DNA from: Bacillota bacterium
GTDB lineage: Bacteria; Bacillota; Clostridia; Peptostreptococcales; Anaerovoracaceae
Reading direction: 5' to 3'
DNA: 38,792 bases
Assembly: GCA_017557505.1 (NCBI GenBank)
Contig: JAFYYP010000039.1
Span: 1-38,792, forward strand
Shown here one piece after another: positions 1 to 38,792 of this stretch. Each line of letters opens with the position of its first letter. Within the stretch, counting starts at the first letter, position 1. Both the position numbers and the translations under genes were made by a program. A model generated the notes under the pieces. It ran no database searches and was not told the origin of the DNA. It was given only the letters and a program-made list of their open reading frames with translations.

Positions 1-1164
1 GACGCCCGCGCTGCCCAGCAGCAGGGCGAGGTTTTCGATGTCGTTCTGGTCGGCCATCATGTGGTTCGTGTAGCAGCAGTCGCAGCCCATGGGGATGCCG
101 GACAGCTTGCCCATGAAGTGGTCTTCGAGGCCTGCCCGGATGACCTGCTTGCTGTCGTACAGGTACTCGGGGCCGATGAAGCCGACGACCGTGTTCACCA
201 TGAACGGGTGGAACTGCCGCGCAAACGCGTAGCAGCGGGCTTCCATAGTCACCTGGTCCGCGCCGTAGTGGGCGTCAGAAGATAGTTCGCTGCCCTGGCC
301 CGTCTCGAAATACATGACGTTCGGCCCCTTGGCCGTGCCGCGCTCTCTGAGCAGCGCGATGGCCTCTTCCACCGTCGCCGCGGAGAAGCCGAAGGCCGTA
401 TTGCCTTTCTGTGACCCCGCGATAGACTGGAAGATCATGTCGCACGGAGCGCCCCGGCGCACAGCCTCGATCTGGGTCGTGATGTGGCCGAGCACGCAGA
501 TCTGCGTCGGGATCTCGAAGCGGTTCTTGACCTCGTCGAAGCGCTTTAAGACTTCCGCCAGGCTCGCGACCGTATCGTTGACCGGGTTGAGCCCCAGAAG
601 CGCGTCGCCGCAGCCGTACGAAAGGCCTTCGAACAGCGAAGCCGTAATGCCTTCGACGTTGTCGGTCGAATGGTTGGGCTGCAGTCTCGTCGACAGGCAG
701 CCGCGCTTGCCGATCGTCGTGTTGCACGTCGCTTCGACGCGCACCTTGTTCGCTCCGTAGATCAGGTCCAGGTTCGTCATGAGCTTGCAGACGCCCGCGA
801 CTGTCTCCGCGGTGAGCGCCTTGCCGATGGCCTTGATGCCCTCTTCGCTCATGCCGTAGTCCAGGATGTGCTCGCGGAGCTCGGCGATGGTCATGTTCTT
901 GATCCGTTCATACATCGCTTCGTCCAGACCGTCCTGATTGATGCGTGTCACCTCGTCGTCCTCGTAGGGCACGACGGGGTTTTCGCGCAGGTCCTTGACC
1001 AGCAGATTCGCCAGCACGTACTTGGCAGCCACGCGTTCGAGTGCGCTTTCCGCCGCGATGCCTGCCAGGCGGTCGCCCGATTTTTCTTCGTTGGCCTTGG
1101 CCAGCACGTCCTTGACGGATTTGAACGTGTATGTTTTTCCGGATAGCGTTGCCGATAAATTCAT
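1..1164 (-). CDS. eutB: Ethanolamine ammonia-lyase large subunit, 3' end cut by window edge
   Basis: The reading frame starts at the ATG at 1162-1164 and runs off the window after 388 codons; the family is about 450 residues, so roughly the last 60 are missing. EutB with EutC forms the adenosylcobalamin-dependent lyase that splits ethanolamine into acetaldehyde and ammonia. The translation begins MNLSATLSGKTYTFKSVKDV and carries EutB-typical stretches such as CNTTIGKRGCLSTRLQPNH, EGLSYGCGDALLGLNPVND and, near the cut, GIPMGCDCCYTNHM. It lies 22 bases after eutA, behind an AAAGGATGGAAAG ribosome site. Expression should depend on read-through of the ANTAR-type terminator upstream of eutA. The call is secure; eutC and microcompartment genes, if present, lie beyond the edge. 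Confidence 0.96.
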   Translation of the reverse strand, partial: MNLSATLSGKTYTFKSVKDVLAKANEEKSGDRLAGIAAESALERVAAKYVLANLLVKDLRENPVVPYEDDEVTRINQDGLDEAMYERIKNMTIAELREHILDYGMSEEGIKAIGKALTAETVAGVCKLMTNLDLIYGANKVRVEATCNTTIGKRGCLSTRLQPNHSTDNVEGITASLFEGLSYGCGDALLGLNPVNDTVASLAEVLKRFDEVKNRFEIPTQICVLGHITTQIEAVRRGAPCDMIFQSIAGSQKGNTAFGFSAATVEEAIALLRERGTAKGPNVMYFETGQGSELSSDAHYGADQVTMEARCYAFARQFHPFMVNTVVGFIGPEYLYDSKQVIRAGLEDHFMGKLSGIPMGCDCCYTNHMMADQNDIENLALLLGSAGV

Positions 1165-1186
1165 GTTCTTTCCATCCTTTTTCCTT

Positions 1187-2626
1187 CTATCCGAACAGCA
1201 GTGTCTTGACTACGACGGGCACGACGAGGCCGTCCATAAGGGGCCTGCCGATGTCGACGTAGTCGCCTACTTCGATCTTGACGCTGTCGATCGATGCGAT
1301 CCTTCTCGCGCAGCCGGTCTGCTGCAGCGCGATGCCGAGCGCTTTCGCGATGTCGGTCTGCACGAGCACGATGATGGGCTCACCCGCCGGAAGCAGGCTG
1401 TCCATCGTCTTCGCGATGGCGGACGCCAGCTTTTTCAGCGTTCCGAAGTCCGGATCTGTGAGCCCGGGCAATGCCAGCAGCATGCGGGGCGAATCGCTCT
1501 GCTCCAGAAACCAGCGGACCTTTTCCGCCAGCAGAGGCACGTCGCCTCCAATGACCGCCCACTGCTCGTCCCTGTTTAACGTAAGGGCCGGCACGTTCTT
1601 GACCGGGAAGATCCCGTCGCTGTACAGGATCGTGCTGCCCGAAAGGTTCGTGGTATAAGTGCCGGCACCGACCACGGTCGCCCGGATGGTCTCGCCGCCC
1701 TGGATGATCTTTTGCTCCTTGAAATACCGGTTTTCGCGGATGGCGCGGCCCAGGATGGGACCGATATCGCCGTAACGCAGGTCGTCTTCGCCGCTTTCGG
1801 TGTAGATGCAGTCCGCGACGCCGCCGGAAAAGCACACGCGCCGCGCAGGCCTTGCGGGGCTGTACGTGTCGCTGCCGGGGGTGAGGATCCTGTCCTGCAG
1901 CGCAGACTTCGGGCCGATGCCGATCGCGCCTGCCAGGCAGTCCGCGAACACGTCGCAGATCCTGCGCAGGTCGCTGCGGGAAATGCGCTGACCCGTTTCC
2001 GTCCGTACGCCTGCCAGTTTGGCGGCCTCCGCCGCCGCATAGCTGATATAGGCGATCTGCGGGTCACCGTAAGAGGATGCTTCCAGCTTGATCAGGCGCC
2101 CGCCCACGTCGAGACAGATCTTGCCCTGCGTGTCGCCGGCGTTGAAAAACACGATGTTCGACGTGCCGCCGCCGATGTCCAGATTGACGACGGTGCAGTC
2201 GTTGTCGATCGAGTATTGCCAGGCGCCGCTGCCCTTCCCCGCGATGATGGACTCGAGGTCCGGTCCCGCGGTGGAAACGACGAATTCGCCGGCAAAATCG
2301 CTCAGAGCCTGCAGCACGCTTGCGGCGTTCTCCTTGCGGGCCGATTCGCCCGTGATGATGACCGCGCCGGTCTGCGTATCTTTAGGCGTGTAGCCCGCTG
2401 CCGCAAATTCCTTCGCGACGATGTCCCGCACAGCGTCCGCGTCGATCAGCGTCTGCGTCTTGAGCGGGGTGAAATACACCTGGCTCTTGTACAGGATCTC
2501 CTTGCCCGTGATCGCGATGCGCGGCGCGGTAAAGTAGCCGGCCGTATTGTCCATCTCGATGCGGCTGAACACGACCTGGGTCGTCGAGGTCCCGATATCG
2601 ATTCCTACGCTTAAGATCTGTGCCAT
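1187..2626 (-). CDS. eutA: Ethanolamine ammonia-lyase reactivating factor EutA
   Basis: A 479-residue protein of the usual EutA length. EutA is an actin/Hsp70-like ATPase that replaces damaged cobalamin in EutBC with fresh cofactor. Visible features are the N-terminal phosphate-binding strand GIDIGTSTTQ (residues about 8-17), an internal GESARKENA segment, and LDIGGGTSNIVFF, a second ATPase phosphate motif. The start at 2626 is chosen because the conserved domain begins with MAQILSVGIDIGT. An in-frame ATG at 2716 would add 30 low-complexity residues read from a GC-rich leader repeat. A GAGGTG ribosome site lies about 12 bases before the chosen ATG, which is rather far. eutB follows 22 bases downstream. 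Confidence 0.95.
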   Translation of the reverse strand: MAQILSVGIDIGTSTTQVVFSRIEMDNTAGYFTAPRIAITGKEILYKSQVYFTPLKTQTLIDADAVRDIVAKEFAAAGYTPKDTQTGAVIITGESARKENAASVLQALSDFAGEFVVSTAGPDLESIIAGKGSGAWQYSIDNDCTVVNLDIGGGTSNIVFFNAGDTQGKICLDVGGRLIKLEASSYGDPQIAYISYAAAEAAKLAGVRTETGQRISRSDLRRICDVFADCLAGAIGIGPKSALQDRILTPGSDTYSPARPARRVCFSGGVADCIYTESGEDDLRYGDIGPILGRAIRENRYFKEQKIIQGGETIRATVVGAGTYTTNLSGSTILYSDGIFPVKNVPALTLNRDEQWAVIGGDVPLLAEKVRWFLEQSDSPRMLLALPGLTDPDFGTLKKLASAIAKTMDSLLPAGEPIIVLVQTDIAKALGIALQQTGCARRIASIDSVKIEVGDYVDIGRPLMDGLVVPVVVKTLLFG

Positions 2627-2639
2627 ACTTCGTGTTTTC

Positions 2640-2735
2640 ACCTCGGGGTCCTGTCGCAGGGCACCCTTCCGCATCCCCTCGCTAACGCTCAGGGCGCGTC
2701 CCTTCCCTCGCGCCACCCCTTCGGCGAAACTTGAT
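2640..2735 (-). repeat. GC-rich self-complementary stretch in the eutA leader
   Basis: The DNA between the ANTAR terminator and eutA changes abruptly from AT-rich to very GC-rich. On the minus strand GGCGCG and CGCGCC arms flank a 10-base purine stretch, followed by GAGCGTTAGCGAGGGG and by further short complementary blocks around GGGTGCCC. If translated it reads as low-complexity sequence with no domain. It looks like a dispersed intergenic repeat inserted in the leader, but only one copy is recognised in this window. Just upstream, 2741-2759 is a separate small inverted repeat (ATTACAA/TTGTAAT). Confidence 0.4.
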
Positions 2736-2761
2736 CTTATGATTACAAATAGCTTGTAATC

Positions 2762-2819
2762 GATAAAATAAAAAAAACAACAAAACCTGACGGTCCGCTG
2801 ACCGTCCAGACTTTGTTGT
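2762..2819 (-). terminator. Intrinsic terminator between eutW and eutA
   Basis: On the minus strand, after eutW, an outer 8-bp arm pair (ACAACAAA with TTTGTTGT) encloses a perfect 7-bp inner stem (GACGGTC/GACCGTC) with an AGCG loop, and is followed by a run of eight T. This is a strong Rho-independent terminator that should block transcription into eutA-eutB unless relieved. Its 5' arm contains the 3' half of hairpin P2 of the ANTAR element, so the two structures exclude each other. Confidence 0.9.
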
Positions 2820-2847
2820 CCGATTCGCCTTACGCTGTTGTAAAGCG
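2806..2847 (-). promoter_or_regulatory. ANTAR-protein target: tandem hexaloop hairpins P1 and P2
   Basis: Two adjacent minus-strand hairpins with six-base loops precede and overlap the eutA terminator. P1 (2826-2847) has an 8-bp stem, CGCTTTAC with GTAAGGCG (one T-G wobble), and loop AACAGC. P2 (2806-2823) has a 6-bp stem, TCGGAC with GTCTGG (two wobbles), and loop AACAAA. Two bases separate them. Both loops begin AACA. Known ANTAR targets of EutV-type proteins have this two-hexaloop layout, with P2 overlapping the terminator. Their published loop signature, as I recall it, is A at position 1 and G at position 4; here position 4 is A in both. EutV encoded just upstream is the obvious ligand. 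The function is inferred. Confidence 0.8.
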
Positions 2848-2853
2848 GTCCTG

Positions 2854-3930
2854 TTATGCGTGCTTAAAATCGAAGGAGACTTTTGTTCCCTCGGACGAAG
2901 ACGCGATGTGCAGCTTACCCTTCAGCTTGTCCTGAACGGTGGCCCTCACGATGGAAAGCCCCAGGCTGCCCTCCCGCGCTGCTGCGGGATCGAAGCCGCA
3001 TCCGTCGTCACTGACTATTATAGTATCGATCAGGGTTCCTTGGCAAACAGAAATTGCAACGGTCCCCGTACTTTTTTCCGTAAAAGCGTGGCGCAGCGCG
3101 TTCGAGACGAGCTCCGTGATGACCAGCGCGACCGCCGTCGCGGTATCTGCGTCCAGTTCCAGGTCGTCTCCGCCGGTCTCGATCGCGATGGATTTGCCGG
3201 CCGGCATCAGCGCGGTCAGATTGCCGCGCAGCCGCTCCAGCAGCACGTCCGTGTGTACCGAACGCATGTCGCCCGCGTCGTAGGTCAGGATATCGTGGAT
3301 GGACGCGATGGACTGCACACGGCTGACGTTTTCTTTCAGGATGCCTTTGATCGCGGCGCTGTCTGCCTGCCGCGCCTGCAGGTTCAGGATGCTCGCCACG
3401 AGCTGCAGGTTGTTTTTGATCCGGTGGTGGATCTCGCGCATTGCGGCGCTTTCGTGCTCCGTTTCTTTGCGCAGCGACGGCTCTCCCTGAGAAAAGGCAT
3501 TCGCCAGCTGTTCGTATTTTTCTGTACGGATGAGTTCTTCTCTGATGTCCTTTTCCCGGATGAGCGCTCCGATGACCCGGCCGTCGTCTGCCTTTACCGG
3601 GCACACGTTCTGGCGCACGGGACGGCCTTCCTGCGTTTCCGCCTTGATGTCGCAAATGGGCACGCCTTCAGCGAACGCCTTGAACACCGCGGGTTCCTTT
3701 TCCGCGGTGGCGATCTCGCCGGTCACGTCATGTTCGTAGGCCGTCGTGCCGCTGGCTGGGCGGACATGGGCGGCGACCAGCGCCTTGTCCTCCGTAAGCG
3801 GACAGTCCAGGAAGATATCGCTGTTGCACAGATCCGCGATCGTCTGCATCTGCGACGCAGCCTGCAGCAGGGTCTGCACGTCGTTTTCATTCAGTTCCGG
3901 CATGGCGCGGAGCAGCGATTCGAGGCTCAT
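2854..3930 (-). CDS. eutW: Sensor histidine kinase EutW (HisKA_2 type)
   Basis: A 358-residue soluble sensor kinase. The N-terminal half (about 1-140) is a PAS/GAF-like sensing region with no membrane segment. The phospho-acceptor motif REIHHRIKNNLQL and ASILNLQA (about 165-185) are typical of the HisKA_2 class that pairs with ANTAR regulators. The ATPase domain has ELVSNALRHAF (N box), SDDGCGFDP (G1) and GSLGLSIV (G2). In enterococci and clostridia EutW senses ethanolamine and phosphorylates EutV. Its ATG overlaps the end of eutV by four bases, so the pair is translationally coupled. The eut assignment rests on context and kinase class; the sensed ligand cannot be read from sequence. Confidence 0.9.
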   Translation of the reverse strand: MSLESLLRAMPELNENDVQTLLQAASQMQTIADLCNSDIFLDCPLTEDKALVAAHVRPASGTTAYEHDVTGEIATAEKEPAVFKAFAEGVPICDIKAETQEGRPVRQNVCPVKADDGRVIGALIREKDIREELIRTEKYEQLANAFSQGEPSLRKETEHESAAMREIHHRIKNNLQLVASILNLQARQADSAAIKGILKENVSRVQSIASIHDILTYDAGDMRSVHTDVLLERLRGNLTALMPAGKSIAIETGGDDLELDADTATAVALVITELVSNALRHAFTEKSTGTVAISVCQGTLIDTIIVSDDGCGFDPAAAREGSLGLSIVRATVQDKLKGKLHIASSSEGTKVSFDFKHA

Positions 3931-4508
3931 GACGGGTCCTCCTGTTCCAGATACGCCTTCGCGATGACCGCAAGCGGCAGTCTCTTATCCATAGCAGTCC
4001 TGCGCAGGATCTGATAGGCTTCGCCCTCGCCTACGCCCTCCTTTGCCGCATAGAGAGACTGTGCCCGCGCGATCAGCTTGGAATCTTCGAGCTTCTGCTT
4101 CGCGTTTTCCGTTTCTGCGCGGCTTTCGCGAAGCCGTCTGCTCTGCGCCATGGCAACTTCGATCGCAGGCCTTAGCAGCCTCTGTTCCACAGGCTTGACG
4201 AGATAGCCGCTCACGCCGATCTCACCCGCTTTTCTCACGATCTCTTCGTCGCTGAACGCGGTCAGCAGGATGACGCTGCCGGCCAGGTCTTCCTTCAGGA
4301 TGGTCTGCGTCGCGGACAATCCGTCGAACACAGGCATTTTAACGTCCATCAGCACGACGTCCGGTCTTTTATTGCGGCAGTTCGCGACCGCGTCAAAACC
4401 ATCGCCCGCTTCGAAAGCGACTTCGTATCCCAGGTCCTCGAGCATCCCGGCGATATCCATTCTGGTGATCGGTTCGTCGTCGACGACCGCCACGGTGATC
4501 CGGCTCAT
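3927..4508 (-). CDS. eutV: ANTAR-domain response regulator EutV (antiterminator)
   Basis: A 193-residue response regulator. The receiver domain (about 1-120) shows the acidic pocket VVDDE, the phospho-acceptor aspartate in VLMDVKM, the switch threonine in ILLTAF and the lysine in YLVKP. The C-terminal ~60 residues (KLIARAQSLYAAKEGVGEGE then AYQILRRTAM and AKAYLE) form a three-helix RNA-binding ANTAR domain. Phosphorylated EutV dimers bind paired hexaloop hairpins and prevent terminator formation; such an element lies directly downstream at 2806-2847. The ATG overlaps the stop of the metallophosphoesterase gene (ATGA), showing coupling. Confidence 0.93.
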   Translation of the reverse strand: MSRITVAVVDDEPITRMDIAGMLEDLGYEVAFEAGDGFDAVANCRNKRPDVVLMDVKMPVFDGLSATQTILKEDLAGSVILLTAFSDEEIVRKAGEIGVSGYLVKPVEQRLLRPAIEVAMAQSRRLRESRAETENAKQKLEDSKLIARAQSLYAAKEGVGEGEAYQILRRTAMDKRLPLAVIAKAYLEQEDPS

Positions 4509-5344
4509 TTTACGATGATCTCCCTTATAGTGTTGTGATAGCAGGGTGTCGTTACGAACTGCGGCTTGCCCAGAACTTCCGCCTCGTCCGCAAAGTGCAG
4601 GTGCGAAGCGAACACCGCCTTGACGAGCGGTTCGGTGCGGATGAGTTCCAGCATGGCCAGCGTCGATGCCTCCGGCGGCATCTTCGGATCGGTCTCGCCA
4701 TGTGCTTCGAGTACCTCAAGCGGCGTCCCGACGCACATGGAGGATTCCCAGAGTTCGTACGCCTTCGGTACGAACGTCGGCGAATACAGCGGCAGATGCA
4801 CAAACAGCAGGATAGGCAGACCCTTTCCGATCTCGGACTTCAGGAATTCCACCTGGAGCCAGCTGAACTGCGCCAGGGAATCGTCGAGGGTGACGAGATC
4901 GACCCCGCCGACCTGCATGGAATCCATGGACGGGTCGCACGGCAAAAAGCGCAGGAAATCGTCCAGAAAGCGATCGCGGTCCTCCGCCTTGCCGCTGTCG
5001 CTGTCGTACGTGTAATAATCGTGGTTGCCGAACGTGTACAGATAGCGGCGGCCTTCGAGCATGCTCTGCAGCAGCTGCAGATTCGCCTGCGAGGGGCTGT
5101 CCGCGACGTCGCCGGTGAACACGAGAGCATCGTAGTCTTCAGCGAGTTCCAGCGCTTCTTTCAGGCGCTGTTCCTGGGTCACGCCGCCAGATTCCTGCAG
5201 GAACGCGGCGGTCTTTTTCTTCGATTTTTCCTTTGCCTTTTCGCTGTCTTCTTCGCAGCACGCGCTCAGGTGACAGTCGGAGACCTGCAGGATGCGCACA
5301 GACTGCGCCAGGCCGAGATCCAGTTCTGTTCTCAAGAGTTCCAT
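4505..5344 (-). CDS. Calcineurin-like metallophosphoesterase
   Basis: A 279-residue cytoplasmic protein with the metallophosphoesterase signature in order: SDCHL (D-x-H, about 23), FTGDVAD (GD), FGNHDYY (GNHD), HLPLY and ASHLHF (final H-x-H). This supports a two-metal phosphoesterase, with a Lys/Glu-rich insertion at about 32-50. The substrate is unknown. The stop overlaps the eutV start by four bases, and it sits 13 bases after the ECF S-component gene, so it is co-transcribed with eutVW. Such an enzyme is not a standard eut component. A role in ethanolamine phosphate or cofactor metabolism is possible but unsupported. Confidence 0.85.
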   Translation of the reverse strand: MELLRTELDLGLAQSVRILQVSDCHLSACCEEDSEKAKEKSKKKTAAFLQESGGVTQEQRLKEALELAEDYDALVFTGDVADSPSQANLQLLQSMLEGRRYLYTFGNHDYYTYDSDSGKAEDRDRFLDDFLRFLPCDPSMDSMQVGGVDLVTLDDSLAQFSWLQVEFLKSEIGKGLPILLFVHLPLYSPTFVPKAYELWESSMCVGTPLEVLEAHGETDPKMPPEASTLAMLELIRTEPLVKAVFASHLHFADEAEVLGKPQFVTTPCYHNTIREIIVK

Positions 5345-5357
5345 ACGTTTTTCCTCT

Positions 5358-5891
5358 TTATTCTTCGTTCAGCATTAAGCCGGCTTTTTTCAGCACCCGG
5401 ACCAGCACCGGGATCAGGATGATGTGTAAGATGATGCCGGGGACCGCATTGAAGACCGCGCCGGCAAGGAATGCGGACATCGGGAATTCCGTGCCTGCCA
5501 GACCGGCCAGCGCATAGCGTGCCGCGCCCCAGACCAGGCGTCCGGCGATCATAGCAGTGATGAGCGAGACGTAGATCGCCCACGTCTTTTTCGGCAGCAG
5601 TTTGTACAGGATGCCTGCGACAGCGCCGTACACCGGCAGCTCGAACGTCATGGCGATCGCGGTCGGATACAGCGGCGGCATGCCGAACAGCATGCAGCGC
5701 AGAAGCGGCGCGATCAGGCCGACGGCCAGGCCCCACGGCCAGCCGCAGACGAAGCCGCACAGCAACACTGGGATGTGCATCGGCGAAAGCATCGAGCCGA
5801 TCTCGGGGATCTGACCCGTCACGAACGGCAAAACGAGCGCGACCGCCAGATACAGGGCGGAAAAGATCATCTTTTGCATGCGTGTATTCAA
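5358..5891 (-). CDS. ECF transporter S component, vitamin uptake
   Basis: A 177-residue, highly hydrophobic protein with about five to six membrane segments, the size and pattern of energy-coupling-factor S components. PMHIPVLLCGFVCGWPWGLAVG and the later TFELPVYGAVAG stretch are typical of the ECF_trnsprt family that includes pantothenate and B12 binders. It would capture a vitamin and work with a shared EcfAA'T module encoded elsewhere. Next to B12-dependent eutB, and after a lipoprotein resembling a B12/iron-binding protein, cobalamin is the best guess. The start is probably TTG at 5889-5891, with GGGAGG about 11 bases upstream; an ATG at 5879 is the alternative. Confidence 0.8.
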   Translation of the reverse strand: MNTRMQKMIFSALYLAVALVLPFVTGQIPEIGSMLSPMHIPVLLCGFVCGWPWGLAVGLIAPLLRCMLFGMPPLYPTAIAMTFELPVYGAVAGILYKLLPKKTWAIYVSLITAMIAGRLVWGAARYALAGLAGTEFPMSAFLAGAVFNAVPGIILHIILIPVLVRVLKKAGLMLNEE

Positions 5892-5913
5892 AAGAAACGT
5901 TCCTCCCTTCGCA

Positions 5914-6909
5914 TCAGAGTCCGTACACGTAGTTTCCGGACGCGGCCGTGCCGGATGCCTCTTCCGTGAGAGCGCGCAGCGCTTCGTCCGGATCGACGTC
6001 CGTCATCTGGTCCGGATACATCAGCTTGGCCAGATAGAGCATGGCGCCGATCTGTCCCGCCTGCGTGTTCAGCAGGTCTTCGGCGATCAGCAGGACGTTG
6101 CCCTGCCGCACCGCGGTGATGCCAGCCCATTCGGGTCTGTCCGCGAGTTCCCGGCAGATGGATGCCCCTTGCTCGAGCATTGCGCGGTCGATAACCTTGA
6201 CGATGACGTCGGGGTTCTTGCGGGTCACCCAGCCTGCGTCGACCGTCAGATTCTCCTCAAGAAGCTTCGAGGATACGTCATACGCACCGGCCCCGAGGAT
6301 GATCTGGTGTTCGCGCGACCCGTTCAGGACCGTGCGGTATTCCTCCGGGGTCTCCCAGTACACGTACAGGCGCTTGCACTCGAACAGAGCGCCCAGGCGC
6401 GAATCCAGAAGCGTCAGATAATAGGTCTGCTGGCTGTCCGCGACCTCGCCCTCTTCGTCCGTTCCGAGCCGGTCGGCTTCGTCGGCAGGGACAGTCTCTG
6501 TCGTGTCAAGCTCCGCATCGTCCGCGATAACGTCGACCGGTTCGCCCCCTTCCCCCTCTTCGGGGACCTGCACCTCGGCAGGCGGTTCCACAGGTTCGAA
6601 GACGGGTATTTCAGCATCCGGGATCATCTCGCCGCTGCTGTCTTCCTCGAAGGTCCTGCGGTCGGAATCTTCTGCTTCCACAGAAGGCGCGTCGGGATCC
6701 GTGACCGGCTCTTCATCCGGGATCTCCGCCTCCGGCGATTCCTCGGGTTCCTCCTGCGGAGGCGTCTCTTCGGGCTGCTGCACCGTCTCCTGCGCGTCGG
6801 CGGTCTGGATTTCCGGCTCGTTTGTTTCGATCAGCGTCGTGCGTACGCGGCAGCCGGGCAGAAGCGTCATCAGGATGGCCAATAATAAACAAAGCGTTCT
6901 CTTCTTCAT
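5914..6909 (-). CDS. Lipoprotein with acidic linker and a C-terminal lobe like class III (BtuF/FecB) binding proteins
   Basis: A 331-residue lipoprotein: signal peptide with lipobox LPGC (Cys20), then a very acidic Pro/Glu-rich linker (about 25-160) that is probably disordered, then one globular region (about 165-320). That region has marks of the C-terminal lobe of periplasmic binding proteins for B12 or siderophores: RLYVYW, an ILGAGAYDV stretch, NPDVIVKV, WAGITAVRQGNVLLI and AKLMYP. No N-terminal lobe is visible, which is unusual because ligand normally sits between lobes. The ribosome site GAGGGGTGA overlaps the stop of the upstream gene. The next gene is the ECF S component, suggesting it presents a vitamin or corrinoid. 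The function is inferred. Confidence 0.7.
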   Translation of the reverse strand: MKKRTLCLLLAILMTLLPGCRVRTTLIETNEPEIQTADAQETVQQPEETPPQEEPEESPEAEIPDEEPVTDPDAPSVEAEDSDRRTFEEDSSGEMIPDAEIPVFEPVEPPAEVQVPEEGEGGEPVDVIADDAELDTTETVPADEADRLGTDEEGEVADSQQTYYLTLLDSRLGALFECKRLYVYWETPEEYRTVLNGSREHQIILGAGAYDVSSKLLEENLTVDAGWVTRKNPDVIVKVIDRAMLEQGASICRELADRPEWAGITAVRQGNVLLIAEDLLNTQAGQIGAMLYLAKLMYPDQMTDVDPDEALRALTEEASGTAASGNYVYGL

Positions 6910-6913
6910 CGGC

Positions 6914-8239
6914 TCACCCCTCGCAAAGACAGGCGCCGTATTTCAGGCGCAGCCTGGTCTTTCTGTCGGAACGCTCGTACAGCGTCTTTTCGGTCTCTTC
7001 CATCAGTTCGCGCACGAACTCGCGCTTGTCCCCGTCCATCGCGTGATCGCTGTAGGCGGCCTCTTCCCAGATGCGGGCAGCTTCGGCATAGCGCTCGCCG
7101 TATTCGTCCGAGAGCATCGCAGCAGCGTCTTCCGTACACCGGGCGAACGGACGGTTCTCCGTCTTCATGCCGCAGGCCTGCAGCCAATCGACCGTGTGCC
7201 GGAACATCGCGCGGATGGCGGCCGCGTTGTCTTCGTCCGCAAAGGCGGCGCGCTTTTCTCTGGAACGTTTGCGTGCGCGGCTCACGAACAGGAAAGGCGC
7301 GAACGGAACGGTCAGGATCGCGACGACCGCAAGGAGCAGCAGTATGATCTTCAGCCAGTCGATGCGGTGCGGCCGGGAGATCTCCTGTTCAGCCTGCGTC
7401 TGATGCTCGAACTCGCGCTGATCCTGGGCGGCAGACGTGTCGATATTCGCTTCTTCTTCAGAGAGGCGCGATTCCTCATGGGTCTCGTTGACCCCCGCCG
7501 CCTGCGGCGGCTCCCACTTCGTGATCTGCATCATGGCCCGCCCCAGCTCGTCGCGCAGATGCTCGGAATAGTCTTCTACCGCTGCAGCCGGACGGGGTGC
7601 GATGACCAGCACGACGGCTGCGATCACGGCAAAGGCAAAGACCGGTACGGCGCCTGTGCGGAGTTCCGCTTTGGGGCCGGCGACCAGATACGCAAGGCAG
7701 GCGAACACGAACAGGTTGCGCCAGACGCCCGGCGTGACGCCGAAATATGCTTCAAACAGGACAAGCAGGAAGAACAGAACGACCGGAACGGCGCGGCTGC
7801 GTCCGGCGAGCGCGCAGACAGCGCCGAACAAAACCGCGGCGCACAGCAGCGCCAGACGCACGGCAGCGGTTTCTCCGGATGCCTGTTCGAAATACTCGTA
7901 AGCGTACGCGTTGCTCGCTTCGCTGAAGGCAAACAGCCGGTTGGCGAGTTCCATCGCGCCGGCGCGGACAGCAGGCAGCGCGACGAGCACCAGGCCGGCA
8001 CATAACGCAAAAACAACTGCCAGACCTGTGCCGGTCTTCTCCGGCAAGACTGTGCAGACGGCCAGCAGCGCCAGGCCGCAGAAAAACGCAGCTACGTCGA
8101 ACGTAAATCCGAACGTCCTGCTGGCAGCAAGCGCGAGCGCCGCGTAAAGCAGCGCAGCAGGAAGCAGCGCTGTCATAAGGGTCAGCGCTTTCGGCTTCGT
8201 TTCGACCGTATTGAGTTGCAAGGCTTCTGCGGTTTTCAT
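6914..8239 (-). CDS. TgpA-like membrane protein with DUF4129-type C terminus, no transglutaminase core
   Basis: A 441-residue membrane protein. About seven hydrophobic helices fill residues 20-220, followed by an extracytoplasmic Glu-rich region (about 225-300), one membrane helix (about 305-330) and a basic helical C-terminal domain. The last contains WLQACGMKTENRPFARCTEDAA, resembling the DUF4129 tail of TgpA proteins. In MoxR operons the gene after DUF58 usually encodes a TgpA membrane transglutaminase with a Cys-His-Asp core; no such core is seen. Gaps to its neighbours are 9 and 4 bases. The family assignment rests on topology and operon order. Confidence 0.65.
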   Translation of the reverse strand: MKTAEALQLNTVETKPKALTLMTALLPAALLYAALALAASRTFGFTFDVAAFFCGLALLAVCTVLPEKTGTGLAVVFALCAGLVLVALPAVRAGAMELANRLFAFSEASNAYAYEYFEQASGETAAVRLALLCAAVLFGAVCALAGRSRAVPVVLFFLLVLFEAYFGVTPGVWRNLFVFACLAYLVAGPKAELRTGAVPVFAFAVIAAVVLVIAPRPAAAVEDYSEHLRDELGRAMMQITKWEPPQAAGVNETHEESRLSEEEANIDTSAAQDQREFEHQTQAEQEISRPHRIDWLKIILLLLAVVAILTVPFAPFLFVSRARKRSREKRAAFADEDNAAAIRAMFRHTVDWLQACGMKTENRPFARCTEDAAAMLSDEYGERYAEAARIWEEAAYSDHAMDGDKREFVRELMEETEKTLYERSDRKTRLRLKYGACLCEG

Positions 8240-8248
8240 GCGGTGGTT

Positions 8249-9316
8249 CTATATCTCCAAAATGGATGGAATTTCAGCTTCGGAAGGCATCAGCAGGGTC
8301 ACAAGGCTTCCGTTGATGCTTAAGCTCTGCGCGTCGGGCGGCACGGCCGCGCTGACGATCACGACGTGCGCGCTGGGGGTCTCCAGCAGCAAGCGGAGCA
8401 GTTCGCCGCTCTCCGCTTCCCAGCCGACGGTCAGGAAATGCTCCTGCATCTCGTGCAGATCAAGTTCGTTCTCCACGCTCATCAGGACGAACTTTCCGTC
8501 CTCCGCGAACGCAGCCGTGTGGGCAAGGCCCTCGCTCACCAGCGCGTGTGAGACCGACAGGAAAGTCTCCGCCATGGCGTTCGCCGTCTCCGCGGGAACG
8601 GTCTCCTTTTCCATGCGCAGATTGCGGAAGATGAGCAGGATCTGCGTCGCGATGGGCAGGCCCAGTTCACGCAGCATCAGCTCGTCGGTCTTCTGAGACA
8701 GTTTCCAGTGGATCTGGCGGATCGGATCGCCGGGAATATATTCGCGGATCGCGAACGTCTCGCTCGGGTCGCTGCCGGGCTTGCTCTGCGAATATTTTTC
8801 GCTGTCCGACTGGACTGCTGTGTTGTCCGCAAGCACGGTCTGCAGCACGGACAGTTTCGGCTCGACCGTGACGTATTCCTCTTCGCAGGTGAGCGGCTCG
8901 CTCTGCCATAGGCCGAACAGATCCTGCACGCGCACCTCGGGGCGCAGGCGCAGCGTACCGCAGTGCGGCGTATCGACGTTCAGCACCCTCACGATCTCCC
9001 CGGAAAGCCCCGGCGCAAACCGCAATTCCGCCTGCGTCTGTTCGCCAGTCAGGCGGTTCTCGCAGAACACTTTACCCGCAGCGCAGGTAAACAATCCGGT
9101 CCCCTTTACGCCGACGGCCAGTTCTGTTTCCTTCGCCTGCGTGCTGAGCTGTGCGTTTTTGCTCCTGCGCACCGCAGCCATGATCGACAGCAGCGGCAGC
9201 AGAACAGATGCGATCAGCAGCGTCAGCGTGGCTGCGTTGTTTTCGAACAGCCAGAGCAGCGCGGCGCAGAGAAGCCATATGATCCATATTGCCCTTCGTT
9301 TCCTCATGGCGTTCAC
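8249..9316 (-). CDS. DUF58 domain protein of a MoxR operon
   Basis: A 355-residue protein with two N-terminal membrane helices (about 8-48) and the DUF58 signature REYIPGDPIRQIHWKLSQK followed by ELMLREL (about 195-220). DUF58 proteins regularly follow MoxR AAA ATPases and have a von Willebrand A-like fold; they are thought to be assembly or chaperone partners, with no enzymatic role established. The longest frame starts with GTG at 9314-9316; an ATG three codons inside (9307) is equally plausible, and neither has a clear Shine-Dalgarno match. It lies 6 bases after the MoxR stop. Confidence 0.88.
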   Translation of the reverse strand: MNAMRKRRAIWIIWLLCAALLWLFENNAATLTLLIASVLLPLLSIMAAVRRSKNAQLSTQAKETELAVGVKGTGLFTCAAGKVFCENRLTGEQTQAELRFAPGLSGEIVRVLNVDTPHCGTLRLRPEVRVQDLFGLWQSEPLTCEEEYVTVEPKLSVLQTVLADNTAVQSDSEKYSQSKPGSDPSETFAIREYIPGDPIRQIHWKLSQKTDELMLRELGLPIATQILLIFRNLRMEKETVPAETANAMAETFLSVSHALVSEGLAHTAAFAEDGKFVLMSVENELDLHEMQEHFLTVGWEAESGELLRLLLETPSAHVVIVSAAVPPDAQSLSINGSLVTLLMPSEAEIPSILEI

Positions 9317-9322
9317 AAAAGA

Positions 9323-10261
9323 TCAGCTGAGACTATCGGGAATTTCAACGGTCTTCAGAAGATCGTCGAGCACCTGCTGCGCCGTCGCGCCGGAAAGCCT
9401 CGCCTTCTGCGTCAGGATGAGACGGTGCGCACAGACGTCGTAGAGCACGGCCTGCACATCTCCGGGCACGACGTAGTCGCGGCCTTCGAGATAGGCGTGA
9501 GCCTTGGCCATGCGGTCGCAGAACAGCACGCCGCGCGGGCTGATGCCGATCTCGGTCAGCGGATGTTCGCGGGACGCCATGGAAAGCCGCGTCAGATAAG
9601 ACAGGATGCTCTCCTTCGACGTGACGCTGCGAGCTTCTTTCTGCATGCGCACGACGTCCGCGCGGGTCACGGACTGCTGCACGAGCTCGAGCGGGTCTTT
9701 TGTCTGGCGGGCCTTCAGCAGTTCCATCTGCGCGTCGAAATCGGGGTAGCCGATGGACAGGCGAACGAGGAAGCGGTCCATCTGCGCGTACGGCAGCGAC
9801 TGCGTTCCGGCCGTTCCGACGTTGTTCTGCGTCGCGATGACGATGAACGGCTCCTGCAGCGGATACGTATTGCCGTCCACGGTCACCTGACGTTCTTCCA
9901 TCGCCTCCAGCAGCGCGGACTGCGTCTTGCTGGACGTGCGGTTGATCTCGTCGCCGAGCAGCAGGTTCGTATCGTTCACCACGCCGGGCTTGTACGTAAA
10001 GGAACCGGTGTTCTTATCGTAGACGGAGAACCCGATGATGTCGCTGGGCAGCACGTCCGGCGTGAACTGCACGCGGTTGTACGTCAGGCCCAGCGTGCGG
10101 CTGAGCGCCAGCGCCAGGGTAGTCTTTCCGACGCCGGGCACGTCGTCCAGCAGGATGTGGCCGTCCGACAGGATCGCCATCAGGATCTTTTCGATCACGG
10201 CGCGCTTGCCGGAGATCGCCTTTTCCACTTCACAGATGATTTGTTCGAGTTCTCTGTTCAT
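9323..10261 (-). CDS. MoxR family AAA+ ATPase
   Basis: A 312-residue AAA+ ATPase with Walker A GVPGVGKTTLA (about 40-50), Walker B LLLGDEINR (about 99-107) followed by ALLEAMEERQVTV, sensor 1 IATQNN and an arginine-finger region MDRFLVR. The C-terminal lid contains SPRGVLFCDRMAKAHAYLEG, typical of MoxR. MoxR ATPases act as chaperones that load metals or assemble complexes, often with DUF58 and VWA partners, as here. It is the first gene of the minus-strand series leading down to eutB and has a recognisable sigma-A promoter. AAAAGG precedes the ATG. Confidence 0.93.
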   Translation of the reverse strand: MNRELEQIICEVEKAISGKRAVIEKILMAILSDGHILLDDVPGVGKTTLALALSRTLGLTYNRVQFTPDVLPSDIIGFSVYDKNTGSFTYKPGVVNDTNLLLGDEINRTSSKTQSALLEAMEERQVTVDGNTYPLQEPFIVIATQNNVGTAGTQSLPYAQMDRFLVRLSIGYPDFDAQMELLKARQTKDPLELVQQSVTRADVVRMQKEARSVTSKESILSYLTRLSMASREHPLTEIGISPRGVLFCDRMAKAHAYLEGRDYVVPGDVQAVLYDVCAHRLILTQKARLSGATAQQVLDDLLKTVEIPDSLS

Positions 10262-10300
10262 AACCTTTTCACCGTTCCGTTTGAATTACTGTAATAAATT

Positions 10301-10330
10301 ATTATATCATAGATTTACTTTCCCACGCAA
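10301..10330 (-). promoter_or_regulatory. Sigma-A promoter for the MoxR-to-eut series
   Basis: On the minus strand TTGCGT (10325-10330) and TATAAT (10301-10306) are separated by 18 bases, and the MoxR ATG lies 39 bases after the -10 box. It is the only clear promoter seen upstream of the ten-gene series ending in eutB, although internal promoters cannot be excluded. Confidence 0.7.
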
Positions 10331-10359
10331 AAGGGGGAGGACGTCAGAGTCCTCCCCTT
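10331..10359 (-). terminator. Terminator after the SLH 5'-nucleotidase-domain gene
   Basis: A 9-bp perfect stem (GGGGAGGAC/GTCCTCCCC) with a 6-base loop, extended by AAG/CTT pairs around a bulged G, is followed on the minus strand by a short CTTTT. It lies about 20 bases after the stop of the upstream gene and directly abuts the -35 box of the MoxR promoter. Confidence 0.75.
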
Positions 10360-10378
10360 CTTTATATGTCCTATGATG

Positions 10379-11806
10379 CTATTCGATCGCGTCAAGGGTA
10401 TTCTTGATATAGACCGTGGCCTGCGCGCGGGTCACGAGTTCGTCCGGACGGAACGTGCCGTCGGGGAATCCGCCCACGATGTCCGCCTTGGCCAGCTTTT
10501 CAATTTCATCCTTGAAGAAATAACCTTCGATATCGCTCAGCGCAACGTCTTTCTTTTCCTTATAGGACTCTTCCGTCAGAGTGCCGGAGAAATAGAACGC
10601 CATCTGGCCGCGGGTCACATTCGAGTTTTCCTCGCCTTCAAAGGGGCCGCCCTCGCCGAACGTTTCAGCGGGAACGATGCCTTCGGCAACGCAGTAATCC
10701 TCGTACGGCTGATACCAGGCGTCCCCGTCCTTCTTGCTGGCCTGGAAGTCGTAGCTGTCGCCCTTCTGCTTGCTGTGGAGCTGGGCCGCCATGACCATGA
10801 TCTGGGCATGGGTCAGGTAGCTGTCCGGGCGGAACGTACCGTCGGGGAAACCGCTGATGATAGCGCTGTCGAACGCCTTCAGCAGATAGTCTTCATACCA
10901 GGCGCCTTCCGGTACGTCAGAGAAGATCGCAGAAACGGGGATGCTGACCTCGATGCGGCCCTGCGCCTCGGCATAATCGCCGCCTACGCGGTTCTTCAGT
11001 TCTTCCTGCAGATACATCCAGACCACGTCGCGCACGACGGCAGTCGTGATGGAGCATCTCTCGTCCGCAGCGGCAGCTTCCTTGAATACGTAGGAAGAAT
11101 CCATGCCGTTGTAATTCGCGTTGCTCGTGATGACAGCATAGGTTGCCGCCTCATCGAACGCCTTGCCGTTCACTTCGGTGATGGTGACGCGGCCGACAGA
11201 TGCGGCTTTGCACCACGGATCCTTGTAGACCTCGCCTTTATCAAACGCCTTGTTGGCATCGACCGTATACTTCAGGCCGGATACCTGCATGAAGGACGCG
11301 CAGGCAGCTGCGGTCTCTTCTCTGTACGGCAGGCCCTGGGAAGCAGCTTCGAGCTGTTCCGCAAGCTGCGCGCCGGTCATGTAGACGACCGCGACTTTGT
11401 TGGGGTACGGCAGGACGTTGGCGAGCGTTTCCGCGTTGAACTTCCCTTCGGGGATATCCGCGCGGAGGTTGCCGCCGTTCCAGAGGGCTACCACGTTGTC
11501 CGCCTCAACGGCGATCTTGTTGTTGCCCGCAGTCACGACGTCTTCTTCGAAGTATTCGTCGATCTTGCCGGATACGGCGAACCAGCGCAGCGCGTCGGCC
11601 CACAGGTCGCCGAGGTTGGTCTCGCCTTTTCTGGCAACGTCGTCAGCGCCGCAGAGCGTCTGATCGGCGTAGGCTTCCAGAGTGTCGTCCAGTTCGATCT
11701 CGTTTCCGTGTGCGTCGATGAACGTCGAGGCAAAGACAGAAGACGCAAGACCGAAGACCAGACAGCATGCCAAAAGGATACTGAGCAGTTTTCTTGTTGT
11801 TTTCAT
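10379..11806 (-). CDS. Secreted SLH protein with a 5'-nucleotidase C-terminal domain only
   Basis: A 475-residue exported protein. The start at 11806 has ribosome site AGGAGA and gives a classic signal peptide (MKTTRKLLSILLACCLVFG, cleavage near ASSVFAS). Residues about 45-275 match the 5'-nucleotidase C-terminal substrate-binding domain: ETNLGDLWADALRW, WNGGNLRADIPEG and LPYPNKVAVVYMTGAQLAEQ. The metallophosphatase domain that normally precedes it is absent. Three S-layer homology units follow (about 295-475), two with SGFPDGTFRPDSYLT-type cores, the middle one less regular. It should be anchored to the cell-wall polymer and may bind nucleotides without hydrolysing them. Confidence 0.85.
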   Translation of the reverse strand: MKTTRKLLSILLACCLVFGLASSVFASTFIDAHGNEIELDDTLEAYADQTLCGADDVARKGETNLGDLWADALRWFAVSGKIDEYFEEDVVTAGNNKIAVEADNVVALWNGGNLRADIPEGKFNAETLANVLPYPNKVAVVYMTGAQLAEQLEAASQGLPYREETAAACASFMQVSGLKYTVDANKAFDKGEVYKDPWCKAASVGRVTITEVNGKAFDEAATYAVITSNANYNGMDSSYVFKEAAAADERCSITTAVVRDVVWMYLQEELKNRVGGDYAEAQGRIEVSIPVSAIFSDVPEGAWYEDYLLKAFDSAIISGFPDGTFRPDSYLTHAQIMVMAAQLHSKQKGDSYDFQASKKDGDAWYQPYEDYCVAEGIVPAETFGEGGPFEGEENSNVTRGQMAFYFSGTLTEESYKEKKDVALSDIEGYFFKDEIEKLAKADIVGGFPDGTFRPDELVTRAQATVYIKNTLDAIE

Positions 11807-11910
11807 AGTCGGTTCTCCTAAGTTCTTGTTTTGACTATACGTATTGCGGCTTCGTGCCTTATCCTGCAGCTTCATGCCGCAGATCGATTGACTTTTTCAG
11901 ATGCGCCGGT

Positions 11911-13092
11911 CTATCCGAACAGCGCGAGCAGCAGGCCTGCGGCCACTGCTGAGCCGATGACGCCGGCCACGTTCGGACCCATGGCGTGCATCAGCAGGAA
12001 GTTGGACGGATTGGCCTTCTGGCCCTCCACCTGGGATACGCGAGCGGCCATGGGCACGGCGGAAACGCCTGCCGAGCCGATCAGCGGGTTGATCTTGCCG
12101 CCGGACAGCTTGTACATCAGCTTGCCGATCAGCAGACCGCCTATCGTCGCGAAGATGAACGCCATCAGACCCAGGCCGATGATGGCCAGCGTCCGCACGT
12201 TCAGGAAGCGGTCGTAACGCGCCGTAGCGCCGACGGAGACGGACAGGAAGATCGTTACCGTGTTCATCAGGCCGTTCTGCGCGGTGTCAGAGAGTCTCGC
12301 CGTTACGCCGGTCTCACGCAGCAGGTTGCCCAGCATCAGGCAGCCGAGCAGCGGCGCGACAGACGGCAGCAGCAGGCACACGAAGATCGTGACCACGATG
12401 GGGAACAGGATCTTCTGTCTCTGCGAAACGGGCTTGAGCTGCTCCATGACGGTCGTGCGCTCCTTCTCCGTGGTCAGCGCCTTCATGATGGGCGGCTGGA
12501 TGAGCGGGATGAGCGCCATGTACGAGTACGCGGCGATCGCGATGGGCGCCAGATAGTCGGGCGCCAGGATGCTCGTCAGCCAGATGGCTGTCGGGCCGTC
12601 CGCGCCGCCGATGATGCCGATGGAAGCCGCCACGTTTGCGGGGAACTTCAGGATGAGCGCCATCAGGAACGCGGTGAAGATGCCGAACTGCGCCGCTGCG
12701 CCGAGCAGCAGCGATTTGGGGTTCGCGAGCAGCGGGCCGAAGTCCGTCATCGCGCCGACGCCCAGGAAGATGAGCGACGGATACAGGCCGATCTTGACGC
12801 CGATGTACAGGATGTCGAGCAGGCCTCCTTCATGGATGACCTCGCCCAGTCCCATGGCGCCTTCGATGTAGGCGTCCCACAGTTCGGGATGATACAGACC
12901 GCTTCCGGGCAGATTCGTCAGCAGCATGCCGAAGGCGATGCCGACCAGAAGCAGCGGTTCGTATTTTTTATGGATGCCCATGTAGAGCAAAATGCAGGCC
13001 AGGACGATCATGACCACCTGGCGCACGTCGGTCAGAAGCATAAAGCCGGACGTGCTCCAGAGCCTGCCTAAGATTGCAGATATTCCACCCAT
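11911..13092 (-). CDS. oadB: Na+-translocating decarboxylase beta subunit
   Basis: A 393-residue integral membrane protein with about nine to eleven helices, the normal size for OadB/MmdB/GcdB. Diagnostic stretches are IGIIGGADGPTAIWLTS, the conserved region carrying the essential aspartate, and HAMGPNVAGVIGSAVAAG near the C terminus. It decarboxylates carboxybiotin on the carrier and couples this to Na+ export. It is the last gene of the birA-oadA-oadG-carrier-oadB series, 10 bases after the biotin carrier. OadB, MmdB and GcdB cannot be told apart by sequence alone; the carboxyltransferase two genes upstream points to oxaloacetate. Confidence 0.95.
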   Translation of the reverse strand: MGGISAILGRLWSTSGFMLLTDVRQVVMIVLACILLYMGIHKKYEPLLLVGIAFGMLLTNLPGSGLYHPELWDAYIEGAMGLGEVIHEGGLLDILYIGVKIGLYPSLIFLGVGAMTDFGPLLANPKSLLLGAAAQFGIFTAFLMALILKFPANVAASIGIIGGADGPTAIWLTSILAPDYLAPIAIAAYSYMALIPLIQPPIMKALTTEKERTTVMEQLKPVSQRQKILFPIVVTIFVCLLLPSVAPLLGCLMLGNLLRETGVTARLSDTAQNGLMNTVTIFLSVSVGATARYDRFLNVRTLAIIGLGLMAFIFATIGGLLIGKLMYKLSGGKINPLIGSAGVSAVPMAARVSQVEGQKANPSNFLLMHAMGPNVAGVIGSAVAAGLLLALFG

Positions 13093-13102
13093 AGGCTCAC
13101 CT

Positions 13103-13495
13103 CTAGATGACCATCAGCACGTCGCCGGTGACGACGGTGGCACCCTTTTCCTTCGCGATCTGCTTGACAGTGCCGTCGGAAGGTGCCGCGATCTCGTTCT
13201 CCATCTTCATGGCTTCGATGATCATCAGCACGTCGCCGGCCTTGACCGCGTCGCCTACCGCCACGTTCACCTTCAGCACGGTGCCGGGCAGCGGGGACTT
13301 GACCTGGTTGCCCGGGGTCACGGGCAGAGGAATGGCAGAGTGTACCGTCTGCGGCGTCTGCTCCGCAGCAGGGACAGGCGCGGATACCGCAGGAGGCACG
13401 GGCGCCTTTGCTTCATATTCGTCGAGGAGCATGGCCTTGCCCTCTTCCACTTCCACTTCATAGACCTTTTTTCCAAGGCTCACTTTATATTTCAT
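13103..13495 (-). CDS. Biotin carrier protein of the Na+ decarboxylase
   Basis: A 130-residue biotinyl carrier. The N-terminal 25 residues (MKYKVSLGKKVYEVEVEEGK) form a short beta unit. A Pro/Ala-rich flexible linker (about 30-60) follows, then the lipoyl/biotinyl domain with the biotinylation motif IEAMKMENEI, the lysine being the attachment site. It carries CO2 as carboxybiotin from OadA to OadB. The start overlaps the end of oadG by 11 bases. In some relatives this domain is fused to OadA; here it is free-standing. Confidence 0.95.
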   Translation of the reverse strand: MKYKVSLGKKVYEVEVEEGKAMLLDEYEAKAPVPPAVSAPVPAAEQTPQTVHSAIPLPVTPGNQVKSPLPGTVLKVNVAVGDAVKAGDVLMIIEAMKMENEIAAPSDGTVKQIAKEKGATVVTGDVLMVI

Positions 13496-13838
13496 TGCTG
13501 CCTCCGTTCTCCGCGTCTACACGCCTGATGGAGAGAAATCTCAGTTCGTTCAGGGGTTTGCCCATGGCGTCCGCCACGATGGCCATCACCATAGCGGCGT
13601 CCTTCTCAGGGGTATCGTACAGTTTGACCCCTCCGGCGCTTCCGGGCGCTTCGGGAAAACCGAATTCGACGATCTCCTGCGTCTGCGGCGGTTCTGCCGC
13701 CCGCACGGGGGCCGGCGCTTCCGCTTTCGGCGTCGTAAACCGGTACAGCAGAACGACGATCACCATGAGCATCGTCAGCGCCGCAAATACGACGGCGATG
13801 CCCAGCAGCGAGTAAACCACTCCTGTTCCAATGCTCAT
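13485..13838 (-). CDS. oadG: Decarboxylase gamma subunit, OadG family
   Basis: A 117-residue small membrane subunit: one N-terminal membrane helix (VVYSLLGIAVVFAALTMLMV, about 7-31), then a Pro/Ala-rich cytoplasmic region. OadG links the peripheral carboxyltransferase to membrane-bound OadB. The start at 13838 is preferred because it overlaps the oadA stop as ATGA and is preceded by AAAGGAT; an upstream ATG at 13868 inside oadA would add ten charged residues before the helix. The C-terminal region (MVMAIVADAMGKPLNELRFLSI) resembles the conserved tail of clostridial OadG-like proteins. Confidence 0.85.
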   Translation of the reverse strand: MSIGTGVVYSLLGIAVVFAALTMLMVIVVLLYRFTTPKAEAPAPVRAAEPPQTQEIVEFGFPEAPGSAGGVKLYDTPEKDAAMVMAIVADAMGKPLNELRFLSIRRVDAENGGSNEI

Positions 13839-15205
13839 TCGTCTATCCTTTCTATGCTGTAGCTGCACATATTCTGTTCTTTGGCTTCGCGCTCTTCGAA
13901 GAATTTCTCGGCGACCGCAGGGAACGCGATGTAGCTGAGCACGTCTTCTTCGCAGTGGGCTTTGCTGCCCAGATAGGCTTCCGCCTTCGCGAACGCTTCT
14001 TCGTCAAGCGGGGTCACGACGGGTTCTTCTCCGTTCAGGACCTTCGCGCGTACTTCGGGATCGATGGGCGCGGGGGTCTTGCCGTATTCGCCGCGGCAGT
14101 ACGCCTTGATCTCCTTGGAGACCGTCTTGTAGCGTTCGCCGTTGATGACGTTCAGCACGGCCTGGGATCCGACGAGCTGCGACGTCGGCGTGACGAGAGG
14201 CGGATACCCCATGTCTTTACGCACGAGCGGCGTCTCCTTCAGCGCTTCCTGGAACTTGTCTTCCTGGCCGAGGCCCTTCAGCTGCGACAGCAGATTGGAG
14301 ATCATGCCGCCGGGCATCTGATAAGTCAGGCACTGCGTGTCTGTCGTGAGGGAGATCGGATTGAGGATGCCCTCTTCGAGGAAGTCCGCGCGCACCTTCT
14401 TGAAGTAGTCCGCGATCTCGAGCAGGATCTGTCCGTCGAGGCCTGCGTCCATGCCCATTTCCTTCAGGGCATAGTACAGCGTTTCGGTGGCGGGCTGCGA
14501 CGTGCCGCCGGACAGCGGCGAGATGGCGGTATCCAGCACGTCCGCGCCGGCTTCGGCGGCCTTCAGGCAGGACAGGAAAGCCATGCCCGCGGTGCAGTGC
14601 GTATGGATGATGACCGGCAGGTCCAGCGCGTCTTTCAGCGCGGCTGTCAGTTCGTAGGCGTTCTCCGGGGTCATGATGCCGGCCATGTCCTTGATGCAGA
14701 TCGACTTTGCGCCCATCGCTGCCATTTCCTTGGCGAGCTTGACGTACGCTTCGCGCGTGTGCACAGGGCTGGTCGTATAGGAGATGGCGCCTGATGCGTG
14801 AGCTCCGCATTCCACGGTCTCTTCGATGGCGACCCGCAGGTTGTCGACGTCGTTCAGGGCATCGAAGATACGGATGATGTCGATGCCGTTGCGCACAGCT
14901 GCGCGCACGAAGCGGCGCACGACGTCGTTGGGATAATGCGCATAACCCAAGATGTTCTGGCCTCTCAGCAGCATCTGCAGTTTCGTGTTCGGCATAGCCT
15001 TGCGGATCTTGCGGAGTCTCTCCCAGGGATCTTCGCCGAGGTAGCGCAGGCAGACGTCGAACGTCGCGCCGCCCCACATCTCAGCGGAGTAATAGCCGGC
15101 CTGGTCGATCTTGGGCAGGATCGCCTCGAATTTGCTGTAAGGCATCCTGGTCGCTACGAGCGACTGCTGGGCGTCCCGCAGGACGGTTTCTGTGAATCGG
15201 ATCAT
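13835..15205 (-). CDS. oadA: Carboxyltransferase subunit of oxaloacetate decarboxylase (OadA/PycB type)
   Basis: A 456-residue carboxyltransferase with the TIM-barrel motif set of OadA and pyruvate carboxylase: TVLRDAQQSLVATR at the N terminus, LRGQNILGY, IRIFDALND, the metal-site lysine region CIKDMAGI and HTHCTAGM. The C-terminal region (PGGMISNLLSQLKGLG to VNGERYKTVSKE) is the PycB conserved domain. No biotinyl domain is attached; the carrier is encoded two genes downstream. It transfers CO2 from oxaloacetate to biotin, the first step of Na+-pumping decarboxylation. It lies 17 bases after birA and overlaps oadG by four bases. Confidence 0.95.
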   Translation of the reverse strand: MIRFTETVLRDAQQSLVATRMPYSKFEAILPKIDQAGYYSAEMWGGATFDVCLRYLGEDPWERLRKIRKAMPNTKLQMLLRGQNILGYAHYPNDVVRRFVRAAVRNGIDIIRIFDALNDVDNLRVAIEETVECGAHASGAISYTTSPVHTREAYVKLAKEMAAMGAKSICIKDMAGIMTPENAYELTAALKDALDLPVIIHTHCTAGMAFLSCLKAAEAGADVLDTAISPLSGGTSQPATETLYYALKEMGMDAGLDGQILLEIADYFKKVRADFLEEGILNPISLTTDTQCLTYQMPGGMISNLLSQLKGLGQEDKFQEALKETPLVRKDMGYPPLVTPTSQLVGSQAVLNVINGERYKTVSKEIKAYCRGEYGKTPAPIDPEVRAKVLNGEEPVVTPLDEEAFAKAEAYLGSKAHCEEDVLSYIAFPAVAEKFFEEREAKEQNMCSYSIERIDE

Positions 15206-15222
15206 AGGCGTTTCTCCTTATG

Positions 15223-15840
15223 TTATGAAAAGGGTACGATTGTCTCAGGACAATTGATGCAGTGTCTGCGGTATTCGGCCTCGTCCAGCCTGCAGCCTGC
15301 CGCAAACGCGTCGATGAGGGAGGTGAGTTCTTCGATCAGGATGGATTCCAGCTCCTGCAGCGAGGCCGGATCGCCGGCCTTTTCGCAGAAGTCCTTCAGG
15401 GACCCGGGTGGATACTCCGGCGCATCGTCCGGCTGCGGCACGTCCGTACAGACGTTGATGCCGGCGCCGATGACGGCGGAGAACTTTTCGCCTTCGCTCA
15501 GGCTTTCGCACAGGATGCCGCAGATCTTCTTTCCATCCAGAAGCAGGTCGTTCGGGTATTTGATCTGACAGGCAAGTCCGTACGTGCGGAGTATGGAGCG
15601 GCGGGCCGCCAGGGCCGCCGCGGGGGTCAGGGCGAGAACGTCCGCTCCCGGGGTGAGCCGGTCCGTCAGAACGGACAGATACAGGCCTCCCTCCGGGGAG
15701 TCGAAACTCTTTCCGAGGCGTCCTCTTCCGCCGGTCTGCGTCTTGGCAACGACGGCGGCTTCTGAAACGCCTTCCCGCGCGAGCGAAATTGCTTTCGTAT
15801 TGGTGGAATCCAGTGTGTCGAAACGAAAAACACTTCCCAT
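15223..15840 (-). CDS. birA: Biotin--protein ligase without DNA-binding domain
   Basis: A 205-residue ligase. The start at 15840 gives MGSVFRFDTLDSTNTKA, the usual beginning of the catalytic core. Motifs are KTQTGGRGRLGKSF (GRGR biotinyl-AMP loop) and IKYPNDLLLDGKKICGILCE (PND and KI/GIL). There is no N-terminal helix-turn-helix, so it is a monofunctional ligase and not a repressor. It heads the operon encoding the biotin carrier it should modify. There is no ribosome site: a -10 box ends seven bases before the ATG, so the mRNA probably begins at or next to the start codon. Confidence 0.93.
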   Translation of the reverse strand: MGSVFRFDTLDSTNTKAISLAREGVSEAAVVAKTQTGGRGRLGKSFDSPEGGLYLSVLTDRLTPGADVLALTPAAALAARRSILRTYGLACQIKYPNDLLLDGKKICGILCESLSEGEKFSAVIGAGINVCTDVPQPDDAPEYPPGSLKDFCEKAGDPASLQELESILIEELTSLIDAFAAGCRLDEAEYRRHCINCPETIVPFS

Positions 15841-15847
15841 GTTAATT

Positions 15848-15876
15848 AGTATAACAGAAAAAGCAAAGCTTGATAA
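15848..15876 (-). promoter_or_regulatory. Promoter of birA-oad operon, predicted to yield a leaderless mRNA
   Basis: On the minus strand TTATCA (15871-15876) and TATACT (15848-15853) are 17 bases apart. The birA ATG follows after AATTAAC, so transcription should begin within a base or two of the A of ATG. Confidence 0.65.
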
Positions 15877-15907
15877 GGAAATAACAGACGAAAAACCACA
15901 ATAATTA

Positions 15908-15933
15908 AGGGACGGAGGAATTCCTCCGTCCCT
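15908..15933 (-). terminator. Perfect 26-base palindrome ending the aminopeptidase/methyltransferase unit
   Basis: A perfect inverted repeat with 11-bp arms (AGGGACGGAGG/CCTCCGTCCCT) around AATT lies five bases after the methyltransferase stop. On the minus strand it is followed by TTAATTATTG, a poor T-run, so termination may be moderate. The birA promoter begins about 30 bases further on. Confidence 0.65.
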
Positions 15934-15938
15934 ATGTG

Positions 15939-17174
15939 TCAAACCACCTGGAACAGCCAGAACTTCAGGTATTCCGTCTCCGGAACGCCCCAGAGGATGG
16001 GATGGTCGGGCGCCTGGCGCCTTTCCTCGATCTGACGCAAGCTGACCCCTGCGTCCGCTGCCGACTCTTTCAGCATCTTTTCGAACATCTGCGGGCCCAT
16101 GAAGTGCGAACAGCTGCAGGTGGCGAGGTAACCGCCCCGCGGCAGCAGTTTCATGGCCTTCAGATTAATCTCCTTGTAGCCGCGGTATGCTGCTTTCGCA
16201 GTTTCGCGGCTCTTTGTAAACGCCGGTGGATCCAGAATGATGAAATCGAACGGATGCTTCCCGGAAGGGATGCCCTCCGGCCGCTTGCCGTCCGCCAGAT
16301 CCGTCAGCAGGTCGAACACGTCGGCGCAGATGACGTCCATGCGTTCTTCCAGTCCGTTCAAGGCGATATTCTTACGGGTCTGCTCACAGGCATCCGCGGA
16401 GATATCCACAGAGAATACCTTCTGCGCACCTGCCGCCGCGCAGTTCATGCCGAACGCGCCGGTGTGGGTAAAGCAATCGAGCACGGTCTTGCCCATTGCG
16501 AGACAGGCCGCCGCCTGCCGGTTGTATTTCTGGTCCAGGAAGAAGCCGGTCTTCTGTCCGTTCACGAAATCCACGTCGTAGCGAAGGCCGTTTTCAACGA
16601 TCGTCACGTGGCCGTCGCCCGGATCGCCGAACGCACAGCCTTTGCCGGTCTGCATACCCTCTTTCACCCGCAGCGGAGATTCGTTGCGCTCGTAGATGCA
16701 GCGCACCTGAACGCCGTATTCCGCCAGCACCTCGCACAGCAGCCGGTACAGCAGGTCTTTGCGCGCCTCGATGCCCAGGCTGAGCACTTCGGTCACGAGC
16801 ACGTCTTCGAAACGGTCCACGGTAAAGCCCGGGAAGCTGTCCGCCTCGCCGAAGATGAGCCGGCAGCAGCGGAAATCCTCCTCGCCCATCACGGTGCGGC
16901 GATAACCGACTGCATGCTCGACGCGCCTTCTCCAGAAAGCCTCGTCGAAGCGGTCATTCGTGTTGCGCGAGATGATGCGCACGCGGATCTTGGAGGCGTC
17001 GTTGAGAAAGCCTGCCCCCATCCAGCGGTCCTTTTCGGTATAGACGTCGACGATGTCGCCGTTCGCATAAGGTTCTGCCGGCCCGCGCGTCTCTTCGCCG
17101 TAGACCCAAGGATGGCCAGAGCGCAATGCTCTGGCCGCCTTTTCGTTGCAGATCACTTTCGGATAGTCTCTCAT
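15939..17174 (-). CDS. Class I SAM-dependent rRNA (cytosine-5) methyltransferase, RlmI type
   Basis: A 411-residue protein. The start at 17174 (MRDYPKVICNEKAARALRSG) begins an N-terminal PUA domain with the GHPWVYGEE signature (about 20-30). A central RlmI-type region contains NGQKTGFFLDQKYNR, followed by the Rossmann methyltransferase core VLDCFTHTGAFGMNCAAAGA (SAM motif I), SVDISADA (motif II) and FIILDPPAFTKS (motif IV). TCSCSHFM carries the likely catalytic cysteine. RlmI methylates a cytosine of 23S rRNA in E. coli; the exact target here is not known. It follows the aminopeptidase by 8 bases without a clear ribosome site, suggesting coupling. An ATG at 17237 would extend into the upstream gene and is less likely. 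Confidence 0.9.
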   Translation of the reverse strand: MRDYPKVICNEKAARALRSGHPWVYGEETRGPAEPYANGDIVDVYTEKDRWMGAGFLNDASKIRVRIISRNTNDRFDEAFWRRRVEHAVGYRRTVMGEEDFRCCRLIFGEADSFPGFTVDRFEDVLVTEVLSLGIEARKDLLYRLLCEVLAEYGVQVRCIYERNESPLRVKEGMQTGKGCAFGDPGDGHVTIVENGLRYDVDFVNGQKTGFFLDQKYNRQAAACLAMGKTVLDCFTHTGAFGMNCAAAGAQKVFSVDISADACEQTRKNIALNGLEERMDVICADVFDLLTDLADGKRPEGIPSGKHPFDFIILDPPAFTKSRETAKAAYRGYKEINLKAMKLLPRGGYLATCSCSHFMGPQMFEKMLKESAADAGVSLRQIEERRQAPDHPILWGVPETEYLKFWLFQVV

Positions 17175-17182
17175 ATTTTCGC

Positions 17183-18409
17183 TTAGAACGCCCAGTTGCC
17201 GCCGCGGAAGATCGCGACCGTGCGGCCGTCCCGGCATACAGCATCAATGGACAGATCGGGCGTGCCGATCATGAAGTCCTCGTGCACCATGGAATCGTTG
17301 ACCCCCAGCGCGTGCACCTTATCCAGGCCCATCTCCAGGCCGCCTTCGATGCAGTCGGGGAAGCCGAAGCCCAGCGCCAGATGGCAGGCCGCGTTCTCGT
17401 CGAACAGCGTGTTGTAGAACAGGATGCCGCTCTGCGAGATCGGGGAATCGTACGGCACGAGCGCGCATTCGCCCAGATAGGCGGCACCCTCGTCCATGTT
17501 GATGAGCTCGGTCAGCAGATCGTTGTTCTTTTCGGCGTGCCATTCGACCGCCTTGCCCTCGTGGAAGCGGATCCAGAAATCCTCGATCAGGATGCCGTTG
17601 TAGCACAGCGGTTTGCTGGCGTAGACGATACCCTCCGCGGTGCTGCGGTCCGGAGAAATGAAGCACTCTTCCGATGGCATGTTCGGATTGAACTCGATAC
17701 CCTGGCGGCTGATCTCACTGCCGCCGGCAAAGCGCCCATCGGGGATCATGCCGACGGTAAAGTCCGTGCCGTTGCCTGCTTTGTAGACGAGCTTTTCGAC
17801 GCCGAGCCCGTTCAGATAGGCGCAGCGCTCGCGCAGGTCGCGGTTGTGATCCTGCCAGGCCTTGACGGGGTCATCCGTTGCGCGGGCAGCCTTCAGGATC
17901 TCCTCCCACAGCTTTTCCACGGCCTGATTCGTCCTCAATTCGGGGAACAGCTTCTTCGCCCACTTCTTGCCCGGGATGGCGACGATAGTCCACTGGTGAC
18001 CGCCCTCGATCTTGTCGCGGTACGGCTTGATCACCTTGCGGGAACTCTGCATGGCCTTGGCCATCTTTGCCGTGTTGACACCCTTCAGGCCATCCGGGTC
18101 GTCGCCCCACAGATAGATGCGGCAGAACGGCAGGTTTTCGGTATAGTGCTTCCAGCGCGTTTCGATATAGTCGGGCACGGTGCCCAGCGTCTTGACCGTC
18201 TCATAGCGGAAGGCCAGCTTGTCAAGCGGCTGGTACTCCCAGTCCACGACGACTTTCTTGGCCTTCAGACGGTAACATTCCTCCGCGACCATGGCTGTGA
18301 ATTCAGGAAATTCGAGACTGGAGCGGATATAGACCTCCTGTCCTTTCTGCACGTTGGCGCCCATACGGGCGATGAGCTTTGCGTATTCGCGTAAAACTGA
18401 TTTCTTCAT
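17183..18409 (-). CDS. M29 family metallo-aminopeptidase (aminopeptidase T/PepS-like)
   Basis: A 408-residue protein of normal M29 length. Metal-binding positions are visible in the C-terminal half: NMPSEECF, AAYLGECALVPY, NAACHLALGFG, SMVHEDFMIG and PDLSIDAV. These enzymes remove N-terminal residues from peptides in the cytoplasm. The ribosome site AGAGGTT precedes the ATG, and a TACAAT -10 box lies 36 bases upstream. It is the first gene of a two-gene unit with the rRNA methyltransferase. Confidence 0.93.
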   Translation of the reverse strand: MKKSVLREYAKLIARMGANVQKGQEVYIRSSLEFPEFTAMVAEECYRLKAKKVVVDWEYQPLDKLAFRYETVKTLGTVPDYIETRWKHYTENLPFCRIYLWGDDPDGLKGVNTAKMAKAMQSSRKVIKPYRDKIEGGHQWTIVAIPGKKWAKKLFPELRTNQAVEKLWEEILKAARATDDPVKAWQDHNRDLRERCAYLNGLGVEKLVYKAGNGTDFTVGMIPDGRFAGGSEISRQGIEFNPNMPSEECFISPDRSTAEGIVYASKPLCYNGILIEDFWIRFHEGKAVEWHAEKNNDLLTELINMDEGAAYLGECALVPYDSPISQSGILFYNTLFDENAACHLALGFGFPDCIEGGLEMGLDKVHALGVNDSMVHEDFMIGTPDLSIDAVCRDGRTVAIFRGGNWAF

Positions 18410-18445
18410 ATGGATGAACCTCTTTTGTTAAATATCTTCTGCCCT

Positions 18446-18474
18446 ATTGTAGCAGAAAACCGCCCCAAAAGGAG
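18446..18474 (-). promoter_or_regulatory. Probable promoter of the M29 aminopeptidase
   Basis: TACAAT (18446-18451, minus strand) lies 36 bases before the ATG. The -35 position (CTCCTT, 17-base spacing) is poor and falls within the preceding terminator hairpin. Confidence 0.4.
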
Positions 18475-18481
18475 CGGTTTT
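18456..18481 (-). terminator. Terminator of the large SLH protein gene
   Basis: AAAACCGC and GCGGTTTT form a perfect 8-bp outer stem extended by two G-C pairs around a TTTT loop, on the minus strand about 30 bases after the SLH gene stop. The 3' arm ends in TTTT. Confidence 0.8.
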
Positions 18482-18510
18482 CGAGTCTTTCTTTTTGTGT
18501 TTACCCGGCT

Positions 18511-21500
18511 TTATTTGTCGAGTGCAACGTGCAGGAAGGTCACGATCTGGCCTCTGGTGCAGGGGTCATCCGAGCCAAAGCTCGTAGCAGACTTGCCTGC
18601 CGTGATGCCGTTCGCATATGCCCAGGCAACAGCCTTTGCATAGTAAGCATCTGCGGGGACATCCTCGAATGGAACATCGCTTTCGACTTCAGGTTTGCCC
18701 TGAGAGATCCACAGCATCATGATGAACTGTGCTCTGGTAACGGTGTCATCCGGGCTGAATTCGTTGTCACCCGTGCCATTTGTAATATCCTGTTCGACAG
18801 CCCAGGCTACAGCTTCTTCATAGTATGCATTGTCCTTGACATCCGTAAAGCCGGTTTCCCCTTCTGCTTCCGGTGCGCCGTTCGCTGCCCACAGCATCGT
18901 GACGACCTGTGCCCTGGTGCAACCCTGATCCGGACCGAATTCGTTCTCGGAAACGCCAGCGGTAATGCCCTTTTCAACAGCATAGCCAACTGCTTCAGCA
19001 TAGTAATCGGTGGGATAGACGTCATCGAACTTTTCTGCAGCTTCTGCTGCGGCCTTAGTGACTTCGACCTCGACCGTTTCGCCGGTCTCAGGATCTTCCA
19101 CTTCGACCGTTACCGGCTCCTGCAGAGGATCGTCTACCGGCTGTTCAGCTGGTTCTTCAGGATCTGTTACGGGGTCTTCCGAACCCGGAGTGCTGCCGCC
19201 GTTGCCGCCTCCGCTGTTGCCGTTATTGCCGGGATCGGGCTCGGTATTCTGTGGAAGGACGAGATCGATTGCAACAGGCCACTCCTGATCATTTGTATTA
19301 TTGGTATAATGGTATGTGGTCTTGACTTCCAGGTAATCGCTCGTATTGTTTGCAAGATGGATTTCAACATACTTTCCGCCATCTCCGATTACAAAGGAGG
19401 CATTATTACTCGAGTTCTCGGATGCGTCCGTGAAAATGAGGTTAGCGTCTGTAGAAACGATATATGCAGTTTCTGATTCAGCCGGATTCCATTCTGCCAA
19501 GAAGTTAGCTTCTGTAGCTTCCGGTTTAGAATACAGGCCCACATACGGAAGTCCTGATGTGATTTTAATCGAGTAATTTCCATAACTGATCGTACCGGTT
19601 CCAAAATCGGTGCATTTTACAATGACCATTCCGGAATCATCCTGAGTCAATTCGATGAACGGATCTGAAACTGTAAGATCGGATGCACTCAGTCTGGTCA
19701 AATCACCGTTTTCGTCGCGGAACAGGAATTCGCGGATGATGTTGTACATGATGTCGTTATATGCGTCGCGATAGATCTCCCCATCCGGATCAGCGACCCA
19801 CTGGCCATTGACTAAATCAGGCTGGCGCCAGACAAGACCGGGGCTCATATCATAAATGGCAATATCCATCGAATCCGAATAAGTGTCGCCCCAGGGAGTC
19901 GTAACATCATATCTGAGTTCAAGAGCGAATCTACCCGGCTCTACGAGATCTTGCAGTTCAATCGTTGCACAGGTCTGATCGCTGCTCAGTGTGATCGCCA
20001 CCTGATTGTCGCTCATATTTCTAACGTTCGATAATGTTTTTCCATCTCGGGCGATTTGATAAATGGTATTATTATCCCCTTTATATACCCAATCACCTAA
20101 TAAATAGTTACCCTCAGTCGCAGACGAATCCGTGTAAGGTCCCACATCGGGAAGCTCGGAAACGACCTGAATGCTATAGCCTTGGTAGCTTAGTGTTCCC
20201 CCGCCGAACTTCGAGAAAGTCATGCTTACAAAATCATCCTGGATATCTTCCACTTCAAAGCAATCGCCGGATTTTACCAGATCACTGCAATGAAGTTCTG
20301 TCAAATTACCACTATCATCGCGGAAGAAGAACTGCCTGCATTGCTGGTAACGCGGATATCCATGGATAGTCGTTTGCAACCGCTCGTCTGTATCCGGAGT
20401 CAATACGAGTTCCCCCGTAGACCAATCACTTTTCGGCCAGCGCCAGTAGAGACCAGGCTGGCAGGCTGCGACGCCAATGCCCAGTTCCTCATAGTGAGTT
20501 CTGGATCCGTCTGTCCAATTATAACTGACCTCGAAATATCCATCGCCCTCAATTTGATCCATCGTAACGGTCGCATAAGGTTCGCTTCCGTCAAATGAAA
20601 GAGAAACATGACAATTATCCTGCTCTCTTAATTTCACGTTTGACAATGTAACACCGTTCTCCGGAACGAGATAAATAGTTTTGTTTGTCCCTTTATATAT
20701 CCATGGATTCACAAAGGTTTCCTGAGATACCGTTGTGTTTGTATAGAAACCGACTGTGGGTAAAACAGATTTTATGACGATATCTTTGTTGTTATAACTG
20801 ATCTTTCCTTGACCGAAATCGAATGTGCGAACCCGGGTAAATCCATTCCCCATGTCGTTCATTTCAAAGAAACTATCATTAGTAGAAGTAAGATCGCTGC
20901 AATTGATGGCTTCTTTGTTTCCATTTTCGTCGAGATAGATGAATTGTCCATACTGTGCGCCGTATGGGGTCCCCGTTATATCGTGCTCCAAATAACCATT
21001 CGGATCCGGCGTAAAAACTGGTTTATCGCCGGACCAGTCTTCATCCGCAGGCCAGCGCCAATACAATCCTGGAACCATAACATCAAGGTCAAGATAATGA
21101 TTATAAAACGGTGTTCCTGATGGACGTATGCCATCGTATTCAACTTCGATGAACGAATCTGAGGTATCTAACACCGTGATCGTAGCGTAAGTATCACCAT
21201 TGGCAGGATCGAAGGAAATGTCAATAGAACAACCATCTCCTGTTGGCCGGACATCGGTTAATTGCCAATCGGTATCCGGGATAAGGTAGATTGGATTCTT
21301 GCTATCATCATAAACACTTAAATAGTTCGCTTCCGTTGCGGCTGTATTCCCATAGAACCAAACCTCAGGAATAACAGAATAAATCCTTATTGGATGAGCA
21401 GAATCCTCATCATATATGATGTAACCATCTTTTCCAAAAGCACCACGCGGAATCTCCACTTCGAAGAATCCTGTTTGTACCTCACGGATCTCGAAATAGT

Positions 21501-21792
21501 TACCATAACTGCTTATTTTGTTTGGATCAATTGGAACAGACTGTCCGCCCTGGATATAAACAAGTTCTGCAGTCAGAGTCCCTGGAGAGCCTGGAATTGG
21601 ATCTGTTTCCAAGGGATCAGTAGACTGAATCCAGACCAACTTGCCTGAACTCCAGTCTTCGTCCGGCCAACACCAATAAAAGCCATCTGCATATGTCGAA
21701 TAACTACTCGGATTCTCGGCAAATACTGTCGCCGGGAGCATCGTTAGCACTAAGCAGAGGCATAGCACGATTGAATAAACCTTTTTCATCAT
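18511..21792 (-). CDS. Large secreted SLH surface protein with four tandem ~205-residue repeats
   Basis: A 1093-residue exported protein. The signal peptide (MMKKVYSIVLCLCLVLTMLP, cleavage near VFA) follows a strong AGGAGG ribosome site. Four repeats begin near residues 37, 241, 446 and 651. Each opens with a motif of the form PGLYWRWP..DWS.G and contains an F..D..G..L.CSDL segment, a G.ISY.NY.I..SGLP.VG.Y segment, and a NYL...Y.G...IY.I segment. A Gly/Asn then Pro/Glu/Asp linker (about 848-915) joins three SLH units (about 922-965, 982-1025, 1042-1085; each with ITAG or ITNG and TRAQ/TRGQ). It should be fixed to the cell wall. The repeat family is not recognised; adhesion or glycan binding is only a guess. 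The repeat region is markedly AT-richer than its neighbours. Confidence 0.9.
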   Translation of the reverse strand: MMKKVYSIVLCLCLVLTMLPATVFAENPSSYSTYADGFYWCWPDEDWSSGKLVWIQSTDPLETDPIPGSPGTLTAELVYIQGGQSVPIDPNKISSYGNYFEIREVQTGFFEVEIPRGAFGKDGYIIYDEDSAHPIRIYSVIPEVWFYGNTAATEANYLSVYDDSKNPIYLIPDTDWQLTDVRPTGDGCSIDISFDPANGDTYATITVLDTSDSFIEVEYDGIRPSGTPFYNHYLDLDVMVPGLYWRWPADEDWSGDKPVFTPDPNGYLEHDITGTPYGAQYGQFIYLDENGNKEAINCSDLTSTNDSFFEMNDMGNGFTRVRTFDFGQGKISYNNKDIVIKSVLPTVGFYTNTTVSQETFVNPWIYKGTNKTIYLVPENGVTLSNVKLREQDNCHVSLSFDGSEPYATVTMDQIEGDGYFEVSYNWTDGSRTHYEELGIGVAACQPGLYWRWPKSDWSTGELVLTPDTDERLQTTIHGYPRYQQCRQFFFRDDSGNLTELHCSDLVKSGDCFEVEDIQDDFVSMTFSKFGGGTLSYQGYSIQVVSELPDVGPYTDSSATEGNYLLGDWVYKGDNNTIYQIARDGKTLSNVRNMSDNQVAITLSSDQTCATIELQDLVEPGRFALELRYDVTTPWGDTYSDSMDIAIYDMSPGLVWRQPDLVNGQWVADPDGEIYRDAYNDIMYNIIREFLFRDENGDLTRLSASDLTVSDPFIELTQDDSGMVIVKCTDFGTGTISYGNYSIKITSGLPYVGLYSKPEATEANFLAEWNPAESETAYIVSTDANLIFTDASENSSNNASFVIGDGGKYVEIHLANNTSDYLEVKTTYHYTNNTNDQEWPVAIDLVLPQNTEPDPGNNGNSGGGNGGSTPGSEDPVTDPEEPAEQPVDDPLQEPVTVEVEDPETGETVEVEVTKAAAEAAEKFDDVYPTDYYAEAVGYAVEKGITAGVSENEFGPDQGCTRAQVVTMLWAANGAPEAEGETGFTDVKDNAYYEEAVAWAVEQDITNGTGDNEFSPDDTVTRAQFIMMLWISQGKPEVESDVPFEDVPADAYYAKAVAWAYANGITAGKSATSFGSDDPCTRGQIVTFLHVALDK
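19246..21684 (-). repeat. Four tandem coding repeats within the SLH protein
   Basis: Approximate units on the minus strand are 21684-21073, 21072-20458, 20457-19843 and 19842-19246, that is 204, 205, 205 and 199 residues. Units 2 and 3 start with PGLYWRWP, unit 1 with GFYWCWP and unit 4 with PGLVWRQP. The protein repeats are clear but divergent, pointing to old duplication rather than recent expansion. Boundaries are by eye. Confidence 0.85.
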
Positions 21793-21833
21793 TGATTATC
21801 CTCCTTACAAGGTAACCCCAACCCTTTTAATTC

Positions 21834-21877
21834 ATTATAGTCGGTCAGAGAATATCAATCTATATGCATTTTGCATA
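21834..21877 (-). promoter_or_regulatory. Promoter region of the large SLH gene with a TATGCA inverted repeat
   Basis: On the minus strand TATAAT (21834-21839) lies about 40 bases before the start codon. No good -35 box stands at 17 bases (TAGATT is the sequence there). A perfect inverted repeat TATGCA-N3-TGCATA (21863-21877) lies immediately upstream of that position and could be an operator; activator-dependent transcription would fit. Confidence 0.45.
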
Positions 21878-21882
21878 GAAAC

Positions 21883-21910
21883 AAAAACCGCCCATTCTAA
21901 GGCGGTTTTT
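21883..21910. terminator. Terminator between the OB-like lipoprotein and SLH genes
   Basis: AAAAACCGCC and GGCGGTTTTT arms with a short loop lie about 22 bases after the lipoprotein stop (minus strand), followed there by TTTTTGTTTCT. The stem ends in T-runs on both strands, so it could work both ways. Confidence 0.85.
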
Positions 21911-21932
21911 CTGTATGTCAGATATAAATACG

Positions 21933-22667
21933 CTATTTCACCGTCACACCCGTGATGTGCGGCGTCAGACCGTCGAACCAGCAGCAGAAGCCCTCGAGGT
22001 CGACAATGTCGCCCTTCTTCAGCTTCGTCACGGCCTCGTAGACGTCTGTGCCCGAGCCGGTCAGATCGGATTCGACCATGAACGTAAACACCTGGCCGTC
22101 CTTGCCGACCTGGAAGTACAGGTCGTCGCCGTGCGAGCCGTCGCCGGCCCAGTTGTACAGGGCTTCGCTCACGACTTCCATATCGCTGAACAGCACGTAG
22201 CGGTTCTGATACTTGATCATTTCGTCGGTATCCAGGATCGCGGTCACGTCGATGGGAGGTGCGATGTACTCGAGTTCGTCGCCGAATTCGAATGCCGCCG
22301 CGGTGATCTTCACCTCGCCGTATTCCTCAGTCTTCTTGCCGGTCACCTTGATCTTTCTGCCCGGAGTCAGCGCGTCCGCGTCTTCTTCCGTGCACAGCAT
22401 GTTCTCGACGTAGTAGGCGCCGTCGAGATCCTGGAGGTAGACGCTCACCTGGTTATCCCACCAGGACTGGGCCGCCTGCACGTAGCCCTCGACCGTCACT
22501 TCGCCGTCGACGGGCACGGACACGTACTGTTCGTAGGTCATGACGCCTTCGCTCTTGGCGCTGTAATCAGGGGGTTCCGGTTCGGGTTCCGGCGCAGGAC
22601 CCGATGAACACGCCGCAAGAGCAAATACCATGGCCAGGGCCAGCAGAACTGCACAAATCTTTTTCAT
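21933..22667 (-). CDS. Lipoprotein with OB-fold-like domain
   Basis: A 244-residue lipoprotein: signal peptide MKKICAVLLALAMVFALAAC with the lipidated Cys at 20, then a Pro/Glu linker. A beta-rich region (about 50-120) includes GEVTVEGYVQAAQSWWDNQVSVYLQDLDGAYYVENM and PGRKIKVTGKK, the strand pattern of extracellular OB-fold modules. A second beta region (about 150-244) ends with KLKKGDIVDLEGFCCWFDG, which resembles a repeated or split OB unit. The function is unknown. It is the last gene of the five-gene series from the amidase, 11 bases after an unknown anchored protein. Confidence 0.75.
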   Translation of the reverse strand: MKKICAVLLALAMVFALAACSSGPAPEPEPEPPDYSAKSEGVMTYEQYVSVPVDGEVTVEGYVQAAQSWWDNQVSVYLQDLDGAYYVENMLCTEEDADALTPGRKIKVTGKKTEEYGEVKITAAAFEFGDELEYIAPPIDVTAILDTDEMIKYQNRYVLFSDMEVVSEALYNWAGDGSHGDDLYFQVGKDGQVFTFMVESDLTGSGTDVYEAVTKLKKGDIVDLEGFCCWFDGLTPHITGVTVK

Positions 22668-22678
22668 TTCGTTTCCTC

Positions 22679-23875
22679 CTAATGCGTGCCAACCAGCGAC
22701 AGCATATCGGCCAGATACCAGCCGGGTTCTGCGATGGCGGGGTCCGTGATGTTGACGAAATACATGCGGTTATCGAATACGTCGATCCGCTGCTGGCCCG
22801 CCACACGCATCACCTTCTCGAAGTAGACGTCGCAGGACAGCAGGTTGTCATTGTATTGGATGAAATTGCTGACGCTTTCCTTGTCCCAGGCCGTGATCAC
22901 GTGGTTGCTGACGAACGTGACGTCCACGGAAGACGCCCATCTGTCCGCCAGATCGTACAGGTTGGAACCTTCCAGCAGTTTGCATTCGCGCACGACGGTA
23001 TAGAAGCCGTGCCAGCTGCCTGCCACGTCGTCGGTCATGAACTGCGACCACAGTTCGCCGATGTACAGCGGATCTGCGATGGCGCTCATGGCGGTTTCCG
23101 CTTCCGGCGTTTCCGCAAAGTTCGCAGGGATATCGTACACGCCGGGTGCGGTCTGCACAGCCATCACTTCGGTTCCGACGTTGTTGTAAGCGGAGACCTT
23201 CAATTCCGCCGCAAGGCCCGTGAAGTCGTACTGCCTGCCGGCAGGCACTTCCGCAAACGGCGCCACGTATTCGAATTCAGGCAGAGCCGATTCGACGTAT
23301 GGAACGCTGTCCGAAACGGGTTCGCCGTCCATAAGCAGCGTAAAGCCTTCGGGGATCGAAACGGTATAGGACAGCAGCCCGTCTTCGCCCAACTGCAGGG
23401 GCACAGAAACGTCGCGGTCCGGATCGAGAAGCACGACAGACGTCACGTCCCACTTGGAAATGTTCATGATCATCAGCTTCGTCATCTTTTCCGCCTCGTG
23501 CAGCGTGACCCGCAGGAAGGGCTTGCCGTTCGCGGTGACGTTCACGACGGGGTCCATGCTGCCGATGTGCGCCGGGTCTTCTTCACAGACGATCTGCGCC
23601 GCGTCGCCGTCCTTCATGGACTTCACGATGCTGTAGAAACGATCCTTTGCCGCGGTCAGCTGGCCCGCCGGGCCGTTGAATGCATGCGCCTCGAGGAACT
23701 GTCCGATGCCGCCGTCCGTTTCGGACGCTTTACCGAGCGCCTCGGCCACATACGGCACGGGTTCCTGGTTCTCGTAATCGACCATGATGCCCTTCACGTA
23801 GAAATGCAGCCCCGCGAGGAGGGCGAGGATCACGAGCACGTAAACGAGATAGATTCTCCAGAATTTGCTCTTCAT
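22679..23875 (-). CDS. Unknown membrane-anchored extracellular protein
   Basis: Not recognised. It is a 398-residue protein with a single N-terminal membrane helix (about 7-29) and an otherwise soluble, acidic, beta-rich extracellular part. Two regions (about 55-110 and 265-390) look like small alpha+beta folds, the second ending VFDNRMYFVNITDPAIAEPGWY. Its ATG overlaps the stop of the phosphodiester glycosidase (ATGA), so the two are translationally coupled and probably act together at the cell surface. Confidence 0.7.
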   Translation of the reverse strand: MKSKFWRIYLVYVLVILALLAGLHFYVKGIMVDYENQEPVPYVAEALGKASETDGGIGQFLEAHAFNGPAGQLTAAKDRFYSIVKSMKDGDAAQIVCEEDPAHIGSMDPVVNVTANGKPFLRVTLHEAEKMTKLMIMNISKWDVTSVVLLDPDRDVSVPLQLGEDGLLSYTVSIPEGFTLLMDGEPVSDSVPYVESALPEFEYVAPFAEVPAGRQYDFTGLAAELKVSAYNNVGTEVMAVQTAPGVYDIPANFAETPEAETAMSAIADPLYIGELWSQFMTDDVAGSWHGFYTVVRECKLLEGSNLYDLADRWASSVDVTFVSNHVITAWDKESVSNFIQYNDNLLSCDVYFEKVMRVAGQQRIDVFDNRMYFVNITDPAIAEPGWYLADMLSLVGTH

Positions 23876-25224
23876 TCGTTGCCTCCTTCCTGCGCCGGCC
23901 CTACGAGGAACGAAGTCGGCAGCCTCCAGGAGGAGTTCGCGTAGTACAGCGTTACGCTGGTCATCAGATATTCGTTGTTATAGTACAGGGACGAGGAACT
24001 GCCGCCGTCCAGGTTGGCTGCATTGACCGCGCCGTACTGCATCATGACGTTGATCAGGTCCTGCGCCGTCGCGCCGAGGTGGCCGCTTGCGCCGCGCCCG
24101 TCGGTGACCAACAGCAGGATCGCGCCGTCCGCCCGCTGGCCGATGACGGTCCTCGGGTTGGCGCCGGAACCTGCGCCGTTCAGCTGCCGCGGTTCTCCGT
24201 TGATGATGAGCGGCACGAAGTGGTTGTTCGCGTCGGTCGCTTCGTCCTGGAAGGCCACGGCGTCGCGGATGCCCTGCTCTTCCACAAAATCCTTGAACTG
24301 CTTCGTCGACCATCCGGAGATGGGTTCGATGCGCAGGATGTTCTTATTGTCGAGGCCGATCATGTACAGGCCGGTCCAGCCGCTCGGGTCGTTCAGCAGG
24401 ATCTCTCCCTTCGAGACGCAGACGCCGTAGGGCCTTCCGCCTTTGTTCATGTCCGCGGCGTACAGGCCGCCGTTGACCCCGCCGATGGCGCCGTGCATCG
24501 TGACGAGCTGGTCGAGCTCCTTGCCGTATTCGCCCCAGGGATACGTCGTACCGACGAAGACCTGCGAGGGATCCGCGACGATCATGAGCGTGCCGAAAAA
24601 GCTGCGGCCGTTCACCTGCACGATCTCGACGCCGTTCTCGTCGAAGTTGCCCTGCACGGGCTCGTCCGTTGCAATCAGATCTTCGTTGATGTCCGTCTCC
24701 ATTTCCGCCATGGACGTGCGGCTGACGATCTCATTGATCTCGTCCTCCGACAGGAACATGGTGGCGAGGAACTTCAGGTTGCCGGATTCCAGCACCGTCG
24801 TGACGAACGTGTCGCGCGCGGACGGGGACGGCCCGTGGATGATGGACGCCACGATGACGACAAGCGCCAGCGCGACGGCTGCCACGGTCGTGAGCAGCAC
24901 TAAAAGGATGCGGCCGATGATCTTGCCGGCGCCGAGGTGTCCGGCAGCCCTTTCCGGCTTTTCGCGCACCGGTTTCTCACAGACCTGTCTTTCCGTCTTA
25001 GGCGCTGTTTCCTTCGGCGCGCCTTTGCGTTTCTGCTCTTCTTCCAGCTTACGCTTGGCAACGCGGCCGATCAGCACCTGTTCTTTGGAGCGCAGCAAAG
25101 CCTGCATGTCCTCTTCAGAGACGCTGCCGGTTTTCGAAAGCTGTTCGGGTGATTCTTCTTGTATCTTGCGGAACTGGTCACCGTAGACGGCGGTGAAGCT
25201 CAGATCCCTTTCTTTTTCGTCCAA
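23872..25224 (-). CDS. Membrane-anchored phosphodiester glycosidase (NAGPA domain)
   Basis: A 450-residue protein. The N-terminal 95 residues are charged and cytoplasmic; a membrane helix follows (IIGRILLVLLTTVAAVALALV, about 102-128), then an extracellular NAGPA domain (about 240-445). Signature stretches are GAIGGVNGGLY, GANPRTVIGQRADGAILLLV, DGRGASGHLGATAQDL and AANLDGGSSSSLYY. The family cleaves phosphodiester-linked sugars, as in the uncovering enzyme, and bacterial members act on wall polymers or exopolysaccharides. It lies 4 bases after galE. The substrate is not known. Confidence 0.88.
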   Translation of the reverse strand: MDEKERDLSFTAVYGDQFRKIQEESPEQLSKTGSVSEEDMQALLRSKEQVLIGRVAKRKLEEEQKRKGAPKETAPKTERQVCEKPVREKPERAAGHLGAGKIIGRILLVLLTTVAAVALALVVIVASIIHGPSPSARDTFVTTVLESGNLKFLATMFLSEDEINEIVSRTSMAEMETDINEDLIATDEPVQGNFDENGVEIVQVNGRSFFGTLMIVADPSQVFVGTTYPWGEYGKELDQLVTMHGAIGGVNGGLYAADMNKGGRPYGVCVSKGEILLNDPSGWTGLYMIGLDNKNILRIEPISGWSTKQFKDFVEEQGIRDAVAFQDEATDANNHFVPLIINGEPRQLNGAGSGANPRTVIGQRADGAILLLVTDGRGASGHLGATAQDLINVMMQYGAVNAANLDGGSSSSLYYNNEYLMTSVTLYYANSSWRLPTSFLVGPAQEGGNE

Positions 25225-25228
25225 TCCT

Positions 25229-26227
25229 TTATCCTTTCATCTCCCAGTTCCAGGAGTCGCGGCACATGTCTTCGACGGTCTTCTCGGTGTGCCAGTGCAG
25301 CACTTCTTCCGCCTTTGTTGCGTCCGCATAGAATTCTGCGATGTCTCCCGCGCGGCGCGGCGCGATGACGTAGGGCACGTCGATGTTGTTGACCCTCTTG
25401 AACGTCTCCACCAGCTGCAGCACGCTCGTGCCCTTGCCGCTGCCCAGATTGAAGACTTCCGTCCCGGCATGGTCTTTCGCGTACTGATACGCCGCCAGGT
25501 GCCCCTTCGCCAGATCCACAACGTGGATGTAGTCGCGCACGCCGGTACCATCCACGGTCGGGTAATCGTTGCCGTACACGTTCAGATGCGGCAGTTCGCC
25601 CTTCGCGACCCTTGTGATGTAGGGCATCAGGTTGTTCGGGATGCCCGAAGGGTCATCGCCCAACAGACCGCTTTCGTGCGCTCCGATGGGGTTGAAATAG
25701 CGCAGCAGCGAAACGGACAGGGACGGATCCGCCTTTGCGGCGTCCATCAGGATCTGTTCGTTCATGAACTTGCTCCAGCCGTAGGGATTCGTGCAGTCGC
25801 CGGTCTGCATGGTCTCGACGTAGGGGATCGGGTTGTTCTCGCCGTACACCGTCGCCGAGGAGCTGAACACAAAGACTTTGCAGCCGTGACGCCTCATGGC
25901 ATCCAGCAGCGTCAGCGTGGACAGCAGGTTGTTGCGGTAGTATTCGACGGGCTTTTCCACAGATTCGCCCACGGCCTTAAAGCCCGCAAAGTGGATGACG
26001 CCTTCTATGTCGTATTGCGAGAAGATCGCTTCGACTGCTTCCGCATCGCACATGTCCGCGCACACGAAAGCCGGCCGCACGCCCGTGATCGTTTCGATGC
26101 GGTCCACGACGTCCGCGGTGCTGTTGGAGAGGTCATCCGCGATGACGGTCTCCAGCCCCGCCTGTATGAATTCGACGGCGGTATGCGAGCCGATAAAGCC
26201 CGTGCCGCCCGTTAACAACAAAGCCAT
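25229..26227 (-). CDS. galE: UDP-glucose 4-epimerase
   Basis: A 332-residue short-chain dehydrogenase-type epimerase of usual length. It has the NAD-binding motif TGGTGFIGSH at the N terminus, HFAGFKAVGES, the catalytic serine region SSSATVYGE and the YxxxK pair in NPYGWSKFMNEQ. LRYFNPIGAHESG and VRDYIHVVDLAKGH are GalE hallmarks. It interconverts UDP-glucose and UDP-galactose in the cytoplasm. It lies three bases after the amidase and four before the phosphodiester glycosidase gene, suggesting a link to surface polysaccharide. Confidence 0.96.
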   Translation of the reverse strand: MALLLTGGTGFIGSHTAVEFIQAGLETVIADDLSNSTADVVDRIETITGVRPAFVCADMCDAEAVEAIFSQYDIEGVIHFAGFKAVGESVEKPVEYYRNNLLSTLTLLDAMRRHGCKVFVFSSSATVYGENNPIPYVETMQTGDCTNPYGWSKFMNEQILMDAAKADPSLSVSLLRYFNPIGAHESGLLGDDPSGIPNNLMPYITRVAKGELPHLNVYGNDYPTVDGTGVRDYIHVVDLAKGHLAAYQYAKDHAGTEVFNLGSGKGTSVLQLVETFKRVNNIDVPYVIAPRRAGDIAEFYADATKAEEVLHWHTEKTVEDMCRDSWNWEMKG

Positions 26228-26230
26228 ACG

Positions 26231-27175
26231 TTAAGGTAATTTGATTCCGTACTGATCCAGGATATACGTGTCGATCTCCATGCGCACGGTCAGCAGGTCG
26301 TTGATGATGTGGCAGATCGCGAGGTCGCCCTTCAGCGACAGCAGCTTGCCGCCGTCGTATTCGCCCAGATCCGTGTATTCGAGCAGGAAGTCGAGCATGT
26401 GGTTCGCGGCCTTCTTGGCAGAAGCCATCAGGTCCGGATCGCTCTGGATCGTGGAGAAACGCAGGCCGCCCTTATGCAGCAGGCAGGGCGTCGGCAGATG
26501 CCAGCCCTTGACGACGGAGACGCGCACCGTCGCTTTGCCCGCGGATTCGAGACCGCAGATCATGGATTCGCCGTCGCCCATCAGCGCGTGCATATCGCCC
26601 ATGGAGAGCAGCGCGCCGGGTACGTTCACCGGCAGATACAGCGTAGATCCTTCCACGATCTTGTTGCAGTCCATGTTGCCGCCGTGATCGCCGGGCAGCT
26701 CGGTGGACCATTTGCCGGGCGTCTCGTTTTCCCACACGCCGGGCAGACTGCCGGGGACGGGCGCCGTGCCGATGACCCCGATCATCGTATCGATCGGGAA
26801 TTCCAGCTTATCGTTGAACTTGACGGTATCGCCGGATACGTCGAACTCTCTGACGACCCTTTCCTTGACCCCGGGTCTCTGGTAGAACGCGCCGCCGACG
26901 ATCGACTGGCGCATGTAGCCCTTGCCGTTCAGTTTGATCTTCAGGATCTCGACCTTCAGCACATCGCCGGGCTCCGCGCCGTTCACGTACAGCGGGCCGG
27001 TCGCCGGGTTGTCGATGGTCAGTTCTTCGTGATCCACGGAACCGTCCGCACGCAGGCGGTCGTCGTAGCAGTTTCTGCAGTCGAATTCGATCGTGTCGCC
27101 GCTTTCGCAGAACGCGACCGGTTTATTATCGGGGCTGTGATCGCCCGTCACAAATTCTCTCGAGATCTTTAACAT
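26231..27175 (-). CDS. Formamidase/acetamidase family protein
   Basis: A 314-residue protein of the FmdA/AmdA family. Supporting stretches are NPATGPLYVNGAEPGDVL (about 56-73), FPIDTMIGVIG, PGDHGGNMDCNKI and GALLSMGDMHALMGDGE, all typical of the fold. Members hydrolyse short amides to ammonia and a carboxylate. It has a strong ribosome site (AGGAGG) and a good sigma-A promoter, is divergent from arginase, and is first in the series running through galE to 21933. The exact substrate is not determinable. Confidence 0.93.
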   Translation of the reverse strand: MLKISREFVTGDHSPDNKPVAFCESGDTIEFDCRNCYDDRLRADGSVDHEELTIDNPATGPLYVNGAEPGDVLKVEILKIKLNGKGYMRQSIVGGAFYQRPGVKERVVREFDVSGDTVKFNDKLEFPIDTMIGVIGTAPVPGSLPGVWENETPGKWSTELPGDHGGNMDCNKIVEGSTLYLPVNVPGALLSMGDMHALMGDGESMICGLESAGKATVRVSVVKGWHLPTPCLLHKGGLRFSTIQSDPDLMASAKKAANHMLDFLLEYTDLGEYDGGKLLSLKGDLAICHIINDLLTVRMEIDTYILDQYGIKLP

Positions 27176-27201
27176 AGAGCTTTCGTCCTCCTATTTTGTC
27201 T

Positions 27202-27230
27202 ATTATACCACAGCTGGCCCCATATGAGAA
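27202..27230 (-). promoter_or_regulatory. Promoter of the amidase-galE operon
   Basis: On the minus strand TTCTCA (27225-27230) and TATAAT (27202-27207) are 17 bases apart, with the ATG 26 bases beyond the -10 box and AGGAGG between. It is back to back with the arginase promoter. Confidence 0.75.
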
Positions 27231-27231
27231 T

Positions 27232-27249
27232 TATGCATATTTATTCAAT
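27232..27249 (+). promoter_or_regulatory. ARG box (ArgR/AhrC operator) upstream of arginase
   Basis: TATGCATATTTATTCAAT matches the 18-base ARG-box consensus TNTGAATWWWWATTCANW at all fixed positions but one (C for A). It ends one base before the arginase -35 box and is adjacent to the divergent amidase -35. A second weaker half-match, TGTATAAATAT, overlaps the -35 box. In Bacillus, AhrC bound upstream of such promoters activates arginine catabolism. The role here is inferred. Confidence 0.6.
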
Positions 27250-27250
27250 G

Positions 27251-27279
27251 TTGTATAAATATGGCCTTTACGATATACT
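27251..27279 (+). promoter_or_regulatory. Arginase promoter
   Basis: TTGTAT (27251-27256) and TATACT (27274-27279) are 17 bases apart. The ATG is at 27304, with the ribosome site AAAGGAG in between. Confidence 0.75.
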
Positions 27280-27303
27280 GAAAGCAGCGAAAGGAGCACT
27301 CCC

Positions 27304-28200
27304 ATGATCCGGAAAAGAATCGATCTGATCGGCGCCAAGCTCGACCAGGGCGCCTCCAAGCGCGGGGTCTGCATCGGCCCCGAAGCCATCCGCTTCGCCG
27401 GCATCTGCAAAGGCATCGAAGCGCTTGGTTATGAACTCAACGACAAAGGCAATCTCGTTCAGCTCGACACCGGCCGCACCAGCGAAAAGCTGCGCAACTA
27501 CGACCAGGTGATCGACATGAACCGCCGCCTGTACGAAAGTACGAAACAGAGCTTCGAAGAAGGCGCGTTCCCCGTCATGCTCGGCGGAGACCACTCCGCG
27601 GCAGCAGGCACGGTGAGCGCCGTATCGAAGGCACACAACGGCAACATCGGCATCATCTGGGTGGACGCCCACGGCGACTGGAACAACGACGAATCCACTG
27701 AGAGCGGCAACATGCACGGCATGCCCTTTTCCGCCCTGTGCGGCTGGGGCCCGGACTGCATGGTCGATTACGGCCAGAGCCCCGCTTACGTGGACCCGAA
27801 ACACTGTGTGCAGATCGCGGGCCGCGACATCGACATGGAGGAAAGAAAGCGCATGAAGGCAGCCGGAGTGAACGTGTTCTCCATCGACGTCATCGACCGG
27901 CTCGGCATGGAGGAAGTCGTCCGCCGCGCCATCGCGATCGCGAGCGACGGCACCGACGGTTTCCATGTTTCCTTCGACATCGACAGCCTGTCGCCTGAAT
28001 TTGCGCCGGGCACCGGCACCCTCGTCCACGACGGACTCACCGCCCGCGAAGCGTTCCTGTGCATGGAGATGTTCGCCGAATGCGGCAAAGTGCTCGGTCT
28101 GGACATGGTCGAAGTCAACCCCATCCTCGACGAGAAGAACCGCACGGCCACGATGGCCAGCGAGCTCGTGCTCTCCTGCCTGGGAAAGACAGTCTTCTAG
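27304..28200 (+). CDS. rocF: Arginase
   Basis: A 298-residue ureohydrolase of normal arginase length. Mn-binding motifs are GGDHS (about 96-100), WVDAHGDWNN and SFDIDSLSPEFAPGTGT; the C-terminal LGLDMVEVNPILD is also typical. It splits arginine into ornithine and urea. DAHGDWN, with Gly where many members have Ala or Thr, is seen in true arginases. It is a single-gene unit with its own promoter, an ARG box and a terminator, and is divergent from an amidase. Agmatinase or another ureohydrolase specificity is less likely. Confidence 0.93.
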   Translation: MIRKRIDLIGAKLDQGASKRGVCIGPEAIRFAGICKGIEALGYELNDKGNLVQLDTGRTSEKLRNYDQVIDMNRRLYESTKQSFEEGAFPVMLGGDHSAAAGTVSAVSKAHNGNIGIIWVDAHGDWNNDESTESGNMHGMPFSALCGWGPDCMVDYGQSPAYVDPKHCVQIAGRDIDMEERKRMKAAGVNVFSIDVIDRLGMEEVVRRAIAIASDGTDGFHVSFDIDSLSPEFAPGTGTLVHDGLTAREAFLCMEMFAECGKVLGLDMVEVNPILDEKNRTATMASELVLSCLGKTVF

Positions 28201-28214
28201 AATCAAGGCAAACA

Positions 28215-28246
28215 AAAAGCAGACGCGCGCAAGCACGTCTGCTTTT
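28215..28246. terminator. Terminator between convergent arginase and DUF523 genes
   Basis: AAAAGCAGACG and CGTCTGCTTTT form a perfect 11-bp stem with a 10-base loop. The stem ends in a T-run on both strands, so it can serve arginase (+) and the DUF523 gene (-). Confidence 0.85.
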
Positions 28247-28258
28247 CGCATGCTCTTC

Positions 28259-28696
28259 TTACAGCAGTTTCTCCACTTCGCTGGCCGGCAGCACTTCGAT
28301 GCCGTTGGCTTTCAGCACGCGCACTGTCCAGCCGTCGCCTTCGACGAGGCCGCCGTCGAATTTGCCGTTGTGGATGACCCCGCAGCCGCACGACGGGCTT
28401 CTGTCCTGCATCAACGCTTTCGTGATGGCATGGCCTTTCGCGATGCTCAGGGTCAGTTCGGCGCCGTAATCGTATTCGTACGTCACGTCCCTGCCGCTCT
28501 TCGTCAGCACGCGGCCGAGGAAGATCTCGGACGGTTCGCGCGGCGTTTCGAGTCCGCCCAGTTCCTCCGGGCAGACGCCGATCAGGTTGTATTTATCCTC
28601 GAGTTCTTCGAGGCACTCCATCTTCTTGCAGCTGCCGTCGTAGCGGCAAGGAATGCCTAAAAGGCAATTGGAAATCAATAATTTTTTCTTTCTCAT
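28259..28696 (-). CDS. DUF523 family protein
   Basis: A 145-residue protein with the DUF523 pattern: SNCLLGIPCRYDGSCK at the N terminus, GVCPEELGGL..PR in the middle and KALMQDRSPSCGCG. The conserved cysteines suggest metal or Fe-S binding; its biochemical role is not established. The start at 28696 (MRKKKLLISNCLLG) fits the family. There is no Shine-Dalgarno before it; the only longer frame begins in the inverted-repeat element and is implausible. Confidence 0.9.
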   Translation of the reverse strand: MRKKKLLISNCLLGIPCRYDGSCKKMECLEELEDKYNLIGVCPEELGGLETPREPSEIFLGRVLTKSGRDVTYEYDYGAELTLSIAKGHAITKALMQDRSPSCGCGVIHNGKFDGGLVEGDGWTVRVLKANGIEVLPASEVEKLL

Positions 28697-28732
28697 TTTT
28701 TTAGTCTGATAGTTCACTACAGAAGAGACTGA

Positions 28733-28821
28733 GGAGCCGGACAAACTAAGCGAGGTCGTCTGCAAGCGCCGGAGCGAAGCGACAGAGCGGGCCGAGCGTG
28801 TTTGTCCGGGCCGAAGGCTCC
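28733..28821. repeat. 89-base inverted-repeat element between DUF523 and lipoprotein genes
   Basis: Perfect 10-base arms CCGGACAAAC (28737-28746) and GTTTGTCCGG (28800-28809) enclose 53 GC-rich bases with several GAGCG/GCGAG words. Outer GGAGCC (28733) and GGCTCC (28816-28821) can also pair. It codes for nothing recognisable and looks like a dispersed palindromic element or small hairpin RNA. It fills most of the gap downstream of the lipoprotein stop, so it may also act in 3'-end formation. Confidence 0.6.
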
Positions 28822-28825
28822 GGTG

Positions 28826-29569
28826 CTAATTTACGTTATAAAACTGCAATACCCGCAGCGGCAGCGCATGCTCCGCCCCGTCGTCCCACGGCTCGACCAG
28901 CACGTCCCAATCGTTCTGCACGATCAGTCCTTCCTTATCTTCGATGTGTACGCGAAGCACGGTCGCGTTGTTCTTTTCGTCTTTTCCCAGCAGCACGATC
29001 GAAGACGTGACCCCGATGCTAAGACCGTCCACGTCGATCAGGTCCGACTTGGGATTGCCGGAAATGCCGTACACGTCCTCAAGCTTCGGGGCAGCGTCCC
29101 CCGCCTCGTAGCCGGGCAGCAGCGCGGCAGCGTAATCCAGCGCATCCGGCTGGTGGATGTGCGTGATCTTGTTAAAGTCCGTCATGTTCTCGGGCGGCAG
29201 CGCCGTGATGCCCATGCCTGTGACCGTCCAGAAATCGTCCGCGGACGGTTCGTTCTCGTCGAACGTGTCGGGAAACGTCGCCTTGTAGGCGAGCATCTGC
29301 GCGATGGCGGGCAGTTCGAATTCGGCATCCGTCCAAAGCGGGTCGTCTTCCGGTACGGGAACAAGCCCCGCCTGTGCGTACAGATCGTCGGCAGCCGGTT
29401 CTTCCGCTTCAGCCTCCCCGTTTTCTTCCGCCTGCAACGCCGCCTGCGCATCCTGGATGGCCTGCACGGTCTCCGGATCCACCTTGGCTTTGCAGCCGGT
29501 CAGCGAAGCAGCCAGCGCGAGCGCCAGCAGAAGAGCTATGAACTTGTTTCTATTCTGCGCTGTATTCAC
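28826..29569 (-). CDS. Unknown lipoprotein
   Basis: Not recognised beyond being a lipoprotein. It has 247 residues; the signal peptide ends LTGC (Cys26), followed by an Ala/Glu-rich linker (about 30-62) and a compact domain (about 65-247) containing FWTVTGMGITALPPENM, a central acidic region and a beta-rich end (NDWDVLVEPWDDGAEH, LRVLQFYNVN). The start is GTG at 29567-29569 with GAGGAAA just upstream; it overlaps the amidohydrolase 3' end by 20 bases, indicating coupling. Confidence 0.75.
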   Translation of the reverse strand: MNTAQNRNKFIALLLALALAASLTGCKAKVDPETVQAIQDAQAALQAEENGEAEAEEPAADDLYAQAGLVPVPEDDPLWTDAEFELPAIAQMLAYKATFPDTFDENEPSADDFWTVTGMGITALPPENMTDFNKITHIHQPDALDYAAALLPGYEAGDAAPKLEDVYGISGNPKSDLIDVDGLSIGVTSSIVLLGKDEKNNATVLRVHIEDKEGLIVQNDWDVLVEPWDDGAEHALPLRVLQFYNVN

Positions 29570-31181
29570 AGTTTCCTCTAATATATGTCTTCTTGATCTC
29601 CACGTCCTTGATCGCGTCGGGATCGATCGTGAAAATATCCTCGTCAGTCACGACAAAGTCCGCGGATTTGCCGGCCTTGATGCTGCCGGCCCAATCTTCT
29701 CTCCAACCTGCGTAGGCCGCCTGCGTCGTGAACAGGCTGAGCGCCTGCTCGACCGTCAGGTTCTGTTCGGGCTGCCAGCCTCCCGGCGGATTCAGGTCGT
29801 TGCCCTTGCGGGTGACCGCGCAGTGGATGTTCTGCATAATATTCATATCTTCCACCGGGCAGTCGGAGCCGCCGCACGCGTGGATGCCCATATCGAACAT
29901 GGTCTTCCAGCCGTAGCTCGTCGCGGCCTTCTCTTCGCCCACGCGGGTCACGAGGATCTTGTAGTCGTAATTCAGGAAGATGGGCTGGATGTAGCCGATC
30001 AGGTCCATCTCCTTCATCTTGTCGTACTGGTCGGGGTTCATGATCTGGCAGTGGATGATGCCGTCACGGCCTTTGCCCATGCCGGGGTTGTTCTTCCTCG
30101 CCTTTTCGATGGCTTCCATGACCATATCCATGCCCGCGTCGCCGATGGCGTGGATCGCGATCTGGCAGCCGTGCTTATACGCGTTGTCCACGAGGAAGTC
30201 GAGTTCGTCCTGTGTGAGCATGTTCACGCCTCTGTTGACTCCGTCGCCGTCCTTGTACGGCTCGCGCATAAACGCCGTGCGGGCGCCGAGCGCACCGTCG
30301 ATCAGCACCTTGTACGGTCCGAGCGTGTATTTCTCGGTGTCCTGCCAGCCGGTACCGTAGCCGTTCGCGAAGAAGTCCGCCTGCCATTCGCGCACGGGCA
30401 GGTTGCACTGCTCGTATACGCGCATCTTCATTTTGCCCTCTTCGATCAGTTCGTGATAGGCCTGAATGACTTTTTTATAGTTGCCCGGCACGTCCTTGAA
30501 GTCGTCGGAGTGGATCTCCACGATGCCGCACTTCAGGGCCTTCGCCTGCGACAGCAGGATGAGCTCCTTGACGCCTTCCAGCGTCTCTTCGGGGATGGCG
30601 TCCAGAACGCAGGCGCGGGCGTTCTCGCGGAAGATGCCCAGCGGTCTTCCGGTCTCGTCGCGGTCGATGACGCCGCCTTCCACGTCGTCCGCCTGTTCGC
30701 TCATGCCCATGATCTCCAGAGCCGGCGTGTTGACGACGATGACGTGGCCGCAGGTCCTGGTAAAGGCCAGGGGAACGGTCGTCGAGATCTTATCGAGGTC
30801 GTCGCGGGTGATGAAGCGCTTTTCGTCGGAGAAGTTGTCCTGGTTCCAGCCGCGGCCGCGCACCCAGCGCCCCTCGGGGATATCGTGGGTCGCAAGGAAA
30901 CTGCGGGAATATTCGATCAAGCCTTCGATCGACGTACATTCGTTGTGGTTCATGTCGCGGAGGATCAGGCCTTCGGACAGATTGTGCATATGCGTCTCGA
31001 AGAAACCGGGCAGGATGGTCTTGCCCTGCATGTCTTCCGCCTGGCAGGCGCCGACCATGCCGAAGATCTCTTCGTTCATGCCGACGGCCCGGAAGCAGCC
31101 GTCTTCCACCAGCATCGCCTGAGCGTGCATGGCGTCCTTTTCCATCGTGATGATATTCGCGTTATAATAAATTTTCCTCAT
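29550..31181 (-). CDS. Amidohydrolase, YtcJ-like (Amidohydro_3)
   Basis: A 543-residue cytoplasmic metal-dependent hydrolase of usual YtcJ-like length. The N-terminal beta domain leads to GKTILPGFFETHMHNL, with the H-x-H metal site at about 64-66. Later motifs are RGRGWNQDNF, IAIHAIGDAGMDMVM (metal histidine), HCQIMNPDQ and GGSDCPVEDMN (catalytic aspartate), ending in the returning beta domain GSIKAGKSADFVV. Members act on N-acyl or cyclic amides; the substrate here is unknown. The ribosome site AGGAGG precedes the ATG. It is divergent from an ABC exporter across an AT-rich gap holding TATAAT-like boxes for both sides. Confidence 0.9.
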   Translation of the reverse strand: MRKIYYNANIITMEKDAMHAQAMLVEDGCFRAVGMNEEIFGMVGACQAEDMQGKTILPGFFETHMHNLSEGLILRDMNHNECTSIEGLIEYSRSFLATHDIPEGRWVRGRGWNQDNFSDEKRFITRDDLDKISTTVPLAFTRTCGHVIVVNTPALEIMGMSEQADDVEGGVIDRDETGRPLGIFRENARACVLDAIPEETLEGVKELILLSQAKALKCGIVEIHSDDFKDVPGNYKKVIQAYHELIEEGKMKMRVYEQCNLPVREWQADFFANGYGTGWQDTEKYTLGPYKVLIDGALGARTAFMREPYKDGDGVNRGVNMLTQDELDFLVDNAYKHGCQIAIHAIGDAGMDMVMEAIEKARKNNPGMGKGRDGIIHCQIMNPDQYDKMKEMDLIGYIQPIFLNYDYKILVTRVGEEKAATSYGWKTMFDMGIHACGGSDCPVEDMNIMQNIHCAVTRKGNDLNPPGGWQPEQNLTVEQALSLFTTQAAYAGWREDWAGSIKAGKSADFVVTDEDIFTIDPDAIKDVEIKKTYIRGNCEYSAE

Positions 31182-31267
31182 GTTGCCTCCTAGCCTAGTG
31201 GCGAAATCCTGATAATAACAGTATAATTATTTTAATAGATTTTATGCTCTGAAACAAGGAGGAACCT

Positions 31268-33106
31268 ATGGCAGCAGGGCCTGGCGGAATGGGCGGACGG
31301 GGTCCCGTCCATTTCATGACAGACGAGGAAAAGCAGCAGGTGCCGAAAGTCACAAAGGCACTGCTCCTGCGCATCGCATCATACCTCAAACCCTATAAAT
31401 TCCAATTCTTTCTGGTGTTCGTCGCCATTCTGCTTTCGGCGGCGATCGGCCTTCTGCCCTCGATCATCACGGGGCGCATCGTCGACCAGGCACTCGTCGG
31501 CAAGAATCTGCAGCTGCTGGTCAAGCTGCTGATCGCAGCCTTCGCCACCATGACCCTCTCGCAGGTCATCGGCGTGCTCGAAAGCTACATCAACGCGTGG
31601 ATCAGCTCGCGCATCATCTTCGATATGAAGAACCAGATGTACGCGCATCTGCAGAGCATGCCCCACAGCTTCTTCACGAGCGAGAAGCAGGGCGACATCA
31701 TCACGCGCATGAACTCCGACATCGACGGCGTGTCGAACGTCATCTCCGGCACGCTGACGCAGGTCGTCTCCAACGTCGCGACCGTCGTCACCACCGTGAT
31801 CGCGCTGTTCGCCATGAGCCCGAAGCTAGCGATCGTCGGCATCGCCATCGTGCCCCTGCTCGTGATCCCCACGAAAAAGGTGGGCGTCACGCGCTTCAAG
31901 CTGCTGAACGAAGCCCGTGCGAAATCCGACGAGATGAACCAGATGGTGGACGAGACCCTGTCGGTCTCCGGTTCGCTGCTGGTCAAGCTGTTCACGAAGG
32001 AAGAAGTCGAGTACCAGCGCTTCGTCAAGATCAACGAAGAAGTGACCCAGTACAACATCAAGGAGCAGCGCTCCGGCCAGTGGTTCCGCGTGATGATGGG
32101 CATGTTCACCCAGCTCGGCCCTCTGCTGATCTACTTCGCGGGCGGCTACCTCATCATCCGCCGCGGCGATCCGAACCTGACCGTCGGTATGATCACGGCG
32201 ACCGTCGCCCTCATCAACCGGCTGTACCACCCGGTGCAGAGCCTGCTGAACATCCAGGTCGACTTCACACGGTCGCTGGCGCTGTTCACCCGCATCTTCG
32301 ACTACTTCGACAAGACGAACAATATCAAGGACCCGCTGCTGGGCACCGCTCCGGACCTCTCGAATCCGTCCGTGGAATTCCAGCACGTGGCGTTCTCCTA
32401 CGACCCCGGCAAGCAGATCTTAAAGGACATCAACTTCACCGTTCCCGGCGGCGCGATGTACGCGATCGTCGGGCGTTCGGGCAGCGGCAAATCCACCGTC
32501 GTGAACCTCATCCCGCGGCTGTACGACGTCGACAGCGGCCACGTGAAAGTCGCCGGGCAGGACGTGCGCTCCATCAAGCTGAAGATGCTGCGGCAGGCTG
32601 TCGGCATGGTGAGCCAGGAAAGTTACCTGTTCAACGGCACGATCAAAGAAAATCTGCTGTACGCCAAGCCCGACGCCACGATGGAAGAGATCGAGCACGC
32701 ATGCAAGATCACGAACATCCACGAAATGATCGCGGGACTCGAAAAGGGCTACGACACCGAGGTCGGCAACCGCGGTCTGAAGCTCTCCGGCGGCGAAAAG
32801 CAGAGGATCTCGCTGGCGCGCGTCGTGCTGAAAGACCCGAAGATCCTCATCCTGGACGAAGCGACGTCCGCGCTGGACTCCATCTCCGAGAACGCCATCC
32901 AGGACGCGATGGACAAGGTGATGGAAGGCCGCACCTCTATCGTCATCGCGCACCGCCTGTCCACGATCCTGTCGGCAGACAAGATCCTCGTCATCGACGG
33001 CGGCGTGGTCGCCGAAGAAGGCAAGCACGAAGAGCTGCTGGCTGCCGGCGGCATCTACAAAGAACTGTACGAGACCCAGTTCTCGAAGGTGCTGGAAAAG
33101 GAATAG
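31268..33106 (+). CDS. ABC exporter, fused permease and ATPase
   Basis: A 612-residue half-transporter. After a Gly-rich N terminus, six membrane helices fill about residues 40-340. The ATPase domain has Walker A GRSGSGKST (about 403-411), Q-loop MVSQESYLFNGT, signature LSGGEKQR, Walker B ILILDEATSALD and H-loop IAHRLS. It resembles lipid and multidrug exporters of the MsbA/BmrA class and would work as a homodimer. It is a single-gene unit behind AAGGAGG with its own terminator. The substrate cannot be inferred. Confidence 0.93.
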   Translation: MAAGPGGMGGRGPVHFMTDEEKQQVPKVTKALLLRIASYLKPYKFQFFLVFVAILLSAAIGLLPSIITGRIVDQALVGKNLQLLVKLLIAAFATMTLSQVIGVLESYINAWISSRIIFDMKNQMYAHLQSMPHSFFTSEKQGDIITRMNSDIDGVSNVISGTLTQVVSNVATVVTTVIALFAMSPKLAIVGIAIVPLLVIPTKKVGVTRFKLLNEARAKSDEMNQMVDETLSVSGSLLVKLFTKEEVEYQRFVKINEEVTQYNIKEQRSGQWFRVMMGMFTQLGPLLIYFAGGYLIIRRGDPNLTVGMITATVALINRLYHPVQSLLNIQVDFTRSLALFTRIFDYFDKTNNIKDPLLGTAPDLSNPSVEFQHVAFSYDPGKQILKDINFTVPGGAMYAIVGRSGSGKSTVVNLIPRLYDVDSGHVKVAGQDVRSIKLKMLRQAVGMVSQESYLFNGTIKENLLYAKPDATMEEIEHACKITNIHEMIAGLEKGYDTEVGNRGLKLSGGEKQRISLARVVLKDPKILILDEATSALDSISENAIQDAMDKVMEGRTSIVIAHRLSTILSADKILVIDGGVVAEEGKHEELLAAGGIYKELYETQFSKVLEKE

Positions 33107-33116
33107 GGAGCATAAG

Positions 33117-33144
33117 AAAAACGCGGCCGCGAGGCCGCGTTTTT
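33117..33144. terminator. Bidirectional terminator between ABC exporter and anti-sigma genes
   Basis: A perfect 12-bp stem (AAAAACGCGGCC/GGCCGCGTTTTT) with a GCGA loop lies 10 bases after the exporter stop and 18 from the convergent anti-sigma stop. Confidence 0.92.
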
Positions 33145-33161
33145 AACTTGTCGCGTAATAC

Positions 33162-34166
33162 TTAATTTCCGGTCGTCTCGGTGTAATAGATGGGCTGCGG
33201 CCAATCCTTCATCAGGCACAACAGGCGGAGCGGATCGGACGCCTCTTTTTTAATGTCCGTGTTCCGGATCGCGGTCGCCTCTTCCGCCGTCAGCTTTATG
33301 TTGGTTCCGTTCGCAAACTGGAATTCCACCCACCCGAGGTTATCGACGCAGGCCAGCAGTACGGCAGCATCGCGCAGCACTTCCTGACGGATCACAGCCA
33401 GTTCCTGGCTGGTGAAATCCTTCTCGGAATAGAAGGTCCAGCCGTAAGGCTCTTCCGCTGTGGACAGTTCGTTTTCGTAGGAGCCGATCGTCTCTTGGAT
33501 GCCCAGCGCTCTCGCCAGCGCACCATTGGCAGGCATGTCGCCCACGTAAGCGTGGCGGGCATTGTACACGTCGGAGACCTGTTCGTCGATCAGCACGCCC
33601 TGATACCATACGAGACGGTCTCCCATCCGGATCTCCTGCACATTGCCATAGCCTTCTCCCTGCGCTACGAAATCGAACTCGTTGTCCTTGCCGTCCTTCT
33701 TTGCTGCCCGGTAAGCGATCTCCAGCACGCCGTCCTCCTTCAGCAGCATATCTGCGTGGGTCACGCCGAGGCTCTTGTCCTTGAAGTTGCCGGCAACTGC
33801 CACCGTGTCGCCGCTCACGACGACTCTCGTGATGTTGACCGCGGACGGATCCATCATATTTCCGATCCGGTGCACCTTAATCCAGGCGCCTGCGCAGAAC
33901 ACGAATGCGGCGGCTACGATGCCTGCGATCACGCGCTTCCACGTGCCGGTGCGCACCTTCTTCAGATAGTCGATCTCCTTCGGTTCCGCCCTGTTCTCCT
34001 CTGCAGCGGGTCCCCCTTCCCCCTGCATGGCGGCCAGTGCCTTGCGGCAGTCCTCGCAGCCTTCCAGGTGCTGTTCGATGGCCCTGTTCGTCTCTTCGCT
34101 CGTCAGTTTATCGATGTAGCTCGGCAGCAGATCTCTCACTACCGCACATGTCAGATCATTCTTCAT
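33162..34166 (-). CDS. Membrane anti-sigma factor with zinc-binding N terminus
   Basis: A 334-residue protein. The cytoplasmic N terminus has the zinc anti-sigma pattern H33-x3-C37-x2-C40, preceded by C7 and DLLPSYIDKLTSEET. A membrane helix (about 77-95) separates it from a large extracellular sensor part that is not recognised. It overlaps the sigma gene by 11 bases and would hold that sigma factor at the membrane until a signal releases it. Confidence 0.88.
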   Translation of the reverse strand: MKNDLTCAVVRDLLPSYIDKLTSEETNRAIEQHLEGCEDCRKALAAMQGEGGPAAEENRAEPKEIDYLKKVRTGTWKRVIAGIVAAAFVFCAGAWIKVHRIGNMMDPSAVNITRVVVSGDTVAVAGNFKDKSLGVTHADMLLKEDGVLEIAYRAAKKDGKDNEFDFVAQGEGYGNVQEIRMGDRLVWYQGVLIDEQVSDVYNARHAYVGDMPANGALARALGIQETIGSYENELSTAEEPYGWTFYSEKDFTSQELAVIRQEVLRDAAVLLACVDNLGWVEFQFANGTNIKLTAEEATAIRNTDIKKEASDPLRLLCLMKDWPQPIYYTETTGN

Positions 34167-34662
34167 CGTCTCTTACCTTCCCCTTTAATTTCTCTTTTCC
34201 TCTGTAAAACGTTACTCTTGCCCAGTTCTCGCTCTGCCCTAAGACGTCCGCGATCTCCTTGAAGGACAGGCCTCCGAGGAGCCTTAAGTACAGCACTTCG
34301 CGGGCAGGTTCCGGGCTTTCGTGGATCGCCGCGTACAATCGTTTTTTTCGCTCCGTCGCCAGCGTTTCCTCTTCGGGTGAAGGCGCAGTCCCGCTGTGCG
34401 GCTCGATGCCGCTCTCCGCCAGCTCATCTAAACTGTCCTGCAGCGGATGTCTGCGCCGGTACGCCATCAGCTGGTTCTTCGCGATGGCGCACAGCCAGGT
34501 CGATACCTTGCAGCTGCCGTCGAAGCGCCCGATGCTGCTGACCGCCTGCGCGAACGTCTCCTGGGTCAGTTCTTCGGACAGGTCTTCGTCGCCCGTGAGC
34601 GAACACAGATAGCGGTAGACCGCCTGCGCGTGCTGCTGGTAGATCTCTTCCATGGACTGCAT
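34156..34662 (-). CDS. ECF-family RNA polymerase sigma factor
   Basis: A 168-residue sigma-70 family member with only regions 2 and 4. Region 2 (about 5-72) contains the core-binding stretch DLSEELTQETFAQAV and WLCAIAKNQLMAYRRR. Region 4 (about 110-160) contains PAREVLYLRLLGGLSFKEIA, a helix-turn-helix. A near-ideal ribosome site (AGGAGGTGA) lies seven bases before the ATG. Paired with the overlapping anti-sigma gene, it probably directs a surface or envelope stress response. A TGTAAC element at 34716-34721 may be its own -35. Confidence 0.95.
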   Translation of the reverse strand: MQSMEEIYQQHAQAVYRYLCSLTGDEDLSEELTQETFAQAVSSIGRFDGSCKVSTWLCAIAKNQLMAYRRRHPLQDSLDELAESGIEPHSGTAPSPEEETLATERKKRLYAAIHESPEPAREVLYLRLLGGLSFKEIADVLGQSENWARVTFYRGKEKLKGKVRDDEE

Positions 34663-34701
34663 CTCTTCACCTCCTTTCCCCTTTTCTGAACGTTAATGCA
34701 G

Positions 34702-34730
34702 AAAACGGCCCGTTCGTTACAACGGGCCGG
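34702..34730 (-). terminator. Terminator of the racemase gene
   Basis: On the minus strand, CGGCCCGTT and AACGGGCCG form a perfect 9-bp stem with a 6-base loop, followed by TTTTCTG, about 15 bases after the racemase stop. Confidence 0.85.
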
Positions 34731-34744
34731 AAAAATTTTTAAAA

Positions 34745-35434
34745 TTATTTCAGCGCCAGTTTTGCGGCGGCTTCCGCGTGGATCACGGTCGTGTCGAACA
34801 GCGGCAGACAGCTGTCTTCGGGCCGCACGAGCAGGCCGATCTCGGTGCACCCGAGGATGACCCCTTCGCAGCCCTGTTCCTTCAGATCCTCGATCGCCTG
34901 CGCGAAGAAGCTGCGCGAATCCTCTTTGATGATCCCGACGCAAAGTTCTTCGAAGATGATGCGGTTGAGCCCTGCGATAAAGCCGTCCGCCGGTACGCAG
35001 ACCTCGAAGCCCGCCTCGGCCAGTCTTCCTTTATAAAAATCCTGCTGCATGGTGTAGCGCGTGCCCAGCAGGCCTACCTTCTTAATACCGGCTTCCTTGA
35101 GCACTTCGCCCGTCGCGTCCGCGATATGCAGCAAAGGCACGCTGACCGCCGCCTGCACTTCGTTAAATACCTTATGCATCGTATTCGTACAGATGAGGAT
35201 GAAATCCGCGCCGCACTTTTCGAGGCCGACCGCCGCATCCGCGAGGATCTTCGCCGAATCGTCCCAGCGGTTCTCGGACTGACAGCGTTCGATCTCGTCG
35301 AACTCCACGCTGTACAGCGCGATCTTCGCGGAATGCAGTCCGCCCAGTTCCTTCTTTACGTATTCGTTGATCAACTGATAATACGGTACCGTGCTTTCCC
35401 AGCTCATGCCGCCGATCAGGCCTATGGTCTTCAT
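34745..35434 (-). CDS. Aspartate/glutamate racemase family protein
   Basis: A 229-residue racemase. The start at 35434 (MKTIGLIGGMSWESTVPYY) is supported by AGGAGG and the family N terminus. The two catalytic cysteines are in ICTNTMHK and LGCTEIGLL. Such PLP-independent racemases make D-aspartate or D-glutamate; the closest known pattern (GGMSWEST) is the aspartate-racemase group. It is a single-gene unit divergent from the SPFH gene, with a TACAAT -10 box at 35462-35467. Confidence 0.92.
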   Translation of the reverse strand: MKTIGLIGGMSWESTVPYYQLINEYVKKELGGLHSAKIALYSVEFDEIERCQSENRWDDSAKILADAAVGLEKCGADFILICTNTMHKVFNEVQAAVSVPLLHIADATGEVLKEAGIKKVGLLGTRYTMQQDFYKGRLAEAGFEVCVPADGFIAGLNRIIFEELCVGIIKEDSRSFFAQAIEDLKEQGCEGVILGCTEIGLLVRPEDSCLPLFDTTVIHAEAAAKLALK

Positions 35435-35493
35435 CGATGTCTCCTCCTTTGCGCCTTCTCTATTGTACAACAAAACTATTTTCAGAAAAACCC

Positions 35494-35535
35494 TTGACAG
35501 TTGAAATTGAAGTGATATTATTTTGATATCAAAAT
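35494..35535 (+). promoter_or_regulatory. Promoter and palindromic operator of the SPFH/RHH operon
   Basis: TTGACA (35494-35499) and TATTAT (35516-35521) are 16 bases apart. A perfect 16-base palindrome ATTTTGATATCAAAAT (35520-35535) covers the transcription start. A second TGATAT (35513-35518) sits exactly 11 bases before the one in the palindrome and overlaps the -10 box. Half-sites about one helical turn apart suit a ribbon-helix-helix repressor, and one is encoded in the operon. Confidence 0.7.
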
Positions 35536-35570
35536 ACACTCACGTTTTTCAAAAGGACGGTATTTACAAT

Positions 35571-36599
35571 ATGAACGAAAAAGTGCTCAACAAAAGCAAG
35601 AACGGCATGGCAGTGCTGATCCTGGTCATCGCGCTGTACATCCTGGCCTTCTTCATTCTCGTCGGCGCAGGCTTCAGCTACGCGATCCCCGGCGCAGTGC
35701 GTGGCCTGCTGATCGCCCTGTCTATCCTCTGGATGGCGTTCGGCTGGATCCTGCTGCTGGGACTGAAGGTCATCCGCCCGCAGGAAGCCCTCGTGCTGAC
35801 CCTGTTCGGCAAATACGTCGGAACGCTCAAGGGCGAAGGCTTCTACCACGTCAACCCGTTCTGCGTCGCGGTCAACCCCGCGGCCAAGACGCGCCTGTCC
35901 CAGAGCGGCGACGTCGACAGCGGCGAAAAGACTTCCCTGCTCACGACGCTGGCCAGCAACGGCAAGTCCAGCGCGGAGATCCCGAGCAAGAAGGTCTCCC
36001 TGAAGGTGCAGACCCTGTCGAACTCCAAGCAAAAGATCAACGACTGCCTGGGCAACCCGGTCGAGATCGGCATCGCGGTCATGTGGCGGGTCACCGATAC
36101 TGCGAAAGCGGTCTTCAACGTCGACAACTACAAGGAATACCTCTCCCTGCAGTGCGACAGCGCCGTGCGCAACATCGTGCGCATCTATCCGTACGACGTG
36201 GCCTCGAACGTAGACACCACGGGAGACGGCATCGCGGACGAAGGCAGCCTGAGAGGCTCGTCCGAACTGGTCGCGACCCGCATCCGCGACGAGATCCAGA
36301 GCAAGGTCGTCGACGCAGGCATCGAGATCCTCGAGGCTCGCATCACCTATCTGGCCTACGCGCCGGAGATCGCGGCCGTCATGCTGCAGAGACAGCAGGC
36401 ATCCGCCATCATCGACGCCCGCAAGATGATCGTGGACGGTGCCGTCGGCATGGTCGAGATGGCGCTCGACAGACTCGAAGAAAAAGGCACGGTGGAACTG
36501 GACGACGAACGCAAGGCGGCCATGGTCTCCAACCTGCTGGTGGTCCTGTGCGGCAACAAGGACGCCCAGCCCATCGTCAACTCCGGCAGCCTGTACTAA
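35571..36599 (+). CDS. SPFH/band-7 domain membrane protein
   Basis: A 342-residue protein. The start at 35571 follows AAAAGGACGG; a TTG at 35523 in the same frame lies in the promoter and is rejected. Two N-terminal membrane helices (about 13-36 and 43-65) precede an SPFH domain with VIRPQEALVLTLFGKYVGTLKGEGFYHVNPF, VEIGIAVMWRVTDTAKAVF and AGIEILEARITYLAYAPEIA. A helical C-terminal region follows. SPFH proteins form large membrane scaffolds that organise partners. It is co-transcribed with a ribbon-helix-helix protein 12 bases downstream, an arrangement I recall from other Firmicutes and Actinobacteria. Confidence 0.92.
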   Translation: MNEKVLNKSKNGMAVLILVIALYILAFFILVGAGFSYAIPGAVRGLLIALSILWMAFGWILLLGLKVIRPQEALVLTLFGKYVGTLKGEGFYHVNPFCVAVNPAAKTRLSQSGDVDSGEKTSLLTTLASNGKSSAEIPSKKVSLKVQTLSNSKQKINDCLGNPVEIGIAVMWRVTDTAKAVFNVDNYKEYLSLQCDSAVRNIVRIYPYDVASNVDTTGDGIADEGSLRGSSELVATRIRDEIQSKVVDAGIEILEARITYLAYAPEIAAVMLQRQQASAIIDARKMIVDGAVGMVEMALDRLEEKGTVELDDERKAAMVSNLLVVLCGNKDAQPIVNSGSLY

Positions 36600-36611
36600 G
36601 GAAACGCTCCC

Positions 36612-36824
36612 ATGCCCGAAGATCTGAAGAACAGCAAAAAACAGGTGCCGCTGCGGCTCTCGCCACGGCTGTACGCCGCCATCGCGGCCTGGGCGGAGGA
36701 CGATTTCCGCTCGGTCAACGGGCAGATCGAGTATCTGCTGACCGAGTGCGTCAAGCAGCGCAAGAAGAACGGCAAATACGTCGGGGAAGACATCGACGCG
36801 CCGATCGAACTGGATATCGAATAG
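36612..36824 (+). CDS. Ribbon-helix-helix (Arc-like) DNA-binding protein
   Basis: A 70-residue protein. KQVPLRLSPRLYAAIAAWA supplies the beta-ribbon and first helix, and SVNGQIEYLLTECVKQR the second helix; an acidic tail follows. This is the Arc/MetJ fold that binds short palindromes as paired dimers. It directly follows the SPFH gene and may repress the operon through the TGATAT sites at 35513-35535. No toxin gene is next to it, so an antitoxin role is unlikely. Confidence 0.88.
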   Translation: MPEDLKNSKKQVPLRLSPRLYAAIAAWAEDDFRSVNGQIEYLLTECVKQRKKNGKYVGEDIDAPIELDIE

Positions 36825-36827
36825 GAA

Positions 36828-36857
36828 AAAGGAGGACAGCGGCAGCTGCCCTCCTTT
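36828..36857 (+). terminator. Terminator of the SPFH/RHH operon
   Basis: AAAGGAGG pairs with CCTCCTTT, and an inner CAGC-GGCA-GCTG hairpin extends the stem; it lies three bases after the RHH stop. The trailing T-run is short (TTTCTC). Confidence 0.75.
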
Positions 36858-36928
36858 CTCGTAGGAGCGGGTTATAAAACCGTTGCAAGAAATAAAAAAA
36901 TGTCCAATCCTGTTTTGCTGGTAATCTG

Positions 36929-37138
36929 TTACGGAAGCAGTTGTTCGATGATGTCTGGCGCCCTGTGAGGTTCTGTGCCCAGGCGGTTCAGAATAGAAGC
37001 GACCATCTCGACAAATACCCGGTCCGTTGAAATGAAATGGATCACAAAACCATCGCACTCCAAGCCGTAGCACGGGCAGCAGATGCTTTCTTCATCCCAG
37101 ATTTCGCAGCAAACGCAATACCTTCTTTTGTTTTTCAT
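36929..37138 (-). CDS. Small Cys-rich protein, possible zinc-binding
   Basis: Not recognised. A 69-residue protein beginning MKNKRRYCVCCEIWDEES, with seven cysteines in the first 28 residues (CxCC...CCxCxxxxC), enough for one zinc-ribbon or similar site, then a hydrophobic helix-forming region. The start at 37138 has AAAGGAGAG five bases upstream. A GGGCG-AAAAA-CGCCC hairpin (37153-37167) sits just before that ribosome site. It is divergent from the pyr promoter. Confidence 0.65.
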   Translation of the reverse strand: MKNKRRYCVCCEIWDEESICCPCYGLECDGFVIHFISTDRVFVEMVASILNRLGTEPHRAPDIIEQLLP

Positions 37139-37188
37139 GCTCTCTCCTTTCCGGGCGTTTTTCGCCCATTTTTTATAATCATACTGCC

Positions 37189-37217
37189 TTGACATCGCGC
37201 CCCGCAGAGCGCATAAT
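37189..37217 (+). promoter_or_regulatory. Promoter of the pyrC-carB operon
   Basis: TTGACA (37189-37194) and CATAAT (37212-37217) with 17-base spacing, about 150 bases before pyrC. Confidence 0.85.
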
Positions 37218-37240
37218 GATTAAGATAATTGATCTTTAAG

Positions 37241-37350
37241 AACGATCCCGTGAGGTCGGCAAGATCGAGTCATACGAGGTCGCAGACATGCGTTTTCCGC
37301 GGTCTGCCGTTATTCTGTATGTCCGCCCTGCCGTTCTCCGGCAGGGTTTT
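37241..37350 (+). promoter_or_regulatory. PyrR-type transcription attenuator before pyrC
   Basis: GATCCCGTGAGGTC (37244-37257) matches the PyrR RNA consensus ARUCCNGNGAGGYU at 12 of 14 positions and sits in a hairpin closed by CGATC/GATCG. An intermediate stem GCAGAC (37282-37287)/GTCTGC (37302-37307) is followed by an 8-bp terminator CCCTGCCG/CGGCAGGG (37326-37346) with TTTT. CTGCCG occurs twice (37304 and 37328), so the terminator's 3' arm has a competing partner. UMP-bound PyrR would favour termination. Confidence 0.85.
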
Positions 37351-37368
37351 CTGCATTCAGGAGCGATC

Positions 37369-38526
37369 ATGAAGTTTGACCCCGCAGCAAACAGAAAAAT
37401 CGAAGTGACGGACAGCGGTCTTGCTGTCCTTCCCGGCTTTTGCGACGTGCACGTGCACTTCCGCGAGCCGGGTTTTTCATATAAGGAGACGATCGCGACC
37501 GGTACGGCGGCCGCCGCGAGAGGCGGTTACACGTCCGTCTGCACCATGCCGAACCTGGACCCGGTGCCCGACAGCCTGCCCCATCTGGCGCAGCAACTCG
37601 AGATCATCGAACGTGACGCCTGTATCGCGGTCAGCCCCTACGGGGCGATCACAGTCGGCGAAAAAGGCGAAGACATCGCGGACCTCGAGGGCATGGCGCC
37701 GTTCGTCTGCGCCTTCTCCGACGACGGCAAAGGCGTGCAGGACGCATCCATGATGCACGAAGCCATGACCCGCGCCAAAGCATTGAACAAACTCGTCGTC
37801 GCCCACTGCGAAGTCAACGGACTGCTGCGCGGCGGCTACATCCACGACGGCACCTATGCGAGAGAACACGGCCGCCGCGGCATCTGCAGCGAGAGCGAAT
37901 GGCGCCAGGTGGAACGCGACATCGATCTCGCGTACCAGACCGGCTGCGGCTACCATGTGTGCCACATCTCCACGAAAGAAAGCGCCGAACTCGTGCGGCA
38001 GGCAAAGAAAGACGCCATCGACGTAAGCTGTGAGACAGCGCCGCACTACCTGCTGCTGGACGATTCGGACCTGCAGGAATCCGGGCGGTTCAAGATGAAC
38101 CCGCCCGTGCGCGATAAAAGCGACAGAGAAGCTCTGCTGGAAGGTATCTGCGACGGCACGATCGAGATCCTCGCGACCGACCACGCGCCGCACAGCGCGG
38201 AGGAAAAGGCGAAAGGCCTCGAAAAGAGCGCCTTCGGCATCGTCGGCATCGAGACGGCCTTCCCCCTGCTCTACACTTACCTCGTGAAGCGGGGCGTGCT
38301 CAGCCTGCACGAACTCGTCCGCCTGCTGTCGGACAATCCCCGGAAACGCTTCTCGATCGAGACCGATCCGGGTCAGAGCGTCTGGGATCTCAACGAAGAA
38401 TACGCGATAGACCCGGCGGACTTCCTGTCCAAGGGCAAAGCAACGCCCTTCGAAGGCCGGAAAGTCTTCGGCAGGTGCATCGACACCGTCTACCAAAACA
38501 AAAGTGTCTGGCAATACGTTAAGTAA
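37369..38526 (+). CDS. pyrC: Dihydroorotase
   Basis: A 385-residue protein, about 35-40 short of the common bacterial length because the N-terminal beta strands are largely missing; the start at 37369 follows AGGAG. Motifs are PGFCDVHVHFREPG (H-x-H metal site), MPNLDPVPD, VVAHCEV, VCHISTKES and ATDHAPHSAEEK (catalytic aspartate). It closes carbamoyl-aspartate to dihydroorotate, the third step of pyrimidine synthesis. It is controlled by the PyrR attenuator, and carB follows after 114 bases. Confidence 0.95.
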   Translation: MKFDPAANRKIEVTDSGLAVLPGFCDVHVHFREPGFSYKETIATGTAAAARGGYTSVCTMPNLDPVPDSLPHLAQQLEIIERDACIAVSPYGAITVGEKGEDIADLEGMAPFVCAFSDDGKGVQDASMMHEAMTRAKALNKLVVAHCEVNGLLRGGYIHDGTYAREHGRRGICSESEWRQVERDIDLAYQTGCGYHVCHISTKESAELVRQAKKDAIDVSCETAPHYLLLDDSDLQESGRFKMNPPVRDKSDREALLEGICDGTIEILATDHAPHSAEEKAKGLEKSAFGIVGIETAFPLLYTYLVKRGVLSLHELVRLLSDNPRKRFSIETDPGQSVWDLNEEYAIDPADFLSKGKATPFEGRKVFGRCIDTVYQNKSVWQYVK

Positions 38527-38541
38527 TTATTTCATATAAAA

Positions 38542-38624
38542 GTGCGGGTGGTGCCAGGGGAGTACCGGCGCCTCGAGCGTCAGCGAGAGGATGTCGGGGG
38601 GTGCCTTGGTGACAGGACCCGCAC
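38542..38624 (+). ncRNA. Structured intergenic RNA element between pyrC and carB, class unknown
   Basis: A perfect 8-bp closing stem GTGCGGGT (38542-38549)/ACCCGCAC (38617-38624) encloses 67 bases. Inside are GGTGCC/GGCGCC (38550-38555 with 38567-38572, loop AGGGGAGTACC), CCTC/GAGG (38571-38574 with 38587-38590) and TGTC/GACA (38592-38595 with 38611-38614). GGTGCC recurs at 38600-38605 and could take the same partner, giving two alternative folds. There is no T-run, so any control would act on translation or RNA stability. It ends 17 bases before the carB ATG, just upstream of GGAGG. Confidence 0.55.
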
Positions 38625-38640
38625 GATTCGGAGGAACAAC

Positions 38641-38792
38641 ATGGCTAAAAGAACAGACGTCAAAAAAGTACTTATCATCGGCTCCGGTCCCATCGTGATC
38701 GGCCAGGCCGCGGAATTCGACTACGCAGGCACGCAGGCCTGCCTGGCGCTCAAGGAGGAAGGATATCAGGTGATCCTGTGCAACTCCAACCC
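38641..38792 (+). CDS. carB: Carbamoyl-phosphate synthase large subunit, 5' end only
   Basis: Only the first 50 codons are in the window. [20 protein letters not shown] and [20 protein letters not shown] form the conserved N-terminal CarB start and ATP-grasp entry. The enzyme makes carbamoyl phosphate for pyrimidines and arginine. The ribosome site GGAGG lies eight bases upstream. carA is not directly upstream, the preceding gene being pyrC. Confidence 0.95.

Follow-up and report, generated by a model that had tools for sequence, protein, structure and literature searches.

A predicted EutV/EutW antitermination switch before eutA-eutB in an Anaerovoracaceae genome, with a probable clade-specific A at the fourth hexaloop base

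The window, i.e. the whole stretch of 38,792 nucleotides analysed (contig JAFYYP010000039.1 of assembly GCA_017557505.1), carries the genes eutV, eutW, eutA and eutB (Table 1). The genes around the switch are on the minus strand, and the leader RNA is therefore the reverse complement of the window. The predicted EutV contains a receiver and an ANTAR domain, lies in a eut neighbourhood together with a partner kinase, and was the sole ANTAR protein detected in this genome, which is about 87% complete. Through the Pfam domains, we confirmed the placing of eutV and eutW just upstream of the switch that a preliminary description had proposed. The switch is located on the same strand in the eutW-eutA intergenic stretch of 227 nt, with 6 bases from the eutW stop codon to the first hairpin (P1). 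The sequence of P1 is CGCUUUAC[AACAGC]GUAAGGCG and that of the second hairpin (P2) is CGGAC[AACAAA]GUCUG, loops in brackets. Elsewhere in the window, at 37229-37356 (+), a match resembling a PyrR binding site scored 43.7 bits (gathering score 54; E=0.0066); it may be a pyr attenuator leader that has diverged.

Table 1. Genes and leader RNA features at the eut locus of the window.
Feature	Position	Strand	Description	Evidence
eutV	3927..4508	-	REC+ANTAR response regulator	Pfam Response_reg + ANTAR; gap-free alignment to PDB 6wsh/6ww6 sequence
eutW	2854..3930	-	Sensor histidine kinase	Pfam GAF_PdtaS + HisKA_2; 4-base overlap with eutV
eutA	1187..2626	-	Ethanolamine ammonia-lyase reactivating factor; first gene after the switch	Pfam EutA E=1.4e-164; NCBIfam EutA models
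eutB	1..1164	-	Truncated by contig start (window base 1 = contig base 1)	Pfam EutB E=3.2e-182
P1 hairpin	2826..2847	-	8 bp, hexaloop AACAGC at 2839-2834, closing pairs AC/GU	
P2 hairpin	2807..2822	-	5 bp, hexaloop AACAAA at 2817-2812, closing pairs AC/GU; overlaps terminator 5' arm	
Intrinsic terminator hairpin	2776..2820	-	5' arm passes through P2	Fold -24.1 kcal/mol
Terminator U tract, 8 U	2770..2777	-		Sequence

The P1-P2 stretch folded alone gave precisely these two hairpins at -16.2 kcal/mol, and one of 200 shuffles was as stable. The P2-terminator stretch folded alone gave the long terminator hairpin, and none of 200 shuffles reached its stability. P2 and the terminator have positions 2820-2807 in common and are therefore mutually exclusive; P1 is outside the terminator. 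The preliminary description of two adjacent hexaloop hairpins, the second sharing bases with the 5' arm of the terminator, was thus borne out in all its elements, on the minus strand. It had also reported A at position 4 of both loops where the published consensus has G, and this reading held: A1 and the AC/GU closing pairs are retained and position 4 is A in both. A shifted register restoring G as loop base 4 was ruled out, as the P2 loop AACAAA contains no G. An alternative fold of the full leader (2860-2755, minus strand) was also observed, in which the terminator 3' arm pairs with bases 5' of P1 and both P1 and P2 still form; it could be a built-in antiterminator. Between the terminator and eutA (2640-2762, minus strand) there is an additional hairpin (GAUUACAA..UUGUAAUC) and a G+C-rich stretch. 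The 15-mer GAGCGTTAGCGAGGG from this region was detected in four of 363 loci, every one a copy of the window's own locus.

The arrangement was compared with chance by a scan, blind to base 4, that required two A1 hexaloops closed by C-G pairs and, after them, a terminator overlapping P2. It gave one site in the window against six in 300 shuffled windows (0.02 per shuffled window), and on the 227-nt intergenic stretch a site appeared in 3 of 20,000 shuffles. The Rfam search of the leader gave no match at the gathering or the relaxed threshold.

The Enterococcus faecalis eut leaders, nasF and amiE carry hexaloops with A1 and G4 (Ramesh 2012, PMC3369931), so the G that the preliminary description gave for position 4 was correct. 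According to the same report, mutation of A1 or G4 reduces induction and binding, closing-pair changes disrupt induction, and the eutA leader is among the four E. faecalis sites analysed (eutP, eutG, eutS and eutA). For NasR, SELEX gave a preference for A1, G4 and a C:G closing pair (PMC7496416). The window resembles the E. faecalis EutV/EutW leaders in its two hexaloop hairpins with A1 and closing AC/GU pairs, in P2 lying within the terminator arm, in the site before eutA and in the REC-ANTAR regulator and kinase encoded alongside. Differences from E. faecalis are the A at position 4 of both loops, the Ser/Gln of EutV in place of Arg142/Lys149, the single exact-pattern site found per genome, and the linker of 2-3 nt between P1 and P2; the E. 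faecalis linkers measure 5-12 nt, and 3 nt impaired eutP (Ramesh 2012, PMC3369931). NasR/nasF and AmiR/amiE also present a dual-hairpin ANTAR target overlapping a terminator, but with other regulator types. The actinobacterial ANTAR RNAs (BMC Microbiol 2021, PMC8164766) likewise have dual stem-loops with hexaloops; they are computational predictions in which one loop departure is accepted and A1 and G4 are conserved in more than 50%, and no clade-wide G-to-A change is described in the parts of that survey consulted. Our literature search, which covered parts of these papers, turned up neither a clade-wide A4 loop nor the pocket change described below; the supplementary alignments of Ramesh 2012 may hold A4 cases. 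The leader fails a strict ANTAR definition requiring G4, yet by analogy with the known systems it appears to work like a member.

The pattern ACAACANNGT, present twice within a short distance, occurred once each in five of eight genomes of the genus with A4 in both loops; the three genomes lacking it are 79-89% complete, and the reversed control pattern was found in none of the eight. Six leaders were then compared: that of the window, those of four genus members and that of locus L134. Their loops were identical except P1 base 5 in one genus member (G152, AACAAC), and the P2 loop was invariant. Five of the eight pairs of the P1 stem and three of the 19 pairs of the terminator stem changed on both sides; the P2 stem had no two-sided change, and one of its pairs was broken in two of the six leaders. 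The closing C-G was invariant, and the adjacent A-U was G-C in P1 of L134. The covariance check suggested in the preliminary description thus turned out in favour of the switch, and the claim that the layout fits the EutV mechanism is backed by the neighbouring genes, the architecture, the closing pairs and the covariation.

These data also bear on the possibility that the region is a plain intergenic terminator or a decayed site, at which EutV does not bind the hairpins and eutA expression depends on leaky termination. Such a site could well have loops without the base shown to be necessary in E. faecalis and a linker shorter than any there. However, the loops are kept but for one base over the six leaders while the stems change compensatorily, the loop-to-loop distance of 22 nt falls inside the 18-28 nt seen across 80 sites with G4 in both loops, and the window EutV retains the receiver positions conserved among the compared EutVs. 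We regard a plain terminator as very improbable, and ANTAR antitermination in general as highly probable for the window leader.

In the EutV-RNA structure, G4 is the only base-specific contact and stacks on Tyr164; in P2 it is hydrogen-bonded by Arg142, Lys149 and Glu160 (Walshe 2022, PMC8934654). The reported losses of affinity are 60-fold for E160A, 55-fold for Y164A and 8-fold for R142A (PMC8934654). In NasR, R340 and K347 are reported to be required for full binding (R340K and K347R are about 10-fold weaker), and R340 is described as near-universally conserved. The NasR 340/345/347 spacing matches EutV 142/147/149, which suggests that the positions are equivalent.

In a gap-free alignment to 6wsh, the window EutV has Ser143 and Gln150 at the positions of E. 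faecalis Arg142 and Lys149. It keeps the 6WW6 RNA contacts Glu160, Tyr164, Arg168, Met172 and Arg175 (E. faecalis numbering, also used below). Other contacts changed were Lys147 to Arg, Asn173 to Asp and Arg177 to Pro, which are uninformative because they are found in G4 EutVs too. We compared 181 columns between 17 EutVs of the clade with A at loop base 4 (the A4 clade, here including the loci L136, L141 and L312 and three loci with G4 in P1 and A4 in P2) and 54 EutVs of loci with G4 in both loops. When the columns were ranked by how far the consensus residue of the G4 set was lost, 142 came first of the 181 (R in 54/54 of the G4 set and 0/17 of the A4 clade) and 149 fourth, after 124 and 60. 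Columns 60, 70, 124, 146 and 153 also mark the A4 clade, and by Jensen-Shannon divergence column 142 ties for the top with 70 and 153, neither a reported contact. L247 and L248, recognised later, stand outside the G4 set; including them, R142 is found in 54/56. When the E. faecalis EutV was added to the G4 set, 22 columns had a conservation of 98% or more, and of these, 142 and 149 differed most in the A4 clade. Retention there was 0/17 for R142, 2/17 for K149, 7/17 for S171, 15/17 for both E160 and A163 and 16/17 for R15, and the other 16 columns were unchanged. Fourteen of the 17 have Gln at residue 149, and residue 142 is S, A, N, E or T in the clade, with Lys in L356/L357. That the two conserved columns with most change are both crystal-structure contacts of G4 is our strongest argument, because the ranking used no structural input.

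Tandem ANTAR domains behind one receiver were observed in the EutV-like proteins of L139 (=L283), L140, L233 and L235, and a second analysis showed them in three of these four; a single chain of such a regulator might bind both hexaloops. The second ANTAR proteins of several genomes (L276-L282), used as controls, have His at the Tyr164 position in 7/7, and near them one GG candidate hairpin site was found, in L277, and otherwise none.

The survey of loop base 4 covered genomes of the window's family (148), order (393) and class (391), of the family of genome G745 (22) and of the family (400) and order (375) of genome G812, with 80 named loci in addition; these samples overlap. The scan blind to base 4 was applied to 186 fetched loci (2.92 Mb; L132, L133 and L197 were dropped) and gave 99 sites, written below as base 4 of P1 followed by that of P2. 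The loci with Arg142/Lys149, including L042, had 84 sites, composed of 80 GG, two CA, one GA and one TG. The non-GG sites of these loci are in L204, L207, L238 and L241, and the one in L238 overlaps a GG pair. Among the 161 loci with only R/K proteins, a GG site was present in 53, other sites alone in three and no site in 105, to which the actinobacterial loci belong; L042 encodes one R/K and one Q/K protein and has a GG site. There were 23 loci with other residues at 142/149, and 14 of them had a site (11 AA and three GA); the blind scan found none in the remaining nine (L043, L131, L135, L136, L141, L193, L247, L248 and L312). The 99th site is AA and stands beside a broken eutV (L142). In this locus, of Fournierella massiliensis (3113-4300), the frames of both eutV and eutW look broken despite the A4/A4 leader. 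Eight loci added later gave one site in the same scan, CG, in L360 (R142/K149). In L234, a weak candidate with P1 loop AAGACU on a broken stem, P2 loop AACGGA and no U tract lies upstream of eutV and was left uncounted.

The three GA sites of loci with other residues (L137, L138 and L310) form one branch, with P1 loop AGCGGC, P2 loop AAAAAG and S142/Q149. Further sites of the clade, missed by the blind scan, came from visual inspection or from looser scans. L141 (AAGAGG/AAAAAG) and L312 (AGCAUC/AACAGA) have A4 in both loops; P1 of L136 is AACAGC, also A4, and its P2 is not a clean hexaloop. L357 has A4 loops AACAGG/AACAAG before a eutV-like gene and AACAGG/GACAGG after a kinase gene, and L356 has A4 with P1 only on the contig. 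Taking the listed A4-clade sites together, base 4 of P1 is A in 16/19 and G in 3/19, base 4 of P2 is A in 18/18 (P2 of L136 left out), and neither C nor U was found at position 4 among these listed sites (19 P1, 18 P2). The association of residue and base has a Fisher p of 1.8e-14, a value that ignores the single evolutionary origin. At the sequence level, the architecture, its conservation and the joint difference of base and residues are established.

Exceptions were present on both sides of this association. L247 (T142/K149) and L248 (I142/K149) are sisters outside the clade, with pairs of G4-loop hairpins and a linker of about 47 nt, at 14607-14730 (+) directly before eutA in L247 and at about 8021-7930 (-) in L248; they are possibly a long-linker variant. 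With G4 loops beside proteins that lack Arg142, these two loci show that losing this residue is not enough for A4, and 'Arg142 loss implies A4' was rejected as a general rule. A4 loops with Lys149 kept were found in L141, L233, L356 and L357, and A4 alongside Lys149 in L141, L233 and L357 means that Gln149 is not required. L235 (genome G697) encodes an R142/K149 protein inside the A4 clade; its target was not found in G697, where four pattern matches were obtained and none passed the scan.

We weighed whether the EutV of this clade no longer reads base 4 closely, so that A4 is drift, Tyr164 stacks any purine, and recognition goes through A1, the closing C-G, the loop size and Met172. This would agree with the variable residue 142, with G4 in P1 of L137, L138 and L310 despite S142/Q149, and with the A4 loops beside Lys149 in L141, L233 and L357. 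Drift would not be expected to spare position 4 from C and U at every listed clade site, P2 being A throughout, nor to leave residue 149 as Gln in 14/17 instead of mixed. We consider a relaxed code rather unlikely, but the most serious competitor of the clade-specific A4 code.

Another explanation places the cause in the RNA alone: the A-rich P2 loop pairs with the terminator U tract, and the pocket changes are a mere marker of the clade. The P2 loop does lie inside the terminator arm, other columns (60, 70, 124, 146 and 153) mark the clade as well, and L247 and L248 adjoin G4 hairpins without Arg142. But the terminator cannot account for A4 in P1, because P1 is outside it and is also A4 at most sites; the terminator constrains P2 equally at the 80 GG sites, which nevertheless have G there, and the two most changed of the highly conserved columns are among those reported to touch base 4. 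We judge this explanation improbable, and the A4 of P2 may serve terminator pairing in part. The suggestion of the preliminary description that the EutV of this lineage may read a different code therefore gained from the kept loops and from the two most changed conserved columns being reported G4 contacts; it is still an inference, with one origin and the exceptions above. We think it likely that the clade's EutV recognises A4 as a new preference, i.e. that the window has an EutVW switch before eutA-eutB with a clade-specific A4 code.

A4 leaders were also found outside eut operons. In genome G745, a tandem-ANTAR protein with S142/K149 is encoded divergently from an operon of DHDPS, FAD-oxidoreductase and TRAP-transporter genes (L233 2178-7533, minus strand), which is preceded by an A4/A4 leader, and the contig has two such leaders about 8 kb apart (AAUAGG/AAUAGG and AAUAGG/AAUAAG). 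The other ANTAR response regulator found in G745 is R142/K149 and precedes a G4/G4 leader (AUCGUU/AAAGCA) before EutA, which passed only the scan with the looser U-tract rule. In L357, two A4 leaders (7690-7790 and 9670-9760, plus strand) are around a eutVW-like pair (Lys142, Lys149); the one after the kinase gene is followed by a gene for a glycyl-radical enzyme (PFL-like + Gly_radical) and has a P2 loop beginning with G. The gene neighbourhood suggests which protein would bind which leader.

In the 58-row tree, a single branch (bootstrap/SH-aLRT 100/100) separated the A4 rows from the others. The loop change thus happened once, and the sites do not count as independent evidence. The outer branches of the clade (L233/L235, L356/L357 and L141) carry Lys149, and the inner group of 16 rows (88/80) carries Gln or Val, so Lys149Gln probably arose after the loop change. 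EutV of the window's genus lies among Oscillospiraceae-like EutVs, with 57-66% identity (73% for L134), and has at most 48% identity with other EutVs of its own order, which suggests from sequence that the regulator was acquired by horizontal transfer.

By analogy with E. faecalis, we infer that signalling, binding and antitermination in the window would proceed as follows. With no signal, the nascent RNA would fold the terminator, and transcription would stop short of eutA. When ethanolamine is present, EutW would phosphorylate EutV, and dimeric EutV would capture P1 and then P2 via the hexaloops; capture of P2 would occupy the terminator 5' arm, and the polymerase would read on. In the A4 clade, which comprises the window's genus and Oscillospiraceae-like relatives, EutV has changed along with the loop: Arg142 has been replaced, in most cases together with Lys149 to Gln, and Tyr164, Met172 and mostly Glu160 are retained. 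The window EutV probably stacks the adenine on Tyr164, with Gln149 reading the adenine edge.

Taken at its widest, the finding would be a natural clade-wide change from G4 to A4 in the specificity of ANTAR proteins for RNA. A base reported to be obligatory and two strongly conserved, binding-critical residues would have changed together to give a code orthogonal to the standard one that extends beyond eut, with both codes maybe in one genome; we give this wider reading a slightly better than even chance. Target models that fix G4 would score these leaders poorly, because G4 is the only base-specific contact and is reported to be needed for antitermination. If the change of code is true, the clade would offer a natural experiment in RNA-protein recognition and a possible orthogonal RNA switch for synthetic use, and it would call for a wider search for ANTAR regulons in gut Clostridia.
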